From assembly GCA_000961765.1 (NCBI GenBank), contig LADT01000036.1:1-64000 (forward strand): a stretch of 64,000 nt of DNA, in the 5' to 3' direction. The translations under genes were made by a program, and so were the position numbers. A model generated the notes under the pieces. The model did no database searches and was not told the origin of the DNA. It worked only from the letters and a program-made list of their open reading frames with translations. The stretch comes from Clostridiaceae bacterium BRH_c20a. GTDB taxonomy: Bacteria; Bacillota; Peptococcia; Peptococcales; BICA1-8. Every line of letters starts with the position of its first letter. Position 1 is the stretch's first letter. Positions 1 to 64,000 of this stretch are shown in pieces.

Positions 1-171
1 CGATAGCTAGGCAGAATTTCTGCTTGATGCTATCGCTTTTGCTATTTTCTTTTATTAGTGTTGGTCTTTCAGTTTCTAAGAATCTAACCAATTTAGTATA
101 CATATTAATTAAGGAATCTCTTACTGGATCTTTGAGCATTTTTAAAATTAAATAATTGCTACGCAAAATCG
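1..171. repeat. Dispersed repeat unit with stem-loop, copy 1 (diverged)
   Basis: The stretch opens with a stem-loop whose arms CGATAGC and GCTATCG enclose a GCAGAA/TTCTGC inner stem, followed by T-rich sequence, as in an intrinsic terminator. The following 130 bases match, with divergence, the sequence after the same stem-loop near 8,920 and 21,811. Here the unit runs directly into the MITE-like element at 172. No gene is supported. Inference: a decayed copy of a repeat that trails the cotJC-like fragments, its gene part lying outside the window. Confidence 0.6.
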
Positions 172-508
172 TTGTATTGTGCAGCAACGCTGCGCAAGGT
201 TAAGGTTTCGCTGCGCAAGGTTAAGGTTTCGCTGCGCTAGGTTGAGGTTAAGGAATTTGCATGATGAATATCTAGGCAAGTGATACTGTGACATCGAAAA
301 CATTCAGCAAATTGTTAAATTTGTCATCCTGAGCGATAACGAAGGATCTTAATGCAGTAAAAAACATTAGATCCTTCGGTCGTTCCTCCCTCAGGATGAC
401 ATATAAAAACAATTAAAATTACCTTTAAGTAGCACAGCGAAATCTTTAATCAGACTGTATTATTTGCCTCAACCTTAACCTGCGTCTTTTTATGACGCAA
501 TGTTTACA
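172..508. mobile_element. MITE-like element, copy 1
   Basis: About 330 bases recur almost unchanged at 5,983-6,298 and 26,141-26,456. The ends carry related inverted sequence (GCGCAAGGTTAAGG on the left; the right end reads CCTTAACCTGCG). The middle holds a long hairpin whose arms read GTCATCCTGAGCGA and, on the other side, CCTCAGGATGAC, with the inner pair GGATCTTAATG/CATTAGATCC. This copy alone carries a 20-base tandem duplication of the GCTGCGCAAGGTTAAGG region. It has no coding capacity. It is probably a non-autonomous element moved by an enzyme encoded elsewhere; exact termini and target duplications are not certain. Confidence 0.6.
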
Positions 509-567
509 TGTTATGTATTAAATTTAGGGCCTAAGCGGGGAGAAAAAGTTAGTAAACCAAGAAGTCC

Positions 568-1053
568 GGCGGGCCCGATGGTGAATTGGCTGCCTCTTTA
601 AGATACCTAAACCAAAGATATACAATGCCTACCGGAAAAACTAAAGCTTTGTTAACTGATATTGGAACAGAAGAAATGGCTCACCTTGAGGTAATTGCCG
701 CTATGGTTTATCAGCTAATGAGAGGTGCCAGTGTTGAGCAAATTAAGGCTGCCGGCCTCGCCGGCCACTATGCAGATCATGATAAAGCTCTCTTCTATGT
801 GGATGCTCAGGGTAACCCCTTTACTGTGACTTATATTCAAGCCAAAGGTGACCCTATTACTGACCTCCATGAGGACATGGCTGCTGAGCAAAAAGCTCGG
901 TCTACTTATGAATGGCTGATTAACTTGAGTGATGACCCCTGTGTAATTGACCCGCTGAGGTTCTTACGGGAAAGGGAAGTTGTCCACTTCCAGCGCTTTG
1001 GTGAGGCTTTGATGGATGTCCATGAGTATATGAATACTAAGAAGTGTTATTAA
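568..1053 (+). pseudogene. Truncated CotJC-like manganese catalase, copy 1
   Basis: The reading frame from GGPDGELAAS onward matches the spore-coat manganese catalase family (CotJC). It keeps the di-manganese motifs GTEEMAHLE and REREVVHFQ and ends in the usual KKCY-like tail. The N-terminal part of the family, with the first metal-binding glutamate, is missing. An in-frame TAA at 553 closes the frame, and the first usable codon is a TTG at 586 with no convincing ribosome site. The upstream 80 bases are the same in other copies, so the truncation is shared. It is therefore a gene fragment that was duplicated as such. A catalytically active product is unlikely. Confidence 0.75.
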
Positions 1054-1078
1054 TTAAATAGCCCATTAAAATAATACG

Positions 1079-1124
1079 AAGCGATAGCTGGGCAGAATTT
1101 CTGCTTGCTATCGCTTTATTATTT
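1079..1124 (+). terminator. Stem-loop terminator after cotJC fragment
   Basis: The arms AAGCGATAGC and GCTATCGCTT enclose a GCAGAA/TTCTGC inner stem and are followed by a T-rich run. The same hairpin follows other cotJC-like copies near 8,880, 18,133 and 21,773. A second weaker stem (GTTGTTGCGTAACA with TGTTATGCAGCAAC, using G-U pairs) lies at 1,143-1,174. Nothing else was seen before the next gene. Confidence 0.7.
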
Positions 1125-1355
1125 TTATAGCTGCAATAATCAGTTGTTGCGTAACATAGTTGTTATGCAGCAACATAAAAATCCCCTTTTAGCTAAAAAT
1201 CGGATTTTTATACTCTATCTTAAATTTTTTATAATGTTGTTCCTGTAGGATGACCAGTTACACTTTAAAGTATAAACTTGCTTCTATTGCTAGTATTAAT
1301 AAACAATTATTGTGTAATAATACCTTTAACTATTTGGGAAAGTGGTAGTGATTAA

Positions 1356-1850
1356 ATGGTAAAAGCAATTACCAAGTTATTAATTATAGCGGTATTAATA
1401 TTCATTAGTATATTCCTTGTTGGATATATTTCCTTTATGGGACTATATTATTATACATCTACTCCACAATTTTGTAGTAAATGTCATTATATTGAACCAT
1501 ACGTTATTTCGTGGGCAAAATCTCCTCATCATAATGTCAACTGTATGAACTGTCATGAACCGACAGGTTCATTAGGAAAACTTCATTCTAAAGCTAGAGG
1601 TTTGAATTATTATGTTTCTGATAAAACTGGGAATTATATTAAACCTATTATTGACGCTCCTTTTATAAGTGATGCAAGGTGTTTTGGGTGTCACATTGGG
1701 GAAACTAAGGGCTATCCCAATATTAAAACGATTAATAGTAGTAAAGAACACCTGCAATATATAGAAGAAGAATTAAAATGTTCTAGTTGTCACATTAATA
1801 CAGGTCATGAAATAAATATTGGTGTGAATAAAGTCTTTAATACAAATTAA
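1356..1850 (+). CDS. Membrane-anchored tetraheme cytochrome c (NapC/NirT/NrfH-like)
   Basis: This 164-residue protein has one N-terminal membrane helix (about residues 5-32) followed by a periplasm-type domain with four CXXCH heme sites: CSKCH, CMNCH, CFGCH and CSSCH. That layout is typical of NapC/NirT/NrfH-family quinol dehydrogenases, which pass electrons from the menaquinone pool to an outside reductase. Lone histidines, such as in SPHHNVNC, could be distal heme ligands. The start ATG follows a weak purine-rich site (GGGAAAGTGG). No terminal reductase (NrfA, for example) is adjacent, so the electron acceptor is unknown. Heme-c attachment and membrane anchoring are well supported; the specific partner is not. 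Confidence 0.88.
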   Translation: MVKAITKLLIIAVLIFISIFLVGYISFMGLYYYTSTPQFCSKCHYIEPYVISWAKSPHHNVNCMNCHEPTGSLGKLHSKARGLNYYVSDKTGNYIKPIIDAPFISDARCFGCHIGETKGYPNIKTINSSKEHLQYIEEELKCSSCHINTGHEINIGVNKVFNTN

Positions 1851-1889
1851 GTTTCGAACCTTAAATAACAATACTCGGGAGGATGCAAG

Positions 1890-2378
1890 GTGAATCATAA
1901 ATTTACTCCTGGAATATTTGCAGGAACAGTTGGTGCCATAGTTCTTGGTTTTTACGGGATGACTATGAAAGCAATAGGATTCACAGATCGGATTTATCTA
2001 GACTTGGCTGAAGTCATAATTCTCTCTAATCCCCAAGAGGGTTTCATCGCTTCTATTGTAGGTTGGGTCGCACATCTTATGATAGGCGCAATTTTTGGAA
2101 TGTTATTGTGCTACTTTATAAGTACCACTTCAAGTAGCTTTTGGCTTTTAAAAGGTTGGGGAATTGGTATCTTTATTTGGTTTTCTCTGTTATCTATGGG
2201 TAAGCTTTATAAGCTACCTTTATTCATGAATATTCCACCCAAGTCAGCTCTAACACTTTTATCAGGTTCATCAGTATGGGGTTTGGTCTCTATATATGTA
2301 TTAAAGAAAATTACGGGTGATTTTAAAACAATACTTAACGGGAAACAGAGAAAGAAAAAGAAAATAATTAAGCACTGA
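1890..2378 (+). CDS. Small multi-pass membrane protein, window-wide family member A
   Basis: This 162-residue protein has about four hydrophobic segments and a basic C-terminal tail (KQRKKKKIIK). The first segment carries a small-residue motif, GIFAGTVGAIVLG, also seen at the start of the genes at 2,433, 4,468 and 25,591, so the four are paralogs. A good ribosome site (CGGGAGGATG) precedes the ATG. It lies 39 bases after the cytochrome gene on the same strand and may be cotranscribed. The function is not recognised; no catalytic or transport motif is visible. Confidence 0.75.
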   Translation: MNHKFTPGIFAGTVGAIVLGFYGMTMKAIGFTDRIYLDLAEVIILSNPQEGFIASIVGWVAHLMIGAIFGMLLCYFISTTSSSFWLLKGWGIGIFIWFSLLSMGKLYKLPLFMNIPPKSALTLLSGSSVWGLVSIYVLKKITGDFKTILNGKQRKKKKIIKH

Positions 2379-2432
2379 TATCTATATTAAAATTGTAAAT
2401 ATTTAAGATATCATTATTAAGGAGAAGAATCT

Positions 2433-2621
2433 ATGGATAGGTTTAAAGCAGGTGTGATAGCTGGACTGGTGGGTGCATTATTCATGAATATTTGGAGTTT
2501 TACTACATACTATATTTTTAAGATAAATAATCTCCTTTACCTTGACTGGGCTTCTATAATGATTTTTAGACATAAACCCAATCTAGGCTTAAGACCTTAC
2601 CTAAATGAACACTTTAATTGA
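2433..2621 (+). pseudogene. Truncated paralog of the small membrane protein
   Basis: The 62 codons reproduce the first membrane segment of the neighbouring protein (AGVIAGLVGALFMN) and the stretch leading to the second, then stop after a short unrelated tail. Family members at 1,890 and 25,591 are about 160 residues. A proper ribosome site (AAGGAGAAG) and ATG remain. It is probably a 3'-deleted gene copy, though a short membrane peptide could still be made. Confidence 0.6.
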
Positions 2622-2700
2622 ACTAGAACTAAAAAGCCTTACTGTACTAATAACTCTTAAACTCAAATAGGCTCTAATAATAGATTTCCTATTGGAAACT

Positions 2701-3006
2701 TTATACCCTTATACTCCCTCCAGTGTTACCTCTATAAAAATGTTTGTGACCCTGGTCGTATGTTGTTTCACCTTGTAGCAAATGATAATGATTTCTTCCT
2801 CCTGGCAAAGGTACTGCTGATCCAGTTGCACCTCTATAATAATGGACATGTCCTTGATTAAAAGAAGTTTCACCAGAATACAAGTGAATATGATTGTCAA
2901 TTTCACCTGGTGCAGGCATTGTATATGCTCTCATATAATGTAGATGTCCATCATCCACTTTAGTCGGCAAAAAATATGGATGAGTATGAATGTTAATATA
3001 ATACAT
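2701..3006 (-). CDS. ymaF: YmaF-family histidine-rich protein
   Basis: This 101-residue protein is built of repeated units in which histidines alternate with short beta-like stretches: DGHLHYM, DNHIHLYSG, QGHVHYYRG, RNHYHLLQG and QGHKHFYRG. The pattern and a central PLPGG motif match the YmaF family, known from Bacillus and other spore formers. The molecular role is not established; paired histidines suggest metal binding (inference). A strong ribosome site (GGGGGGAG) precedes the ATG. The gene is convergent with the gene at 2,433, and a TATTAT-like -10 box lies upstream at about 3,035. Confidence 0.8.
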   Translation of the reverse strand: MYYINIHTHPYFLPTKVDDGHLHYMRAYTMPAPGEIDNHIHLYSGETSFNQGHVHYYRGATGSAVPLPGGRNHYHLLQGETTYDQGHKHFYRGNTGGSIRV

Positions 3007-3300
3007 AAGTCTCCCCCCGATCTCTCTTTCACTATAATATATTTTATGAAATAACTAACCTATAAGTTTAATAATTACTGGGTTTAAAATATTATGCATA
3101 TATTTATCTATTCAAGCTGCTAAACTTTTCTATCTATAGTTTTAATAAATTCCTTGATAGTCTGTATCTGAAAAGTCTTGTACCAATGCTATAATCCCGA
3201 GGTGTATATTCATAAGGTCTTAGCTAATATGACTAAGGAAATCCTTTCAATTTACCAGAACATATTATGTTATTAGGTAGATGAAAGGAGGTTTTTTAAA
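3007..3300. other. Divergent intergenic region
   Basis: This AT-rich region lies between two divergent genes and should hold both promoters. A TATTAT-like box for the minus-strand gene and the ribosome site AAAGGAGG for the plus-strand gene are visible. No other gene or repeat was seen. Confidence 0.4.
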
Positions 3301-3537
3301 ATGCATAATGAAATGATGGGGAATCCCTATGATCAATACGCCGTGTGGTCAAATCCTATGTATGACCAATATCAAATGGGACAGTATTATGGCAATCCCG
3401 ATCGTCAATTTCAAATGACCCAGTTTGGAGGTCCTTTTCATCCAGGTAGACCAAGACCACGCCCACCATTTTTCCCATTTTTTCCGTTTTTCCCGTTTTT
3501 TCCGTTTCATCCTTTTTTCCCATTTTTCTGGTGGTAA
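3301..3537 (+). CDS. Small Tyr/Gln/Met-rich protein with Pro-Phe C-terminal repeat
   Basis: This 78-residue protein has a first half rich in Met, Tyr, Gln and Asn (MGNPYDQY, QMGQYYGNP) and a second half of PFFPFFPFF-type repeats ending in WW. A strong ribosome site (GAAAGGAGG) and an intrinsic terminator frame the gene, so expression is likely. The composition resembles small spore-coat or exosporium proteins, which is inference only. The opposite-strand frames here are shadows of the repeat. No family was recognised. Confidence 0.7.
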   Translation: MHNEMMGNPYDQYAVWSNPMYDQYQMGQYYGNPDRQFQMTQFGGPFHPGRPRPRPPFFPFFPFFPFFPFHPFFPFFWW

Positions 3538-3583
3538 TAATGTAAAGGCATTCAACTTTTGTTGGATGCCTTTACATTATTAC
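3537..3583 (+). terminator. Intrinsic terminator
   Basis: A near-perfect hairpin (AATAATGTAAAGGCAT with ATGCCTTTACATTATT, inner CAAC/GTTG) starts at the stop codon of the Pro-Phe protein. T residues are few, so it could also act as a transcript-end stabiliser. Confidence 0.65.
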
Positions 3584-3697
3584 TTCCTAATTAAAATTGG
3601 GAAGTAATATTCCCCATAGTGTTTCCTCTCCCCGCCAAAAACACTATCTGCTAAAAAATCATACTATATAATAATAAATCATTTAGTAGGTGTTACT

Positions 3698-4117
3698 ATG
3701 GCTAATAATAAGCAAATAGGACTTTTTGAATGTTGTATGATACTTTTTAGAACAGCGAATGTCCCTATCGGACCTGAGGCTGAAGCAAAAGGAGTTGCCC
3801 TAATTTTTCAATCTCGTAGTGGAGGTGGTAATGTATTAATATCCGCTATTGGACTTCCTGATCCACGAACTTTAGACGGTGATAGATACGTAGCTTGGAT
3901 TCGAGATACACCTGGTAGCCAAACTATTCCCGTACAGCTGTTACAAACTGGTCCAGTTGTTACTGAGCCTGGAGTATGGGTTGGAGCCTTTGTTTTTGGT
4001 CCAGGTGAACAAATAGCACCTTTTCAAGATATTATTGTGACCGCAGAAGATCAAGCGCCCTTACTAAAGCCATCATTAAATCGCATCGCACTTATTGGGT
4101 TGTTTAATCAGTGTTAA
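3698..4117 (+). CDS. Beta-rich protein, weakly like the anti-sigma-K C-terminal domain
   Basis: This 139-residue protein has no signal peptide or membrane helix. It looks all-beta: GVALIFQS, a GLPD...GDRYVAWI segment, PGVWVGAFVFG, then DIIVTAED. That order (hydrophobic strand, small loop, Y-x-x-W strand, VTxED strand) resembles the outer domain of RskA-type anti-sigma factors, but without their membrane and zinc-binding parts. Assignment beyond a small beta-sandwich is uncertain. The ATG follows TAGGTG and the gene ends before a strong hairpin. Neighbours suggest a spore-related setting, which is inference. Confidence 0.6.
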   Translation: MANNKQIGLFECCMILFRTANVPIGPEAEAKGVALIFQSRSGGGNVLISAIGLPDPRTLDGDRYVAWIRDTPGSQTIPVQLLQTGPVVTEPGVWVGAFVFGPGEQIAPFQDIIVTAEDQAPLLKPSLNRIALIGLFNQC

Positions 4118-4150
4118 TCTGATAAATCTCCCTTTGCTGTGATGTTGATA

Positions 4151-4195
4151 AAATAAGACCTATTCCCAATAATAATTAGGTAATAGGTCTTATTT
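4151..4195 (+). terminator. Intrinsic terminator
   Basis: The arms AAATAAGACCTATT and AATAGGTCTTATTT form a long stem that ends in T-rich sequence shortly after the stop at 4,117. The rest of the gap to 4,467 holds AT-rich sequence with no gene seen. Confidence 0.75.
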
Positions 4196-4467
4196 ATTGC
4201 TATTTCTGGCTCTACTTAATCAACCAAATTTAGTCCAATTATCATTTTAATATCAATAAATTACCGAATATTGGTTGGTGTACAATCTAAATTACGTAGT
4301 AATAATGCCATAGTTAAAGCCCATAAAACACGATCTTTTAATAAAATAAAAAGAGTTATTGATTTTCATAATAATTGTAAAGTAAGTTAAGAATAATTAT
4401 GATTAGAGATTTAGTCTTTTCTTTTGCAATGTATTAAGTCTAATTACCAAAATAGGTGGATTAAAAA

Positions 4468-4963
4468 ATGTTTAAATTAGAACAAAGGGAAGAATTTTTA
4501 AAAGGCTCCATTGCAGGAGTTGTTGGAGCTGTAGCAAAATATGGTTTCAATGAACTTACCCAGTTCTTGAATATATCTAAATATGATAATAATGCTACAG
4601 CTATTACGGTCATTATGAAAGGTTATGAACATAATATTTATTTTTTGGCTATTCGGCTTTTTAACAGCCCTAATAATTAGAGCCTTTTTTGGAGTAATAA
4701 TTGCATTTTATGTATACTTATGTATTTTCCGAACGGAGATTGTACCTTAAGGCTGTTGAAATAGGTATAGGGATATGGTTGATAAATTTTGGTCTATTCT
4801 CTAGAGTTTTTTATTATCCAGCAGATATTAAATATAGACTAGGTGATGTACTTTCTAGCTTATTAGTCTAATTATATTTGCAGTCATAACAGTTACTACA
4901 TTAAAGAAAGTTGGCTTTTTTATGAATGACCCCAAGAGGAAAAAGCTGAAAAGAAGGTATTGA
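4468..4963 (+). pseudogene. Frameshifted paralog of the small membrane protein
   Basis: An intact start gives 70 residues with the family motif GSIAGVVGAVA, then the frame fails. Coding similarity continues in other frames. From about 4,637 a frame reads IFWLFGFLTALIIRAFFG; from about 4,748 a frame reads LKAVEIGIGIWLINFG and YYPADIKYRLGDVL; from about 4,868 a frame reads LIIFAVITVTTLKK and ends with a basic tail at 4,963. Laid end to end these match the 1,890 protein over its length. At least three frameshifts are needed, so this is a decayed gene copy. Confidence 0.7.
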
Positions 4964-5068
4964 TTGTTAAAGGACACCCCTATCTTGCGAAGAATTAGCG
5001 GGTTTTATTTTTCGTCTAATTATTAATACAAGTCTTCAACACTTGATTAAATAAGTTAGGAGATTTAT

Positions 5069-5560
5069 ATGGTACAAACCCTATTTTATCCTACATTTTT
5101 ATTAATCGTCTTTATCCTCTCGCTTATACTTATTCCTAAAAAAGACTATAAGGAATATTTTATTTATGGTGTTATTCTAGGTGGTTTCGGTGATGTTTTA
5201 GTTGTAGGGTTATTTCAAAATATCTTAAATATAATATGGTTTAAGAATGCAGGTATTTTCAATGCTTTGGGGCAGAACTTACTTTCCCCTCCTTGTTGGA
5301 TTTTTGTTGTTATGCTCTTTCTCCGTTTTTTACCAAGTAGGCGTGCATTTTTATACCTTTATATAATAACCGTTGCCTTTTCAAGTGTAGGATATGGAAT
5401 ACTTGTACATAATGCAGGTCTTTTCGACTATAAGCCTTGGTTTTATCCTGTTTTCAGCTTCTTTACCTTCTTAGGGTGGTGGTGTTTCATAACATGGGTA
5501 TTTTTAAAGACAAGCACTTTTAAAAATGAAAAAACCACTAAAAGGCTTAAAAGGGGGTAA
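5069..5560 (+). CDS. Multi-pass membrane protein of unknown function
   Basis: This 163-residue protein has about five hydrophobic helices and a short basic C-terminus. Helix-breaking motifs include LGGFGDVLVVGLF and an aromatic-rich end (FLGWWCFITWVF). Proteins of this size and layout are common as lone genes in clostridial spore formers, but no specific family was recognised. The ATG follows TTAGGAGAT. It is not clearly related to the four-member membrane family nearby. A transport or signalling role cannot be assigned. Confidence 0.65.
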   Translation: MVQTLFYPTFLLIVFILSLILIPKKDYKEYFIYGVILGGFGDVLVVGLFQNILNIIWFKNAGIFNALGQNLLSPPCWIFVVMLFLRFLPSRRAFLYLYIITVAFSSVGYGILVHNAGLFDYKPWFYPVFSFFTFLGWWCFITWVFLKTSTFKNEKTTKRLKRG

Positions 5561-5656
5561 CTTTTATTTAATTTATAAATATCTTTATTTTCCTTCTATA
5601 CTATAATAAAATATTTCTTGTGTTGTTATATATCAAAAATTAAGGATGGAAATACT

Positions 5657-5830
5657 ATGCAGGAATCTAGTTTAGATAATATTCTCTTTTATAAAAGAAG
5701 GAAATTATATCAATTGGTTGAAGAAAAGGGCAACTTTTTAGACCAAGAGGTACAACAATTAAGTAAAGAAATTGACCAATTGATATTAATATTAATGACT
5801 AGAGAGGCTAAGCTCCCTGCTAGAGGTTAG
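5657..5830 (+). CDS. Spo0E-like aspartyl-phosphate phosphatase
   Basis: The preferred ATG at 5,657 lies behind GGATGGAA, giving 57 residues; the frame runs further upstream but without a ribosome site. The core (RRKLYQLVEEKGNFLDQEVQQ, then LSKEIDQLI) matches the Spo0E family signature, an S-x-x-x-D motif after a helix with L/I spacing. Family members dephosphorylate Spo0A~P and so delay sporulation. The protein is short and all-helical as expected. It supports a spore-forming host. No partner gene is adjacent. Confidence 0.82.
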   Translation: MQESSLDNILFYKRRKLYQLVEEKGNFLDQEVQQLSKEIDQLILILMTREAKLPARG

Positions 5831-5982
5831 TCCTTTTTCCTTTTTTATTAAAACATTGATACTTTTAATATTAATGCCCTACAATTAAAAACTCTTCCTA
5901 CAACGCACTTTTTTCATGAAGTACCACTAGAAAATCCTAGGGATACCCCTAGGATTTTAACTTTGATTAATAACCACTTTAG

Positions 5983-6298
5983 TTGTATTGTGCAGCAACG
6001 CTGCGCAAGGTTAAGGTTTCGCTTCGCTAGGTTGAGGTTAAGGAATTTGCATGATAAATATCTAGGCAAGTGATACTGTGACATCGAAAACATTCAGCAA
6101 ATTGTTAAATTTGTCATCCTGAGCGATAGCGAAGGATCTTAATGCAGTAAAAAACATTAGATCCTTCGGTCGTTCCTCCCTCAGGATGACATATAAAAAC
6201 AATTAAAATTACCTTTAAGTAGCACAGCGAAATCTTTAATCAGACTGTATTATTTGCCTCAACCTTAACCTGCGTCTTTTTATGACGCAATGTTTACA
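5983..6298. mobile_element. MITE-like element, copy 2
   Basis: This copy is nearly identical to 172-508 but lacks the 20-base tandem duplication. It has the same central GTCATCCTGAG...CTCAGGATGAC hairpin and the same GCGTCTTTTTATGACGC end. As in copy 1, the sequence continues into the standard upstream flank of a cotJC-like fragment, so insertion and fragment may have been copied together. Confidence 0.6.
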
Positions 6299-6354
6299 TG
6301 TTATGTATTAAATTTAGGGCCTAAGCGGGGAGAAAAAGTTATTAAAACAAGAAG

Positions 6355-7119
6355 TTGGGCGGGCCCGATGGAGAATTGGCTGCCTCTTTAAGATACCTAA
6401 ACCAGCGTTATACCATGCCCACCGGCAAAGCTAAAGCTTTGTTAACTGATATTGGAACAGAAGAAATGGCTCACCTTGAGGTAATTGCTGCTATGGTTTA
6501 TCAGCTGATGAGGGGTGCCAGTGTGGAGCAGCTAAAGGCTGCCGGACTAGCCGGTCATTATGCAGATCATGATAAAGCCTTATTCTATGTGGATGCCAAC
6601 GGTAATCCATTTACCGTTACCTATATTCAAGCCAAAGGTGACCCCATTACTGATTTGCATGAAGACATGGCAGCAGAACAAAAAGCCCGCTCAACTTATG
6701 AATGGCTCATCAATTTGAGTGATGACCCTTGTGTTATTGATCCTTTAAGATTCTTGCGGGAGCGGGAAGTCGTCCATTTCCAGCGCTTTGGTGAGGCCTT
6801 GATGGATGTGCAGGAGTATTGTAAATACTGTGTAATTGCACACTCAATGTTTTTGAGAAAACTGGGAGTATCAGAAGAAGTTATTAATAAAATAGTATCT
6901 GATATCGATTCTGCGAGTATAAGTGAAGACAGAAAACAAATTTTAAAATTTACTATAAAATCCTCTACCGTACCAAACGAAATTATTGATAAAGAAGTAA
7001 CTGAACTCATGAATTTAGGGTTAACCGATGCTCAGTTGGTAGAAATTGTATCTGTTGTTGACCTTTTCACATCATTTAATAAATTCTTAGATACTCTTCA
7101 GGTAGATTTAGATTTCTAA
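6355..7119 (+). CDS. Chimeric ORF: truncated CotJC joined in frame to an AhpD-like domain
   Basis: Residues 1-157 are the truncated CotJC-like catalase starting at GGPDGELAAS, with metal motifs GTEEMAHLE and REREVVHFQ. At DVQEY the frame crosses directly into an AhpD/carboxymuconolactone-decarboxylase C-terminal part. That part begins with the redox motif CKYCVIAH (CXXCX3H) and continues to FNKFLDTLQ. In AhpD-like peroxidase-linked enzymes the CXXC pair shuttles electrons; here the helices that normally precede it are replaced. The TTG at 6,355 is the only start in frame and has no strong ribosome site, so expression is doubtful. It probably arose when a repeat copy recombined into an ahpD-like gene. 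Confidence 0.7.
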   Translation: MGGPDGELAASLRYLNQRYTMPTGKAKALLTDIGTEEMAHLEVIAAMVYQLMRGASVEQLKAAGLAGHYADHDKALFYVDANGNPFTVTYIQAKGDPITDLHEDMAAEQKARSTYEWLINLSDDPCVIDPLRFLREREVVHFQRFGEALMDVQEYCKYCVIAHSMFLRKLGVSEEVINKIVSDIDSASISEDRKQILKFTIKSSTVPNEIIDKEVTELMNLGLTDAQLVEIVSVVDLFTSFNKFLDTLQVDLDF

Positions 7120-7175
7120 ATACCTTTATTTTTGGCTTCAGTATCCTTTCGGTGGCTTCGACCATATTAAATATT

Positions 7176-7218
7176 TTAAAAGGAGTCCCATACATTAAAT
7201 GTTTTGAACTCCTTTTAA
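7176..7218. terminator. Hairpin between convergent genes
   Basis: The arms TTAAAAGGAGT and ACTCCTTTTAA lie between the ends of the chimeric gene and the flavoprotein gene. T-rich flanks on both strands allow termination in both directions. Confidence 0.6.
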
Positions 7219-7229
7219 GTCTGAGAATA

Positions 7230-7865
7230 CTATTTATTGCTTATTATTGTGCCTAATATTTTACCAACCTTTCGAGCCTCAAATTTTGTGTTAGCCTGCT
7301 GTTCATAACTAGGAGGGTAATGACAATGCTCGATTTTTTCTATAAACCCATGGTCTTTTACTACATTACCAACAGCACAATTTTCACCATAACCGCAGGT
7401 ATAACATTGCGAAAAACCTTTAGCTGATACTTTTCCAACAATAGGTACTAAATTTTTAGACATAACACTTTCAATTATAGAGTGCACTGGATTTTCAACA
7501 CTTTGGGCATAATCTGTGCTTACAGATACGGCTAGTTTACCTGCCAGTTTAAAGACCTCTCTATGTCTAAAACAAAAAGTCCTTTCTAAGCAAGCATGCC
7601 CAAGAGCATTAATAGTACCAGAATAGATAGGCGCACCAAATACTATTGCATCAGCTTTAAGCATTTTTTCTCCGATTTCATTCCAATCATCCTGTAATTT
7701 ACAAACATTATCTGATGCACATTGTAAACAACCAATACAACCATTAATTTTTTTCCCTGCTAAAGATATATAATCATACTCTAAATTACTGGCTTTTAAA
7801 ATTTCTTTTACCGTACTACTTGTGATGCCATTCTTCCTTCCACTAGAACTTATTCCAAGTATCAT
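7230..7865 (-). CDS. Iron-sulfur flavoprotein (NADPH-dependent FMN reductase family)
   Basis: This 211-residue protein has a flavodoxin-like fold. It starts MILGISSSGRKNG, a phosphate-binding loop, and contains ADAIVFGAPIYSG, the usual FMN-contact strand. A compact cluster motif, CIGCLQCASDNVC (CX2CX2CX5C), is the hallmark of archaeal and clostridial iron-sulfur flavoproteins, which carry FMN and a 4Fe-4S cluster and move electrons in anaerobic or oxidative-stress metabolism. A second cysteine group (CYTCGYGENC) lies further on. The ribosome site AAAGGAG precedes the ATG. The upstream gene in the same direction is a broken DsrE-like ORF. Confidence 0.85.
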   Translation of the reverse strand: MILGISSSGRKNGITSSTVKEILKASNLEYDYISLAGKKINGCIGCLQCASDNVCKLQDDWNEIGEKMLKADAIVFGAPIYSGTINALGHACLERTFCFRHREVFKLAGKLAVSVSTDYAQSVENPVHSIIESVMSKNLVPIVGKVSAKGFSQCYTCGYGENCAVGNVVKDHGFIEKIEHCHYPPSYEQQANTKFEARKVGKILGTIISNK

Positions 7866-7889
7866 GGTTATTCTCCTTTCATAAGTTAT

Positions 7890-8129
7890 TTAGAAAACCA
7901 TCGGTATGTAACCTTCTTCTATATAGGCAGAAATAGCTGACCCAACATAATCAACTTGATAACCCCAAGCCTTCTAAGGTATTAGTTATTTTATCTTGGT
8001 CTGATAAAAATTTACATGCTACTGGTTTCTGGCACTACATTCTTAATAGCATTTGCAGCATATAAAACCCCAGTTAATGCTTTTTCTTTCTCCTGCTGTA
8101 GAAATAATTATTAAAAGATTTTTGCCCAT
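7890..8129 (-). pseudogene. Broken DsrE-family-like gene
   Basis: A good ribosome site (GGAGGTAAT) and ATG begin MGKNLLIIISTAGE, but the frame shifts at once. The next frame reads KALTGVLYAANAIKN, typical of DsrE/sulfur-relay-like proteins, and a third frame ends KFLSDQDKITNTLEGLGYQVDY-like sequence near 7,890. At least two frameshifts are needed. It sits just upstream of the flavoprotein gene on the same strand, so the two were probably an operon. Confidence 0.5.
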
Positions 8130-8364
8130 TTTTATTACCTCCTTATAGCTTTCAACTAATTTTATATTAGAAAGTATACTTTTACAAATTTTCTAAAAAG
8201 AATAGACTTTTAAATTTTAACTAGGTTTCATCCATTTTATTTTCTAATTTTTTTTGCCCCACAACTGCTACATATTATTTATTATGTTTTTGCGCAATTT
8301 TTACAATGTTATGTATTAAATTTAAGGTTAAGCGTGAGAAAAAAGTTAGTAAAACAAGAATTCT

Positions 8365-8850
8365 GGCGGACCAGATGGCGAGCTGGCTACCTCCTTGAGA
8401 TACCTAAACCAAAGATATACAATGCCCACCGGCAAAACTAAAGCTTTATTGACTGATATCTGGACAGAGGAGATGGCACCCTTAGAGATAATAGCTGCTA
8501 TGGTTTACCAGTTGATGAGAGGTGCCTCCGTAGAGCAATTAAAGGCTGCCGGACTTGCCGGTCATTATGCTGACCATGACAAAGCTTTATTCTATGTAGA
8601 TGCCAACGGTAATCCCTTTACTGTTACCTTTATTCAAGCCAAAGGTGATCGAATTACTGACCTCCATGAGGACATGGCTGCTGAGCAAAAAGCCCGCTCA
8701 ACTTATGAGTGGCTTATCAATTTGAGTGATGACCCTTGTGTTATTGATTCTTTAAGATTCTTGCGGGAGCGGGAAGTTGTCCATTTCCAGCGCTTTGGTG
8801 AAGCTTTGAGGGATGTGCAGGAGTTTATAGGTAGTAAGAAGTGTTATTAG
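8365..8850 (+). pseudogene. Truncated CotJC-like manganese catalase, copy 3
   Basis: The same start point (GGPDGELATS) and the same 3' end (KKCY) as copy 1 are present, with the same 70-base upstream flank but no MITE-like element. Several replacements hit conserved residues: GTEEMAHLE has become WTEEMAPLE, losing a metal-ligand histidine. The frame is otherwise open to the stop. A functional catalase is therefore very unlikely. Confidence 0.72.
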
Positions 8851-8875
8851 TTACAGCCTTTTAAAATAAAAATAA

Positions 8876-9085
8876 GCACGATAGCTAGGCAGAATTTCTG
8901 CTTGATGCTATCGCTTTTGTTATTTCTTTTAATAGTGTTGGTTTTTCAGTTTCTAAGAATCGAACCAAATTAATATACATCTTAAATAAGGCAGTACCCA
9001 CTGTATCTTTGAGCACTTTTAAATAATGATTAATTGCTTCGCAAAATCGTTGCGCCGTGTCAAAGGACCGTCCCCAGACACCCCC
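8876..9085. repeat. Dispersed repeat unit with stem-loop, copy 2
   Basis: A hairpin (CGATAGC...GCTATCG) is followed by about 165 bases that recur almost identically at 21,771-21,985 and more distantly at 1-171. The unit ends in GTGTCAAAGGACCGTCCCCAGA, a type of sequence often seen as dispersed repeats in Firmicutes. A 68-codon minus-strand frame (AQRFCEAINHYLKVLK) is open in both close copies, but it lacks a ribosome site and is probably not a gene. Confidence 0.6.
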
Positions 9086-9418
9086 CTTCATAGGAATTGC
9101 ACCTCCCCGTCAACGACCGGGGCACACTCTGGGACTTAACCTCGACTGTGTGCAAGTATCATGATCCCTCCGCATGGGTCGTCGCCATAAATGTATCAAC
9201 CCTCTACTAATCAGCAGATTTTTTGGGCAAAAGTTGGGGTCTTATTGAAAAATGTAATATAATTTTAATACTTCGTTAATAAACAGGAAAATCCCGAAAA
9301 GCCTTATCAAATAGCTTTCAGGATTTTTCAGGAAATTTATTGACATTATAATTTTAGTTAAGTATAATTAAGTAAAATATAATTGACCTGTTTTAAAAAA
9401 GTGAACGGAGGTGTTCAT
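9086..9418. other. Gene-free stretch with imperfect hairpin
   Basis: The first 100 bases are more GC-rich than the surroundings and may be remnant mobile DNA, but nothing was recognised. An imperfect stem (GGAAAATCCCGAAAAGCC with GGATTTTTCAGG) lies at about 9,288-9,340. The end carries the ribosome site AACGGAGG for the next gene. Confidence 0.35.
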
Positions 9419-10810
9419 ATGTTCATAGGAAGAAAAAGAGAACTCGACGATTTAAACAGACGTTATGAAAACGACAAGTTTGAATTTGCTGTTATGTATG
9501 GCCGTCGCCGTGTAGGCAAAACCACTCTTATCAATGAGTTTGTCAAAGATAAGGAAATCATTTTCTACACAGGTATTGAGGGCAACGAAAAAGAAAATCT
9601 TGAAGGACTGAGTAAAAGCATTTATTCTTTATCACAGGATTTTGCAGATACATCATCAAGCTTTGCAAGCTTTCAGGAGGCTTTGGAAACAGCGTTTAAA
9701 ATTTCCGAAAAACGTAGGATTGTATTTGTAATAGACGAGTATCCCTACATTGCAGGCAGTTATAAGGCACTTTCGTCGATTTTGCAGATTCTAATTGACA
9801 GGAATAAGGATACCTCAAAAATGTTCCTGATTTTATGCGGTTCTTCTCTTTCATTCATGGAAAGTCAGGTACTCGGCTATAAAAGTCCTCTTTTTGGCAG
9901 ACGTACCTGTCAATATAAAATAATGCCTTTTGATTACTTTGAAACAAAGGATTATTACAATAAATTCAGCAGTACTGATTTGGCTGTCATCTATGGTATA
10001 ACAGGCGGTATTCCGCTTTATATGTCGCTTATGAATGATAATCTGAGTGTTGAAGAGAATATCAAGACAAATTTCTTGGTGCCAAACGCATATTTATTTG
10101 AAGAACCCGCAAATTTAATAAAGCAGGAATGCCGTGATCCGGCCCAGTATAATTCAATCATAAAGGCTATAGCCACAGGCTCTTCCAGAATGTCGGAAAT
10201 CTGTTCCAAAACAGGGCTTGATACAGGGCTTACGACAAGTTATCTCCATAAGCTCATGTCCCTTGGTATTGTAAAAAAAGAAATGCCCTTCGGAACAGAT
10301 AGTTCACGTAAAACTATTTATGCGCTGGAAGATTCCATGTTCCGTTTCTGGTATCGTTTTATTCCGGATAACCTGGCGACAATCAATCGCGGTCTTACTG
10401 ATGTTGTTTATAAAAAAATTGCTCCTCAAATCACCTCTTTTATGGGCGGTGTATTTGAAGAAATCAGCAAACAGTATTTGTGGGAGCTGAACAGACAAGG
10501 AAAAGCCGCTGTCACCTTCACCGATTTAGGCCGCTGGTGGGGTAATGACCCGAAAAACAAGTGTGAAGCCGAAGTTGACATTATGGGTACGTCTGACGAT
10601 AAAACCGCCCTTTTCTGCGAATGCAAATGGACAAATGAAAATGTTGACACTGGCGTTCTTGATACGCTTGTTGAAAGAAGTAAGTTGTTCAGCTTCACAA
10701 ATGTTTATCTTTATCTTTTTACAAAGACTGGGTTTACTAAAGGCTGTATAGATAAAGCAAAAGAACTTGGAAATGTTGAGCTTATCACTTTCGATGAGAT
10801 GATGAAGTAA
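9419..10810 (+). CDS. AAA-type ATPase with DUF234-like C-terminal domain
   Basis: The ATG at 9,419 follows ACGGAGGTG, giving 463 residues; 12 upstream codons in frame are not needed. The start FIGRKREL and the Walker A loop GRRRVGKTT (about residue 32) are typical of archaeal-type ATPases. Walker B is VFVIDEYPY, and a sensor-like LILCGSS follows. A winged-helix region comes next. The C-terminal DUF234-like part carries EAEVDIMG...LFCECKW, a pattern of acidic residues and ExK that resembles PD-(D/E)XK nuclease folds. Members are common in anaerobes and archaea, with unproved roles in DNA processing or defence. It stands alone at the left edge of the defence-like island. Confidence 0.85.
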   Translation: MFIGRKRELDDLNRRYENDKFEFAVMYGRRRVGKTTLINEFVKDKEIIFYTGIEGNEKENLEGLSKSIYSLSQDFADTSSSFASFQEALETAFKISEKRRIVFVIDEYPYIAGSYKALSSILQILIDRNKDTSKMFLILCGSSLSFMESQVLGYKSPLFGRRTCQYKIMPFDYFETKDYYNKFSSTDLAVIYGITGGIPLYMSLMNDNLSVEENIKTNFLVPNAYLFEEPANLIKQECRDPAQYNSIIKAIATGSSRMSEICSKTGLDTGLTTSYLHKLMSLGIVKKEMPFGTDSSRKTIYALEDSMFRFWYRFIPDNLATINRGLTDVVYKKIAPQITSFMGGVFEEISKQYLWELNRQGKAAVTFTDLGRWWGNDPKNKCEAEVDIMGTSDDKTALFCECKWTNENVDTGVLDTLVERSKLFSFTNVYLYLFTKTGFTKGCIDKAKELGNVELITFDEMMK

Positions 10811-11063
10811 GATGAATAGCTTTGACCTTTTGGCCACAATTAGTCATTAGAACTATACTCTCAACATGCCTTTTATATATAAAAAGGTGCCACATCAATC
10901 TGATACCCCTTTAGCGGTAGGGTATATTTTTGAAGCTATTGCTTATTACATCGAATATTTCCACAGTAATACTATTATCTGCAATGTTAATATTTGACCA
11001 TTTCCTTTAAAATGTCTGGACTTAACTCAGCCATTAAAAATTTTAGTTTTGACAGTTAGGTTA

Positions 11064-11102
11064 AAATGGGAGCCACCACCAATATAGCGGCCTCCATTTT
11101 AT
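11064..11102 (-). terminator. Hairpin downstream of the large minus-strand gene
   Basis: The arms AAAATGGGAGCC and GGCCTCCATTTT, with one unpaired base, lie about 75 bases past the stop at 11,178 and are followed on the minus strand by ATTTTAACC. The remaining gap, 10,811-11,063, holds a short CATGCCTTTT/AAAAGGTGCC stem and no gene. Confidence 0.5.
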
Positions 11103-11177
11103 AATCTACAAACCTGACTAAGAGTAGTCTTGGGTTGAGGTGGTACAAAAGTCCCCTCATGATTAGGAAGCCTACCC

Positions 11178-14100
11178 TCAATGGTGTAGCCTCTTGTTAA
11201 CCTTGGCTTCGGAATCCTGCCTCGCGGCTTCACGATCATAGGAATCTGCAATATCCTCCAGCACTGTGCCAACAAACGGATAATCGAAGTGCAAATGTGA
11301 GGCAAAGGCGCGGTATTTCGCAGCAAGTTCGCGTTCCTGTTTGCCCCCCTCATCCCGCCAGTGGACGCCTCGGGAGTTATGAACGCCTATATAAAATCCC
11401 TCCCTAATTCCTTTTGACGCTATTGCTTCCATCGCCTCGCAGACCGCTTCGCAGGGCCATATGCCTTTTTCGCCCATGGGTGCCTTGGCAAGTAGTTGAC
11501 CAATGCAATGATCACCAATCTCGGCGCGACCATATTCACGACATAGGCGCCGAACCTCGGCGAGCCACTGAGTAAGTGCTGCCACCTCTATCCTTCCGTT
11601 TTCATCTGTGCCAGGAATTTTCTTGAGCTGGCTCAGAAGGCTATAGGCTGCCGACGCAACTGCTGCCCTCTGCTCGGGATTCTCGATCCTCCATTCCGGT
11701 GGATCTTCTCCCTCGTCACTCCGCTTATAAACAAGTGCCAATACCTGGACGAATAGTACTGGTGATTGTACGAGCTGGCTTTCTAGATTCGGGATTCCGT
11801 GTTCGCTATGATCGAGGGCATTGATGAATAGGAACTCAAGCTGGGCCATTTCGTCACAGGTGATGCCCGAACGACCATCAAGGGAATCCAGCGCCTCTGA
11901 AATGTGGTAGCTATCGAGCTTGAAATGGTCTGTCGGTTCGGCATTCACCGTGGCGATGTCGCGGAGCAGCCGCTTAAGACGGGATGTCTCAATGTCCTTG
12001 AAATCCATCTGGACGGCGTAGAAAGCCGCGCGAGGCCGTTGGGCCTCCAGAAGGCAGTCGATTAGTTCGGTAAGTTCGGTAGGTGTATACCGGCCCCAGG
12101 ATGGCAATACATACTTCCAATATCCGGCACGGGTGTCCTCATCATAAACGTCTAGAAGACACCAAGTTGTTCCCTGAAACGGCGCACAAACAAATAACCG
12201 CTTACGATCTTCTGCGGGCAGTTCTTCTGCTGTAGCATGCAGCACCCCTGCACGTGAGTCATCTTCGATAGACCAAAGGAAGCCTCGCAAGCACCACTCG
12301 GCCCTACTCCGAAGGTCTCCTTCAATAGAAAGGCAGCGACGTATGAAATCGACCTGTGACGTAATACCAGTAATGCATAATGTCAAATAACGGCCGATGG
12401 TACCGGCGTCATTGCTGATAAGCAATTCAATTACACCTTCGAAACCGTGCTCAGTCCATATTTCGTTCATAGCTTCACGACGCAGCCTATCAATAAGCTC
12501 CTCGCGTTTCTGATAGTCGAAGTTCTCGTCTTCGATTTCATTGATTGATTCCTGTACCCACTGATTGGCAAATAACCAGCCGTGACGAATGATTGGATCT
12601 CGGGGCTTGAGGCTATCATACGCTACACGTGCGCGGTCACGGGTTGCCTCCACTAGGTTGCGGCGACGACCGCGACGTGTGAAGGTGAACAGTCGGATGC
12701 GTTCGCGCAAAGCGGCTTTGGCAACTTCGCCAGCTTTCTGGGACCATTCATCGATAAGATCCCAAACTTTTGACTGGTATTCCTCTGGTATACCCTGGAG
12801 AGACTCGACAAGATCGCCAAGGGTCTTTTCGTCATGAGACGGCCAAGTGATCAGAAAATCCAAAGCCTTTCGGTTGAAGTCGTACATCTCTTTGCATGTG
12901 ACAACCTGTCCGGCTCCTGAAGCATCGCTTCGCCAGCGGGGCCTGTAGCTGTAGTGACCAACCTTAGAACCAGGTTTGACCTGCTCGATGCAAATTTCCC
13001 AACCGATATCTGGGAAACGCTTGGTGATCATCTCCAGAGCCTTGATCCTTTGCTCCATGGAGGCTGCCGTCTGTGGCATCCATGACCTGAAGATAGCCTG
13101 AAGGCTTGCTTCCGGTTTGTTTGCCCAGTTGTCATCGATTTTTTGCCAGGAGAGACGGGCGAGGATAGCCGATACGCGGGAGAGGTGTTGCGGTTTCCAG
13201 GCAAGACACTCTAACGCCCAGAGAAGGCCCGTCCGCGATGGCGATGTCCCGAACGAGCCACTATCGACTGGCTTTAAAAGGCCGAACACAATGGGCTCGT
13301 TGCTCCGCAGGTCTTCTTCAATGATTTTAATAAATTCGTCAGGTGCGGCTTCCGCGTAGCGCGGCAAGTCATGATTGTGAGATAGCAACTTTTCAAGCGT
13401 CAGTGGCGTTAGGAGTTTGCGTATGAGAATTGTGACCAGACCTTCGACATCAATACCGTGTCTGCTTTGGAACAGGTTATTGCCGTGAACCGACAAGATA
13501 ACTAGTGTTTCGCAGATACCCTTGCGCAAGGCGCCGGAGTGATCACGTTTTTTACCATACAGGGCCGCTGCCCATCTGTTCTCTTCCGGCAGTTCAAGCG
13601 CGGGATCGGACTCAGCAAGGACGTATTCGGCGGCCACGAAGAACCGATCGAGGTCGATCGTTGTAATCAGCTTCGCAATCGCAAACAAGGCGTCGATTTT
13701 CGAGACGACACCTCGGTAGCGTCCTGCAGACCACACCGGGCTGTCGTCATAAAGGAGCAAGCGAGCGATATTGTCTTCAATCGCCTCGTACTTTCGATCC
13801 GACACATAAGTAACAATCTCGCGATCTGCCTCCAACTCTGAATGCCAGGCGCCGATCAGGGCCATCGGCACAAGGACTTTTGCCATTTCGTCATCACCAG
13901 CCCAGGCTGGTTTCCTGATTGCTGTATTCCATGAAAGACGGCGGCGCAGGATTGTCGGCGAATGGCCTGACTCACTTGCAAGCCTGTCGACCTCGCTTTT
14001 ATCGATTCCCATAGAGGCGAGCGCCTTCTCAAAGGCTTCATAGTCAAGTAGATCGAGAGCGATGTCTGCTTCCGTATCAACCGCGTTGCGCGGACGGAAA

Positions 14101-15242
14101 ATGATGCAATGAAGTCGGCGATGAGCATCTACAAGTTCACACTCAGCATCTTCAGAATGGACTATCGGTATGAAAGGTACGAAGGACGCAAGGAGTGTTC
14201 TGAGCGTTGCCGGAGATGTAAAGACAGCTGCGAGGTCTTTGAATTGGCTGAGTTCTTCGTCATCAAACAGGCAGGCGAGAAAGGCGAGCGCCTCGTCCCG
14301 CGAGTCGGCAGAGACGACGAAAGGCCTTTCACTCGGTTTTTCAAGCCATGCTTTGAACGTGCCCCGGTTAGCAGCAATCGAAGGTGCGAAAATCTCGTGC
14401 GTCAGATGGGGTTCACAAGCGGCAGCCCAGCGGTGCCACGCCCGTTCCAGCGTTTCATAGCCGTTGTTTGGGAGAGCAAGTTGTTCGGCAAGCCATACCT
14501 GTCCCGGTACTGATTGCTCCAGCCACTGCTCTAGATCGCTCGCATCGAAAGCCCTAACGGCCCTCCAGTCGCCGCTCACATTCTTTTGTTTCTCCCAAGC
14601 GGTTTTACCAGGCCAGTTGCGAGGTGTAACGAAGACGAAAGTGCTGTTTGCCCGTTCGTCGGCATCAACTGATTTAAGCCGTGCTGTGTAATCGTTATTT
14701 GCTTTGAGACCCGGCTTCTGGTCGGTGCCGAACTCCCAATAGGATTTCCCCTCAGGAACCCAGGGGGTAGCTGCTCCAGCTTCTACGAAACCATCGGAGC
14801 CCTTACGTTGAGCGTTATCGTAACCGGGAAAGTCTACCCGACAGAGATCGTTACCGGTCGAGTGTACTAGCTTCCGCAGAAGCACAGCAAGGCGGCTACG
14901 GGCATCAATCTGACTATCGGCCCATTCCTCGATTTGCCTTGCTTTAATGGCTAGAAAATTCGGGACGAAGGCACGAACCGCAATTTCTTTTTCACCGTCA
15001 CGCCGTACCTGTCGATCATAAACAGCCTGCATATCAAGCAGTTGCTTTTGGTCGGCACCGAACGCTCTCTCCAACCTCACCGCCATTTCAGAAGACAGGG
15101 ATGAATTTCCGTTAAGAAAGTTAGACAATGCTGGCCTGCCGATACCAAGTCGTTCAGCAGCCGCTTTTACGGTCATACCCGAAGGAATAATAGTCTGGCG
15201 GACGTAGGTTCCAGGATGAATTGGTTTTTCAGATGATTTCAT
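11178..15242 (-). CDS. Giant HigA-like HTH protein with possible nuclease and degenerate NTPase regions
   Basis: The start is the ATG at 15,242; GGGAGGTAATATT just upstream is the ribosome site, so the TTG five codons earlier is not the start. The product is 1,354 residues. Residues 1-75 are a HigA-type XRE HTH (IHPGTYVRQTIIPSGMTVKA, then AERLGIGRPALSNFLNG). Residues about 110-250 read GSDGFVEA (D150), SYWEFGTDQKP (E170) and KANNDY (K180), then FVFVTPRNW and DASDLEQWLE; this could be a PD-(D/E)XK-like nuclease. Residues about 307-325 (FVVSADSRDEALAFL) resemble a P-loop region without the GKT. The rest is helical-repeat-like. The gene is visibly richer in G+C than its neighbours, which points to transfer. 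No HigB toxin is adjacent. A single-gene defence role is inference. Confidence 0.75.
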   Translation of the reverse strand: MKSSEKPIHPGTYVRQTIIPSGMTVKAAAERLGIGRPALSNFLNGNSSLSSEMAVRLERAFGADQKQLLDMQAVYDRQVRRDGEKEIAVRAFVPNFLAIKARQIEEWADSQIDARSRLAVLLRKLVHSTGNDLCRVDFPGYDNAQRKGSDGFVEAGAATPWVPEGKSYWEFGTDQKPGLKANNDYTARLKSVDADERANSTFVFVTPRNWPGKTAWEKQKNVSGDWRAVRAFDASDLEQWLEQSVPGQVWLAEQLALPNNGYETLERAWHRWAAACEPHLTHEIFAPSIAANRGTFKAWLEKPSERPFVVSADSRDEALAFLACLFDDEELSQFKDLAAVFTSPATLRTLLASFVPFIPIVHSEDAECELVDAHRRLHCIIFRPRNAVDTEADIALDLLDYEAFEKALASMGIDKSEVDRLASESGHSPTILRRRLSWNTAIRKPAWAGDDEMAKVLVPMALIGAWHSELEADREIVTYVSDRKYEAIEDNIARLLLYDDSPVWSAGRYRGVVSKIDALFAIAKLITTIDLDRFFVAAEYVLAESDPALELPEENRWAAALYGKKRDHSGALRKGICETLVILSVHGNNLFQSRHGIDVEGLVTILIRKLLTPLTLEKLLSHNHDLPRYAEAAPDEFIKIIEEDLRSNEPIVFGLLKPVDSGSFGTSPSRTGLLWALECLAWKPQHLSRVSAILARLSWQKIDDNWANKPEASLQAIFRSWMPQTAASMEQRIKALEMITKRFPDIGWEICIEQVKPGSKVGHYSYRPRWRSDASGAGQVVTCKEMYDFNRKALDFLITWPSHDEKTLGDLVESLQGIPEEYQSKVWDLIDEWSQKAGEVAKAALRERIRLFTFTRRGRRRNLVEATRDRARVAYDSLKPRDPIIRHGWLFANQWVQESINEIEDENFDYQKREELIDRLRREAMNEIWTEHGFEGVIELLISNDAGTIGRYLTLCITGITSQVDFIRRCLSIEGDLRSRAEWCLRGFLWSIEDDSRAGVLHATAEELPAEDRKRLFVCAPFQGTTWCLLDVYDEDTRAGYWKYVLPSWGRYTPTELTELIDCLLEAQRPRAAFYAVQMDFKDIETSRLKRLLRDIATVNAEPTDHFKLDSYHISEALDSLDGRSGITCDEMAQLEFLFINALDHSEHGIPNLESQLVQSPVLFVQVLALVYKRSDEGEDPPEWRIENPEQRAAVASAAYSLLSQLKKIPGTDENGRIEVAALTQWLAEVRRLCREYGRAEIGDHCIGQLLAKAPMGEKGIWPCEAVCEAMEAIASKGIREGFYIGVHNSRGVHWRDEGGKQERELAAKYRAFASHLHFDYPFVGTVLEDIADSYDREAARQDSEAKVNKRLHH

Positions 15243-15459
15243 AATATTACCTCCCAATAAAAAACTCTGGAATTCTTTAAGACAATTGTATCGTGTAACG
15301 CTACACTAGTCAATGCCAATTTTAAAAATTTATCCAACATCTAATCATACAATTTTAAAGACAGGGCTTCCACTACTATGGTTTTGCTAATACAAGAATG
15401 TTATACTGCGTGCAAAAGGTGGTAAAGTACACAGCACTAACTCCTCATTTTTTTTATTA
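15243..15459. other. Intergenic region upstream of the giant HTH gene
   Basis: The G+C content drops back to the AT-rich background here, which marks the right edge of the foreign gene. Promoter sequences for the giant gene should lie here. A TTGTAT/ATACAA-containing stretch near 15,283-15,300 is a possible autoregulatory site for its HTH domain (inference). No gene is seen. Confidence 0.3.
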
Positions 15460-15849
15460 TTATAATTTTTTTCTTACCAAATTTAAATCTCTATGATTTT
15501 GATATTGATGTGGATCTAATATTTCCCTTTTTTCCGGCGACGTAACCGCTGCCTGTATATCCAATAGAGCCTGTCTGAGCTGGTCAGCTTCTGACTGGAA
15601 TATAATCTGATCGATATGACCAGTTGCATTTGCCCTTGCAACAATCTGATTTAGTTTGTTTCCGATAGCACGAAGTTCCTTCATCATAGCATGGTAGTCG
15701 GGCGAAGGCAGTTCCCTGGGTATATAGCCATTGGCCAGAGTACGCAGATATCTTTCCCGTGAAAAACCTGTTTTTGCTACTTGCTTTTTGAACAGCTGAC
15801 ATTCTTGTGAGTTTAATCAAAACGTTATTTTGATGCTTCTTTTAAGCAT
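15460..15849 (-). pseudogene. mobC: MobC-family relaxosome protein with nonsense codon
   Basis: A good ribosome site (GGAGGTAC) precedes ATG at 15,849: MLKRSIKITF, then TGA, then LNSQECQLFKKQVAKTG, RERYLRTLANGYIPRELP and DYHAMMKELRAIGNKLNQI. This is the MobC pattern, where the stop replaces the conserved arginine of ITFRLN; CGA to TGA is one transition. The remaining frame is open to 15,460. MobC helps the relaxase open oriT during plasmid or transposon mobilization. Re-initiation at the internal ATG pair (15,687) would give only the C-terminal half. No relaxase gene remains next to it. Confidence 0.75.
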
Positions 15850-15889
15850 AAAGTACCTCCTTGTCATATTAAGGGTTTCAGGGATTATC

Positions 15890-15960
15890 CCTGACATACG
15901 AATAATGCTGGCATTATTCAGTGCTTGCTGCAACATTTCCGACGTCGGAATAACTAAATA
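15890..15960. other. Cluster of small palindromes upstream of mobC (possible oriT remnant)
   Basis: Close together lie the palindromes TCAGGGATTATCCCTGA, AATAATGCTGGCATTATT and the perfect TTCCGACGTCGGAA. MobC genes usually sit next to oriT, and oriT regions carry such inverted repeats, so an origin-of-transfer remnant is possible. No nick-site consensus was recognised. Confidence 0.35.
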
Positions 15961-15990
15961 CCTGATTAAGCCATAATTTATTTTGAGCAT

Positions 15991-16026
15991 AAAAAAACGG
16001 AGGGCTTTTTGATCCTCTCCGTTTGG
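15991..16026 (-). terminator. Intrinsic terminator downstream of tnpV
   Basis: The stem AAACGGAG/CTCCGTTT is followed on the minus strand by a T-run (TTTTTTTATGC). It would end the tnpV transcript before mobC. Confidence 0.65.
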
Positions 16027-16064
16027 ATTTTGATATTTTGTTGTATCATTTCCGCAGTGGAAAT

Positions 16065-16439
16065 TTATCTGTAAATAATTTCATTGAGTATAATCTCTTC
16101 GGCGGCCTCCCGTATATTATTCATTGCTCCGACCCATGCCATCTGATCTGTTGCTTGTAGTTTTTCTGTTAACCCCTGCACAGCTGCCATGTCTTTTATC
16201 AGTTGTTCAACAGCATTTTTAGCAGCAAAATCGGCTTCATTAAGGACCCTGTTCAGAGTTCCGTCCAAAAGTATGGAGCTGTATATCCCTTTATGGTTGT
16301 TTTTCAAAAATTCCTTCCGCATTCTGCCGTATCGGCCGTAGTTTGCTTTTTCTGTTTGCTGAGGCAGCTCCAAATCTGGCAAATAATAATCACCGACTCT
16401 TTGATAGGTTCCTCTCGATTCCTCAAATAAAGTTTTCAT
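16065..16439 (-). CDS. tnpV: TnpV-type transposon-encoded protein
   Basis: This 124-residue protein closely follows the TnpV family found in mobilizable clostridial transposons: MKTLFEE, GTYQRVGDYYLPDL, GRYGRMRKEFL, then a helical end with DQMAWVGAMNNIR and AEEIILNEIIY. The length is normal and the frame intact. TnpV function is not firmly established. Its presence with mobC and parB indicates a former integrative mobilizable element. The ATG follows GGAGGGTTAAC. Confidence 0.85.
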   Translation of the reverse strand: MKTLFEESRGTYQRVGDYYLPDLELPQQTEKANYGRYGRMRKEFLKNNHKGIYSSILLDGTLNRVLNEADFAAKNAVEQLIKDMAAVQGLTEKLQATDQMAWVGAMNNIREAAEEIILNEIIYR

Positions 16440-16456
16440 GTGTTAACCCTCCTTTT

Positions 16457-16573
16457 ACCAGCCGAAAAAGAAACTGATTTTATTTACCTTTAATTATAGC
16501 GAAGTTTCCTTAACACTCAATTTTACTGAAATTTACTTAAACAATTGCAAGTTATATCTTCTTTTCGGCTGGT
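16457..16573. repeat. Inverted repeat upstream of tnpV
   Basis: ACCAGCCGAAAAAGAA at 16,457-16,472 pairs with TTCTTTTCGGCTGGT at 16,559-16,573, about 86 bases apart. This could be a regulatory hairpin, a protein-binding pair or a former element end. It lies between the broken parB gene and tnpV. Confidence 0.55.
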
Positions 16574-16613
16574 TATATATAGGAGATTGTTAAGGGGAGG
16601 CTAGCCACAATAA

Positions 16614-17482
16614 TTAGCGAGCCTCATCTCTTCTTTTCTCAAGTTTTCGTTTCCGTTCCTCAAGCATCGTGATAATTGATTTTTCCATTTGTTCACTTGT
16701 ATAGCCTTTGGGAAAATATTTTGCCAGTTTTTCAGTGCTGATTCGAACCTGTGGTTTTTGATTCGCTTTTTCTTCACCCATAATGGCAGATATCGCTTCA
16801 GGGGTAAGTTTAGCCTCTTGTGACAGCTTTTTTACCCGCACTGCCTGTGAAAGTGAAGGCGTACAGTCCTCATGCTGTATTATGTCCCATAGTTCAGCTT
16901 GTTCCTCTTTCGTAAGATAAGAAAGCTCTACCGCCGGAGAAAAGGCTATACGTTGGTTATCCACCAAACAAGGATTGGTTTAACAAGCTCCATCAGGCGG
17001 ATGTAGCGTTGAATTGTCCTTGCACTGTCATCAGTTTTTTCGGCAAGTAATAAATCTGAACGGACGCCAATTAAATCTGTGCCAACTTGGCGCATAATTT
17101 CTTTTGATGGTCTACCTGGTGTCCTTTTCATTGCTTCCAGCTTCATCTTATAAGCAAAAGCCTTTTCACTTGGCAGTAGATTTTCACGTTGTATATTGCT
17201 ATCCACCATCAATAAAACTGCTTCATCGTCAGTCATATTACGGACTATAACAGGTAGCTTGTCCATTCCAAGCATTTCCGCCGCTGCCTTTCGCCTGTGG
17301 CCGCTGATGATTTCATAACCGCCGCCAACTTTCGGCCTTACCATAAGCGGAGTTAAAATGCCATATTCACGGATACTGTCGCAAAGGCGCTTCATTTCTT
17401 CATCATTCTTTACCTGAAACGGATGGTTTCTGAAGGGCTGCAATTCACATATTGCTATTTCCTGTACACGCTCCTTTTTCAC
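16614..17482 (-). pseudogene. parB: ParB/Spo0J-family partition protein, frameshifted
   Basis: The first frame (17,482 down to 16,946) gives the ParB N-terminal domain: ELQPFRNHPFQV, LMVRPKVGGGYEIISGHRR, then NIQRENLLPSEKAFAYKM and a HTH ending YIRLMELV. The second frame (16,967 down to 16,614) continues with NQRIAFSPAVELSYLTKEEQ and a basic tail. The two overlap and join only through a frameshift near 16,960 (CCTTGTTTGGTGGAT). Together they make a normal ParB-like protein of about 285 residues from mobile elements. The GTG start overlaps the stop of the upstream frame (GTGA). As it stands the centre is disrupted, so it is probably non-functional. Confidence 0.8.
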
Positions 17483-17700
17483 CTATCTTCACCCCCTTTC
17501 CCATAGGGGATGGCAAGCAGAATATCCACTTCATACTGAGGCTTGTCCGACAAAATAAAATCACTTTGATTTTGCATACCATATCGACTGCATTTTTCAT
17601 AAATCTGGATCTGCTTTAGGAAATTTGCCTTTTGCACATTCGCCGTTTTACCACTTTCAGCACCTGCAACCCCGCACAAATCAAAGCCTTCCCCACCCAT
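17479..17700 (-). pseudogene. 5'-truncated mobile-element ORF upstream of parB
   Basis: The minus-strand frame ends at TGA 17,479, overlapping the parB GTG by four bases, which indicates translational coupling. The visible part reads FDLCGVAGAESGKTANVQKA and ends ILLAIPYGKGGEDR. The 5' end runs into the cotJC-like fragment at 17,700-17,720, where the original gene was cut. No family was recognised. It was probably part of the same mobilizable element. Confidence 0.4.
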
Positions 17701-17719
17701 GGCACATTGCAGACACGAC

Positions 17720-18112
17720 ATAGGTACAGAAGAAATGGCCCATTTAGAGGTTATAGCTGCTATGGTTTATCAGCTAATGAAGGGTGCAAGTGTTGAAGAA
17801 ATTAAAGTAGCCGGCCTCGTTGCCTACTATGCCGACCATAACAAAGCCTTATTCTATGTAAATGGTGAAGGCGTTCCCTGGACTACCGCCTATATTCAGG
17901 CTAAAGGTGAACCTATTGCAAACCTGCATGAAAACATGGCCGCAGAGCAAAAGGTCCGTGTTACCTATTAATGGCTGATTAACTTAAGTGATGACCCATG
18001 AGTTAAAGACCCATTACGCTTCCTACGGGAAAGGGAAGTCGTCCACTTCCAACGCTTTGGTGAAGCACTGGTGGATGTGCAGGAGTATATGGATTGCAAG
18101 AAGATTTATTAG
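17720..18112 (+). pseudogene. Truncated CotJC-like manganese catalase, copy 4
   Basis: Similarity begins abruptly at IGTEEMAHLE and runs to the usual 3' end. It carries two in-frame stops: TAA at 17,969, replacing E in TYEWLIN, and TGA at 17,999, replacing C in DDPCV. It has diverged more than the other copies (VAYYADHNKALF, VPWTTAYIQAK). It is a clear pseudogene whose left end marks the break of the mobile-element genes. Confidence 0.8.
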
Positions 18113-18132
18113 GATATAGCCTTTAAAATAAT

Positions 18133-18176
18133 AAAAAGCGATAGCTATGCAGAATTTCCGCTTGCTATCGCTTTTT
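18133..18176. terminator. Stem-loop after cotJC copy 4
   Basis: The stem AAAAAGCGATAGC/GCTATCGCTTTTT is the same hairpin as after the other cotJC fragments. The U-runs on both sides allow bidirectional termination, here also for the minus-strand nucleotidyltransferase gene. Confidence 0.75.
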
Positions 18177-18189
18177 AGTTATCTTAATG

Positions 18190-18510
18190 TTACATTATTT
18201 TTATTCCAGTAGTTATTATTTCTGCAACAAAAGGGTTTGTCTTATTAAATTCACTACTTTTAAAAGGGTGGGGTTCTATTCGATTATCTATTTTTCTTCT
18301 AATCTTCATCAACTTGAAAGTATCAGCTATTGGATCATCGGTAAAATCATCACCAATAACCGCTATATCAATGTCACTATCCTCTGTATTAGCTCCTTTA
18401 ACAACTGAACCATAGAGGTAAACACTTTTTATATTCATTTGGCTTTTTACTAATTCAGCAAATTGTTTAGCAATTAGTTTTATTGTTTCTATATCATTGA
18501 AAGAAGCCAT
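18190..18510 (-). CDS. MNT-type nucleotidyltransferase antitoxin (MntA-like)
   Basis: This 106-residue protein has the minimal nucleotidyltransferase motif VYLYGSVVKGANTEDSDIDI, that is GSx9DxD with SDIDIAVIG. Such MNT proteins pair with HEPN ribonuclease toxins and, in studied cases, inactivate them by adenylylating a tyrosine. The start overlaps the end of a HEPN fragment upstream by about 20 bases, the normal gene order and coupling. The toxin is truncated, so the antitoxin is orphaned. A 180-base broken copy of this gene lies at 25,187. Confidence 0.85.
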   Translation of the reverse strand: MASFNDIETIKLIAKQFAELVKSQMNIKSVYLYGSVVKGANTEDSDIDIAVIGDDFTDDPIADTFKLMKIRRKIDNRIEPHPFKSSEFNKTNPFVAEIITTGIKIM

Positions 18511-18650
18511 TCTCTCATCTCCTCAATATTAACAGTTGTAAAATCAAAGTCACACTTTTTATAGAAGCTTTTCCTATAATCAGGATACCTTGCATGAAAA
18601 TTAAATGTGGTTATAAGGTCTAAATTCAATATATTTACAGTATATCATAT
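18489..18650 (-). pseudogene. C-terminal remnant of a HEPN toxin gene
   Basis: A frame ending TAG at 18,489 reads FNFHARYPDYRKSFYKKC and EEMREWLLSMI, which matches the C-terminal end of HEPN-domain proteins paired with MNT antitoxins (ARYPDYR is typical). An in-frame TGA about 10 codons upstream and the lack of the N-terminal RX4-6H-bearing part show it is truncated. Confidence 0.65.
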
Positions 18651-18786
18651 TTATTCCAAGCATTTAACCCTTATGTTTAAAGCATCTATTGTTTTTGAAC
18701 TGTTTTTTGACTTGAATTGGAAATAAGGATAAAATTATATGTATTAACTCAGTGTTTCCAATAATGTAAATTTAAAGGGAGTTTGT

Positions 18787-20247
18787 ATGAACTTTAAAGA
18801 ATTATATGAAAAGTATCAAGAATTAATTGACGAAAACAATAATTTAAAAGAAGAAATTAAAGAGCTAAGGACCCAATTGGATATTACAAAACCTCGGTTT
18901 AATTCTAATGAAATTTTTGAGCATAAATCAACCTTAGAAATTTTTACAATAAATACTCCAAATGAAGCTTTACTTATAAACACGAACAGCTTTTTAGAGC
19001 CTCCGGAAAAAATCAAGTTGTTTATGTCGCTATTTAGAGGCCGCGGTGATGTTTACGCTAAAAGGTGGCAAAACAAAAAAGGACAGGCTGGATATTCACC
19101 GGTATGCCTAAATGAATGGAAACCTAGAGTATGCCATAAACCAAAGTTAAAATGTATCGAATGCAATCAAAAAGCATATGCTGCCTTAGATGAAAAGGTT
19201 ATTGAAGAGCATTTAAGAGGGAATATCGTAGCCGGAATATTCCCAATGTGTCTTGATGAAACATGCTACTTTTTAGCTATTGATTTTGATGATGAGGGTT
19301 GGCAAAAGGATATTAGTGTTTTAAGAAATATATGCAATGATTTCGATATTCCTGTTTCCGTTGAGCGCTCACGTTCTGGGAGAGGTGCCCATGCTTGGTT
19401 TTTCTTCGAAGATAGAATCCCTTCAGTACTGGCAAGAAAATTTGGTTCTGCGTTACTTACCTGCTCAATGATCAAAAGACATGAAATAACATTTAAATCA
19501 TATGATCGTTTTTTCCCTAATCAAGATACTTTACCAAAGGGTGGCTTAGGAAATTTGATTGCATTACCATTGCAAAAGGCTGCAAGAAATGCTAATAATA
19601 GTGAATTTATTGATGAGAATTTCGAGCCGTATCATGATCAGTGGGCATTTCTTGGAAATATTAAAAAAATTTCGGAAGAGAGAATTAAAACACTTATCTG
19701 TAAACTTTGCCATGGAAATGAATTAGGGTTATTGAGAAAGGATGACGAAGAAGAACCAAAGCCGTGGGAGCAAAATAAGGTCACATTATTAAAGAGCGAT
19801 TTTCCTAATAATATTGAATTTATAAAAGCCAATATGCTATTTATTCCGAAAACCGGCATTTCTCAAAGAGCACTAAATCATTTGAAACGATTGGCTGCTT
19901 TTAAAAACCCAGAGTTTTATAAAGCACAGTCTATGCGTATCTCAACTTATAATAAACCAAGAATTATTTCCTGTGCTTATGAAACTGAGAAATATTTATG
20001 CTTGCCCAGAGGGTGTGAATCTGATTTAACGGCTATATTTAAAAAACTGGATTTAGATTTCATTCTAATAGATAAAACTAATGCTGGTAAAAGTATCAAT
20101 GTTGAATTTAACGGTTCTCTACGAGATGAACAGCCCTATGCTCTAAATGAGTTGTTAAAATTTGATAATGGCGTACTATCTGGAACGACAGCCTTTGGTA
20201 AAACAGTTGTAGCAATAAAGCTGATTTCTGAAAGAAAGGTTTGGTAG
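18787..20247 (+). CDS. TOTE-type archaeo-eukaryotic primase with helicase start (5' part of split gene)
   Basis: The 486 residues hold an N-terminal coiled coil (about 5-35), a Cys group (CHKPKLKCIEC, residues 116-126) and an archaeo-eukaryotic primase core. The core has catalytic DFDDE at 166-170 and SGRGAHAWFFF with H202. A linker follows, then the start of an SF2 helicase with Walker A GTTAFGKT at 466-473. This is the primase-helicase architecture annotated as TOTE conflict systems, predicted to act against invading DNA. The ribosome site AAAGGGAG precedes the ATG. The frame ends at TAG 20,247 inside the helicase; the rest continues at once in another frame. Motif-wise the primase looks intact. 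Confidence 0.82.
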   Translation: MNFKELYEKYQELIDENNNLKEEIKELRTQLDITKPRFNSNEIFEHKSTLEIFTINTPNEALLINTNSFLEPPEKIKLFMSLFRGRGDVYAKRWQNKKGQAGYSPVCLNEWKPRVCHKPKLKCIECNQKAYAALDEKVIEEHLRGNIVAGIFPMCLDETCYFLAIDFDDEGWQKDISVLRNICNDFDIPVSVERSRSGRGAHAWFFFEDRIPSVLARKFGSALLTCSMIKRHEITFKSYDRFFPNQDTLPKGGLGNLIALPLQKAARNANNSEFIDENFEPYHDQWAFLGNIKKISEERIKTLICKLCHGNELGLLRKDDEEEPKPWEQNKVTLLKSDFPNNIEFIKANMLFIPKTGISQRALNHLKRLAAFKNPEFYKAQSMRISTYNKPRIISCAYETEKYLCLPRGCESDLTAIFKKLDLDFILIDKTNAGKSINVEFNGSLRDEQPYALNELLKFDNGVLSGTTAFGKTVVAIKLISERKVW

Positions 20248-21689
20248 ATAGAGTAAGCTTGGTTTCACAATGGAAAGAAAGATTAGGCAGTTTTTTGAAT
20301 ATAAATGAAATTCTCCCTGATACTAATCAAAGTAAAAAAAGAGGAAGAAAGAAACAACAAAGCATTATTGGTCAAATTGGAGCTGGAAAAAATAACTTAT
20401 GTGGTATTATTGATATCGCTGTAATGCAGTCATTAAACAGGCTAGGTGAAGTAAAGGAATGCGTAAAAAATTATGGCATGGTAATTGTTGACGAATGTCA
20501 TCATGTTTCGGCTTTTAGCTTTGAAGAAATACTTAAAAGTATTAATGCAAAATATGTTTATGGGTTAACTGCAACTCCTTTTAGGAAGGACGGACACCAC
20601 CCCATTATATTTATGCAATGTGGTCAAATAAGATATAGAGATGACGCTAAAAATCAAGCGGAGAAAAGGCCTTTTGAGCATTATGTCATACCAAGGTTTA
20701 CATCCTTTAGAGTTCCTTTCGACAAAAATGAAAAAGAAGCAACTATTCAAGAATTATATTCCCAAATAGTTACTGATGAAATGCGAAATCAGTTTATTAT
20801 TGATGACGTGGTAAAAAGCTATGAAAATGGAAGAAACTCTATTGTTTTAACGGAAAGAACTGCTCATGTCGAATTATTATCTGAAGAACTAAGCAAAAAA
20901 ATCCCTAATGTTATATCATTGGTTGGTGGTTTGGGTACAAGGAAAACCAAGGAAATAATGAAGCAAATAAATGATACAACTCCTGACCAACAGTTGACTT
21001 TAGTGGCTACAGGTAAATATATAGGAGAGGGCTTTGACGAACCCCGTTTGGATACATTATTTTTAGCCATGCCTATATCATGGAAAGGGACTTTGCATCA
21101 ATATGCAGGCAGGCTGCACAGATTATCTGATAATAAAGATGAGGTGCAAATTTATGATTATATAGATATTCATGTAAGAATGTTAGAAAAAATGTACCAT
21201 AAAAGACTTAACGGATATGCCTCAATTGGCTATAAAGTCAAAGGTGAAAGTCTGGCGGAAGAATCAATGAACATAATTTTTGATAACCGCAGCTTTTTGC
21301 CTGTATATACTAATGATATTTTAAATTCAGCGAGAGAGGTTTTGATAGTAAGTCCCTTTGTTACTCAAAAGCGCACTTTACAAATGTTAAAAGATATAGA
21401 GAAGGTTATAAAAAATAAGGTTCAAATAACCGTAGTGACAAAACCTATAGAGGATTTCAAAAATAACAAAACAACCAGTTTAGAAAGGGCTTTAGATTTA
21501 TTATATAATGCCGGAATCCATGTTATTTATAAATCAAACATTCACCAAAAATTTGCAGTTATCGACCAAAAAATCGTATGGTATGGTAGTATCAATTTTT
21601 TAAGCTTTGGCAGCTCCGAAGAAAGCATTATGCGCCTAAACAGCCCTAATATAGCAAACGAATTGATAAAGAGCTTAGGTGTTTATTAA
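20241..21689 (+). CDS. SF2 helicase plus PLD-like nuclease (3' part of split TOTE gene)
   Basis: The frame begins LVDRVSLVSQWKERL (helicase motif Ia) and continues with MVIVDECHHV (DEAD/DEAH-type box), GLTATPFRKDG (motif III) and GEGFDEPRLD with QYAGRLHR (motifs V and VI). The C-terminal end carries a phospholipase-D-type motif, IHQKFAVIDQKIVWYGSINF, with SSEES. Normally it is continuous with the primase part. At 20,236-20,245 a few codons between ...ERKV and LVDRV are missing and the frame shifts, consistent with loss of about 13 bases. The TTG at 20,241 has no ribosome site, so this half is probably not made well. Confidence 0.8.
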   Translation: MVDRVSLVSQWKERLGSFLNINEILPDTNQSKKRGRKKQQSIIGQIGAGKNNLCGIIDIAVMQSLNRLGEVKECVKNYGMVIVDECHHVSAFSFEEILKSINAKYVYGLTATPFRKDGHHPIIFMQCGQIRYRDDAKNQAEKRPFEHYVIPRFTSFRVPFDKNEKEATIQELYSQIVTDEMRNQFIIDDVVKSYENGRNSIVLTERTAHVELLSEELSKKIPNVISLVGGLGTRKTKEIMKQINDTTPDQQLTLVATGKYIGEGFDEPRLDTLFLAMPISWKGTLHQYAGRLHRLSDNKDEVQIYDYIDIHVRMLEKMYHKRLNGYASIGYKVKGESLAEESMNIIFDNRSFLPVYTNDILNSAREVLIVSPFVTQKRTLQMLKDIEKVIKNKVQITVVTKPIEDFKNNKTTSLERALDLLYNAGIHVIYKSNIHQKFAVIDQKIVWYGSINFLSFGSSEESIMRLNSPNIANELIKSLGVY

Positions 21690-21696
21690 AACTCAA

Positions 21697-21770
21697 AAAA
21701 GTTAGTAACAGAAGAAGTCTGGCGGTCCGGATGGCGAGCTGGCTACCTCCTTGAGATACCTAGAAATAAG
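21697..21770 (+). pseudogene. Minimal remnant of a cotJC-like fragment
   Basis: The standard upstream flank (AAAAAAGTTAGTAA) and the first 15 codons (GGPDGELATSLRYL) are present, then the sequence jumps to the terminal hairpin. About 450 bases of the fragment are deleted. Confidence 0.65.
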
Positions 21771-21985
21771 CGATAGCTAGGCAGAATTTCTGCTTGATGC
21801 TATCGCTTTTGTTATTTCTTTTAATAGTGTTGGTTTTTCAGTTTCTAAGAATCTAACCAAATTAATATACATCTTAAATAAGGCAGTACCCACTGTATCT
21901 TTGAGCACTTTTAAATAATGATTAATTGCTTCGCAAAATCGTTGCGCCGTGTCAAAGGACCGTCCCCAGACATCCCCAGACACGC
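21771..21985. repeat. Dispersed repeat unit with stem-loop, copy 3
   Basis: Nearly identical to 8,876-9,085, including the hairpin and the GTGTCAAAGGACCGTCCCCAGA end, which is followed here by a partial duplication (CATCCCCAGACA). Confidence 0.65.
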
Positions 21986-22108
21986 CTTTGTGGCAGATCA
22001 AAAAATAATTTAAAGGCTATTGCTTTGTTAGAAATTTTCTTGTATCATTATACCTAGATATTAGATGCATCTATTTATAATGCATCCTGAAGGGAGGTAA
22101 GGATCTTT

Positions 22109-22453
22109 ATGACGGTAAATAAGGAAATGATTAAAGGTAGTAAAGTAGTTTTAGTTTTAAGTATGCTTAACCATGAACCTATGTATGGCTATCAGATGAT
22201 TAAAGAAATTGAAAAGGAATCAAGCGGTCTCTTTAGTTTCAAGGAGGGAACACTTTATCCTATTCTTCACTCATTAGAGTCTGAGAATATGATTGAATCC
22301 TACTGGTGGGGTAAAGAAGGCAGCAGACAAAGAAAATATTATCGTCTAACTACTAAAGGTAAATCTAAATTAAAGGAAAAACAACAAGAATGGGTTACAT
22401 TCCGTTCAGCAGTTGATAAAATTTTAACGGGGGAGGTTTTTGCATGGACTTAA
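22109..22453 (+). CDS. PadR-family transcriptional regulator
   Basis: This 114-residue winged-helix protein has the PadR signature: LVLSMLNHEPMYGYQM, then FKEGTLYPILHSLE and KYYRLTTKGK. PadR proteins repress nearby membrane or efflux genes. A strong ribosome site (GAAGGGAGG) precedes the ATG. Its last 10 bases overlap the start of the FtsW-like gene, so both are one operon and the regulator probably controls it. Confidence 0.9.
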   Translation: MTVNKEMIKGSKVVLVLSMLNHEPMYGYQMIKEIEKESSGLFSFKEGTLYPILHSLESENMIESYWWGKEGSRQRKYYRLTTKGKSKLKEKQQEWVTFRSAVDKILTGEVFAWT

Positions 22454-23748
22454 ATCACAATAAAAAGATCCAAGATTATATTAGCGAAGTATGCTCACAA
22501 GTTAGATTTCGTGATATTCATCAAGATGTAAAGCTAGAACTAGAAGCTCATATCCAAGAAATTGTAGAAGAACTTTTAATACAAGGCTTTTCTGAAAAGG
22601 AAGCTGTTGATAAGGCCATTGCTCAAATGGGAGATGCTGATATTATCGGAAAACAATTGAACAAAGTTCACAAACCGAATCCCGAATGGACCGTCTTGCT
22701 GATTTCCTTTCTTTTTATAAATATAGGATTATTAGCAATGTATTTTATTCAGAAACAAAGCTTACTTACATATGATATCAAAATATTTGAAAGAAGTTTA
22801 CTCTATTCACTTATGAGTGTAATTTCTATTGTTGGTTTGTACTTTTTTGATTATAGAAAACTAGAAAAGTATTCTAAACACATTTATCTAGGAACCATTT
22901 TAATTCTCATTTTTACAGTTTTCTGGGGAATTCAAGCAAATGGTAGTAGAAGCTGGTTAATTTTAGGACCATTTAGCGTTAACTTTGTGGCAGTTACCCC
23001 CTTATTATTTATCATAGCCTTAGCAGGCATCCTAAATAAATGGGATTGGAGCAACCCTCTTAAGCTGGTGCAAGGTTTAGCCTTATTCGTAGTGCCATTG
23101 ATTTTGATTTTAAAAGCGCCGTCAATTTCAACGGGAGCTGTTTTTGCAGTGACCTGTATGGTTTTAATGATTGTTTCAGGGGTAAAACTTAAACAACTGA
23201 TTTTTATATCCGGTTCATTTATAGCTATACTAATCCTGTCTATTATTACTGAACCATATAGACTTAAAAGACTCGTTACATTTTTAAACCCTAATAATGA
23301 TCCATCAGGAAGCGGATGGTTAAACATCCAGTTGAGTAAAATCATTTCTCAATCTGAGCTTTTGGGCCAAGGACTTACCTTTGACCCCCAAATATTACCT
23401 GAGCTCCATACTGATTTCATTTTTGCCTTTATCACATATACTTTTGGCTGGATAGCAAGTATCTTACTTATTACTTTTGTTGTTATGTTTTTAGTCCGTA
23501 TTGCATGTATAGCCGGGCAAGTAAAGGTTAATTATGGCAAGTTGTTAATAAGTGGTTTTGTATCTATTCTAGCAGTACAATTTTTATGGAATATATTTAT
23601 GAATTTAGGACTCGCACCTATAAGTGGCGTAGGATTACCTTTTATAAGTTATGGTGGTTCACAGCTTATCATTAATGCAGCAACAGTTGGGATTATATCA
23701 AGCATTTATAGGCGAAAAAATATTTCTCAAAGCTATACGTTATCTTGA
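22444..23748 (+). CDS. FtsW/RodA/SpoVE-like protein with N-terminal permease-prefix domain
   Basis: The 434 residues start with a 75-residue helical cytoplasmic domain (KLELEAHIQEIVEELLIQG, then AIAQMGDADIIG) of the kind found before ABC permeases regulated by PadR. About ten membrane helices follow, with SEDS-family motifs: NGSRSWLILG, LHTDFIFAFI and the signature GLPFISYGGS. SEDS proteins are peptidoglycan glycosyltransferases that work with class B PBPs in elongation, division or spore cortex. A PadR-coupled SEDS protein with this prefix is probably stress- or stage-specific. No PBP gene is adjacent. Confidence 0.88.
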   Translation: MDLNHNKKIQDYISEVCSQVRFRDIHQDVKLELEAHIQEIVEELLIQGFSEKEAVDKAIAQMGDADIIGKQLNKVHKPNPEWTVLLISFLFINIGLLAMYFIQKQSLLTYDIKIFERSLLYSLMSVISIVGLYFFDYRKLEKYSKHIYLGTILILIFTVFWGIQANGSRSWLILGPFSVNFVAVTPLLFIIALAGILNKWDWSNPLKLVQGLALFVVPLILILKAPSISTGAVFAVTCMVLMIVSGVKLKQLIFISGSFIAILILSIITEPYRLKRLVTFLNPNNDPSGSGWLNIQLSKIISQSELLGQGLTFDPQILPELHTDFIFAFITYTFGWIASILLITFVVMFLVRIACIAGQVKVNYGKLLISGFVSILAVQFLWNIFMNLGLAPISGVGLPFISYGGSQLIINAATVGIISSIYRRKNISQSYTLS

Positions 23749-23755
23749 TTTTAAA

Positions 23756-23797
23756 CGAGGGAACCTGAGTTTGTACTTAAGGTTCCCCTTTTTTTAT
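23756..23797 (+). terminator. Intrinsic terminator
   Basis: The stem GGGAACCT/AGGTTCCC is followed by a run of seven T residues, eight bases after the FtsW-like stop codon. Confidence 0.85.
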
Positions 23798-23831
23798 ATA
23801 AAGGAAGGCTTAGCAGACTTTTTATAAAAGA

Positions 23832-24755
23832 CTAATTACTATAGACCTCTCTTTCAAATATCGACCCATTGCTATATACTACTTTTAGCACTAGACTACT
23901 ATAATCCATCTTTTCCTCTGAAGGTTTAGTGCGGAAGACCGCAGTGTCTTCTCTTGCTGGCATTCCACCTTCATAAATAACGTTTTCTTCCACCAGATTT
24001 TCCTCGTCTATTAACTGACCATCACTATATTTTTTGAGGTATGCTTCTTTTAAATAAATTGATGTATCATACATCTTTCCGCCCATTACTGATAGACTAT
24101 AATTACTATTTTTATTAATTTCTGTACGGACTTCTAAGTATCCATAATAACGGGCACCTATATCCTCAATACGTGCTATATTAACTTCCCCGCTTTTCAT
24201 CATATCACCATGAGAAACGGAAACATAATAATCAAAACTTAACCTGCGCTCATTTTCATATGCTTCTTTTTTCTCCTCAATCTTCATCTCAGTTCTTCCG
24301 GCATTACCGCTTCTATCAAATATTTGATAACTCCAGTTAGGCTCTGGCTTTATTTCAACAGGTATAGCTACTCCAAAAAAACCATTTCCTTTAGCCACTG
24401 CTTTAATTGAAGTGTATTCTTTATCATTATCTTTCTTGTAATTAAAAATAACTTCAGAGTTATTTTGCAGCTCTTTTACTTGCCACTCAAAACTTACTCC
24501 TGCTTTATTCCTGTCAGTCTCATCAAACACTGTTTCAACATTAACTGCACTTAACCAACTCTGCTCTTCTTTTATTTTATTAATAGTATTATTAATATTA
24601 CTAACTTGGGAGTTAACGGCGCTTATGACCTGATGCTGATAATTGGAAACATTGTTTATCTTATTATCCATAACATCAAGCTTTGTAAATAAAATATAGT
24701 TAGAAAATAAACTTGCACACAATCCACCAATGACGATTATCTTGAAATGCTTCAC
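23832..24755 (-). CDS. Membrane-anchored extracytoplasmic protein of unknown function
   Basis: The 307 residues begin with a GTG start behind AGGAGGG. An N-terminal membrane helix (about 4-22) is followed by a coiled-coil stretch (about 28-66, NKINNVSN...NNTINKIKEEQ) and then a beta-rich domain with many charged residues. It lacks a lipobox, so it is held by the helix. No catalytic motif is visible. The family was not recognised. A regulatory or sensory partner of a lost neighbour is possible, because the upstream region holds a broken gene on the same strand. Confidence 0.65.
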   Translation of the reverse strand: MKHFKIIVIGGLCASLFSNYILFTKLDVMDNKINNVSNYQHQVISAVNSQVSNINNTINKIKEEQSWLSAVNVETVFDETDRNKAGVSFEWQVKELQNNSEVIFNYKKDNDKEYTSIKAVAKGNGFFGVAIPVEIKPEPNWSYQIFDRSGNAGRTEMKIEEKKEAYENERRLSFDYYVSVSHGDMMKSGEVNIARIEDIGARYYGYLEVRTEINKNSNYSLSVMGGKMYDTSIYLKEAYLKKYSDGQLIDEENLVEENVIYEGGMPAREDTAVFRTKPSEEKMDYSSLVLKVVYSNGSIFEREVYSN

Positions 24756-24873
24756 CTTAAGACCCTCCTATAAGTTTATCCAACATCATATAGACGAAAT
24801 TATTAATATTTAGTTCCAAAAATAAAAAGATAAGCAGAAAAGACTGCTCATCTTTTCCACCCTTGTTTTATGA

Positions 24874-25107
24874 CTAAATAGTTGTAATTACATTAATGGC
24901 AAGATCATTATAGTTCTCAACAAGAAAGTCAACAATTTCTTGTTGAACCTTATCTTTTGCGTCGTTATCAGAAGAGATTGAACTGTTTATCTTTCTGTAA
25001 TTACCCCTAATGACGATGCCTTAATGAATTATAATTCATTAAGTGCTTTTAAGTTTTCACCATCACCGGTAACAACAACTCCCCAAATCTTAATATCTTC
25101 ATGAGTT
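24874..25107 (-). pseudogene. Broken small gene, C-terminal-like remnant
   Basis: One frame reads HEDIKIWGVVVTGDGENLKA, then LNEL and a stop, then FIKASSLGVITER and another stop. A further frame reads DAKDKVQQEIVDFLVENYND, ending at 24,874. The parts read as one protein once the stop and frameshifts are mended. The GVVVTG...IKASSLGV pattern resembles C-terminal regions of anti-sigma-type proteins, but this is weak. An AAGATAAGCAG/CTGCTCATCTT hairpin follows at about 24,830-24,855. Confidence 0.4.
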
Positions 25108-25136
25108 TATTTAATATAAAAAGATAGGAAAATAAG

Positions 25137-25186
25137 GAGTCCGGCGGACCAGATGGCGAATTGGCTGCCTCTTTAAGATACCTAAA
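25137..25186 (+). pseudogene. Minimal remnant of a cotJC-like fragment
   Basis: GGAGTCCGGCGGACCAGATG and the following codons (GGPDGELAASLRYL) are present, then similarity stops exactly where an MNT-gene fragment begins. This is a recombination joint between two repeat families. Confidence 0.6.
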
Positions 25187-25365
25187 TCACTACTTTTAAA
25201 AGGATGGGGCTCAATTCGATTATCTATTTTTCTTCTAATCTTCATCAATTTGAAAGTATCAGCTATTGGATCATCGGTAAAATCATCACCAATAACCGCT
25301 ATATTAATGTCACTACCCTCTGTATTAGCTCCTTTAACAACTGACCCATAGAGGTAAACACTTTT
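25187..25365 (-). pseudogene. Fragment of an MNT nucleotidyltransferase gene
   Basis: About 180 bases match the middle of the gene at 18,190-18,510 with few differences, covering the GS...SDID region, where one Asp codon is changed to Asn. Both ends are missing. It is a partial duplication of the antitoxin gene. The stretch from here to 25,590 shows no other gene. Confidence 0.7.
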
Positions 25366-25590
25366 TAAAACAATTGGTTTTGGAAACTAATAATACATTT
25401 TATATTTAAATTTTGTAAAAACTATAGGTCGTAACCTAAGAAGAATTAACTATTATAATGGAGACTTTGGGTGGGAGATGGACTGATGACTATTCATCGG
25501 TTTAAACCTATTCCGTAGTTTGGTTTAGCAAAATTTTTACCCGAGAGGATATAAAATCGTATAGGAAAGAATAATAAAATTTCTGATAAG

Positions 25591-26064
25591 GTGGCTGATA
25601 ATGTGCCCAATACTAATACTAAAAGCTATGATACTATCAACGATGGTATAATTGCAGGCTTAGTAGGTTCTTTAGGTGATGCTCTGATACATGCACCTGC
25701 ATATCTTATTTTAGGAACTTCAATGACAGCACACTATATATCACAATTAATATTTCCTTTCGAAGAAGTTACAATAATAAGGTTTTTAATTGGTTTCTTT
25801 ACTCATTTTTTAGCTGGTGCCATCGTTGGAATTACTTTAGCTTTAGTTTTTAAATTTTTAGGGAAGGATTATCCATATCTAAAAGGTATTGGATTAGGAA
25901 TTTTATTATGGGTAGTTCATGTAGTAATAATACCAAACATAGTAGACCCAAGACCTTACCTACTAAGAACTCCGTTAGAAAGTATAGTAGACTTAATAGC
26001 CCACACCTCATATGGAATATTTGCAACCACTTATTTATTAAGAGTTTATCCAAAAAAACTATAA
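25591..26064 (+). CDS. Small multi-pass membrane protein, family member D
   Basis: The 157 residues hold about four membrane segments. The first contains AGLVGSLGDALIHA, related to the N-termini of the proteins at 1,890, 2,433 and 4,468; RPYLLR near the last third recalls RPYL in the 2,433 fragment. The GTG at 25,591 overlaps the only ribosome-like site (AAGGTGG), so the GTG at 25,603 may be the true start. The function is not recognised. It is the second intact member of the family in this window. Confidence 0.68.
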   Translation: MADNVPNTNTKSYDTINDGIIAGLVGSLGDALIHAPAYLILGTSMTAHYISQLIFPFEEVTIIRFLIGFFTHFLAGAIVGITLALVFKFLGKDYPYLKGIGLGILLWVVHVVIIPNIVDPRPYLLRTPLESIVDLIAHTSYGIFATTYLLRVYPKKL

Positions 26065-26140
26065 GCGAACAATAATTATCTAGTGTTCATTACTGATTTC
26101 TATAGTTGTTGCGCTAAATTAACATAATGAACACTTTAGT

Positions 26141-26456
26141 TTGTATTGTGCAGCAACGCTGCGCAAGGTTAAGGTTTCGCTTCGCTAGGTTGAGGTTAAG
26201 GAATTTGCATGATGAATATCTAGGCAAGTGATACTGTGACATCGAAAACATTCAGCAAATTGTTAAATTTGTCATCCTGAGCGATAGCGAAGGATCTTAA
26301 TGCAGTAAAAAACATTAGATCCTTCGGTCGTTCCTCCCTCAGGATGACATATAAAAACAATTAAAATTACCTTTAAGTAGCACAGCGAAATCTTTAATCA
26401 GACTGTATTATTTGCCTCAACCTTAACCTGCGTCTTTTTATGACGCAATGTTTACA
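26141..26456. mobile_element. MITE-like element, copy 3 (without cotJC fragment)
   Basis: Nearly identical to copies 1 and 2 from TTGTATTGTGCAGCAACGC to GACGCAATGTTTACA, then unlike them. This defines the right end of the element independently of the cotJC flank. The sequence CACTTTAGTT occurs on both sides (about 26,132 and 26,517), but the second lies beyond another hairpin, so a target duplication is not proved. Confidence 0.65.
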
Positions 26457-26467
26457 GAGTATGAATT

Positions 26468-26503
26468 ATTCAACCCCCAGAGGCATACCCCCGAGGGTTG
26501 AAT
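26468..26503. terminator. Hairpin between MITE and ynfA
   Basis: ATTCAACCC pairs with GGGTTGAAT around a C-rich loop. It could end the minus-strand ynfA transcript. Confidence 0.5.
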
Positions 26504-26536
26504 TTACTAAATTAACACTTTAGTTGAACTGCGACT

Positions 26537-26866
26537 CTAATTTCTCGGGTAATACATGATTATTAGAACTCCTATAAGAGCTACAATTCCCCCAATAAGG
26601 TCAAATTTATCAGGTACCAAATTATCCACTTTCCAACCCCAAAAGATAGAAAGTACAATAAAGATACCACCATAAGCAGCGTAAACACGTCCAAAGTTGG
26701 CTGGCTGCAAAGTTGGGATTACTCCATATAGCGCCAAAATAATCGCACCAAGTAATCCAAACCAAATGGTTTTACCTTCCCGTAGCCAAATCCAAATTAA
26801 ATATCCCCCACCGATTTCAAAAAAACCAGCTAATACAAAATAAAATAGTGATTTTGCAACTTCCAT
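26537..26866 (-). CDS. ynfA: YnfA/UPF0060 family small membrane protein
   Basis: This 109-residue, four-helix protein has the family signatures [38 protein letters not shown] and [18 protein letters not shown]. YnfA proteins resemble small-multidrug-resistance exporters. The ribosome site AAAGGGG precedes the ATG. A perfect Fur-box-like palindrome lies about 95 bases upstream, so metal-dependent control is possible. Confidence 0.92.
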
Positions 26867-26961
26867 AGTAAAAGCCCCTTTATATAAAATATATCTTTAC
26901 TATTCTGCATCATGCAGTATTATTTTAGAACATTTATATTTCATTTTAACCACACCCGTTA

Positions 26962-26980
26962 ATTGATAATTATTATCAAT
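26962..26980. promoter_or_regulatory. Fur-box-like palindrome
   Basis: ATTGATAATTATTATCAAT is a perfect 9-1-9 inverted repeat and contains TGATAAT-N-ATTATCA, the core of Fur-family operators. It lies upstream of ynfA and downstream of the DUF2325 gene. The rest of 26,867-27,109 shows no gene. Confidence 0.7.
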
Positions 26981-27109
26981 TATATTTTAGCTTACTATGG
27001 AATATTTTACAATTATAAAATAAAACAAACCCAGTGTTTAGTTCAAAATTTTCTAGAATACATCTAATAAAAAATCTTATAAATTTCTATATATGTTTGT
27101 CTATGCAAC

Positions 27110-27403
27110 TCATAGACTACCTGCTAACGCTAACTTGGTGAATGTCATTTTTATTGAATTTAGACTGCTATTATGCAACTTTATACTTGGCAAATTATTT
27201 TTCTTACACACCTTTGAAGCAACGTTGACTAATTTATGGGATACAACATCAGTAAACATTATTACATAATCAGGACAACCTATACATTTATCCAGTTTTG
27301 GTGTATCATATGTAAACACTTTTACTTTATAGCCAAAATTTTTACCTACTTCTTGATATTGTTTCTTCATCCTTTCATGACCACCTATTACAACAATGCA
27401 CAT
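27110..27403 (-). CDS. DUF2325 family protein
   Basis: This 97-residue protein starts MCIVVIGGHERMKKQYQEVG and holds DYVIMFTDVVSHKLVNVASK and IKLHNSSLNSI, the standard DUF2325 pattern (GGH start, SH in the middle, SSL at the end). The biochemical role is not established; the family often lies near iron or redox genes. The ribosome site AGGGGGAG precedes the ATG. A palindrome with a near-consensus Fur core lies about 30-65 bases upstream. Confidence 0.85.
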   Translation of the reverse strand: MCIVVIGGHERMKKQYQEVGKNFGYKVKVFTYDTPKLDKCIGCPDYVIMFTDVVSHKLVNVASKVCKKNNLPSIKLHNSSLNSIKMTFTKLALAGSL

Positions 27404-27429
27404 ATCGCACTCCCCCTTAAACTTAAAAT

Positions 27430-27470
27430 AGTAAAATGTAATTGATAATTATTTTCAATTACATTTTACT
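27430..27470. promoter_or_regulatory. 41-base palindrome: Fur-box-like core and possible terminator
   Basis: AGTAAAATGTAATTGA and TCAATTACATTTTACT form perfect 16-base arms around TAATTATTT. The centre reads TGATAATTATTTTCA, one mismatch from a Fur core. It sits directly upstream of the DUF2325 gene and directly downstream of the DUF134 gene, so it may serve as an operator, a terminator or both. Confidence 0.6.
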
Positions 27471-27527
27471 ATTTTTTCTTTTATGTGGACAACTCTCTAT
27501 AAGGGCTAATTTTATATTAAATTTCAC

Positions 27528-27884
27528 CTATTTATTAGTACAAAAGTATTTCTGCTTTCGTTCTTTGCGCTTCTTGCAATTGCCTTCACTACACAACTCA
27601 TAACTACCACCAGAAATAATCAGTTTTCCGCCCTCCACAACAAAGACAGCTAACTTATTTCTTGCATCGGCATATATTTTTTGTACCGTTGTTCTTGCCA
27701 CATTCATCTGCACAGCACATTCTTCCTGTGTAAGGTTTATGTAATCTATCAGTCTTATTGTTTCAAACTCTTCAACTGACATAACCACATCTTGTTTTAC
27801 TTCCTGATTCGGTTCATCTGAGGAATAAAATTTTCTGCATATAGGCACTTCACATACTCTTCTGGCCTTTGGTTTTCTTGGCAT
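27528..27884 (-). CDS. DUF134/UPF0251 family DNA-binding protein
   Basis: The 118 residues begin MPRKPKARRVCEVPICRKF and contain EEFETIRLIDYINLTQEECA followed by AVQMNVARTTVQKIYADARN, a sigma-70 region-4-like HTH characteristic of DUF134. A Cys-bearing tail (CSEGNCKKR) may bind metal. Such proteins are presumed regulators. A 12-base inverted repeat in the promoter region suggests self-regulation. The ribosome site GGAGGTATGGG precedes the ATG. Confidence 0.88.
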   Translation of the reverse strand: MPRKPKARRVCEVPICRKFYSSDEPNQEVKQDVVMSVEEFETIRLIDYINLTQEECAVQMNVARTTVQKIYADARNKLAVFVVEGGKLIISGGSYELCSEGNCKKRKERKQKYFCTNK

Positions 27885-27897
27885 CCCATACCTCCAT

Positions 27898-27948
27898 ACT
27901 TGACATATGCCAAATATAACATACTGTTATTCATGACATATGTCAAGT
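27898..27948 (-). promoter_or_regulatory. Promoter with flanking operator arms upstream of the DUF134 gene
   Basis: ACTTGACATATG and CATATGTCAAGT are perfect 12-base inverted arms 27 bases apart. On the minus strand TTGACA, a 17-base spacer and TATGTT form a plausible sigma-A promoter, so the arms cover the -35 box and the early transcript. Confidence 0.6.
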
Positions 27949-28040
27949 AAAATAGAAAAATCCCTCTAAAAAATAAAAAAGGTATATATAGTTCATTAAA
28001 TGAAAAATATATGATTATAACTTTTGAAAGGAGGGATATT

Positions 28041-28199
28041 GTGTCCGATATTAAATGTAGAGTAGAAGAATGTTTTTACAACAATAGTGAGATTTGTCAA
28101 GCTTCAACAATTGAAGTTAAATCAAGATTTAGAGACCATATTGTAAGTAACTCAGATGGAACTGCTTGTGAAACTTTTGCTCCAAAAGTGAAAAAGTGA
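28041..28199 (+). CDS. DUF1540 protein, copy 1
   Basis: The GTG start at 28,041 follows AAAGGAGGG, giving 52 residues. Cysteines in KCRVEECFYN, EICQAST and TACETFAP match the DUF1540 pattern of four conserved cysteines, probably a small metal-binding fold. A near-copy lies 100 bases downstream. The role is unknown; DUF1540 genes are common in spore formers. Confidence 0.85.
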   Translation: MSDIKCRVEECFYNNSEICQASTIEVKSRFRDHIVSNSDGTACETFAPKVKK

Positions 28200-28209
28200 A
28201 AAAGTCTTT

Positions 28210-28252
28210 AATTAAAAAGCGTGCAACTATAAATAGATTGTACGCTTTTAAT
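28210..28252 (+). terminator. Intrinsic terminator
   Basis: AAAAGCGTGCAA pairs with TTGTACGCTTTT, followed by TTAATT. It separates the two DUF1540 genes. Confidence 0.75.
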
Positions 28253-28296
28253 TATGGTAATTCTAATAATGAAGCTTTTTGAAAGGAGGGGAAACT

Positions 28297-28458
28297 TTGT
28301 CTAATATTAAATGCAGAGTTGAAGAGTGCTTCTACAATAATGATGAAATTTGTCAAGCTTCTACTATCGAAGTTAAGTCAAGAACTAAAGATCTTATCGT
28401 GAGTAATACGGATGATACCGCTTGTGAAACATTTGCACCAAAAATGAAAAAATCTTAA
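28297..28458 (+). CDS. DUF1540 protein, copy 2
   Basis: This short gene has a TTG start at 28,297 behind AAAGGAGGGG and encodes 53 residues: SNIKCRVEECFYNNDEICQA, then STIEVKS and TACETFAP. All four cysteines of copy 1 are kept. Most differences from copy 1 are in the middle (RTKDLIVSNTDD). The pair is a tandem duplication, each member with its own terminator. Confidence 0.85.
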   Translation: MSNIKCRVEECFYNNDEICQASTIEVKSRTKDLIVSNTDDTACETFAPKMKKS

Positions 28459-28460
28459 TT

Positions 28461-28503
28461 TAAAAGCGTACATCTTAATTTCCCAAGATGTACGCTTTTA
28501 ATT
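28461..28503 (+). terminator. Intrinsic terminator
   Basis: AAAAGCGTACATCTT pairs perfectly with AAGATGTACGCTTTT, then TTAATTTTAAT. Confidence 0.8.
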
Positions 28504-28529
28504 TTAATCTGCTCGTTGCCATTAACTTA

Positions 28530-28556
28530 TAACTATGATTTATCAGCTAATGAGGG
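28530..28556 (+). repeat. Possible trace of a cotJC-like fragment
   Basis: ATGATTTATCAGCTAATGAG matches the MVYQLMRG codons of the cotJC copies with one change. It is very short, so chance or deep decay cannot be separated. The rest of 28,504-28,671 shows no gene. Confidence 0.3.
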
Positions 28557-28671
28557 GGTTTAAGGAGAGAAATTATTGGCTGCTGGTCTTAAGATACATA
28601 TCCTTCCTTGAGGCACACCTCCTAAATATAGAGAATATTATATTATAAAGCCTATGAAAGGAATGAGCAAA

Positions 28672-29226
28672 ATGTACAATTTTTATAATCCATATCCATA
28701 TCCTAACGCACCAATATATAACCCAAATAATATGTATAATGGTTATGAACTGTATCCATATCCCTACTGGTTTAACACACCGAACTATTACCCAACCTAT
28801 CCGAACCAATCTATTAGATTAAAAGATTATGGACCATATCCTTTTGTAATTAATATTGAGGAGGCTACTAAGCAAAATAATAATTTCCGTCTTGCCTTAT
28901 GGACAGGATGCCATTTGCAAGTTACCTTAATGAATATTGGGGTTGGAGAAGATATAGGTTTAGAAATGCATCCCGATGTTGACCAGTTTATACGGATTGA
29001 AGAAGGTCAAGGAGTTGTTAAAATGGGGGATAGAAAAGATTGCTTAGATTTTCAAAGAAAAGTCTATGATGACTATGCAATAGTTATTCCTGCTGGCAAA
29101 TGGCACAACCTGATTAATACAGGTTGTAAACCACTTAAATTGTATTCTATTTATGCACCACCTGAGCATCCATTTGGTACAGTTCATGAAACTAAAGAGG
29201 ATGCTGAAGAGCACCACAGCCACTAA
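28672..29226 (+). CDS. Cupin-domain protein with Tyr/Pro-rich N-terminus
   Basis: The ATG at 28,672 lies a suitable distance behind AAAGGA, giving 184 residues; the frame opens six codons earlier. The first 45 residues are rich in Tyr, Pro and Asn (YNPYPYPN, YPYPYWFN), like coat-type proteins. A cupin follows: LEMHPDVDQFIRIEEGQG (metal-ligand His and Glu) and VIPAGKWHNLIN (second His), ending in a His-rich tail (HHSH). Cupins of this type resemble mannose-6-phosphate-isomerase-like or spore-associated proteins. The substrate is unknown. Confidence 0.8.
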   Translation: MYNFYNPYPYPNAPIYNPNNMYNGYELYPYPYWFNTPNYYPTYPNQSIRLKDYGPYPFVINIEEATKQNNNFRLALWTGCHLQVTLMNIGVGEDIGLEMHPDVDQFIRIEEGQGVVKMGDRKDCLDFQRKVYDDYAIVIPAGKWHNLINTGCKPLKLYSIYAPPEHPFGTVHETKEDAEEHHSH

Positions 29227-29512
29227 GTATCAGACTTATATTTTTTGTCTAAAAGTTTGGGTTTGTTTCATTAGATAAAAAATGATTTAATTTCATTTAT
29301 ACAAAGTATTACCCTAGTTGTTCAGGGTGATAGAACGGGTATGTTATAGTTAATATTTTTGTATTAGCATTAAACAAGTAGTCCTTTCCATCTTTACATA
29401 CTGTACAAACCCAGCCCCCTTTTTATGACAATGGAACTATTTTCGCTGAAGCTCGTCTATAAATAAGATGGGCAAATCCAGAAACAATCAAAAAAGAGGA
29501 GATGGAGAAGAA

Positions 29513-29875
29513 ATGATTAAAAACGTTTTTATATATTTAGTTTTATTTGCAACATTAATGATGATCATCGGAGGCAGTGTTGGTGCATTTATGGCTTTGG
29601 CGGATATTGTAGCACCCTCCCCTTATTACCAAACTTTTGAAGATTTTAAACGGTGGAGCAATGGTGCTGAAAAACCTCAAAATTCAGGGGAAACCCAAAA
29701 ATATTCTGAAGAGGAATTAAAAAAGCAGTATGATGTGATGATTGCTGATCAAGAAGAAAAACAAATTAGTCGGGCCAAAAATAGTCTTATTAAAAGTTTC
29801 GGCTGGATAGTTATCCCCTTCCCCGTTTTCATGTATTTCCAAAAAAGTCTTTCAAAAAAAGAAGACACTATTTAG
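29513..29875 (+). CDS. Two-helix membrane protein of unknown function
   Basis: The ATG at 29,513 follows GAGGAGATGGAG, giving 120 residues. There is one membrane helix at the N-terminus (about 4-30), a charged middle (SEEELKKQYDVMIADQ) and a second helix near the C-terminus (about 92-110). No family was recognised. A terminator begins at the stop codon. Confidence 0.6.
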   Translation: MIKNVFIYLVLFATLMMIIGGSVGAFMALADIVAPSPYYQTFEDFKRWSNGAEKPQNSGETQKYSEEELKKQYDVMIADQEEKQISRAKNSLIKSFGWIVIPFPVFMYFQKSLSKKEDTI

Positions 29876-29899
29876 CCGGGGGCTTCCCCCGGCTTTTGT
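29874..29899 (+). terminator. Intrinsic terminator
   Basis: AGCCGGGGG and CCCCCGGCT form a strong GC stem followed by TTTTGTTTTT, starting at the stop codon of the preceding gene. Confidence 0.85.
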
Positions 29900-29969
29900 T
29901 TTTCACAAAACATAATTACTTGATTGACAATTATGATTTATTAATTACCAACGTATTCTACGCCAAAAA

Positions 29970-30704
29970 CTATGATAGAATTTCTTGCATTATTTTCTTA
30001 TACAGTATCAAAGAAACTATTGAAATATAAACAACACCAATCCCTAAATATGCCCATGCATCCATTGTAGGTGTAAACTTGTCAAAATAAGCAGCTAATG
30101 CCATTGAAGGCCAAAAGGCGGGTGTAACACCACAGATATAGTTAAAGGGCTGGGGAATATATAGTGCTATTACAGGAATTAATAAAATAAACCCTGTTCC
30201 TTTTATGGCTGCAAAGCCTTCAACCTTGTTACTAGCTAAATAATTTATTAAAAGCATCCCAAAGAGAACTCCTAAGGAAGCCACTAGGTTAATTAGGAAT
30301 GATGCTATAATTGGAACATAATAAAGATTAATAAGCCATGTAATTAACATTCCGCTAATGGTTGATATAATTAAAAACCAAGCACTTTTTGAGAGGATAT
30401 AGTGGGACATCTTAATGGGAAGAACTCTTATTGCACTTAGGGTATTGTCCTCCCTTTCATCAATTAGCATAAGTCCAATAATATCTCCATAAAGCACAGG
30501 ATTCATTATTACAAAAAAGACCATAAGAGCATGATAATGGTCAGCTAAATTAAACGAGTTAGAAAGTGTTGCTTCCTGAATTATAGGTACTAAAAATCTA
30601 CCCACTATAGTTAATAAAAAGGGATATACCATAAGCAATATTAGTAAACTATCCCTGCCAATTCTTTTGAACTGTGATGTAAGTAAAGCCTTAGTCTTAC
30701 CCAT
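29970..30704 (-). CDS. ABC-2 type exporter permease, subunit 2
   Basis: This 244-residue protein has six membrane helices, with a first cytoplasmic stretch (SQFKRIGRDS) and the DEREDNTLSAIRVLP motif typical of ABC-2 permeases. It overlaps the preceding permease gene by 8 bases. It belongs to a four-gene TetR-controlled exporter operon. The substrate is unknown; drug or lipid export fits this arrangement. Confidence 0.85.
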   Translation of the reverse strand: MGKTKALLTSQFKRIGRDSLLILLMVYPFLLTIVGRFLVPIIQEATLSNSFNLADHYHALMVFFVIMNPVLYGDIIGLMLIDEREDNTLSAIRVLPIKMSHYILSKSAWFLIISTISGMLITWLINLYYVPIIASFLINLVASLGVLFGMLLINYLASNKVEGFAAIKGTGFILLIPVIALYIPQPFNYICGVTPAFWPSMALAAYFDKFTPTMDAWAYLGIGVVYISIVSLILYKKIMQEILS

Positions 30705-31425
30705 CTATATCAGCCTCCCTTCCTATAACCTTTTTGTTAAAAAATTTAATGGAAGCTCTAAATAAAATAAAATTTAAAATCAGTATATAAGCGATACTAA
30801 GAATAATAGCATTGGTGCTTGAGTTACCAAGTATTGCATCTATTAGATTAATCATCGAGTAGGTTGGCCATATAAATACAATATAATCAAGGAAATTGAG
30901 TATATCTGCATTGACATAAATAAGTAATGGTATAAATAGAAGGGTAAATAACCCCCCCATAGGCATCAACATATCGGTAAAGGACTTATAAAAAGTAGAT
31001 ATTATCAGGCCAAGTAAAATGAAAAAACTACTGGATAATGTACTAGCTACTACAACAAAGAAATAATTAACTTCTATATCTTTGATAATACTTACTCCAA
31101 AAACCAAAGCAATGGCTATAGAGCATATTAATATACTTAAACTTATTATCTTAGATAGTATATATTCTGATACTTTTATTGGACTTGTCACTATAACATC
31201 CAGTGTCCCCTGCCCTTTTTCAAAAAAAAGCATTGCTGCTATAAACAAGAATCCTGTAACAGCAAAATCAGTAATAAAAGCAATAGGTATTACATAATCC
31301 ATAATGAATGCTGGCAGTAATGAGATCAAACCCAGCCATACAAGTGTAATTACTATGGCCGCTATAATAATCCCATACTTAGCTTGAAATAAAAAATCCC
31401 ACTTCAATAATTTTGAAAGCCGCAT
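30697..31425 (-). CDS. ABC-2 type exporter permease, subunit 1
   Basis: This 242-residue protein has six helices and the coupling motif FEKGQGTLDVIVTSPIKVSE of ABC-2 permeases. It starts immediately after the ATPase stop codon, so translation is coupled. It probably pairs with the next permease as a heterodimer. Confidence 0.85.
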   Translation of the reverse strand: MRLSKLLKWDFLFQAKYGIIIAAIVITLVWLGLISLLPAFIMDYVIPIAFITDFAVTGFLFIAAMLFFEKGQGTLDVIVTSPIKVSEYILSKIISLSILICSIAIALVFGVSIIKDIEVNYFFVVVASTLSSSFFILLGLIISTFYKSFTDMLMPMGGLFTLLFIPLLIYVNADILNFLDYIVFIWPTYSMINLIDAILGNSSTNAIILSIAYILILNFILFRASIKFFNKKVIGREADIDG

Positions 31426-32280
31426 TTAATAAAGGCTCCTTCCCGTAACTTTAATAAAGACATCTTCCAAGGTGGTCTCCTGGGAATGTATCGTTCGAGT
31501 TTCATAGTTTTTAATTATTTTTAGAAATTCTGGGTTTATGCCGTAGGATTCTAAATCAAAAGCAGACGATTTTATTTCACCATTCACATAATATTCTATT
31601 TCCACTACTTTAAGCCCATATTTTAATTTAAGTGCCTTAGGTGTATCTATTTCGACAATCTCACCATCAACAATAAAGGCTACTCTATCGCATAAGCTGT
31701 CTGCAACATGCATATCGTGAGTAGTCACAAATATTGTTTTACCCTTATTTTTTTGTTCAAGTATAAGATCTTTAACTATCTTCGAATTTACTGGATCTAA
31801 ACCAGTTGTGGGCTCATCGAAGAAAAAAAGATCGGCATCATTAAGAAGTGCCCTAACGAAGTTAAGTCTCATTTTCATTCCTTTTGAAAAGTTTTCTACT
31901 AGGTCATCTTTGTCGTCAAATAGTCCAACGCATTTTAAAAGAGTGTCAATATCTGCGTTTTGGTTTTTATAAAATGACTTAAAGAACTCTAGATTTTCTT
32001 TTGCGGTAAGTTTTGAGAAATGATTAGGTAGCTCGAAACCTATTCCCAGTTTCTCATAGTAACTAGAATCAAAGGATGATAAGTCCTTACCAAACACCTT
32101 TATATCTCCGGAATACCCATCAAGTAGTTTGATGAGTATCTTTTGAGTAGTAGACTTTCCTGCCCCTGACGGTCCTAAGAAACCGAATATTTCACCCTTT
32201 TTAATCGCAAAATCAATGCCTTTAACTGCATGCTTGGCAGATTTCTTGTAAATATAATTAAGGTTTTTAACTTTAATCAT
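31426..32280 (-). CDS. ABC exporter ATP-binding protein
   Basis: The 284 residues contain Walker A GPSGAGKST, the signature NFSKGMKMRLNF (an LSGGQ variant), Walker B LFFFDEPTTGLD and the H-loop FVTTHDMH. A C-terminal extension of about 70 residues is typical of drug- and lipid-export ABC-2 ATPases. It heads the exporter genes after the TetR regulator, with a 14-base gap. Confidence 0.92.
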   Translation of the reverse strand: MIKVKNLNYIYKKSAKHAVKGIDFAIKKGEIFGFLGPSGAGKSTTQKILIKLLDGYSGDIKVFGKDLSSFDSSYYEKLGIGFELPNHFSKLTAKENLEFFKSFYKNQNADIDTLLKCVGLFDDKDDLVENFSKGMKMRLNFVRALLNDADLFFFDEPTTGLDPVNSKIVKDLILEQKNKGKTIFVTTHDMHVADSLCDRVAFIVDGEIVEIDTPKALKLKYGLKVVEIEYYVNGEIKSSAFDLESYGINPEFLKIIKNYETRTIHSQETTLEDVFIKVTGRSLY

Positions 32281-32294
32281 AATAGCCCTTCTTT

Positions 32295-32918
32295 CTATAA
32301 ATGTTTATATATACCAGCTTTTAAGATATGGATATATTCTTTTAAATCATCTCTGAAGTATCGAAGGTTTTCTAACCCTTTACTGATCTCATCCTTGTTT
32401 TGAGCCATATATTTTTTACTAAGGGCATCTATAGCTGTGATAACAAGTTCAATCGCTTTTTCTTTATCAATATCATCTTTGAATTTCGAAGTATCTAAAT
32501 CTTTTAGAAAAAGTGGTAAATATTCTGTCGCTAGCCTTTGCTCTCTGTTTTTAATATCTTTCTCGAACTCTAGTGGAATTTGAATAAATGCATTTGCTAC
32601 AAACTGATATAATAAAGGATTTTCATAAAATAGATCTAATTTCTTTTGAGTTATTTCTAAGATGCGTTCAAAAATATCACTAGAAAATGCATTTTTTCCT
32701 TTTTTAAAATAATCAACAAAATAGTCAATACTGGTATCCAATATATATAGATAAAGATTTTTTTTGTTCTTAAAATAATGAAATAATATGCCCTTTGAAA
32801 TACCAATTTCTTTAACAATTTCATTTGTTGACGCTTTACTATATCCATTTTGAATGAAATGTTTTAAGGCTACGTCAAATATAGCTTGTCTCTTTTCATC
32901 TTCAGAAAGCATTGACAT
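32295..32918 (-). CDS. TetR-family repressor of the ABC exporter
   Basis: The preferred ATG at 32,918 follows ATTGGAGGATATCAA, giving 207 residues. The frame opens 11 codons earlier, inside an operator. The N-terminal HTH is typical: AIFDVALKHFIQNGYSKAST, then EIVKEIGISKGILFHYFKNK. The ligand-binding part is all-helical. It is the first gene of the exporter operon. Two TTGACC-N4-GGTCAA palindromes lie upstream, so it very probably represses its own operon. Confidence 0.88.
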   Translation of the reverse strand: MSMLSEDEKRQAIFDVALKHFIQNGYSKASTNEIVKEIGISKGILFHYFKNKKNLYLYILDTSIDYFVDYFKKGKNAFSSDIFERILEITQKKLDLFYENPLLYQFVANAFIQIPLEFEKDIKNREQRLATEYLPLFLKDLDTSKFKDDIDKEKAIELVITAIDALSKKYMAQNKDEISKGLENLRYFRDDLKEYIHILKAGIYKHL

Positions 32919-32935
32919 TTGATATCCTCCAATCC

Positions 32936-33019
32936 TTGACCACACGGTCAATAACAGGCATTTCTATATTTCCACTTGTTAACGTTAATTATACACACTA
33001 TTGACCACATGGTCAATAG
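32936..33019. promoter_or_regulatory. Paired TetR-type operators
   Basis: TTGACCACACGGTCAA at 32,936-32,951 and TTGACCACATGGTCAA at 33,001-33,016 share the palindrome TTGACC-N4-GGTCAA; the second extends to CTATTGACC...GGTCAATAG. They lie 49 bases apart upstream of the regulator. The inferred binder is the adjacent TetR protein. Confidence 0.82.
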
Positions 33020-33093
33020 TCCGCCTTCAATAGTCATTTACTTTAAATTTATTATCTTCCAAAACCAACCTTATTCTCTAATTTGACGTGACG

Positions 33094-34332
33094 TCACAAT
33101 TTTTCAGCTAGTATCTCAACCAAATGTCTTACTTCCCCTTTAATACTATAATTTCTTAATCCATAGCCCAGCTGCATCATGCATGCAGGACAGGAAGTAA
33201 CTAATACTGAGGTATTAGTATCATTAAAATTATTTAGCTTTCTTTCTAAGACCTTACGGGATATTTTAGGATGGAAGATACTGTATGACCCTGCTCCTCC
33301 ACAGCACATATCCGCTTCCTTCATTTCAATAAGCTCAATACCGGGAATTTTCTTGAGTATTTCCCTGGGAGCATCTTTTACTTTTAAGCCTCGAACACCA
33401 TGACATGGATCATGGAAAGTTACTTTCATTTTATTATCATTATTGGGATTAATTTTATAGCCCCATTCCAGCAAAAATACACTAATATCTACGACCTTAT
33501 TTTTAACTATTTCAGCTATTTCCTTATATTTCAAGTCATCCTTAAAAAGTTCATCATATTCTTTTAGTATTGACCCACAAGTTGAGCAATCAACTATTAT
33601 TGCATCTACTTCCAGCCCACTTAACTTTTCAAGATTATACTTAGCCAGTCTTTTAAATTCTTCAATATCACCTGAACTTTGATGGGGTGCACCACAGCAT
33701 AATAGTTCAGGTACAGTTACTGAATAGCTATTAGCCTGCAGAACATTAATTGTGGCTTCTCCAACTTGACTGAAGAACTGATTAACAGAGCAGCCAAGGA
33801 AATATGCAACTTTTTTCTTGGGATTTGGTATATTTTTAATAATATCCTGAAGCCTGTCTTTAACGCTAAACTTAGGCATTTCAGGTATTAGATTATTAAT
33901 ACTAGGAAAAACACCAGCTACTTTTAGTACACCCTGAATTCCACTTTTCTGATAGAATCTAGTTAATTTCCTTATTGGAATTAACCTATGATTATGAGAG
34001 AATAAGCCTCTATAAAGCACCTTTTTAGCTATAGGGAGTCCCTTTAGTTTAGTATAATTCTCTCTCAAATCACTAATAAGCTTGGCTGTTGGAACCGAAG
34101 AAGGGCAGTTTACTTCACACGCCTTACATAATAGGCATTGATTTATAAAAGTATCGATATCAGGTTCATTATTTAGATCTAGTTTGTTCTCTAACCCCAT
34201 TCTTATCAAACGCAAGCGACCTCTGGCTACCGAAAATTCATCTCCGGATACCTGGTAAGTAGGACATACATCTTGACAGGTACCGCAGCGGTTACATTTT
34301 AAAATTGTTTCCAGCATAGCATTGTTATCCAT
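33094..34332 (-). CDS. glcF: Glycolate/lactate-type oxidase, Fe-S subunit (GlcF-like)
   Basis: The 412 residues have two ferredoxin-type clusters: CNRCGTCQDVCPTY near the start and CLLCKACEVNCP about 55 residues later. Two CCG domains follow, with CCGAPHQSSGD and MCCGGAGSYSIFH. The layout equals GlcF and related Fe-S subunits that carry electrons from the FAD subunits to the membrane. It is last of three genes, 7 bases after the GlcE-like gene. The true substrate (glycolate, lactate or another 2-hydroxy acid) is not shown by sequence. Confidence 0.88.
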   Translation of the reverse strand: MDNNAMLETILKCNRCGTCQDVCPTYQVSGDEFSVARGRLRLIRMGLENKLDLNNEPDIDTFINQCLLCKACEVNCPSSVPTAKLISDLRENYTKLKGLPIAKKVLYRGLFSHNHRLIPIRKLTRFYQKSGIQGVLKVAGVFPSINNLIPEMPKFSVKDRLQDIIKNIPNPKKKVAYFLGCSVNQFFSQVGEATINVLQANSYSVTVPELLCCGAPHQSSGDIEEFKRLAKYNLEKLSGLEVDAIIVDCSTCGSILKEYDELFKDDLKYKEIAEIVKNKVVDISVFLLEWGYKINPNNDNKMKVTFHDPCHGVRGLKVKDAPREILKKIPGIELIEMKEADMCCGGAGSYSIFHPKISRKVLERKLNNFNDTNTSVLVTSCPACMMQLGYGLRNYSIKGEVRHLVEILAEKL

Positions 34333-34339
34333 ATCTAAC

Positions 34340-35464
34340 CTACTCCTTTAACAGCTTACTTGAGGCCATAAAAATCATATTGGAGTCTATTTTTTTCTTA
34401 ATATTAAGTAATAGCTTCCTATAAGATTGTTGGTCTGTATTTGTGATAGCATTATTTTGGTAGTAGAGTGTTCCTCCAATATTATTTATGGAGCAACTTA
34501 GTTCTTTAATGTGCTCACTATAAGGCTCCCCACTGATATTAAACTCAAAAGTACCATTGGTGGCAATTCCTTGTAAATCATATGGAAAATTATTAGCACC
34601 ACTCCACTTTTGTAAAATATCTAATCCATTTAAGTAGTTATCTAAGTCTAATACCACATTAAACAACATCTTTTCTTGCACTTTCAGAGGAATATCTGTT
34701 TTATAAAACCCAAATTCTTTTGCTAGTTCAGCAGATTGAATGTCAATAATATCCTTTAGTCCCTCTAATTCAATCTGCAGCAGCATCTCTGTACCTGATG
34801 ATTTATAACAAAGAAGAGATAGTCTGTATCCCCTAGATATTATTTTAGGGATTATCCTTTTTATGGCTTCAATACTAGAGAGCTTACATTCCATAGTTAA
34901 CTTTGTCTGGGGTTTTGGTTTAAGCCGTAAAGTAACTTTTGTAATAAACCCAAAGTGCCCCCATGAACCCGCAAGAAGCTGCGAAATATCATAACCACTA
35001 ACATTTTTTATTGTTCTACCTCCAACTTTAACAACCTCACCTGAAGGGGATATAAATTCTAGCCCAAGGACATAGTGGCGAGTGCTTTTATACATGTATT
35101 TCTTTTTGCCCCAACTATTACTAGCTACTAACCCGCCCACAGTTTCACCTGGGCTGTTATTATAGATAGGGAAAAAGAGATTATCTGCAGCTAAGAATGT
35201 ACTAAGCTCTTCAATTCTCATCCCCGCTTCCACTTCTATACTCATATTATCTGGCCGATACTCTATAACCTTATTAAGGTTTTTTGTGCTAAGAATTATT
35301 CCATCCTGGATCTCCGGTAGAATTTGTTGAATCTTAGAACCTCCTCCTAGAGGGTAGATAGCTATTTTCTTTTTGTTAGCCTCCATAATAATTGACTTTG
35401 CTTCTGCAATTGAATTAGGAAATACAGTGCTTTCACCAGCTGCACTAGAAGCTAATTTAATCAA
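34340..35464 (-). CDS. glcE: FAD-binding oxidase subunit (GlcE-like)
   Basis: The 374 residues hold a PCMH-type FAD-binding domain: IYPLGGGSKIQ, NNSPGETVGGLVASNSWG and GGRTIKNVSGYDISQLLAGS. It is smaller and more divergent than GlcD, as usual for GlcE. It sits between the GlcD- and GlcF-like genes with short gaps (24 and 7 bases). It probably assists the main FAD subunit in the oxidase complex. Start behind AGGAGGAGAAAAA. Confidence 0.85.
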   Translation of the reverse strand: MIKLASSAAGESTVFPNSIAEAKSIIMEANKKKIAIYPLGGGSKIQQILPEIQDGIILSTKNLNKVIEYRPDNMSIEVEAGMRIEELSTFLAADNLFFPIYNNSPGETVGGLVASNSWGKKKYMYKSTRHYVLGLEFISPSGEVVKVGGRTIKNVSGYDISQLLAGSWGHFGFITKVTLRLKPKPQTKLTMECKLSSIEAIKRIIPKIISRGYRLSLLCYKSSGTEMLLQIELEGLKDIIDIQSAELAKEFGFYKTDIPLKVQEKMLFNVVLDLDNYLNGLDILQKWSGANNFPYDLQGIATNGTFEFNISGEPYSEHIKELSCSINNIGGTLYYQNNAITNTDQQSYRKLLLNIKKKIDSNMIFMASSKLLKE

Positions 35465-35488
35465 TTTTTCTCCTCCTCTACCCTTTTC

Positions 35489-36865
35489 TCAAGGCAATAC
35501 TTTATCTGCATTTAAAAGGTTATCCGGGTCAAAGGCCTCTTTTACGCTTTTCATAAATTTAATACTAGCTTCATTAAAGGCCACAGGCATATACTTAATC
35601 TTTTCTAAGCCAATACCATGTTCACCTGATAGAGTTCCACCTTGTGCTAAAGCTTCTCTAAATATTTCATCACAAGCATGCTCAACCATTTCAACATCTT
35701 TAGGTATTCTATAGTCATAGAGAAGATGGGGATGGAGGTTTCCGTCACCGGCGTGGGCCAGTTGAGCTATAGTAATACCATACTTATCAGCAATTTTTGA
35801 TACATTTTTCAACATCATGGCTAGTCTATCTAATGGAACAACTACGTCCTGCACAATCATGGATGGCTTTAACTTACCTAATGCACCATTAGCCGAACGC
35901 CGAGCCTTCCATAGCGCCTGTCTTTCATTCTCATTCTTTGCAATATCATAACTTACCGCATTATTCTTTTTAAAAATTTCTGTAATTTTTGGTACCTGTC
36001 CCTGCACTTCAGATGGGTATCCATCAACCTCAATCAGGAGCAAAGCTGCCGCTTCCTTAGGTAATCCTAGCTTAGTATAATCTTCTACTGCTCTTATTAA
36101 TGTGTTATCCATGATCTCCATAGTAGTTGGTACTACTCCACTTGCAAATATATCAGCAACACACTGTCCTGCATCTCCTAGATCACTAAAAATGGCAGTC
36201 ATAGTGACTACGTCTGAATTTAGGGGTGTTAGGCTTAGTAATGCTTTAGTAACCACTCCCAATGTACCCTCGGAACCACATAGTAGATAGGTTAAATCTA
36301 TCTGGTCATTATGCCCCATAAGCTGTCCGGTTCTAATTATTTCACCCGATGGCAAAACAACCTCTATTCCTAGAACATGGTCCTTTGTACACCCATATTT
36401 TACTCCTCTCATTCCTCCTGCATTTTCTGCGATATTACCACCTATTGTGGAAACATTCATACTGGCAGGGTCAGGCGCATATATTAGTCCGTGGGATTCT
36501 ACGGCATTTTGTATTTGCTTATTTGTGACTCCAGCTTCAACAAATATCGTTTTATTAGCAGGGTTAATATCTAATATTTTATTCATTTTATTCATTGCTA
36601 TAATTATTCCCCCGTTGGAGGCAATGGCACCTCCACTTAAACAGGTCCCTGCACCACGGGGCACTACTCTAATTCCGGATTCTTTAGTATACTTTAAAAT
36701 TCGGGAAACCATTTCTGTATTAGTTGGGAAAACTACGGCATCGGGATTTCCGAAATACTGGGAGGCGTCATAAGAAAAAGTATAAAGTGGTATCTTGGTA
36801 CAGACTAAATAATCCTCTCCCCCCACTAGTTCTGTTAGCTTCCGAATATTTTTTTTATTTAACAT
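35489..36865 (-). CDS. glcD: FAD-linked 2-hydroxyacid oxidase (GlcD-like)
   Basis: The 458 residues show the FAD-binding PCMH domain (VVPRGAGTCLSGGAIASNGG, VSTIGGNIAENAGG, GVKYGCTKDHVLG) and the C-terminal GlcD/DLD domain (AHAGDGNLHPHLLYD, then GGTLSGEHGIGLEKIKYMP). These are the standard flavin-contact and active-site His/Glu motifs. It is the catalytic subunit oxidising a 2-hydroxy acid such as glycolate or D-lactate. It lies downstream of the sigma-54 regulator on the same strand. Confidence 0.92.
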   Translation of the reverse strand: MLNKKNIRKLTELVGGEDYLVCTKIPLYTFSYDASQYFGNPDAVVFPTNTEMVSRILKYTKESGIRVVPRGAGTCLSGGAIASNGGIIIAMNKMNKILDINPANKTIFVEAGVTNKQIQNAVESHGLIYAPDPASMNVSTIGGNIAENAGGMRGVKYGCTKDHVLGIEVVLPSGEIIRTGQLMGHNDQIDLTYLLCGSEGTLGVVTKALLSLTPLNSDVVTMTAIFSDLGDAGQCVADIFASGVVPTTMEIMDNTLIRAVEDYTKLGLPKEAAALLLIEVDGYPSEVQGQVPKITEIFKKNNAVSYDIAKNENERQALWKARRSANGALGKLKPSMIVQDVVVPLDRLAMMLKNVSKIADKYGITIAQLAHAGDGNLHPHLLYDYRIPKDVEMVEHACDEIFREALAQGGTLSGEHGIGLEKIKYMPVAFNEASIKFMKSVKEAFDPDNLLNADKVLP

Positions 36866-36923
36866 AGGTGTGTCACCTTCTTTTAATTCTTTTAAGATAT
36901 AAACTTTTTAATAAAATTATTTA

Positions 36924-38342
36924 TTAAATCATTTTATATTTTTTTAACCGATAGGCAATTTGATAGTACTCTAAATGAATGCCCTTCTTTTTAAGCTCTG
37001 AAGCTATTTTTCTAGGACCTAATCCCTTGAAATTTAAATCTTTTATTAACTCGTCCAAAGTAGACGCCTGGCCGCTATTATCTTGCTTAATTTCAGGACT
37101 ATATTCTTCCTCAAACATCTTAAAGTGCAAATGTTCCACATCTACTAAGACCTTAATATCCTTAATATCGTTACCGATATTGCTAACTAATGGTGCTGCG
37201 GCATCTATTGCTACATTTATCACGTCTCTAAATTGTCTAATATTACGTTCATACTTAGCTTTCAATAAAATATTTTTTGCCGTCTCAGTAAAAATTATTT
37301 TAAGGTTAATTCCATATCTACTTTTAGCTGAAGCTTGATATAAATTTACAAAGAATTCAAGAAGCTTTTCTTTTTCTTCTAAGCTTCTCGCACTTAATGG
37401 TGGCAGCTCAATCAGATACTGTGCTAAACGCTGATATAATTCAGGAATAAACTCTTCCTTTAAGTTCTTACTAGATGCGGTAATAATTAATATATCAACT
37501 TCCCGTTCTTTTCTTCCGCCAATTCTCCGCACTAAACCAGACTCAATGACCTTTAAGAGCATGGTCTGATGTGTACCCAATGCATGGGCCTCATCAAGAA
37601 ATAAGATGCCACCATCTGCACCTTCAACTAAACCAGGCTTCTCATGGGCACCAGTGAAAGAACCTTTTTCAGTTCCAAATACCTCCATGGCAGCTATATC
37701 AGAGTTTGTAAACTGTGCACAGTTTACTTCAATAAATGGTGAACCAGGTTTTATAACACCCATTCTTTCAGCAAAGCTATACATGGCTTTGGCAATCATA
37801 GTTTTTCCTGTTCCTGTCTCTCCCACGATCACACAATGCCGAGGACCGCCTAATGAAGCTATACTGCGTTTTGCTTTGTTAACTGCATCCTTTAAACTAC
37901 CATCGTTCCCTATGATAGTTTCAAAAACATCATGCATTTTACTTTGCGCCAATTCAAGTTCCAGACTTTCCAATCGTTTTGAAAGTCTTTCAATTTCTGT
38001 TATGTCCCTAAAGGTAGCTACACCACCAGAGAATATTCCATTAATAAATAATGGAATACCATTTACAATAAATACTCTTCCCTCATCATGAATAATCTTC
38101 TTATCATATACAGGTCTTTGTGTTTCTAAAACCTCCAATAAAGCAGCTTTTTGGTAATACTTGGTGATATGTTGTCCTACCATTTCCTCCATATTAGCTT
38201 TTACATAGTCAGCTGAGCTTTTATTAGAGTAAATAATAATTCCTTTGGAATCTACAACATTTACTCCTTCACGCAAGGCTCCCAAGATAGTATGAAATAT
38301 TTCGCCATTACTATTAAATTTATCATTCACTACAACTCTCAC
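36924..38342 (-). CDS. Sigma-54-dependent PAS/AAA+ transcriptional activator
   Basis: The 472 residues begin with a PAS sensor (about 10-115: ALREGVNVVDSKGIIIYSNK). The AAA+ domain has Walker A GETGTGKT, the sigma-54 contact loop GSFTGA (variant of GAFTGA), Walker B GGILFLDEAHAL and RRIGGRKEREVD. The C-terminus is a HTH-like stretch (KGLGPRKIASELKKKGIHLE). It sits between the TRAP solute-binding gene and the oxidase genes and is the obvious activator of the sigma-54 promoter upstream of dctP. The signal sensed by the PAS domain is unknown. Confidence 0.9.
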   Translation of the reverse strand: MRVVVNDKFNSNGEIFHTILGALREGVNVVDSKGIIIYSNKSSADYVKANMEEMVGQHITKYYQKAALLEVLETQRPVYDKKIIHDEGRVFIVNGIPLFINGIFSGGVATFRDITEIERLSKRLESLELELAQSKMHDVFETIIGNDGSLKDAVNKAKRSIASLGGPRHCVIVGETGTGKTMIAKAMYSFAERMGVIKPGSPFIEVNCAQFTNSDIAAMEVFGTEKGSFTGAHEKPGLVEGADGGILFLDEAHALGTHQTMLLKVIESGLVRRIGGRKEREVDILIITASSKNLKEEFIPELYQRLAQYLIELPPLSARSLEEKEKLLEFFVNLYQASAKSRYGINLKIIFTETAKNILLKAKYERNIRQFRDVINVAIDAAAPLVSNIGNDIKDIKVLVDVEHLHFKMFEEEYSPEIKQDNSGQASTLDELIKDLNFKGLGPRKIASELKKKGIHLEYYQIAYRLKKYKMI

Positions 38343-38412
38343 CCCTTTAGAATCTCCAATCGACTAAAATATCTCAAAAATATGTTTCTCTTTTATTAAT
38401 ATTTTAATATAA

Positions 38413-38449
38413 ATCGTGGGTTATTAACATCAAGTTAATAACCCACGAT
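38413..38449. terminator. Perfect hairpin between dctP and the activator gene
   Basis: ATCGTGGGTTATTAAC and GTTAATAACCCACGAT form a perfect 16-base stem with a 5-base loop. No strong U-run follows on the minus strand (TTATATT), so it may partly terminate or protect the dctP transcript, giving more binding protein than enzyme. Confidence 0.65.
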
Positions 38450-38475
38450 GTGAAGGGGGTTGGGGCTTGTTAAAA

Positions 38476-39525
38476 CTATTGGCCGGCTGCTTGAACTCTC
38501 TCTATTAGGTCTTTACCGATTTTATCTTGCCATTTTTCATATACTGGAAGCATTGCCTTCTGCCATTCTGCTTTATCAGGTTCAGTAACTTTCATACCGT
38601 TTGCCTTCAACTCACTTAAAAGACTATTATCCATATCTAAGATAATCTTTCTTTCAAAATCACGGGCATCATTAGCAGCCTTTTGGAAGATTTCCTTTTC
38701 CTCAGCAGATAACTTATCCCATAGATTCTGACTGATTAATAATGGAGCCGGAGCATAAAAATGTCCTGTTAATGCTAAATTATCTTGTACTTCAAAAAAT
38801 TTAGACGTAAAAATGATTGGAAGTGGGTTTTCTTGGGCGTCAACTGTTTTTTGCTGCAATGCCGTAAACAATTCTCCAAACGCCATAGGAGTTGGATCTG
38901 CGCCAATTACTTTAAAAGAATCCATATGGATTTGGTTTTCCATTGTTCTAATTTTCATACCTTTCATATCTCCTGGGAGTACAACTGGTCCCGAGGAGTT
39001 TGTTACATTTCTAAAACCGTTTTCCCAAAATGCTAAACCAACAAGCCCACTACCTTCGAGCTTAGTGAACATGTCTTTACCTATTTCGCCATCTAGAACT
39101 TTATATGCATGCTCTCTGCTTTTAAAAATAAAAGGAAGGTCAGAAACTAAGAATGCATCAGAAAAACCTGCTAAAGGAGCTGTAGAAACAAGTGTTAAAT
39201 CTATAGTACCCATTTGAACTCCTTCAATTGATTCCCTTTCAGAACCTAATTGGGCTGCAGGATATATTTCCACAGAGTATTTACCATTTGTTTTTTCCTT
39301 AAGTATTTTACCAAATTCAACTAAACCAGCATGATATGGATGATCAGCCACTAAGGTATGAGCAATCTTTAATACTGTTGTCTCAACTTTAACTTCTTCC
39401 TTTTTGGGCTCCTCTGCTTTAGGCTCTTCTTTTTTTGTCTCACCACCAGAGCAACCTACAACAAGGGTAATTGCAAATAATACCATAAGTAACAAAGCGA
39501 TAAACTTTACACTCTTTCTCTTCAT
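38476..39525 (-). CDS. dctP: TRAP transporter solute-binding lipoprotein (DctP-like)
   Basis: The 349 residues start with a lipoprotein signal (LLMVLFAITLVVGCSGG) and a charged KEEPKAEEPKKEE linker. The TRAP SBP fold follows, with LKIAHTLVADHPYHAGLVEF, GAQLGSERESIEGVQMGTID-type sequence and a QMGT/VDAQENP ligand region. It binds an organic acid outside the cell. The DctQ and DctM membrane subunits are not in the window, so it either uses distant partners or acts as a sensor-type SBP. Ribosome site GAGGAAAG. Confidence 0.9.
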   Translation of the reverse strand: MKRKSVKFIALLLMVLFAITLVVGCSGGETKKEEPKAEEPKKEEVKVETTVLKIAHTLVADHPYHAGLVEFGKILKEKTNGKYSVEIYPAAQLGSERESIEGVQMGTIDLTLVSTAPLAGFSDAFLVSDLPFIFKSREHAYKVLDGEIGKDMFTKLEGSGLVGLAFWENGFRNVTNSSGPVVLPGDMKGMKIRTMENQIHMDSFKVIGADPTPMAFGELFTALQQKTVDAQENPLPIIFTSKFFEVQDNLALTGHFYAPAPLLISQNLWDKLSAEEKEIFQKAANDARDFERKIILDMDNSLLSELKANGMKVTEPDKAEWQKAMLPVYEKWQDKIGKDLIERVQAAGQ

Positions 39526-39705
39526 AATCTTTCCTCCTCAAATTTTAACAATATTAATTAATGTTCTAAACTTTCTAAAAACTCTTCACCTCCCAAAAAT
39601 AGTTGCTGCCAACAATTAACCAAATAGCGCTTGTCCAAATTACCAATAGAATCATTAATAAATTATAATTCATGGCACCTTTAAACTATTTGCATAAATT
39701 AAATA

Positions 39706-39724
39706 GATGCAATTTTCGTGCCCA
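39706..39724 (-). promoter_or_regulatory. Sigma-54 promoter upstream of dctP
   Basis: On the minus strand TGGGCACGAAAATTGCAT holds GG-N10-GC (GGCACGAAAATTGC), matching the -24/-12 consensus with correct spacing. Transcription would start near 39,697, leaving a leader of about 170 bases before dctP. Confidence 0.78.
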
Positions 39725-39784
39725 ATTAATCAACTATAGTAGTAGCCATTATTATAACTATGTCCAAATATTTTTGGAATAAAA

Positions 39785-39823
39785 CGTTAGAAAGCGTTAG
39801 AATAATCTCTCTAATATGTTAGA
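39785..39823 (-). promoter_or_regulatory. Candidate upstream activator sites
   Basis: Three copies of (C/T)GTTAGA lie at 39,785, 39,795 and 39,817; the last is part of the inverted repeat TCTAATATGTTAGA. They sit 60-100 bases upstream of the -24 box, the usual place for enhancer-binding activators. Binding by the adjacent activator is inference. Confidence 0.5.
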
Positions 39824-39825
39824 AT

Positions 39826-40095
39826 CCCCGTGGAAACCAAAAGTTCTCCTCTGCCTGACATCGGTTTACAAAATATATTACCGCGATGTTCTGTCAATTA
39901 GCTAAAAAGACCCAGAAATAATAAGCTCTGTTTTTTAACCATCAAACAATTTTCCAAGTAAGTTAATATTGTTATTATTAGTTTCTCCTTTAGTGGCTCA
40001 AAGCGGAAAAATCCGCTATACTATAACTAACTTATTATAGAGGAGATGTTGATTTATGTATATATCAGCAAATATTATAGCCATTGTGTATAACA
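39826..40095. other. Divergent intergenic region
   Basis: AT-rich DNA between the dctP promoter region and rsgA, with small inverted sequences (AGCGGAAAAATCCGCT near 40,000). The 270 bases hold no recognisable gene. Confidence 0.35.
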
Positions 40096-40135
40096 GGGAG
40101 GTGTGTGTTAAGTAAACAAACACATTAAACCTCCC
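40096..40135 (+). promoter_or_regulatory. Leader hairpin upstream of rsgA
   Basis: GGGAGGT...TGTGTT pairs with AACACA...ACCTCCC. A small GTGATTAATCAC palindrome follows just before the TAGGAGG ribosome site. No U-run follows the main stem, so a leader regulatory structure is more likely than a terminator. Confidence 0.45.
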
Positions 40136-40172
40136 AAAAGGTGATTAATCACATTTTTAGGAGGATATAAAA

Positions 40173-41255
40173 TTGATAGATAATATTTTAAAAAGACATG
40201 GTATAAGTGAACGTTTTTTACAGGAAGGAACCTTATATCCCAATTTTGTTATTGGACGTATTTGTTCACAATATAAGAGTTTATACAAAGCAGTAACCCA
40301 AAGTGGGGAGGTTTTTGCCGAAGTATCCGGTAAGTTTCGATATGCAGCCAACTATTCCTCCGATTATCCTGCGGTTGGTGATTTTGTGATGCTTGATCGC
40401 AGCGATAATGAAAACGGAAATGCAATTATTCACCATGTTCTCTCTAGAAAGAGCTCCTTCGAGCGTAAAGGGGCAGGAACTGAGAATGATACACAGATAG
40501 TTGCGGCAAACATTGACACGGTATTTATTTGTATGGCATTGAATAATGACTATAATCTGCGGCGGCTAGAACGTTACATATCCATAGCATGGGACAGCAG
40601 AGCTCTTCCTGTAGTGGTATTAACCAAATCTGACCTCTGTCATGAATTACAGGAAAAGTTACTACAGGTTTCATCTGTAGCCATTGGTGTGGAAGTATTG
40701 GTCACTTCAGCTCTGTCAGAAGGAGGCTACGAAATTATTCAGCCATTTATTCAACCGGGCAAAACTATTGCCTTTATTGGCTCCTCAGGTGTGGGTAAGT
40801 CTACATTAATTAATCGTTTAGCAGGAAGGGAAATTCTAGAGACAAATAACACCCGCAAAGACGATAAAGGCAAACATACAACTACACGGAGACAATTGCT
40901 GGTTCTTCAAAATGGCGGGATTGTCATTGATACCCCCGGAATGAGAGAATTGGGAGTTGAAGGCGCTGATTTAGCAAGAGCATTTGCTGATATCGATGGG
41001 TTAGCCAAACAGTGTAAATTTGGGGATTGTTCCCACCAGAGCGAACCGGGGTGTGCAATACAAAAGGCCATTAAAGATGGTGAACTGACCGAGAAACGTC
41101 TGGAAAGCTATATAAAAATTAAGAAAGAAGCAAAATACGACGGCCTAAACTCAAAACAAATAGAAACAGAAAAGATTAATACTATGTTTTCAGGCATGGG
41201 CGGTATGAAAAACGCCAGGAAATTTATTAAGGAGCAAAGTAAGAAAAAACGATAA
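40173..41255 (+). CDS. rsgA: Ribosome small-subunit-dependent GTPase RsgA
   Basis: The 360 residues have an N-terminal OB-fold (about 25-90) and a circularly permuted GTPase. G4 VLTKSDL precedes G1 GSSGVGKST, the switch region has RKDDKGKHTTTRR, and G3 is DTPGMREL. The C-terminal zinc site is CKFGDCSHQSEPGC. It helps 30S subunit maturation. The TTG start lies behind a perfect TAGGAGG. The length is slightly over the family average because of a basic C-terminal tail (EQSKKKR). Confidence 0.95.
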   Translation: MIDNILKRHGISERFLQEGTLYPNFVIGRICSQYKSLYKAVTQSGEVFAEVSGKFRYAANYSSDYPAVGDFVMLDRSDNENGNAIIHHVLSRKSSFERKGAGTENDTQIVAANIDTVFICMALNNDYNLRRLERYISIAWDSRALPVVVLTKSDLCHELQEKLLQVSSVAIGVEVLVTSALSEGGYEIIQPFIQPGKTIAFIGSSGVGKSTLINRLAGREILETNNTRKDDKGKHTTTRRQLLVLQNGGIVIDTPGMRELGVEGADLARAFADIDGLAKQCKFGDCSHQSEPGCAIQKAIKDGELTEKRLESYIKIKKEAKYDGLNSKQIETEKINTMFSGMGGMKNARKFIKEQSKKKR

Positions 41256-41282
41256 TAAAATCATCGATATTTCTACTAGCTT

Positions 41283-41318
41283 AATTAAGGCATTTTCTCA
41301 CGGGAAATGCCTTAATTT
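41283..41318 (+). terminator. Intrinsic terminator
   Basis: TTAAGGCATTT pairs with AAATGCCTTAA, followed by TTTATATT. It ends rsgA and may act on the convergent gene as well. Confidence 0.75.
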
Positions 41319-41357
41319 ATATTATCATTTATGGTTTTTTATGGAGCCTTAGATAAA

Positions 41358-42368
41358 TTATCTAATATCTCTGATATTCTTTAAAAGAATAGAAATAGTC
41401 CCATCTTGATTATTTATAAACTCGATTTTATCCTTATTTTTAAGTTCTTCCAAAGGCAAATTAATTTCAATGCCCGTATCAGTTAGAATTTTTTGTTTTT
41501 TATATATAGGCTTCTCCGACTTATGCTCAACAAATATTTCTTTTTCTGTAACTCCTTTTTTTTGAACTTCCTGAATATAATTTTCTTTAATTTCTGGTAC
41601 ATTTCCAAAAACTTCATTTGCAACTCTTTCAACATCTATCTTTCTTAAATCTTCTAAATCTTCATTAATTATATTTTTAAAGTTTATCCTTTTTTCTATT
41701 TCCTGCTCCCCATAATATTTTGTAATTATATTATTAGCAGTTTTCTCAAGCACCTTAATTTTTTCCTTACCCGAAATATCGCTTGTACATCTTAAAAATA
41801 ATTTAGAAAGATAAAATTCTTTTTCACCATCTATTTCATATTTCTTTTCGAGGAGTCTTATTTTAAAGCTGCTTAAATTAATATAAACGAATTCATCAAT
41901 TTTCTGATTTTCATTAGGTAATGCCGTTTTTTGCTTTATTATAGAGTTAATGTTACCTAATTCGGAATTCTCTACATAATGTATGTAAGAATCCCTATAA
42001 TTAAATTTCAAAATTGCAAGGTGTTTGATTCCTTCTAAATCTAACAAAACAAAAGCTATATCAGCTGAGGGAATATCCGGGTTTTGCAGCATTATTTTAT
42101 ATAGTATGTCTGCCATTTCTTTTGAGATAAATGCAAATTTTTCATTATCTTCGAAAAGCATCTTGCATAGTTGGTTAATTTTATTTTCCTCTTGATTAAA
42201 ACAAGCTACTTTTATGTTAGAATCATCAATACTTTTTTCTAAATGTTTTTCGATAAATTCGTTTATTTCATTATTTGAATTATGCAGATGATCAGATAGT
42301 ACAAGAGTACCTAATGAGTTATCTAAAATATGAACTATTATGCTGTCAATTATAATTTTTTTATCCAC
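41358..42368 (-). CDS. 37-kDa nucleoid-associated protein family (YejK/NdpA-like)
   Basis: The 336 residues match the family layout: IIDSIIVHILDNSLGTLVLS at the start, an acidic helical middle, AFVLLDLEGIKHLAILKFN, and KNIRDIR at the end. YejK-type proteins associate with the nucleoid in Gram-negatives. In Firmicutes this family often occurs in accessory and defence contexts, where its role is unknown. No partner gene is adjacent. Confidence 0.75.
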   Translation of the reverse strand: MDKKIIIDSIIVHILDNSLGTLVLSDHLHNSNNEINEFIEKHLEKSIDDSNIKVACFNQEENKINQLCKMLFEDNEKFAFISKEMADILYKIMLQNPDIPSADIAFVLLDLEGIKHLAILKFNYRDSYIHYVENSELGNINSIIKQKTALPNENQKIDEFVYINLSSFKIRLLEKKYEIDGEKEFYLSKLFLRCTSDISGKEKIKVLEKTANNIITKYYGEQEIEKRINFKNIINEDLEDLRKIDVERVANEVFGNVPEIKENYIQEVQKKGVTEKEIFVEHKSEKPIYKKQKILTDTGIEINLPLEELKNKDKIEFINNQDGTISILLKNIRDIR

Positions 42369-42633
42369 TTAGCTTATTCCCCTTTTACTTTGTTAATTGT
42401 CATAAAGATAGAGTATTAAACCAGAAGGCTGCATATTTTCTGCACTTGCATCCGTGTCTTACTAATATACCATTTTTTACGATTAAACAGTAAAAAAAGA
42501 AAGGATAACTAGGCAGCATCTGGTGTAATAGTTTTTAAAACCTACTTCCTACTTTTTACTAAATAGGTTCTTTTTTCTGATATAATGCTAGTAATAGCAC
42601 ATCTACTTATTATTAAGATTGAAGGAGAATACA

Positions 42634-43035
42634 ATGAACTACTTTAAAGCCTTATGTTTTATTTTTGGTTTTTTATTAATTTTAACGAGACCGCTAATGC
42701 ATTTAGCTCCAAAAAAATGGAATGAATTTGAGTTAGGAAAGGCTTATACCGAAGAAAAGCCCAAGTGGCTATGGATAGCCGGTCTTGCCAGCTTAATAGT
42801 AATTAGTTTTACTTGGTATAAACATTTTACTTCAGAAATACCCTATTCAATTATTATGGCAGTATTTATCACTCTAACATCTATAAAGTCTTCACAATTA
42901 CTTTTCAATTATAAAAATTTTAGAAAATGGGTATATCGGGTATTGATAGAAGATAGACAACAACTAGTGATTATTAATATTGCTGCAACTATACTAGGTA
43001 TCATACTAATTGCACTAGGTTTCCTTGTTTATTAG
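42634..43035 (+). CDS. Small multi-pass membrane protein
   Basis: The ATG at 42,634 follows GAAGGAG; the TTG five codons earlier lies in the ribosome site. The 133 residues form about four membrane helices with a short conserved-looking loop (LMHLAPKKWNEFELG). No family was recognised. It ends at a strong bidirectional terminator. Confidence 0.65.
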   Translation: MNYFKALCFIFGFLLILTRPLMHLAPKKWNEFELGKAYTEEKPKWLWIAGLASLIVISFTWYKHFTSEIPYSIIMAVFITLTSIKSSQLLFNYKNFRKWVYRVLIEDRQQLVIINIAATILGIILIALGFLVY

Positions 43036-43044
43036 GGTGATTCA

Positions 43045-43082
43045 AAAATAAGCAGGCGGAAATTACCGCCTGCTTATTTATA
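43045..43082. terminator. Bidirectional terminator
   Basis: AATAAGCAGGCGG pairs with CCGCCTGCTTATT between two convergent genes; its right arm overlaps the RND stop codon. A-rich and T-rich flanks suit both directions. Confidence 0.82.
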
Positions 43083-46000
43083 TTACTGCTTCCCCCTGAT
43101 CTTTTATAACCCTTTTATAAGATAATTTCTCTTCAATTAATGAAAATAGAACCGGGACAACGATAAGAGTTAAGAATGTTGCTGTTAATATCCCGCCAAT
43201 TACTGCAATAGCCAGTGGCGAAAACCTTTCAGAGCCCAAAGCTAATTCTAAAGCTAAAGGAAGCATACCAGCTATGTCAGAGAGGGCAGTCATCATAATA
43301 GGTCTGAACCTCATTTTTACAGAGTTTACAATTCCCTCCGGACCATTGTTACCACTCTTACGCTCATTTAAAATATAATCCATTAGTAAAATTGAATTAT
43401 TAACAACAGTGCCCGCAAGTAATATCAATCCTAAAATAACAGGCATCGAGACAAACTTATTAGTAATAATTAATGCCCCGGCTACTCCGATTAATACTAA
43501 AGGTACTGCTGCCATAATAGTGAGAGGATGCAAGAATGAATTAAACTGAGCCACCAAAAGCAAATAAACAAGAATAATAGCTAAGATTAAAGAGAAGCCT
43601 AAATCTCCCAAGGATTCTTTCAGTTCTGACTGCTCGCCTGTAAGGGCAATACTATAGCCTGTGGGAAGCTGCTTTTGATTAATTACTTTTTCAATATCAC
43701 TAACTACATGGCTAAAAGCTCTCCCATCTGTATGCCCGTAAATATCAGTGGTATATTCTTGATTCTCTCTAGTTATTATATTTGAGCTTTTTTCATAGCT
43801 CACTTCAGCAATATCACTCAAGGGGACTTTAACACCTAAAGGGGATACTATTACTTGATCTAACAGAACCTCGATATTGTCCCTATCCCCTTCTGTATAT
43901 CTAATATTTATTGCCAAGTCTTTAGCATTTCCTTCCTGTTTTAATCCGCCTACATTAATACCCTGCATATTAGAAAAAATTTGATTTGTAACCAATTGGG
44001 GATTTAGGTTTAACTCAGCTAGCCTTTGCTTATCTAAGATAAGTCTTAGTTCAGGGGTATTTATTTCCCAGCCTTTATAAACATTTATAAGTCCGTTAAT
44101 GTTATTGATTTCTTTTATGAAATCATCAGCTAAATAATTCAGCAAAACTTTATCTGGCCCGCTAATTCTTATATCAATAGGGGCTTGGGCGGTGGCAACA
44201 GCAGCACTACCTACTTCTTTTACGACAAAAGAAGTAATTTCCGGTATCTGGTAAATTGATTCTCTTATGCGATCCTGAATCTGCCAAATAGTCTCTTTTC
44301 GTTCCTTTCGAGAGGAAATATCCACAGTAAAGTATGCCTGGTTTACACCTAGGGCACCCATCTCGCCCAGAAAATGCCCTCCTGACTCATAGCCTATTTG
44401 TGCACTATAATTAACAATTTCAGCTTCCTTTTCTAAAATATCCTCAATACCTTTTACTATTTGGTTTGTTTTTGCTATATTTGAGCCTGGCTGTACTTCA
44501 ACGGAAATAGTTAAAGCCCCGGTATCAAGCTTTGGAAAAAGCTCCATTCCGATATTTCGTAAGGTTAAACCGCTTAATAGTAAGACTAATACACTAATAA
44601 ATAAGACGGTTTTTTTCCAGGTTAGCGCCTTCTTTAAAGTCCGTATATAAAAAGCAAGTATCTTATCCATGAAAATATTAAAAGGTGAAATCAGTCTTTT
44701 TAATACTTTTTCCATATTTGATAAAAATGTGATTTTAAGGTCAAGGGATACCAGTAGAGGTATAATAGTTAAAGCAACAAATAGGGACGATGAGAGGGTA
44801 AATATCAAAGTCTTGGATAGCGGTCCAAATACCTTACCAATAAACCCTTCCAGAAATAATAATGGTATTAAAACAATAATAGTTGTTCCAGTACCTGCTA
44901 AAACAGCAAGAATAATTTCTTTTGTACCATCAATAGCAGCATCCTTAATGTTCTTTCCAAATTCCTTGTGATGTCTCATAATGCTTTCCACTACAACAAT
45001 GGAATTATCTACAACAAAGCCAATACTTAAGATAAGGGCTGAAAGTGTTATTAAATCTAACTGCAAGTTGAAGATTTTCATCAGGCTTAATGAACTCAAA
45101 AAGGATAGAGGCATTGATAAAGCAACTATAAAGGATTCACTTAAGCTTACGATGAAAAGTAATATTATTAATGCTGTTAGGATAATGGCTGTTAAAATAC
45201 TGCCCGTCATATTATCTACAACTTGATTAGTAAAGACAGCATCATTACTTACAATAGTAAACTCTATATTGTCATACTTATCCTTTATTTCATCCAATCT
45301 TTCTAAAACCTCTTCCACCGTAGCCACAGTGTTGGCACTGTCCTTTTTGATAATTTGCAAGGAAATTGCCTGTTCTCCTTTTACTCTAAATAAGCTTCTC
45401 TGCTCCCCTTCCCCTTTTACAACATCAGCAACATCTTTTAGATACAAGGTTTGATTATTATTGGAGAATATTATCAAATTTTTTATTTCTTCGATGTCTT
45501 GAAAGCTTTCATCAATCCGTATGAGAACTTCTTGATTATCTTCAATAAGTCTACCAGCGGAACGAGATAAATTATTAAGCTTTAAAGAATTCATGATTCT
45601 TTCAGGGGTAAGATTATATGCCTGAATAATATCATTTTTTAAATAGATATTTATCTGCTCTTTATGACCTCCAAAAACATCTACAGCGGCAACATTTTCT
45701 AATAACTGCAGTTCATTTTTTAATTTATTGTCAGCGATAAATCTTATTTCCTTCAGTGGCACCTTATTGCTTTTCAATGCAATAGTCAAAATTGGTTTAT
45801 CTGAGGTATTAAATTTTAAAATTTGAGGTTTCTGGGCCTGTGCCGGCAGATAATAACTAATTCTATTAACAGCATTCTCCACATCGAGAGCTGCTTGGTC
45901 TTCATTAACACCATAATGAAATTCTACTTTGACAATTGACAAGTCATTTTGAGAGGTTGATTTAACTTTCTTGACACCACTTACTAATGATATTTCTTCC

Positions 46001-46203
46001 TCAAGGATCTCGCTAACATTTTCAGCAACCTCCTTTGCAGAAGCCCCTGGGTAGTTAGTCATGACATTAATTAAAGGTGGTGATGTATCAGGCATCAATT
46101 GCTCTTTAAGGGTTGCTTTTGAGAAAAAACCAAAAAGAAGAATACCAATTATTAATGCAAAAATTGTATATCTATTTTTGATAGAAAATTGAGCCCAGTT
46201 CAA
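43078..46203 (-). CDS. RND-family efflux pump (AcrB/MdtB-like)
   Basis: This 1,041-residue protein shows the duplicated RND layout: a first helix, a large periplasmic-type loop, six helices with the proton-relay aspartate in GFVVDNSIVVVES, then a second half of the same order. The start NRYTIFALIIGILLFGF is typical. The family exports drugs, metals or lipids. It overlaps nothing but follows the adaptor gene by 2 bases. In a single-membrane host it would expel to the outside without an outer-membrane channel. Confidence 0.93.
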   Translation of the reverse strand: MNWAQFSIKNRYTIFALIIGILLFGFFSKATLKEQLMPDTSPPLINVMTNYPGASAKEVAENVSEILEEEISLVSGVKKVKSTSQNDLSIVKVEFHYGVNEDQAALDVENAVNRISYYLPAQAQKPQILKFNTSDKPILTIALKSNKVPLKEIRFIADNKLKNELQLLENVAAVDVFGGHKEQINIYLKNDIIQAYNLTPERIMNSLKLNNLSRSAGRLIEDNQEVLIRIDESFQDIEEIKNLIIFSNNNQTLYLKDVADVVKGEGEQRSLFRVKGEQAISLQIIKKDSANTVATVEEVLERLDEIKDKYDNIEFTIVSNDAVFTNQVVDNMTGSILTAIILTALIILLFIVSLSESFIVALSMPLSFLSSLSLMKIFNLQLDLITLSALILSIGFVVDNSIVVVESIMRHHKEFGKNIKDAAIDGTKEIILAVLAGTGTTIIVLIPLLFLEGFIGKVFGPLSKTLIFTLSSSLFVALTIIPLLVSLDLKITFLSNMEKVLKRLISPFNIFMDKILAFYIRTLKKALTWKKTVLFISVLVLLLSGLTLRNIGMELFPKLDTGALTISVEVQPGSNIAKTNQIVKGIEDILEKEAEIVNYSAQIGYESGGHFLGEMGALGVNQAYFTVDISSRKERKETIWQIQDRIRESIYQIPEITSFVVKEVGSAAVATAQAPIDIRISGPDKVLLNYLADDFIKEINNINGLINVYKGWEINTPELRLILDKQRLAELNLNPQLVTNQIFSNMQGINVGGLKQEGNAKDLAINIRYTEGDRDNIEVLLDQVIVSPLGVKVPLSDIAEVSYEKSSNIITRENQEYTTDIYGHTDGRAFSHVVSDIEKVINQKQLPTGYSIALTGEQSELKESLGDLGFSLILAIILVYLLLVAQFNSFLHPLTIMAAVPLVLIGVAGALIITNKFVSMPVILGLILLAGTVVNNSILLMDYILNERKSGNNGPEGIVNSVKMRFRPIMMTALSDIAGMLPLALELALGSERFSPLAIAVIGGILTATFLTLIVVPVLFSLIEEKLSYKRVIKDQGEAVI

Positions 46204-46205
46204 AT

Positions 46206-47291
46206 TTAGTCAACCCCTTTATAAATAAAGACCCTAGAATTATTGGTTAGTTCCTGTAAGTTAGAGATAATAATCTTATCCCTAAGCTCTATCCCACTTA
46301 AAACCTCAACCATATTTCCTGCACTAATTCCTAATTTAACCTCTTTTTGTTGAGCAATATCATTTTCATAACAGTATACATACTGTTTTTCCCCTTTATC
46401 CACAACCCCATTAGCTGGAATTAAAATAGCATCTTCCTTTTCCTTATTTATAATTGATACTTTCACACTCATATTTGGTAACAGATTGCTTTCAGAAATA
46501 ACGGGTATTTGAATATTTGCAGTCTTTGTTTGAGGATTGAGATAATTTGCTATTTCTGAGACCTGTGAATTAACTACTTTATTATTACTAAGGTAGATAA
46601 GTGCTTTACTCCCAATTGTGATGTCCTGTAAGTCCTTTTCAATCACGGCTATTTCTGCAATTAAGTCATCCTTTTCTGATACCTGTAGGATGGGCTGCCC
46701 CGGTTGAGTATACTCCCCTTCCTTTTTCAAAATCTCCCTAACGACACCGTCATATGGTGCATAGATACTTGACTTATTTAACATTAAATCTATCTCCTTA
46801 ACACTAATAGCGGCTTCCTTAATAGCGTTTTTCGCCACTTCATATTTTAAAGTTAAATCGTCTATATTTTGCTTGGTCACAGCACCAGCTTCATATAGTA
46901 TTGTATTTTTATCTAACAAGTCCTTAGTATGCTCTGCATTAAGCTCCGCATTTTTCATTTTTTGCAGACCTAACTCTTTCTTTATTAATAGTTCATCTCC
47001 ATCCAATTGAGTTAAGAGATCTCCCTTCTTAAAATTACTTCCTTCTTTAACAAACAGCTTAGTAATAAAACCAGGCTGTTTAAAGGCAAGGAGAATTTCA
47101 TTTTTACTTTTTATTGTTCCAATATAATTTTTTTCGTCTTTAATACTACCAGAAATTACATCTCCCACTTCAACAGGAATACCTAATGGCTCTTTTTTCG
47201 GCACCTCTGCTCTGGATAGGTTATTAAAAGATAACAAGATAATTGCTCCTAAGATAACAACAAACCCCATAATAAAGTATCCTTTTTTCAC
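46206..47291 (-). CDS. RND periplasmic-adaptor-like (HlyD/AcrA) protein
   Basis: The 361 residues have an N-terminal membrane anchor (8-24), a lipoyl/barrel-sandwich half (LLAFKQPGFITKLFVKEGSN), a helical hairpin and the second lipoyl half (IYAPYDGVVREILKKEGEY). Beta-barrel and membrane-proximal domains follow. It couples to the RND pump. The start overlaps the polyferredoxin stop by 4 bases. Confidence 0.92.
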   Translation of the reverse strand: MKKGYFIMGFVVILGAIILLSFNNLSRAEVPKKEPLGIPVEVGDVISGSIKDEKNYIGTIKSKNEILLAFKQPGFITKLFVKEGSNFKKGDLLTQLDGDELLIKKELGLQKMKNAELNAEHTKDLLDKNTILYEAGAVTKQNIDDLTLKYEVAKNAIKEAAISVKEIDLMLNKSSIYAPYDGVVREILKKEGEYTQPGQPILQVSEKDDLIAEIAVIEKDLQDITIGSKALIYLSNNKVVNSQVSEIANYLNPQTKTANIQIPVISESNLLPNMSVKVSIINKEKEDAILIPANGVVDKGEKQYVYCYENDIAQQKEVKLGISAGNMVEVLSGIELRDKIIISNLQELTNNSRVFIYKGVD

Positions 47292-47935
47292 AGTGCTGTT
47301 CCCCCTCGACTTTGTTTTAAAGGAAGCTTCCCAAAGGAAATATTATTCTGCGGGCAAGAATCTTTACATTTTCCACAGGACAAACAATGTTCTCTTCCAA
47401 AATAGAGCGGTCTGTTTTTTCCAAGTATTAGGCAACTATTTGCACATTTGTTTACACATAATCCACATTTGGAGCAGTCCCGGGAAATCAAATTATAGCC
47501 TTTCGTTGCAAACCGTGCAGGCAAGCTAAAAATGATACCAAAGGGACAAATATGATGCCATTGAGACGAGCCAAATAACACTGCTATCAGAAGACCTATT
47601 GGAATTAATAAAATAAAAAACGGAACAGCTAGGTCAAGCTTCTTTGTTAAAAAGAACACTACCAGAAACATCATAAAAATCACTACTTTGAAAACCATTT
47701 TTTGAAAATACTTATTATATTTTTGTAATTTTTTTTCTTTTATAATTGGTGAAAAAATATCAATTGACGTAAAAATTGGACATATCCAACCGCAGTATAC
47801 TCTTCCCATAAAAGGAGTTATTAATAGTCCGGCCAAGAGAATAAATAACCAAACTTCTATTTTGTTGATGCTCCACAAAGTAAAGATTAAGATTAAAAAG
47901 AAGATTCTTATAATACTTCTAAGATTATTTTTCAA
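47288..47935 (-). CDS. NapH/YccM-like membrane polyferredoxin in the efflux operon
   Basis: The preferred TTG at 47,935 follows CGGAGGTGC; the frame opens further upstream inside an operator. The 215 residues have about four helices, the GRVYCGWICP motif and HHICPFG, and two 4Fe-4S sites (CSKCGLCVNKCANSC and CLSCGKCKDSCP). NapH-type proteins take electrons from quinol. Its place as first gene of an RND operon is unusual; it may provide redox sensing or electrons to an unknown partner. Confidence 0.85.
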   Translation of the reverse strand: MKNNLRSIIRIFFLILIFTLWSINKIEVWLFILLAGLLITPFMGRVYCGWICPIFTSIDIFSPIIKEKKLQKYNKYFQKMVFKVVIFMMFLVVFFLTKKLDLAVPFFILLIPIGLLIAVLFGSSQWHHICPFGIIFSLPARFATKGYNLISRDCSKCGLCVNKCANSCLILGKNRPLYFGREHCLSCGKCKDSCPQNNISFGKLPLKQSRGGTAL

Positions 47936-47959
47936 TTTAGTTAGCACCTCCGATATTCT

Positions 47960-47977
47960 TGAGTGAGCAGTCACTCA
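47960..47977. promoter_or_regulatory. TetR-type operator upstream of the efflux operon
   Basis: TGAGTGAGCAGTCACTCA is a palindrome (TGAGTGA-N4-TCACTCA). The same TGA-N-TGA-N4-TCA-N-TCA pattern lies at the tetR gene. It overlaps the expected promoter of the polyferredoxin gene. Confidence 0.8.
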
Positions 47978-48019
47978 GCATTGGTTAAAAAAGTCCCTTA
48001 TTTTGATAAAGCCGAACTT

Positions 48020-48098
48020 GTTCAGATGGAGTTTTGACTCCACCTGAACTTAGGGAGACTTATCCTAATTCCTTATCTCCCGCTTATAGAAGCGGGAG
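48020..48098. terminator. Two stem-loops between tetR and the efflux operon
   Basis: GTTCAGATGGAGT pairs with ACTCCACCTGAAC (one mismatch) at 48,020-48,049. CTCCCGCTT pairs with AAGCGGGAG at 48,077-48,098, overlapping the tetR 3' end. They probably end the tetR transcript before the efflux promoter. Confidence 0.55.
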
Positions 48099-48668
48099 TC
48101 TTATACGATTGGATAAACCTTCTTTTAACAAATCACATATTTCTTTTAATGCTTTATCCAAGAATTGCTCACTTCGATTTACAAGAAATTCTCCCATTAC
48201 TGCTTCAATAAATCCAAAAATAATTAATGCCATAATTTTTACATCACACTGTCTTATTTTATTTTTTTCAATACCTTTTTCTAATACTTCAGATAATATT
48301 TTTGGCAGCTTTGCAAAGTTCTGAAGGGAGATTAGTTTACTTCGACTCGCATTAATTCTTTCTGCAAGAACAATTTTAACAATATCAGGATCCTTTCTCA
48401 TTTCCTGAAAATGGAACCTAAGTATTTCATCAACTTTTTCTATCCATTCTTTATCAGAATTCTTAATCTCTGTATAATAACTAATTCTTTTTTTAGATTC
48501 AATCTCGAATATATAATCTAGGATGTCTTCTTTACTAGCAAAATAGTTATATAAGGTGCCTACAGCAACACTTGCTTCCTTTGCTATTTTATCAGTTGTT
48601 GCGTTGAAGAAACCTTCTTTGGCTATTACTTTTATAGCTGCCATCCGTATCTGCTCTTTCTTTTGCAC
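48084..48668 (-). CDS. TetR-family repressor of the RND operon
   Basis: The preferred GTG at 48,668 follows GGGAGGTGAG, giving 194 residues. The HTH is clear: AAIKVIAKEGFFNATTDKIA, then KEASVAVGTLYNYFASKEDI. The ligand domain is helical. It is upstream of and in the same direction as the efflux genes. Matching palindromes occur at both promoters, so it should repress both itself and the pump. Confidence 0.9.
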   Translation of the reverse strand: MQKKEQIRMAAIKVIAKEGFFNATTDKIAKEASVAVGTLYNYFASKEDILDYIFEIESKKRISYYTEIKNSDKEWIEKVDEILRFHFQEMRKDPDIVKIVLAERINASRSKLISLQNFAKLPKILSEVLEKGIEKNKIRQCDVKIMALIIFGFIEAVMGEFLVNRSEQFLDKALKEICDLLKEGLSNRIRLPLL

Positions 48669-48682
48669 AAATCTCACCTCCC

Positions 48683-48700
48683 TGAATGAGTACTCAGTCA
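48683..48700. promoter_or_regulatory. TetR-type operator at the tetR gene
   Basis: TGAATGAGTACTCAGTCA fits TGA-N-TGA-N4-TCA-N-TCA, like the operator at 47,960. It lies just upstream of the GTG start, which fits autorepression. Confidence 0.75.
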
Positions 48701-49188
48701 TTATAGTAAATTATTAATTACAGATTGTCAATTATTTTTAAACCCCGCACTATATGCCGTTTGGAATAAGCGGGTATAATTAATATAATACTAGTCTAAT
48801 GGTGTCTCAATTATGGAATACTCACTGTAACCGCCTTTTTGAAATAGAGCGGTCGCTAATTTTATGTTGATTATGAAGAAATAAAGAACAACAATTACAG
48901 TCGAAACCGATTGTTAAGGCCTATTTTGCGAGCGATCGATAAAGCCTTTTGTTATTGGTCGCAAAAATCGGTTGTTCTCTAATACTCCGAAAGGTGTTAT
49001 ACCAAATACTATCATTACAGATTGTCGCATAGTTTTAGGGAAGTTTCTATACACCAAGTTATTAGACGGTTACACTCTATCCACAGCAAAGAGAGTTCTC
49101 AGCCTAAGTTACAGGGTGAAAACTCTCCTTATTATTTTCATTAATATTCAAGTTAAGCTTTAGCTTTTGTTTTAACTGGAAGCGTCCC
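48701..49188. other. Gene-free stretch with remnant-like repeats
   Basis: A pair of related stretches (AACCGATTGTTAAGGCCTATTTTGCGAGCG and, inverted, TTGGTCGCAAAAATCGGTT) forms an imperfect inverted repeat at about 48,904-48,975. The following 100 bases look like fragmentary coding DNA but give no frame. No gene was recognised. Confidence 0.35.
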
Positions 49189-52100
49189 CTATGACTCGGG
49201 TACGTAAGCTTTTGCTGTTCGGTTACTTTCTATTTTACCAGTCTCAACCAGGCTTACCCAGACTGTACCACCCGCTGTGTCTAATCCACCAGAAATAATG
49301 ACATTTGCTCCATATCCCAAAGGTGCAAAAGTATCAGGGGCGTACATCATGCTAATATCTGAAGGGATGGTTTCTGCCAGCTTGATGCCTCCAATTTCAG
49401 TATCATAAATATTAATTATGAAACCTGTATGAGGAAGTCCAAATACCATTACAGAATCGTAAGAAGCTCCATCATTGGCCTCATTGAAAACAATAATATT
49501 TGCTGATGATGGCACTGCTGTTTGTTCTCCTCCACCGCCTCCTGCTCCTATTGTGTAATCAAATGTTGCAAGACTGCTATTTATCATACCGGCTTTTGCT
49601 GCAAATGCCTTGATTGTTGTGTCATCATTTATTGTAATTGGTGCTGTAAATATTAATGTCGTTCCAGTTGGATTGCCACTTCCATCACTTTCCGGATTTG
49701 TTCCATCAATAGTATAAAAAATACCCGCTCCTTCTGTAGTGGTTGCTAGAAGTGCCGTTGTTCCTGCTGCCACTTCTCCTGAATCTGGAGTTACTGTTGG
49801 TGTCGCTACTGCCTCGCCCGCCACGGATACAGTAATTCCCGCAGTACTTCCATTTTCACTTTCTTTGCTTAATCCAAATACTACACTGGAGGTCCCAGGT
49901 ACAGTTGTTGTTCCGCCAAGGGCAACTATTCCTTCAGCAGTAGAGCTGTTGATAGAAACCGTTACTCCATTTACTTGCATATCAACAATACCTTGGGCTG
50001 TTGTCAGTACATTCTGTCCAGGACTGATAAGGTCAAATACATTCTGAGCATCTTGGCTTTCTAGGACTTCTTTTGCAATCGCAACTGAAATATTATCCAT
50101 TCCAACTGCCTGATCATTTATTGTCCATGGGCTTCCGGCGAAAGTACCCGTCAGAGTTAAATCAGCATATTCTGTTCCATCGAAATTAGAAGGATTAAAG
50201 GAACTGAAGGCTGAGTTATCTGTATTTATTGTAATTGTTGCCGGATTGGTTCCTGTAGCCATTGTAAAGGCATCGCTATTCAAAGCCACGTTAAAAGTAT
50301 TTACTCCGTCGAATAATTCAACTTCTGAATTAGCCCAGGATAAACCGTATACTGATAAAGCTTGTGCCAGTGTTATGGGGTCACCATTATTATCAAGAAT
50401 ACTGTCAATATTTACTATAATACTTCCTGGTTCCAGTGAAATATTCATAGATGTTGGCTGTAATGACTGGAAGTATGCTGTAAGGGTTGTGTCAGCTGCC
50501 GGCATTGTATAATCAAACGTTGCAACCGCACTCACATTACTCTCTCCGTTCTTCCAACCTGCAAATTCATAGCCCGCATTTGGAGTCGCTGTAAGATTTA
50601 CTGTTTCTCCAGCATCATATGGTCCAGTATTGGTATTATCTGTCACACTACCACCTGCTACTGGGTTAGCCTCTAAAGTCAGAGCATAACCTGAAGGTGC
50701 TACCATTATCATACCGTATGATGGAGTATAACCGGCTTTACTGAATCTTAACCAGCCCCCACCACTAAAAGTGCCTGATGATGGATTTATGTGGTAGTAG
50801 TCTCCACTGTAAAAAGGAACTGCTCCGCTTATTCCAAATAGTTCTGGATCAAATACTTTAAAATCACTTGCCATTAAGTCTGTTATCCGAACAGAAGTAC
50901 CCAATGGATCTTCGTTAACCTGGAAATCAACTTGACTTTCAGTTGAAGTCATATTTGAAACTTCAGCTACTGTCAGTCCAGTCCAGTCCAGAGCAAAGGT
51001 ATCAGAAGCTACAACATCACCATTACTGTCTTCTATATAAGCTGTATAGTTCTCTGGTAATCCATTTATTGCTATTTCAATCCAGTTTTCACCAATATCA
51101 TAATTCAGTAAATGAATGTGAGGTGTACCAGATAAACTTGTTACGTAGTAGAAATAATCTGTACCTCCAAGTTCAATCCCTCTGGAGGGCACTGTTACTT
51201 CAACAGGTATAACTACTGAATCTACGTTATATAAATTAGTTATTGTTTTATTAAAGGTTAACTTTACTGTATCGCTTCCTGTGGTTACTGCGCTTACAGT
51301 CAAAGCTTCCGGCGATGGTGCTGATACTGTTATATGATAACCTCTGAGAGTCGTTCCATCTGATGCTTCTACAAGAAGAAGATCATCAGCAGCAAGGAGA
51401 TCTCCGTTAATTTTACCGGTTATTGTATCAAAATTCCAGGTTTCAAAAGCTCCTGGTATACTTGCTAAATTGGCAACTTTATAACTTGCTCCATAAGGGA
51501 ATTCCAAATTGCCAAGGAAAGTTCCCACTGTAACTTCTGCTGTAATTGGTGTTGAGTTAGCAGTAATCTGATTATCTGCCGGTATCATTGATGCAGGAGC
51601 CACGGTAATGTTATAATGTGTTCCTTTGGACATAACTTCTGTAAAATCATTTGTTTCCACCTCTGTGGTCACATTAAGTGCACTACTGGTTGCAGATGCC
51701 AGGTGAATTGCTGTTTCTTTGATTCTTGCTCCAAAGGCATATGGTGTTGATGGAGTCAATCCGGTAAATTCAGGACTGTCCTTCCACACCCCACCATTAT
51801 CCAGTTTTGCGTATTCTGCACCTGTAATTGTATTTAAAACTACTGTTGTAGATGTTTTTGATGCCAAAGTCGGAGCACTTGGTGCTTCTGGCCCCGATGC
51901 CTTAGCAACTGGTACACCACTTGTCAAAATTGCATTCCCAGATGCGTCTGCACTTGTAACAACTACAATAATATACTTGCCTATATCTGCTGCCACAGGA
52001 ATATAGGTATCTCCGTTTGGATCAGAAACTGAGACATCTACACCTTCTTCATAAGTGTTATTATCTGAGCGATACCAGGCATGAGTCAGATTTGTTGTAA

Positions 52101-55100
52101 CATTTAATGTTTTGCCTGGGCCCACCACTAATGGCACTCCGAAAGTTGGAGGTGCCCCACTGGAGAAAGCGGGACTTCCTGTAAGAATCGGGATATTTAC
52201 TGTTAGTGCGCCTGTATTTGCTGTCTTTCCGGATGCTGTATGGGTAATGGCTACCGAATTTCCATTATTTGTAGTAACAGTCAGGTTAGCTCCATTTGCC
52301 GGGTCAGTTGTATAATCATCCGCTGTTAAATCAGCGAAGGTAATTATTCCTGTTGATCCGTCATTATATGTTTCCGTTATAACCATTCCAGCAAGATTTA
52401 GTACATCATCCGAACCTTCTGTATAGGTCATCTTGGTCGGCTGGGTTGTCACTTCAATGCTAGTAACTGTTAATGGGTCAGTTGCAGGGAAAGTCACAAT
52501 AAAGGTTACTCTGTTTCCTACGTTACTTCCTAATGTTGTTGTTGTTCCAACTAATGCAGCACTTGCAACTGTAGGACTAAAAGCTGCTGCTTGGAATGCG
52601 CAGTTGTTCTTTGAAGTCAAGACAACAGTTGCTGTATACACTTGATTTGCTTTAAATTTCCCATTTGCTGTTAAAGCTTCATTCCAGGTTACGCTGGTTA
52701 CTGTATAATCAGCATTTCCAGTTGCAGTTTCAACCTGTGCTGCAGTTTGTGGCGTTGCACTTGCTGCTGGTGCTACCATAGTAACTGATGCTCCAGTTAT
52801 TTCTGTTGGAAGTACTGTGATAGCTATTGTACCTTGTTTGATTAATACGTCTTGATCGTTTAGCACTCTTACGGTTACTATTGTTCTTCCACGAGCTTCA
52901 GCAGTAATTGCCAGCCCTGTAGAAGCATTAACACTTACAATTGCAGGGTTAGCTGAGGTTACATTAAGATACTCTCCGGCTCCTGAATTGAATACTACTC
53001 CTGTAATGTTAGCCGTTGGTGTCGCACCCATTCTCAATTGTGCATCTGTTCCAAGTACTGCAGAAATACCTTCAACCTGAACAACATTAGTTCCTGCTAC
53101 GCTAGCTGAAGCAGTACCGGAGGCACCTACAGTTCCACCACCAGCAACGTTAATATCCCCACTATTGTTCTCAATAGCTATATCTGCATTTGCAGTTACA
53201 TTAGATATCGTTCCATTATTTGTAATACTTGTTCCTTCTGTTTCAGCAGTAATACTGTTAACGGTTGCACCACTATTAACAGTAATAGTTACAGGACTGC
53301 TTGCCGTAATATTAATTCCATTGGCTCCTTCAAAGACTGTAATATCTGCCGGATTTCCTTGAATTACTATTGAAGCACCGTTATCATCTGTTACAATTAT
53401 AGTATTATCATCTACTTGTTCTATCCAGGAATCATCTCCCGTATCTGCAACAGTTATTGTACCCCTAACAACCAATCCATTGCTTACTGTTGCATTTCCT
53501 GCAGTAACCGTCATATCTCCTGTAACTGCCGGTGAAACTGAGCCTGATAAATTCAGAGCTGTAATATTATTTGCTGTAATACTAAGATCTCCTGTTAATA
53601 CATAATTACCAAAATTGATAGCAAAGTTATTTGAACCTGCACGTATTCCTGTGACATTTCCTGTAATATCTCCACCAAGAGTAATTGTTCCAATATTATT
53701 ATTTGCTATTGCGTCTTGGAATTCTGTAACATTTGTTACTGTCGCAGTTGTTACGGCATTATACACAACATTTTTTGTTGTAACTACCGAGTTATTCATA
53801 CCTGATTTAATTCCAATTGCTTTTACAACAACTGTTCCACCATTTATACCACCTGGATTTGTTACCGTAAATGGTGCTGTGTATAATGTGGAGGTTGAGG
53901 TTGGATTTATTCCATCAGTTGTGTAACGAATTTCTGCTCCACTAGTTGGGGTTTCGAGCATTACTGATACTGCTCCAGCATCATATGCTAAACCAGTCAC
54001 ATCAACAGGAGTTGTTCTGACTGTAATAGCCCCTACATTCTCCACTGTAGGAGAAGAACTCCCGCCGCCTCCTCCTCCACCGCCTCCTATGATGGTGGTG
54101 GTGGTTGAATTAGTTGGCTGAGTTGTTACATTAGCTGCTACAGTCTGTTTTTCCGGAGCCCTTTCAAATTTTATTCCATCTGCGTTTACTTCTGCCTCTT
54201 TGATTATCCCTGTACCTTTTACCTCAGTTTTAGCGCCTAAAATAGCTTTTGTAACTGTTGTCATTGAATTTAAATTTATCACTGTTTCCTTTGCCGCTTT
54301 TGCTATTTCAAGCTGTGCAATCACGGTTTGTCCCTGGGTACTGATTTTGGCTCCTTCTGCCTCCACTTTCACACTACCGAAATTTCCCTCGAGTATGATT
54401 TCATCACCCTTGGTTCCTTCGGCTATTACCACAGGTAGATTATCGACACCAGTTGCGGTGACTCTAACCTGACCATCTACGTTTTGGATAGTAATGTTAT
54501 TATACATTCCACCAATAATATGGATACTGTCTTTGCCGCCTCCCCTGATAAAGGTTTCACCTTGGACATTTATGTTTTCTAAGGTTACAGTTCCTTTACC
54601 CACTTCCTCAGCAATTACTAGGTTTCCTTTAACAGTCATATTTCTGAGTTTAACTCCATCAGCTTTAATTGTTATACTGCCTTCTATGACCTCACTACCC
54701 GTATCAGGGCCAAAGCTTCCTGCCTGGTTATAGATCTTATTATAGCCGTAAAAATGTACAGATCTAGTATGAGGCTTCCATTCATACCCTACGTCCAAAG
54801 CCTTGGCTATAAAAGAAATGGGCAGCATAGTTCGACCGCCGCCGTTACCGATATCTTTAATCTCGGCAGCTACATCCATTATTATTTTCTGATCATTTAC
54901 TAAAAGTTCTTTACTGTCAATCTTTATATAGATTCTGGTTTCTCCCTTTTTTACCATGACCATGCGGTCGTTGGGGAGCCATTGGACTGGTTCGGTACCT
55001 AATGCTGGTGCCACAAAAGCTACCGGAACGATCGTTCTCCCATCCTTAATATATGGAGCTACATCTGTTTTGACTTCTTTACCACCTGTTTGATATACAT

Positions 55101-55242
55101 TTTTATCAATGGAAAAAACTACTGTTTTTTCCTTGCCTTCAATTTGCTCTGCAAATACTCCCACAGGCAGCAAAGAGAATAGCATAAAAACTACTAGAAA
55201 ATAGGCACTAGCTTTTATCCGCATGGTTTTTTTGGCCAACAT
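49189..55242 (-). CDS. Large surface protein: stalk domain, beta-solenoid and Ig-like repeats
   Basis: The 2,017 residues begin with a signal peptide (AYFLVVFMLFSLLPVGVFA). Next is a copper-amine-oxidase-N-like stalk domain (about 45-165: DGRTIVPVAFVAPALGTEPV; GGRTMLPISFIAKALDVGYE). A beta-solenoid follows (MTVKGNLVIAEEVGKGTVTL), then a glycine run before SSSPTVENVG. Two chitobiase-type domains (GAEIRYTTDGINPTSTS; GAGIFYTIDGTNPESDG), Ig-like parts (VEVTTQPTKMTYTEGS-type) and an InlB-B-type repeat (NAGYEFAGWKNGE) follow. No sortase or SLH anchor is seen. A cell-surface adhesion or coat role is inference. Confidence 0.82.
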   Translation of the reverse strand: MLAKKTMRIKASAYFLVVFMLFSLLPVGVFAEQIEGKEKTVVFSIDKNVYQTGGKEVKTDVAPYIKDGRTIVPVAFVAPALGTEPVQWLPNDRMVMVKKGETRIYIKIDSKELLVNDQKIIMDVAAEIKDIGNGGGRTMLPISFIAKALDVGYEWKPHTRSVHFYGYNKIYNQAGSFGPDTGSEVIEGSITIKADGVKLRNMTVKGNLVIAEEVGKGTVTLENINVQGETFIRGGGKDSIHIIGGMYNNITIQNVDGQVRVTATGVDNLPVVIAEGTKGDEIILEGNFGSVKVEAEGAKISTQGQTVIAQLEIAKAAKETVINLNSMTTVTKAILGAKTEVKGTGIIKEAEVNADGIKFERAPEKQTVAANVTTQPTNSTTTTIIGGGGGGGGGSSSPTVENVGAITVRTTPVDVTGLAYDAGAVSVMLETPTSGAEIRYTTDGINPTSTSTLYTAPFTVTNPGGINGGTVVVKAIGIKSGMNNSVVTTKNVVYNAVTTATVTNVTEFQDAIANNNIGTITLGGDITGNVTGIRAGSNNFAINFGNYVLTGDLSITANNITALNLSGSVSPAVTGDMTVTAGNATVSNGLVVRGTITVADTGDDSWIEQVDDNTIIVTDDNGASIVIQGNPADITVFEGANGINITASSPVTITVNSGATVNSITAETEGTSITNNGTISNVTANADIAIENNSGDINVAGGGTVGASGTASASVAGTNVVQVEGISAVLGTDAQLRMGATPTANITGVVFNSGAGEYLNVTSANPAIVSVNASTGLAITAEARGRTIVTVRVLNDQDVLIKQGTIAITVLPTEITGASVTMVAPAASATPQTAAQVETATGNADYTVTSVTWNEALTANGKFKANQVYTATVVLTSKNNCAFQAAAFSPTVASAALVGTTTTLGSNVGNRVTFIVTFPATDPLTVTSIEVTTQPTKMTYTEGSDDVLNLAGMVITETYNDGSTGIITFADLTADDYTTDPANGANLTVTTNNGNSVAITHTASGKTANTGALTVNIPILTGSPAFSSGAPPTFGVPLVVGPGKTLNVTTNLTHAWYRSDNNTYEEGVDVSVSDPNGDTYIPVAADIGKYIIVVVTSADASGNAILTSGVPVAKASGPEAPSAPTLASKTSTTVVLNTITGAEYAKLDNGGVWKDSPEFTGLTPSTPYAFGARIKETAIHLASATSSALNVTTEVETNDFTEVMSKGTHYNITVAPASMIPADNQITANSTPITAEVTVGTFLGNLEFPYGASYKVANLASIPGAFETWNFDTITGKINGDLLAADDLLLVEASDGTTLRGYHITVSAPSPEALTVSAVTTGSDTVKLTFNKTITNLYNVDSVVIPVEVTVPSRGIELGGTDYFYYVTSLSGTPHIHLLNYDIGENWIEIAINGLPENYTAYIEDSNGDVVASDTFALDWTGLTVAEVSNMTSTESQVDFQVNEDPLGTSVRITDLMASDFKVFDPELFGISGAVPFYSGDYYHINPSSGTFSGGGWLRFSKAGYTPSYGMIMVAPSGYALTLEANPVAGGSVTDNTNTGPYDAGETVNLTATPNAGYEFAGWKNGESNVSAVATFDYTMPAADTTLTAYFQSLQPTSMNISLEPGSIIVNIDSILDNNGDPITLAQALSVYGLSWANSEVELFDGVNTFNVALNSDAFTMATGTNPATITINTDNSAFSSFNPSNFDGTEYADLTLTGTFAGSPWTINDQAVGMDNISVAIAKEVLESQDAQNVFDLISPGQNVLTTAQGIVDMQVNGVTVSINSSTAEGIVALGGTTTVPGTSSVVFGLSKESENGSTAGITVSVAGEAVATPTVTPDSGEVAAGTTALLATTTEGAGIFYTIDGTNPESDGSGNPTGTTLIFTAPITINDDTTIKAFAAKAGMINSSLATFDYTIGAGGGGGEQTAVPSSANIIVFNEANDGASYDSVMVFGLPHTGFIINIYDTEIGGIKLAETIPSDISMMYAPDTFAPLGYGANVIISGGLDTAGGTVWVSLVETGKIESNRTAKAYVPES

Positions 55243-55392
55243 TTAATCATACTCCCTTCTAAATTAATATTTTTTTAAAACCCTCATTTAAAATTCAGAC
55301 CATATCTTACCCCCTCTTCTTTTTATTTTTGTTTTTGCTTTTGCTTTTGCTTTTTCTTCAAGCAAACTTTCTGAGTTCATATTTAAAAAACA
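55243..55392. other. Upstream region of the surface-protein gene
   Basis: It holds the ribosome site GAAGGGAG and a simple-sequence tract of TTTTTG/TTTTGC units at about 55,320-55,356. Such a tract close to a surface gene could vary by slippage. No gene seen. Confidence 0.4.
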
Positions 55393-55467
55393 AAACCCGC
55401 ACAGAAATAAATGACCTTCTTCTCCTTAGGGTTTAAGGCAAAAAAGGGGTTATCTCCATGCGGGTTT
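55393..55467 (-). other. Long imperfect stem-loop, leader or terminator
   Basis: AAACCCGCA at one end pairs with TGCGGGTTT at the other, with an inner CCTTA/TAAGG hairpin and purine-rich loops. On the minus strand it lies after the MpsC-like gene and before the surface-protein gene. It could be a terminator of the first or a structured leader of the second. No known riboswitch class was recognised. Confidence 0.45.
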
Positions 55468-55505
55468 GTACTCAAGCTCTATGTCTTGCTTTACCTACCG
55501 TCTAT

Positions 55506-55886
55506 TTAGTTTTGTTCAAAATTCTCTTCCAGCATCAAAACAAGTACTGCTTCGTCCTTTACTACATTTAGATCAAAGTATATTTCTGTTAACTCCAATG
55601 TGCCAATATAACTGGATATTTCCTGTTGGATGTAGTCCCTACTGCCCTTTAACGCTCTGTACTTATAATCCTTTATTAACTCTACATTTGCTTCTGAATT
55701 TTTTAGCAATAAGCGTTCCGGACTAGTCAAGATACCTTCTACTTTGACTAATATCATACTGTCCACAATCCTCAGTTCCATCCTGGAACTACCCTTACCA
55801 AAAATTTTTTTCATTAGTCCATTTAACAAGTGGATCAAATCTTGCTCAGTTTTGGATTGACAATTATAGCTTATATCCAATTTCAA
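55506..55886 (-). CDS. MpsC/DUF2294 family protein
   Basis: The 126 residues follow the DUF2294 pattern: LIHLLNGLMKKIFGKGSSRM, then RIVDSMILVKVEGILTSPER and IGTLELTEIYFDLNVVKDEA. The name comes from a proposed Na+-translocating membrane-potential-generating system. The domain has no membrane helix itself. It lies alone upstream of the surface-protein gene. ATG behind AAGAGGTGAT. Confidence 0.8.
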   Translation of the reverse strand: MKLDISYNCQSKTEQDLIHLLNGLMKKIFGKGSSRMELRIVDSMILVKVEGILTSPERLLLKNSEANVELIKDYKYRALKGSRDYIQQEISSYIGTLELTEIYFDLNVVKDEAVLVLMLEENFEQN

Positions 55887-55962
55887 TAATCATCACCTCT
55901 TGTTTTTGCTATATTAAATTTCATTCTATCATTAACTAATATATTGTTACTGAAATTATATT

Positions 55963-56006
55963 GTATTTTAACTATTTTTCACCCACCCAAAATGGGTGGT
56001 TTTCTT
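55963..56006. repeat. Short repeat with hairpin, copy 1
   Basis: GTATTTTAACTATTTT followed by ACCCACCC-AAAA-TGGGTGGT-TTTCTT recurs with small changes at 62,701-62,744. The hairpin and T-run look like a terminator core. Confidence 0.55.
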
Positions 56007-56011
56007 ATAAA

Positions 56012-56069
56012 CAATAGAAAAACAGTATAAAATTACCTATAAAGGAAATTTTATACTGTTTTTCTATTG
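56012..56069. repeat. Perfect 23-base inverted repeat next to the IS
   Basis: Arms at 56,012-56,034 and 56,047-56,069 are perfect reverse complements (CAATAGAAAAACAGTATAAA...). The loop is 12 bases. It lies 60 bases left of the IS. Probably a strong terminator or a remnant element. Confidence 0.75.
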
Positions 56070-56131
56070 GGCAGTTAAGAAATTCTCGATAACTGTTCCT
56101 TATCGAACAAAAGAAAAGGTTTAATTGATAA

Positions 56132-57954
56132 GGGGCTGTAACAAAACTAGCCCCAAAAGACGCTTAAACTAACAGGTTTAGGCGTCTTTTTATGTCAAAA
56201 ATCATCAAAATTTGGTATAATTAAGAGTGAGGAAACCATTGATAATAATAGGTTTTGGAGGGTTTTGGATGTCAAAAAAAGGACAAAGGGTGCATGATAA
56301 AAAACTATTTAGACCATACAATCAGGAGCAGTTGATGCTTCCCATGAGCATAGAAAGCCTAATACCAGAAAATCATGTAGTTCGTGTAGTAAATAGTGCA
56401 ATAGATAAAATGGACCTTGAAGCATTATTAGCTAAATACCCTGGAGGTGGAAGATCAAGTTACAATCCAGTTATGATGACAAAGCTTTTAATCTATGCCT
56501 ATACAGATAAAATTTTTTCCTGTCGCAGAATTGCTAAAGCAGCTCGTGAGAATATAATTTATATGTGGATTTGCGGAGGTAACCAACCAGACTTTATGGC
56601 TGTAAACCGCTTTCGTAGTGAACGAATGAAAGATGTAATCCTAGAAGTATTTGCAGAAGTAGTGGATTTGCTAGCAAAAGAGAAATACATAAAGTTAGAG
56701 AACTACTTTTTAGATGGAACTAAAATAGAAGCCAATGCAAATAAATATAGTTGGGTATGGGGAAAATCCACCAAGCGCTACAAAGAAGCATTAAAACAAA
56801 AGTGTAGAGACTTATTCAAAGAAATAGAAATAATCAATGAAGAGGAAAATAACGAATATGGAAATGCTGATTTAGAGGAACTGGGTAACGGTAACCCCAT
56901 TAATGCAGCAGCCATAGAAGAAGCTGTTAAAAGAATTGATGAAAGATTAGCCCAAAAGCCAGAAAATGCAAACCCAGACGATGAGACCAAAAAACTAAAC
57001 AAGGCAAAGAAAATCATTGAAAAAGATTACCTTCCTAGAATGAAGAAGTACGAAACTCAGGAAGAAATATTGGCCCAAAGAAACAGCTATTCAAAAACAG
57101 ATCACGATGCTACTTTTATGAGAATGAAAGAAGACCATATGAAAAATGGACAACTCAAGCCTGGTTACAACGTACAAATAGGAACAGAAGATCAATTTAT
57201 CGTAGGATATAGCATACATCAAAGACCTGGCGATACAAGCTGCCTGAAGGAGCATATGGAAACAGTAAAAAAAATACTTGATGGTAAGCTCCCTAAAAAT
57301 GTTATAGCCGACGCAGGCTATGGAAGTGAAGAAAATTATGAATTTTTAGAAGAAAGTCAGATAGGCCACTTCGTAAAGTATAATACTTTTCACAAAGAGG
57401 CAACTAATAAATGGAAAGAGGACATTACAAAGGTACAAAACTTTAATTACTCTGAAGTTACTGATGAATATATCTGTGGATATGGTAGACCCCTAGTTTT
57501 TATGTATGAGTATAAACGAAAAAGTGATAATGGTTACATAAGCCTAATTCGAGTATATGAATGTCTTAATTGCTCTGGATGTCCGCATAGAGATAAATGT
57601 GTTAAGTCAGAAAAATCATATGCCAACAGGAGAATAAATATCAATCGAAAGTTAAATGACTTTAAAGAAAAAGCCAAGCAAATTCTGTGCTCAGAGGAAG
57701 GTCTAAAAATGAGAAGTCTGCGACCAGTTGAAGTCGAAAGTGTCTTTGGTGATATCAAAGGCAATTTTGGCATCCGCAGATTTGTTTTGAAGGGATTAGA
57801 TAAAGTTAAAATTGAATGGGGCTTACACAGTATAGCCCATAATATGAGGAAAATGGCGGTGCTGATGGCGTAAACATGGCAGGCTTTTTTTATTTATTTT
57901 TACTAGCATAAAAACAAAGCAGGGGCGTAACGAAACTAAAGTTTCGTTACGCCC
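56132..57954 (+). mobile_element. IS1182-family insertion sequence
   Basis: The left end GGGGCTGTAACAAAACTA and the reversed right end GGGCGTAACGAAACTTTA form imperfect terminal inverted repeats. Each end also contains an internal palindrome. One intact transposase gene fills the element. A terminator-like stem (AAAAGACGC...GCGTCTTTT, about 56,156-56,192) near the left end shields it from outside transcription. Target duplication could not be made out. Confidence 0.8.
56269..57873 (+). CDS. IS1182-family transposase
   Basis: The preferred ATG at 56,269 follows TTGGAGGG, giving 534 residues; the frame opens 14 codons earlier. The N-terminal part (FRPYNQEQLMLPMSIESLIP) and the catalytic core match IS1182: YFLDGTKIEANANKYSWVWG holds the first Asp, VIADAGYGSEENYEFLE the second, and VEVESVFGDIKGNFGIRRF the Glu. 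A Cys cluster (CLNCSGCPHRDKC) lies between. The frame is intact, so the element could be active. Confidence 0.93.
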   Translation: MSKKGQRVHDKKLFRPYNQEQLMLPMSIESLIPENHVVRVVNSAIDKMDLEALLAKYPGGGRSSYNPVMMTKLLIYAYTDKIFSCRRIAKAARENIIYMWICGGNQPDFMAVNRFRSERMKDVILEVFAEVVDLLAKEKYIKLENYFLDGTKIEANANKYSWVWGKSTKRYKEALKQKCRDLFKEIEIINEEENNEYGNADLEELGNGNPINAAAIEEAVKRIDERLAQKPENANPDDETKKLNKAKKIIEKDYLPRMKKYETQEEILAQRNSYSKTDHDATFMRMKEDHMKNGQLKPGYNVQIGTEDQFIVGYSIHQRPGDTSCLKEHMETVKKILDGKLPKNVIADAGYGSEENYEFLEESQIGHFVKYNTFHKEATNKWKEDITKVQNFNYSEVTDEYICGYGRPLVFMYEYKRKSDNGYISLIRVYECLNCSGCPHRDKCVKSEKSYANRRININRKLNDFKEKAKQILCSEEGLKMRSLRPVEVESVFGDIKGNFGIRRFVLKGLDKVKIEWGLHSIAHNMRKMAVLMA

Positions 57955-57995
57955 TCTTTATTATTTCTAGTGAGGGCTATTTTCCTGGTAGGATT

Positions 57996-58937
57996 TTATA
58001 CAATATCTGGCTTGGAATCTAAGACGGTGGCAATCAGCTCTGTAGCTTTTAATGGAGATAAGCATTCCATTAATATATTATCCTTACTCTTTTCTAAGTA
58101 CAAAACATCAAGCGGTCCGGCTTGTAGTAGTATAAAGTTAGACCTATATAGATTGTTCTTATGTACTTGCCCGACCACAACTTCAATAATATTTTCAAAA
58201 ATTAGAAAATTCCCGGCAAAAAGTAATGCTTCCCCAACAGGTCGATAAACATTATTCTCTTTTTTCACCAGTCCTTTCTCAATCAGAGCATTTAAAGCTT
58301 CTTCAATTATTTCCATGGTCAATTCGGGAATACCAGCATTAATTACAAATACGTGGAAGGCTAAATTTTGAGAATTTTCCCTTAGTTTATTAGAAGCCTT
58401 CAAAAGCTCATCCTTGGTAAAACCCGTATATACAAAAACCTCTTCTTGGGCATAAGCACTAAATACTGCTTTCCTATAAAGGTCTGTGATAACAGCCAAG
58501 CAAAAAGCCTCATTAGCAGGTAGTTCTAAATCTAAGTCAGACCCAGTCAAGGTGCTTTTTCCCATATACTCCCCGATGAATTTAGCCATTGCCTTGGGGT
58601 TTGAAGGCATTGTGATAGTTGCTTCCTCCCCTTGATACACAACTGAAACCTTTTTATCTCCCTGGCAAATAATTTGCTTTCTAGCTTTTATTGGTCCTCT
58701 CTTAAAGGTGGTATCAATAAAACCATCGGCTAAGGCTAATATTTCCAGTAGAGGATAATAGCTAGCCTTTATGGTATTATCCTCTTTTATGATTCCATGG
58801 TTAATTAACTTTTGCTTATCTTCATTAGTAAATTCAGATAGCTTAGCGTCACCCAAAGGGGAAATAAAACTTTTATTCTCAAAGGCCTGCCCCAGCCAGC
58901 TTAAATCTTTTAATTGTACCTTAACTTCCAAAGACAT
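57996..58937 (-). CDS. Unrecognised protein, last gene of the radical-SAM operon
   Basis: The ATG at 58,937 follows TAGGAGGGATAAT, giving 313 residues, 10 bases after the stop of the coiled-coil gene. The first half is beta-rich (KKVSVVYQGEEATITMPSNP); the second is helical with a winged-helix-like stretch (EEALNALIEKGLVKKENNVY). No signal peptide, membrane helix or catalytic motif is visible. Loosely, the size and mixed fold recall cytoplasmic chaperones of specialised secretion systems. This is only a resemblance. Its tight coupling suggests it acts with the KIRNDFVTNSSS protein. Confidence 0.7.
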   Translation of the reverse strand: MSLEVKVQLKDLSWLGQAFENKSFISPLGDAKLSEFTNEDKQKLINHGIIKEDNTIKASYYPLLEILALADGFIDTTFKRGPIKARKQIICQGDKKVSVVYQGEEATITMPSNPKAMAKFIGEYMGKSTLTGSDLDLELPANEAFCLAVITDLYRKAVFSAYAQEEVFVYTGFTKDELLKASNKLRENSQNLAFHVFVINAGIPELTMEIIEEALNALIEKGLVKKENNVYRPVGEALLFAGNFLIFENIIEVVVGQVHKNNLYRSNFILLQAGPLDVLYLEKSKDNILMECLSPLKATELIATVLDSKPDIV

Positions 58938-58947
58938 ATTATCCCTC

Positions 58948-60372
58948 CTACATTTCAATTTTCCAATCACCAAAAACAAAACCTTCACCCTTAGGTAAAT
59001 TCTTCATCTGGTTAATGGTGTTATTTTTAATGGAATCCTTAATATTGTCCTTAATAAAGTCTTTTATAGTTGGATTACCTGCTACTGCCCCCTTAAATAT
59101 TTGCTTTGGAGAATATTTGCCAAAATCTATATCCCGGCCTGTATTAGGCAAAAATTTATTTGTAGCTCTATCAACAACAGAATCAACAGCAGCCTTTTTC
59201 ATACCATCCTTCATGCCCTTGGTTATATCCTCACCCTTTTGATATGAGGTAATGGCACCTTGACCTACCTCTGAGGTTAAACCAATGGCATCCTTGACAT
59301 ACTGGTTTTCTGTAAATTCCTTGGCCACATCTCCTGCTCCTTTGATCGCACCTTTCGTGATATGGGAAGCTGCATTTTCAGGGTCGGCCCAAGCCTCACC
59401 TACCCCACCGGCAACCCCCTTGGCTCCAACATAGACTTTTTTGATGGTCTTTCCTACAGGACCAGTTACTTTTTCCAGAGCATCTACGCCGATATCGGCA
59501 GCTGTCTGTATAACCTCCGCAGACTTAAGATACTTATCTGCGGTATTGGCATACTTCATATGCTCACGGCTTTCCTCTTTCCACGCTTCAATATTTCTTT
59601 CGATTATAGCTTTTTTCTTTCTGTCTATCTTTTCTTTCCTTAAATCCTCTAAAATCTTGTCGTATTTTTCATCCACCTTTTTAATTAATTCAGCCACTGA
59701 TTTACTGGGTCCGATATCTTCCCTTTCCTTAGGCTTATAATTATACTCTACCCCTTCCTTTTTAAGGGTTTTATCTAGATCCTTTTCCCAGTTTTTATAC
59801 ATTTCCAGCTGACTTTTTGCCTCAGAAATCTCATAGCCGGCCGCCCCATAGCCCCTTATAGATGCTTCGATAAATTCAATCTGCTCCCGTACACTTTTTA
59901 AATCCTCTTTTCTCTGTTCAATCCAGTCCGCCTTGTATTCGGCTTCCGCTTCCTGGGCTAGCTTCTCTACCTGCTTCTCGAATTCAATACTTTCAGCTTC
60001 TTCTTTTTTATTCTTTAAATATTCAATATACTTATTATATTCCTTTTCCTTCTGTACATAGTCATCACCCTCATAGGTATCCTTCACCTCTTGCCACTCT
60101 TTTTCGTATTCTCCAATTTCCCGATCAAGCTTCTTCAATTTTTTTTCATAATCCTCATCAGACTTTACAAAACTTTCGGGATCAAAATCTCTATCCGGAC
60201 CACCATAATCAGTTCCATCATCGGTAGAAGGCATGCCAGCTGCAGCCTCCGATGCCGCCATAGCAGAGCTTATCCCTAACGCAGAGATTATTGCTGTCAC
60301 AAACCCTGTTACGGTAGCGGCTCCGAAGCTGGTGCTGCTGGAATTGGTAACAAAATCATTTCTAATCTTCAT
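58948..60372 (-). CDS. Coiled-coil protein with KIRNDFVTNSSS N-terminus
   Basis: The ATG at 60,372 shares one base with the TAA of the radical-SAM gene and lies behind GGAGGTG, giving 474 residues. It begins MKIRNDFVTNSSSTSFG, a motif seen at the N-termini of many otherwise unrelated clostridial and phage proteins. A hydrophobic stretch (about 17-45) is followed by a long charged coiled coil (about 65-290). A Gly/Ala-rich region (about 330-440: GPVGKTIKKVYVGAKGVAGG) follows, resembling exported polymorphic-toxin-type proteins. The true function is unknown. It may be the substrate of the upstream enzyme. Confidence 0.75.
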   Translation of the reverse strand: MKIRNDFVTNSSSTSFGAATVTGFVTAIISALGISSAMAASEAAAGMPSTDDGTDYGGPDRDFDPESFVKSDEDYEKKLKKLDREIGEYEKEWQEVKDTYEGDDYVQKEKEYNKYIEYLKNKKEEAESIEFEKQVEKLAQEAEAEYKADWIEQRKEDLKSVREQIEFIEASIRGYGAAGYEISEAKSQLEMYKNWEKDLDKTLKKEGVEYNYKPKEREDIGPSKSVAELIKKVDEKYDKILEDLRKEKIDRKKKAIIERNIEAWKEESREHMKYANTADKYLKSAEVIQTAADIGVDALEKVTGPVGKTIKKVYVGAKGVAGGVGEAWADPENAASHITKGAIKGAGDVAKEFTENQYVKDAIGLTSEVGQGAITSYQKGEDITKGMKDGMKKAAVDSVVDRATNKFLPNTGRDIDFGKYSPKQIFKGAVAGNPTIKDFIKDNIKDSIKNNTINQMKNLPKGEGFVFGDWKIEM

Positions 60373-61397
60373 TATTTCACCTCCTGCATTTTTGCACATA
60401 AGACGATTTCCTTCTTTATAGGACAACCCCCCAAGCAATCCGCTTTTTTATCACATTCTGGACAGCTCATTTTTTGGGTACTGCGAAAGCTTTCAAAGGA
60501 TTTGCTTTCCCAAGCCTCATTTATTGAGTATTTTTTTAGGCTTAGACCCCATTGATACTGCTGGTCAAAGCTGCACGGAGTCATTATCATATTAGGCGAA
60601 ATATAAGCACTGTATCTTGCACCTTCACAGGTATCAATTGACTTTAAATGGATATTTGGGCTAAAATTTATTATCCCGGGAATACAGCAGCTATCAAACC
60701 CAACCTTATTGATATATTCCTCCAAGTTAAAGAGGTTGAAAAATTCTTTAACCTTAGGGTCTAAAGAGCTTAGGACATTCTTGCTTTCCCCCATTCCTAC
60801 CGGTTTATGAAGCAAAAAAATTATCCGGTTGATACCTGTCGGAAATTTATTATTGCTTAATAAATCAAAGGCTTCGTCAATAGTGTTATTACCTAGCACA
60901 TAGTGGATATTAGTCTTTATACCTAAGGATAGTAATAACTCCAAAGCCCTTAAAGTATAGGAGGACCGATACCAACTGACAGCCACGGCTCCACAATACT
61001 TTTTCATTATCAAAGCGTGCCTTTTTGTTAAACCAAAGCCGGAGGTAGTGATGTTAGGAACAATTTCATTCTCCCTGCTATAGCTTAAAATTTCCTCGAA
61101 ACTTTCATGCATCTCGGGGTCACCCCGTCCACCTAAGGCAATTTGAAACAGTTTACCCTTACACTGATTTACTATAGCTTTGTAATCCTCAAGAACCATA
61201 TTTGGCTCATTCTTCGTAAGACCGCTTTGGTAGCATTGGATTCCCGCCTGTAAACAAAGACCAGAGGCACCGTGAACACAGTGACCCATAATACCGACAT
61301 CCAACAAATGAGGAAAGGAACCACGAAAGGGGTCAACACCAGTGTCCTGACCTTCCTTATTAATTATTCCCGTTCGATAATAGAAGCCCGAATCCAA
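60372..61397 (-). CDS. Radical-SAM/SPASM-like maturase with unusual cysteine spacing
   Basis: The 341-residue frame from the TTG at 61,397 holds GHCVHGASGLCLQAGIQCY, where three cysteines are spaced CX7CX6C instead of CX3CX2C. A TIM-barrel-type region follows: IALGGRGDPEMHESFEEIL, VPNITTSGFGLT and NIHYVLGNNT. The C-terminal SPASM-like Cys set is MTPCSFDQQ, then CPECDKKADCLGGCPIKK. Sequence in the same frame upstream (LADSQFRFAYSFDLDSGFYY) also looks coding. A CTG at 61,445 stands 10 bases behind GAGGTGAGG and may be the true start. It should bind Fe-S clusters and could modify a peptide or protein partner. Confidence 0.75.
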   Translation of the reverse strand: MDSGFYYRTGIINKEGQDTGVDPFRGSFPHLLDVGIMGHCVHGASGLCLQAGIQCYQSGLTKNEPNMVLEDYKAIVNQCKGKLFQIALGGRGDPEMHESFEEILSYSRENEIVPNITTSGFGLTKRHALIMKKYCGAVAVSWYRSSYTLRALELLLSLGIKTNIHYVLGNNTIDEAFDLLSNNKFPTGINRIIFLLHKPVGMGESKNVLSSLDPKVKEFFNLFNLEEYINKVGFDSCCIPGIINFSPNIHLKSIDTCEGARYSAYISPNMIMTPCSFDQQYQWGLSLKKYSINEAWESKSFESFRSTQKMSCPECDKKADCLGGCPIKKEIVLCAKMQEVK

Positions 61398-61428
61398 ATC
61401 AAAGCTATAGGCAAATCTAAATTGGCTA

Positions 61429-62301
61429 TCAGCTAAAGCTTTCAGTTTTATTTTGCCTCACCTCTTTTTTGCCAAATAAAATCAACAGTAAGCCTGCTAC
61501 AAATAATATAGATCCTAAAATATAGCCTCCGAGGTCCAATTTTATTACCCCAAAAACACTATTTAAAAGTAATCCCAAAGTAAATCCAGTAACCAAAATA
61601 AACACTTTATCATCAGTTAACAATTCTGCCTTCTTAATAAATCCGGTGCAATCCTTATAAACCAGCTTTAATGCGGTGAACAGCATGGTCTTATTTCCCT
61701 TGGAAAGGGTATTTATCAGCGCAATAGCGATGACATAGGTAACTAATACCTTATCCAAACGGTTGTTTCTTGTTAGAAAATTGGCCACTACAAAACCTAC
61801 ACCACTGGAAACTAATATTATGTAATTACCTAATATTCCCAAACTTTTTCTAGCTCCCATCAAATTACCGGGGAAGGTTTTATAGTCAGCTAAAACCTTA
61901 CTAAAACCTTCACTTCTGATACGTCTAAACAATGCTTTGCCTATGGTGAAAATTATTACCCAAAAAATTGTTCTGGGAATGATTGAGTTATATGATGAAG
62001 TAATAAAAACAAAAAAGAATAGTAAAGATCTAGTAATACCCTGCACCGAATAGGTAGGTATGGATTCCAAAGCTATATTAAAGACGGTGACTATCCCTAG
62101 GGGTAAAATAATTCCCTTTATAATAGTAGGTAAATTTTTTATCCCCTTGCCAATAAGGTAATAAAATAGCTCCCAAGAATGTTCAAATGAGATTCCATTT
62201 GAACCCCTATTCTTTTTACCTTTAGGTGGTTCTGTTTCTTTAAGCTCAGCAGTGAACGATGGAATTCTTGGCAATCCGATATCGGTGTTTAATGTGGACA
62301 A
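61429..62301 (-). CDS. Multi-pass membrane protein, first gene of the radical-SAM operon
   Basis: The TTG at 62,301 behind CGAGGAGGGATAAAA is preferred over the upstream frame start, giving 290 residues. A hydrophilic N-terminus of about 70 residues precedes about six to seven helices. The loop between helices carries basic residues (RRIRSEGFSKVLADYKTFPG), and the C-terminus is basic (FGKKEVRQNK). No transporter or protease motif is visible. As operon leader it may export or anchor the product of the pathway. Confidence 0.7.
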   Translation of the reverse strand: MSTLNTDIGLPRIPSFTAELKETEPPKGKKNRGSNGISFEHSWELFYYLIGKGIKNLPTIIKGIILPLGIVTVFNIALESIPTYSVQGITRSLLFFFVFITSSYNSIIPRTIFWVIIFTIGKALFRRIRSEGFSKVLADYKTFPGNLMGARKSLGILGNYIILVSSGVGFVVANFLTRNNRLDKVLVTYVIAIALINTLSKGNKTMLFTALKLVYKDCTGFIKKAELLTDDKVFILVTGFTLGLLLNSVFGVIKLDLGGYILGSILFVAGLLLILFGKKEVRQNKTESFS

Positions 62302-62906
62302 TTTTATCCCTCCTCGTAAATTTAATTGAGCTATACCCATGACGAAATACTTTTCTTCTAGCAAGGTTATGAATATTCACACAACTATATTCCTAGCCTG
62401 ACTACATTATTTAAAAAGATTTGACCTAATTTATTTAAGATATACAAGTGAAATCAAGAATTTATTCTTAAACGTTCTTGCATTCTTTGAGACAGTTTTC
62501 TTGTTTTTCCTATTCCAATTAATATCGCCTCATTCTCTCTTTTAAATATTTTATTACAAGCTTATTACTCTTCTTTTTCCTGCTTCCATAAGAATAATTT
62601 AAGTCCATTCTTAAGTAGCCTCCTTAAATCCCTTTGACAGGCAAATCAGATATTGCCCAATTTAGGTCTAAAACTTTGGTATTGTTATGGGCATTATATA
62701 GTATTTTAACTATTTTGAACCTACCCAAAAAGGGTGGTTTTCTTTATTTAAAATAAATTTTAATAACAACAATAAAAAAATCCGCTAAAATTTTATAGCG
62801 GACAAAAAATTAACAAAAAAATAAGGCTCCCTTTAACCAGGCAATATTTTAGAGGGCATTCAAAATATAAAACAATTCTAAAGAAGGGATATTAGCTGAA
62901 CTATAT
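62302..62906. other. Gene-free stretch
   Basis: AT-rich, with no frame of note. It holds the promoter region of the radical-SAM operon on the left, several A/T-run stretches, and the short repeat at 62,701. Confidence 0.4.
62701..62744. repeat. Short repeat with hairpin, copy 2
   Basis: GTATTTTAACTATTTT and the ACCCAAAAAGGGTGGTTTTC core match the sequence at 55,963-56,006. The two copies flank the IS and the radical-SAM operon, both on the same strand. Confidence 0.55.
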
Positions 62907-63410
62907 CTAATTTATAACTTGTAAAAATTTATTCACTGATATTGAATATTGTGTCTCACAGGTTAATTCTTTGTCGTGAATGAAGCCAGCCTTTTTAAAC
63001 ACTCTTTTGGAACGTCCATTTTCATGGCTAATTTTTGCAATTACCTTGTCTTTCCGCCACTTAAAAAACGCATGCTTTAGACCCTCTAATACAGCTTTAA
63101 AGCCAAAGCCCTTTCCCCATTCCTTTTTGTCACCTATCACTACAACCATTTCTGTATGATAGTTCTTAGGTATTAACCTCAGAAACCCTATAGGCCCCTT
63201 ACTAGGAGTAGTTACCATAAAGAAGGTACCATCTTGATTAAAAACATGGGTTAATATTGGCATATTTACTCTGTAAATGATTTTCCGTATATTGTCATTT
63301 ACATTTTGACTTTCATTCAAATGCTGATTTACGTCATAATCTTCTAGCCAGTCAATAATTTTCTCTGCATCGGATTTGAAAATTTCTCTTCTTAATTCAA
63401 TAATTCTCAT
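62907..63410 (-). CDS. GNAT-family acetyltransferase
   Basis: The 167 residues match the GNAT fold: PIGFLRLIPKNYHTEMVVVI (beta-4), then EWGKGFGFKAVLEGLKHAFF with the acetyl-CoA loop (GKGFGF, a Q/RxxGxG/A variant) and NGRSKRVFKKAGFIHDKELT. It acetylates an unknown amine. Ribosome site GGAGGTGGG precedes the ATG. It stands alone between two gaps. Confidence 0.9.
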   Translation of the reverse strand: MRIIELRREIFKSDAEKIIDWLEDYDVNQHLNESQNVNDNIRKIIYRVNMPILTHVFNQDGTFFMVTTPSKGPIGFLRLIPKNYHTEMVVVIGDKKEWGKGFGFKAVLEGLKHAFFKWRKDKVIAKISHENGRSKRVFKKAGFIHDKELTCETQYSISVNKFLQVIN

Positions 63411-63679
63411 AGTCCCACCTCCAAAGGGTTAAAAAGTGAACAAATGCCCTTTTTAATTTATTATAAAAAAATAGCCTAAAGGCTAATGTAATAATTTATT
63501 TGTGATTTTCTCAAATTATTTTAACAAAAATATATACATATTTCAAAATTCTAATAAAGCTAGAATACCTTTGTAAGTAGCTATTTATTTATATAAATCC
63601 ATTTTCCTCAGGATAAGAGCAAATTACTAGAGATTTGTACTATTTTATAGCTACGAAGGGGCTTCTTAATAATGTTAAT

Positions 63680-63727
63680 AAAAGGGATAGCAAGGCAGAA
63701 TCATCTGCTTCTCGCTATCCCTTTATT
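63680..63727. terminator. Stem-loop terminator, variant of the repeat hairpin
   Basis: AAAGGGATAGC pairs with GCTATCCCTTT around a GCAGAATCATCTGC inner stem. It is a relative of the GCGATAGC hairpins that follow the cotJC fragments. It ends the minus-strand ABC gene. Confidence 0.75.
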
Positions 63728-63764
63728 TGTTCTTTATATCCTGGACAAATTTATAAAATCTTAA

Positions 63765-64000
63765 CTACACTAACAACATCCGGTCACTAAGTAATCCACG
63801 GCCGCTATTTTTTTCAAATAAGCCTAAGAGGGTTGCAACTGTGGCTTTTTTCCTTTCCTCACCTTTTAAATCAGCAACTATCTTACCTTCATGCATCATT
63901 ATTGTCCTATTGCCAACACAAAGGGCCTGCTGCAAATCATGGGTAATCATGAGAGTTGTCAGCTTATTACTTTTGATAATCTCCTCAGTAACCTCCATTA
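63765..64000 (-). CDS. ABC transporter ATP-binding protein, 3' part
   Basis: The frame enters from beyond the right edge. The visible 77 or so residues hold the H-loop (LTTLMITHDLQQALCVGNRT) and a strand-turn (IMMHEGKIVADLKG), the C-terminal end of an ABC ATPase. The end (ATVATLLGLFEKNSG) is typical of uptake-type ATPases of the YtrE/ABC-tryptophan-like kind. The substrate cannot be told. Confidence 0.8.
   Translation of the reverse strand, partial: MEVTEEIIKSNKLTTLMITHDLQQALCVGNRTIMMHEGKIVADLKGEERKKATVATLLGLFEKNSGRGLLSDRMLLV

Follow-up and report, generated by a model that had tools for sequence, protein, structure and literature searches.

What is the substrate of the radical-SAM enzyme encoded in a compact four-gene operon of the window, the 64,000-nucleotide stretch of Clostridiaceae bacterium BRH_c20a DNA analyzed here? 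An earlier note, made from the letters of this DNA, had described four tightly coupled minus-strand genes and proposed that either the 474-residue product of the third gene or the short motif at its N-terminus is modified by the enzyme. The architecture it described is present: all four genes lie in the window; the TAA codon of the enzyme gene (60374-60372) and the ATG of the motif gene (60372-60370) have base 60372 in common; the motif gene ends at 58948, leaving the 10-base gap before the partner's ATG at 58937; and the first gene specifies a hydrophobic, membrane-type product. The elements discussed below are as follows.

61429-62301, minus strand: M gene, membrane protein, 290 aa; TTG start, several hydrophobic segments
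60372-61451, minus strand: radical-SAM enzyme with a twitch/SPASM auxiliary domain; open reading frame from TTG 61397, start probably at 61445-61451
61233-61280, minus strand: radical-SAM cluster loop C-x7-C-x6-C-Y-Q, a variant of CX3CX2C
60396-60629, minus strand: SPASM cysteines C274-x17-C292 ... C329-x2-C332-x5-C338-x3-C342-x8-C351, numbered in a 358-residue frame beginning at 61448
58948-60372, minus strand: motif protein, 474 aa, with homologues in at least eight other genomes
60325-60372, minus strand: N-terminal tag MKIRNDFVTNSSSTSF of the 474-residue protein, a putative recognition and modification site
57996-58937, minus strand: partner, 313 aa, predicted EspG-like fold; ATG 58937

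The enzyme is a radical-SAM twitch/SPASM protein, as the earlier note had read it, and the fold itself is not new. Pfam's SPASM model scores above its cut-off (25.3 bits against 21.5) and the Radical_SAM model below (19.6 against 29.5), a shortfall that an atypical cluster loop probably explains. The solved structures that best match an AlphaFold model of this protein (pLDDT 95) are radical-SAM/SPASM maturases (SuiB, anSME, PqqE, CteB, and SkfB), and by this modeling all five of the nearest structural neighbors are modifiers of peptides or proteins; BtrN is matched by sequence. No named NCBIfam or Pfam enzyme family was matched above cut-off, the best NCBIfam matches falling far below it, so the enzyme does not map to a known unrelated family with a defined substrate. 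The position of the catalytic aspartate of anSME appears not to be obviously conserved in this enzyme. None of Pfam, NCBIfam, PADLOC, and PHROGs assigned the operon proteins a function; the membrane protein matched no Pfam or NCBIfam family, the partner had no significant sequence match in either, and an Rfam scan of 57000-64000 returned nothing.

The TTG at 61397 is probably too far downstream to be the enzyme's start and yields a truncated open reading frame. Upstream of that codon the frame continues to about 61454 (361 aa), homologues align across the extra 17-19 N-terminal residues, and a Shine-Dalgarno-like AGGTGAGG lies ahead of ATA 61451 and CTG 61445. With a start near 61445-61451, the 5' end of the enzyme gene probably lies within the last bases of the membrane protein gene, as in the relative G043. 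The enzyme has the three-cysteine radical-SAM loop and, in its model, the fold; across the family, C57 and C72-Y are invariant and the middle cysteine is clade dependent. Clade A, which includes the window enzyme, has the long C-x7-C-x6-CYQ loop and a full SPASM domain; clade B has IGIMGxCX3CX2CYQ; clade C has a loop of the form C-x3 to x17-CX2CYK; and clade D holds bacterial enzymes with the canonical loop. The auxiliary-cluster cysteines take either the seven-cysteine SPASM or the four-cysteine twitch arrangement, clades A and D retaining the full CX2CX5CX3C...C and clades B and C four conserved auxiliary cysteines, the number expected for a single auxiliary cluster and found likewise in BtrN and the twitch-domain dehydrogenases. 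Four of these cysteines (in GxDSC, DxCE, PCSF, and CP) are kept in every clade, which argues for at least one auxiliary cluster in the enzyme.

The earlier note had asked for a search of the neighborhood in other genomes, and for alignments showing whether enzyme and motif co-occur. Profile and phmmer searches found the four-gene order (membrane protein, enzyme, motif protein, partner) conserved beyond the window genome in no fewer than eight others: intact in G043/L040, G227/L039, L037, L038, G216/L068, G324/L069, and L041, a Dehalococcoidales MAG, and split across two contigs in G321/L071-L072. Three further loci (L042-L044) and Fusibacter tunisiensis (L047) carry a version in which no partner was detected. 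The enzyme is preceded by a homologue of the membrane protein in L037-L044, L047, L068, L069, L071, and G043. When the enzyme profile and a DNA pattern for the motif were run independently on the same 398 genomes of the phylum, they identified the identical ten genomes (10 of 10 against 0 of 388; Fisher p = 4e-20). The pattern allowed ATG, GTG, or TTG starts, and an ATG-only version matched seven of the ten; the reversed-pattern control gave no matches in the 398 genomes. Each positive genome has one motif, and in the window genome a single motif gene is accompanied by a single enzyme of this family. Weakly matching loci of other radical-SAM families (L006-L019, L051-L065) have no motif nearby, and a relaxed motif scan of both sets gave none either.

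The motif is an N-terminal tag occupying the first ~16 residues of the protein, with the consensus M-K-[IVL]-[RK]-x-[GDE]-[FY]-[VI]-[ST]-N-S-S-S-x-x-[FY], or in its short serine-rich form MKIR-x-[G/D]FV[S/T]NSSS. The N-S-S-S residues are among the most conserved. Positions 14-16, which the search pattern left unconstrained, are also strongly preferred, with S in 146 of 175 tags, S in 160 of 175, and F or Y in 174 of 175, respectively. As the earlier note had noticed, the proteins that bear the tag are otherwise unrelated: 332 tagged proteins collected from all loci fall into 101 body clusters, with 66 singletons. At least three kinds occur in the phylum, namely the 474-residue type, a type of ~138-147 aa inside metal/cobalamin-type ABC importer clusters (Syntrophomonas, G150), and one of ~132-138 aa encoded behind Avs2-like trypsin-STAND proteins (G375, G192).

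The system is predominantly viral, and its candidate substrates are numerous. A scan of IMG/VR with the motif pattern found at least 120 stretches, with up to six tagged genes per 4-12 kb viral piece among the matches listed, and a profile search found 120 viral relatives of the enzyme; as many as about 11 tagged proteins are encoded on one phage contig. Of the 41 motif-bearing viral contigs that are 100 kb or longer, the enzyme is encoded on 35, and in every one the best E value lies below 1e-67. Conversely, strict motif genes are present in 29 of 36 enzyme-bearing viral contigs, and variant motifs such as MKRRHSFVTNSSSASF (in L214, L269, L271, and L272) raise the total to 33. These variants came from a relaxed motif scan that was used only for this addition and as a control, and that undercounts because its regular expression misses L042-L044, L047, and one gene of phage RB43. 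Viral contigs are often fragments, and the 6 of 41 motif contigs without the enzyme and the roughly 3 of 36 enzyme contigs without a recognized motif are probably mostly of this sort; many shorter enzyme-bearing fragments have no motif within the fetched flank. None of 49 control phage records (37 T4-like, the rest other large phages and random ones) contained either enzyme or motif. The motif gene nearest the enzyme lies at a median of 213 bp, often overlapping it, and in L212 six tandem tagged genes directly follow the enzyme. The enzyme is present in 173 INPHARED records of cultured phages, where any annotation it has reads hypothetical or radical SAM protein. Phage RB43 encodes it as ORF169c (92836-93858), along with two proteins that bear the tag, ORF116c and ORF121c. 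In several of the phage body families the C-terminus is conserved, for example as ...RISHH or ...GAGRNG.

Tag and enzyme co-vary at residue 9. Beside clade C enzymes this residue is serine in all 60 tags, and beside clades A, B, and D it is always threonine. The same partition is seen in a stronger test, within seven homologous body families that include both tag types, serine accompanying clade C (27 cases) and threonine clades A and B (54 cases); the tag thus fits the enzyme of its own locus in 81 cases across the seven families, and in the one other case, L168, the enzyme is truncated and could not be assigned to a clade. A clade-matched tag on homologous bodies is what enzyme-tag recognition predicts. 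Since tag and clade change together, the motif rather than the 474-residue body is favored as the enzyme's recognition target, which supports the earlier note's proposal of a substrate and narrows it. Part of the co-variation could stem from co-inheritance within viral lineages. In the enzyme tree, whose bootstrap is not fully settled, the bacterial operon enzymes (that of the window and nine others) cluster as a single group (100/99), which starred branches place inside the phage enzymes of clade A; this placement suggests that the bacterial operon enzyme was captured from a phage.

We think it likely, at roughly two chances in three, that the enzyme acts on the N-terminal tag, which would then be a leaderless element probably both recognized and modified by a radical-SAM enzyme. 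The enzyme would bind the first ~16 residues, the serine or threonine at position 9 being matched to its clade. The 5'-deoxyadenosyl radical would abstract hydrogen at one of the residues of the invariant N-S-S-S core, and the second electron would pass to the conserved auxiliary Fe-S cluster, as the conservation of the cysteines and the structural neighbors suggest, yielding an oxidized tag. SuiB, anSME, PqqE, CteB, SkfB, and BtrN use auxiliary clusters in oxidizing or cross-linking their peptide or alcohol substrates, and anaerobic sulfatase-maturing enzymes make formylglycine from serine or cysteine. Because the serines of the tag are invariant, we rank serine oxidation as the most likely outcome; by analogy, a serine aldehyde of the formylglycine type may be the single most likely product, although at well under even odds, and a serine-centered cross-link comes next, close behind. 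In phages one enzyme would serve several unrelated tagged proteins, and in the window bacterium one enzyme would serve a single dedicated substrate of 474 residues.

The tag could instead be a docking sequence only, like the leaders of RiPPs, with the modified residue elsewhere, for instance near the C-terminus. SPASM RiPP enzymes generally do have a recognition segment separate from the modified core, and the conserved C-terminal ends of several phage body families would suit such an arrangement. Yet beyond the tag no target common to the 101 unrelated body clusters is obvious, the reactive-looking N-S-S-S is among its most conserved parts, and an enzyme of 341-358 residues has no room for an RRE-like extra domain; we regard docking alone as unlikely, if still the most serious competitor to modification of the tag. 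It is considerably less probable that enzyme and tagged genes merely travel together as a cassette while the enzyme's target is a small molecule or another protein. Enzyme and tagged genes are often adjacent, and phage accessory genes do cluster, but the association also holds at a distance, as in RB43, where the tagged genes are at 68-73 kb and the enzyme at 93 kb. The structural neighbors, moreover, act on peptides or proteins, and the agreement of the tag residue with the enzyme clade even among homologous bodies is hard to reconcile with hitchhiking.

Two other readings concern the window operon and the DNA itself. The operon would be a classical RiPP or secretion cluster if the 474-residue protein were a precursor cleaved to a small product, and we consider this rather more improbable than a traveling cassette. 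The AxA-like site that follows the tag and hydrophobic stretch points in that direction, as does a partner with a secretion-chaperone fold; against it, neither the window operon nor its conserved relatives include a dedicated protease or exporter (no peptidase, no ABC exporter), the putative operon substrates are 474-717 aa long, and the tagged phage proteins have no leader/core layout. Nor was an EssC-type system found above cut-off, or any WXG100 protein, in the operon-bearing genomes tested. That the common 5' sequence is a regulatory or recombination element in the nucleic acid, as its position at the start of many unrelated genes might suggest, is scarcely credible. AGY and TCN codons, whose interconversion takes two changes, are mixed at each tag serine, and the encoding DNA varies where the peptide does not; a nucleic-acid role was rejected on this usage, and by the same codon evidence the tag is a protein-level feature under selection.

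In the bacterial operon, modification of the tag would be one step in the handling of a larger protein. The 474-residue protein consists, in order, of the N-terminal tag, a hydrophobic segment with the AxA-like site, a coiled-coil or helical body, and a glycine-rich C-terminal part. The hydrophobic stretch GAATVTGFVTAIISALGISSAMA continues directly from the tag, and the protein is therefore probably membrane directed. The partner appears, from its predicted structure (pLDDT 85), to have an EspG-like three-dimensional fold: the best 18 PDB matches of the model are all EspG (EspG3/5/1), with E values of about 1e-10 to 1e-7 and TM scores of about 0.5. Type VII secretion, raised by this fold, was not supported; in the operon-bearing genomes tested, TIGR03928 (EssC-type ATPase) gave only subthreshold FtsK-like matches and PF06013 (WXG100) no match above cut-off. 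We infer that the 474-residue protein is chaperoned, membrane associated, and modified at its N-terminal tag; once modified, it would be held by the EspG-fold partner and would work with the membrane protein.

How does such a system compare with those already known? It has a radical-SAM/SPASM fold in common with the anaerobic sulfatase-maturing enzymes (anSMEcpe, AtsB), anSMEcpe being among the best structural matches. Those enzymes act in trans on a serine or cysteine in a leaderless short motif of large proteins. The sulfatase motif C/S-x-P/A-x-R, however, lies inside the polypeptide and is limited to a single protein family, whereas the tag, F-V-[ST]-N-S-S-S at its center, is N-terminal, serine rich, and borne by about 100 unrelated body clusters, mostly of phage; none of the motif proteins scanned matched a sulfatase family. 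With the RiPP radical-SAM maturases (SuiB, CteB, SkfB, ChlB, TigE; PqqE) the enzyme shares the fold and auxiliary Fe-S clusters, but the system has no small precursor, leader/core division, RRE-like domain, or dedicated protease or exporter; instead of a short precursor, its predicted substrates are mostly 100-717 aa long, with diverse bodies and conserved residues 1-16. BtrN differs in that the substrate it oxidizes is a small-molecule alcohol. The partner's fold is like that of the EspG chaperones of mycobacterial ESX (type VII) systems, but no type VII system scored above cut-off in these genomes. Since defining features of each were looked for and not found, we assign the system neither to RiPP biosynthesis nor to sulfatase maturation or type VII secretion; the earlier note had recognized no known RiPP or secretion class. 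Members of the enzyme family have been cataloged before, as phrog_7293 (E = 4e-107 with a clade C phage enzyme), listed under "unknown function," and as the "putative radical SAM protein" of RB43/GAP161/Lw1-type phages. Searches of the open-license PMC literature for the motif, the RB43 loci, phage radical SAM proteins, and EspG with radical SAM returned nothing relevant. With the enzyme-motif link absent from that literature, the description of the locus as undescribed-looking stands; we regard the system as new in kind, built on a known enzyme fold, and its novelty in the literature is provisional.

We suggest, with somewhat less than even confidence, that this is a general viral protein-tagging system in which one radical-SAM enzyme oxidizes a tag serine on many unrelated phage proteins; the reactive or recognition group that these then have in common would serve a joint fate, for example covalent assembly, localization, or protection. 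Bacteria would have captured it at least once for an envelope or secretion operon such as that of the window, and it also occurs beside Avs-like defense genes. If so, large phages, among them the classic laboratory phage RB43, would encode an unrecognized post-translational modification pathway for proteins now called hypothetical, the tagged proteins and phrog_7293 would gain a function, and radical-SAM enzymes would have a kind of substrate unlike those of RiPP or sulfatase maturation. The tag may also yield a short, genetically encoded handle for site-specific protein chemistry.

Two features of the window's own genome lie outside the four-gene operon:

Window 57923-57954, between the end of the operon and gene 56227-57873: a perfect inverted repeat, GGGCGTAACGAAAC-TTTA-GTTTCGTTACGCCC
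L023:8206-9120 (contig 7 of this genome): second, distant radical-SAM gene, whose product is 29% identical along part of its length

The gene on the far side of the repeat is transposase-like and convergent with the operon; the repeat could be either a terminator or the end of an element. No tagged protein (one starting with the serine-rich N-terminal tag) was found among the neighbours of the second radical-SAM gene.

Viral enzymes of clade C (e.g., L116 and L104) have a radical-SAM loop of unusually variable length: within this one clade, the spacing between the first and second cluster cysteines ranges from 3 residues to 17 or more. In G449, a viral contig of 547,943 bases, a single in-frame TAG lies within the reading frame of the enzyme, and in G441 there are two TAA; recoding or an intron may account for them. 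On a 163-kb viral contig, six tagged genes follow in succession immediately 3′ of the enzyme (L212:8999-11361). Several body families of phage tagged proteins (e.g., L100, L097, and L111) carry short conserved C-termini (...ISHH/ISKH, ...GAGRNG, ...AWxDN), possibly packed close to the tag.

Two further arrangements place the enzyme and a tagged protein in other company:

L022:8294-9762, L048, and L070:7780-9308: enzyme and tagged protein of ~138-147 aa in an ABC importer cluster; Syntrophomonas and genome G150
L073:4236-9049 and L074:4183-8844: tight operon of enzyme, tagged gene, and trypsin-like/STAND gene; two bacterial families

The importers are of the cobalamin/siderophore type, and the C-terminus of the accompanying tagged proteins contains cysteine (CERGGCKV or CNCEVDPRTVKC). 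The L073/L074 operons encode a trypsin-like + STAND protein of 927-979 aa, a protein of ~135 aa, the tagged protein, and the radical-SAM enzyme. PADLOC finds the trypsin-like + STAND proteins to resemble Avs2 (E values of 5e-24 and 1e-17). The operon is a candidate defence system.
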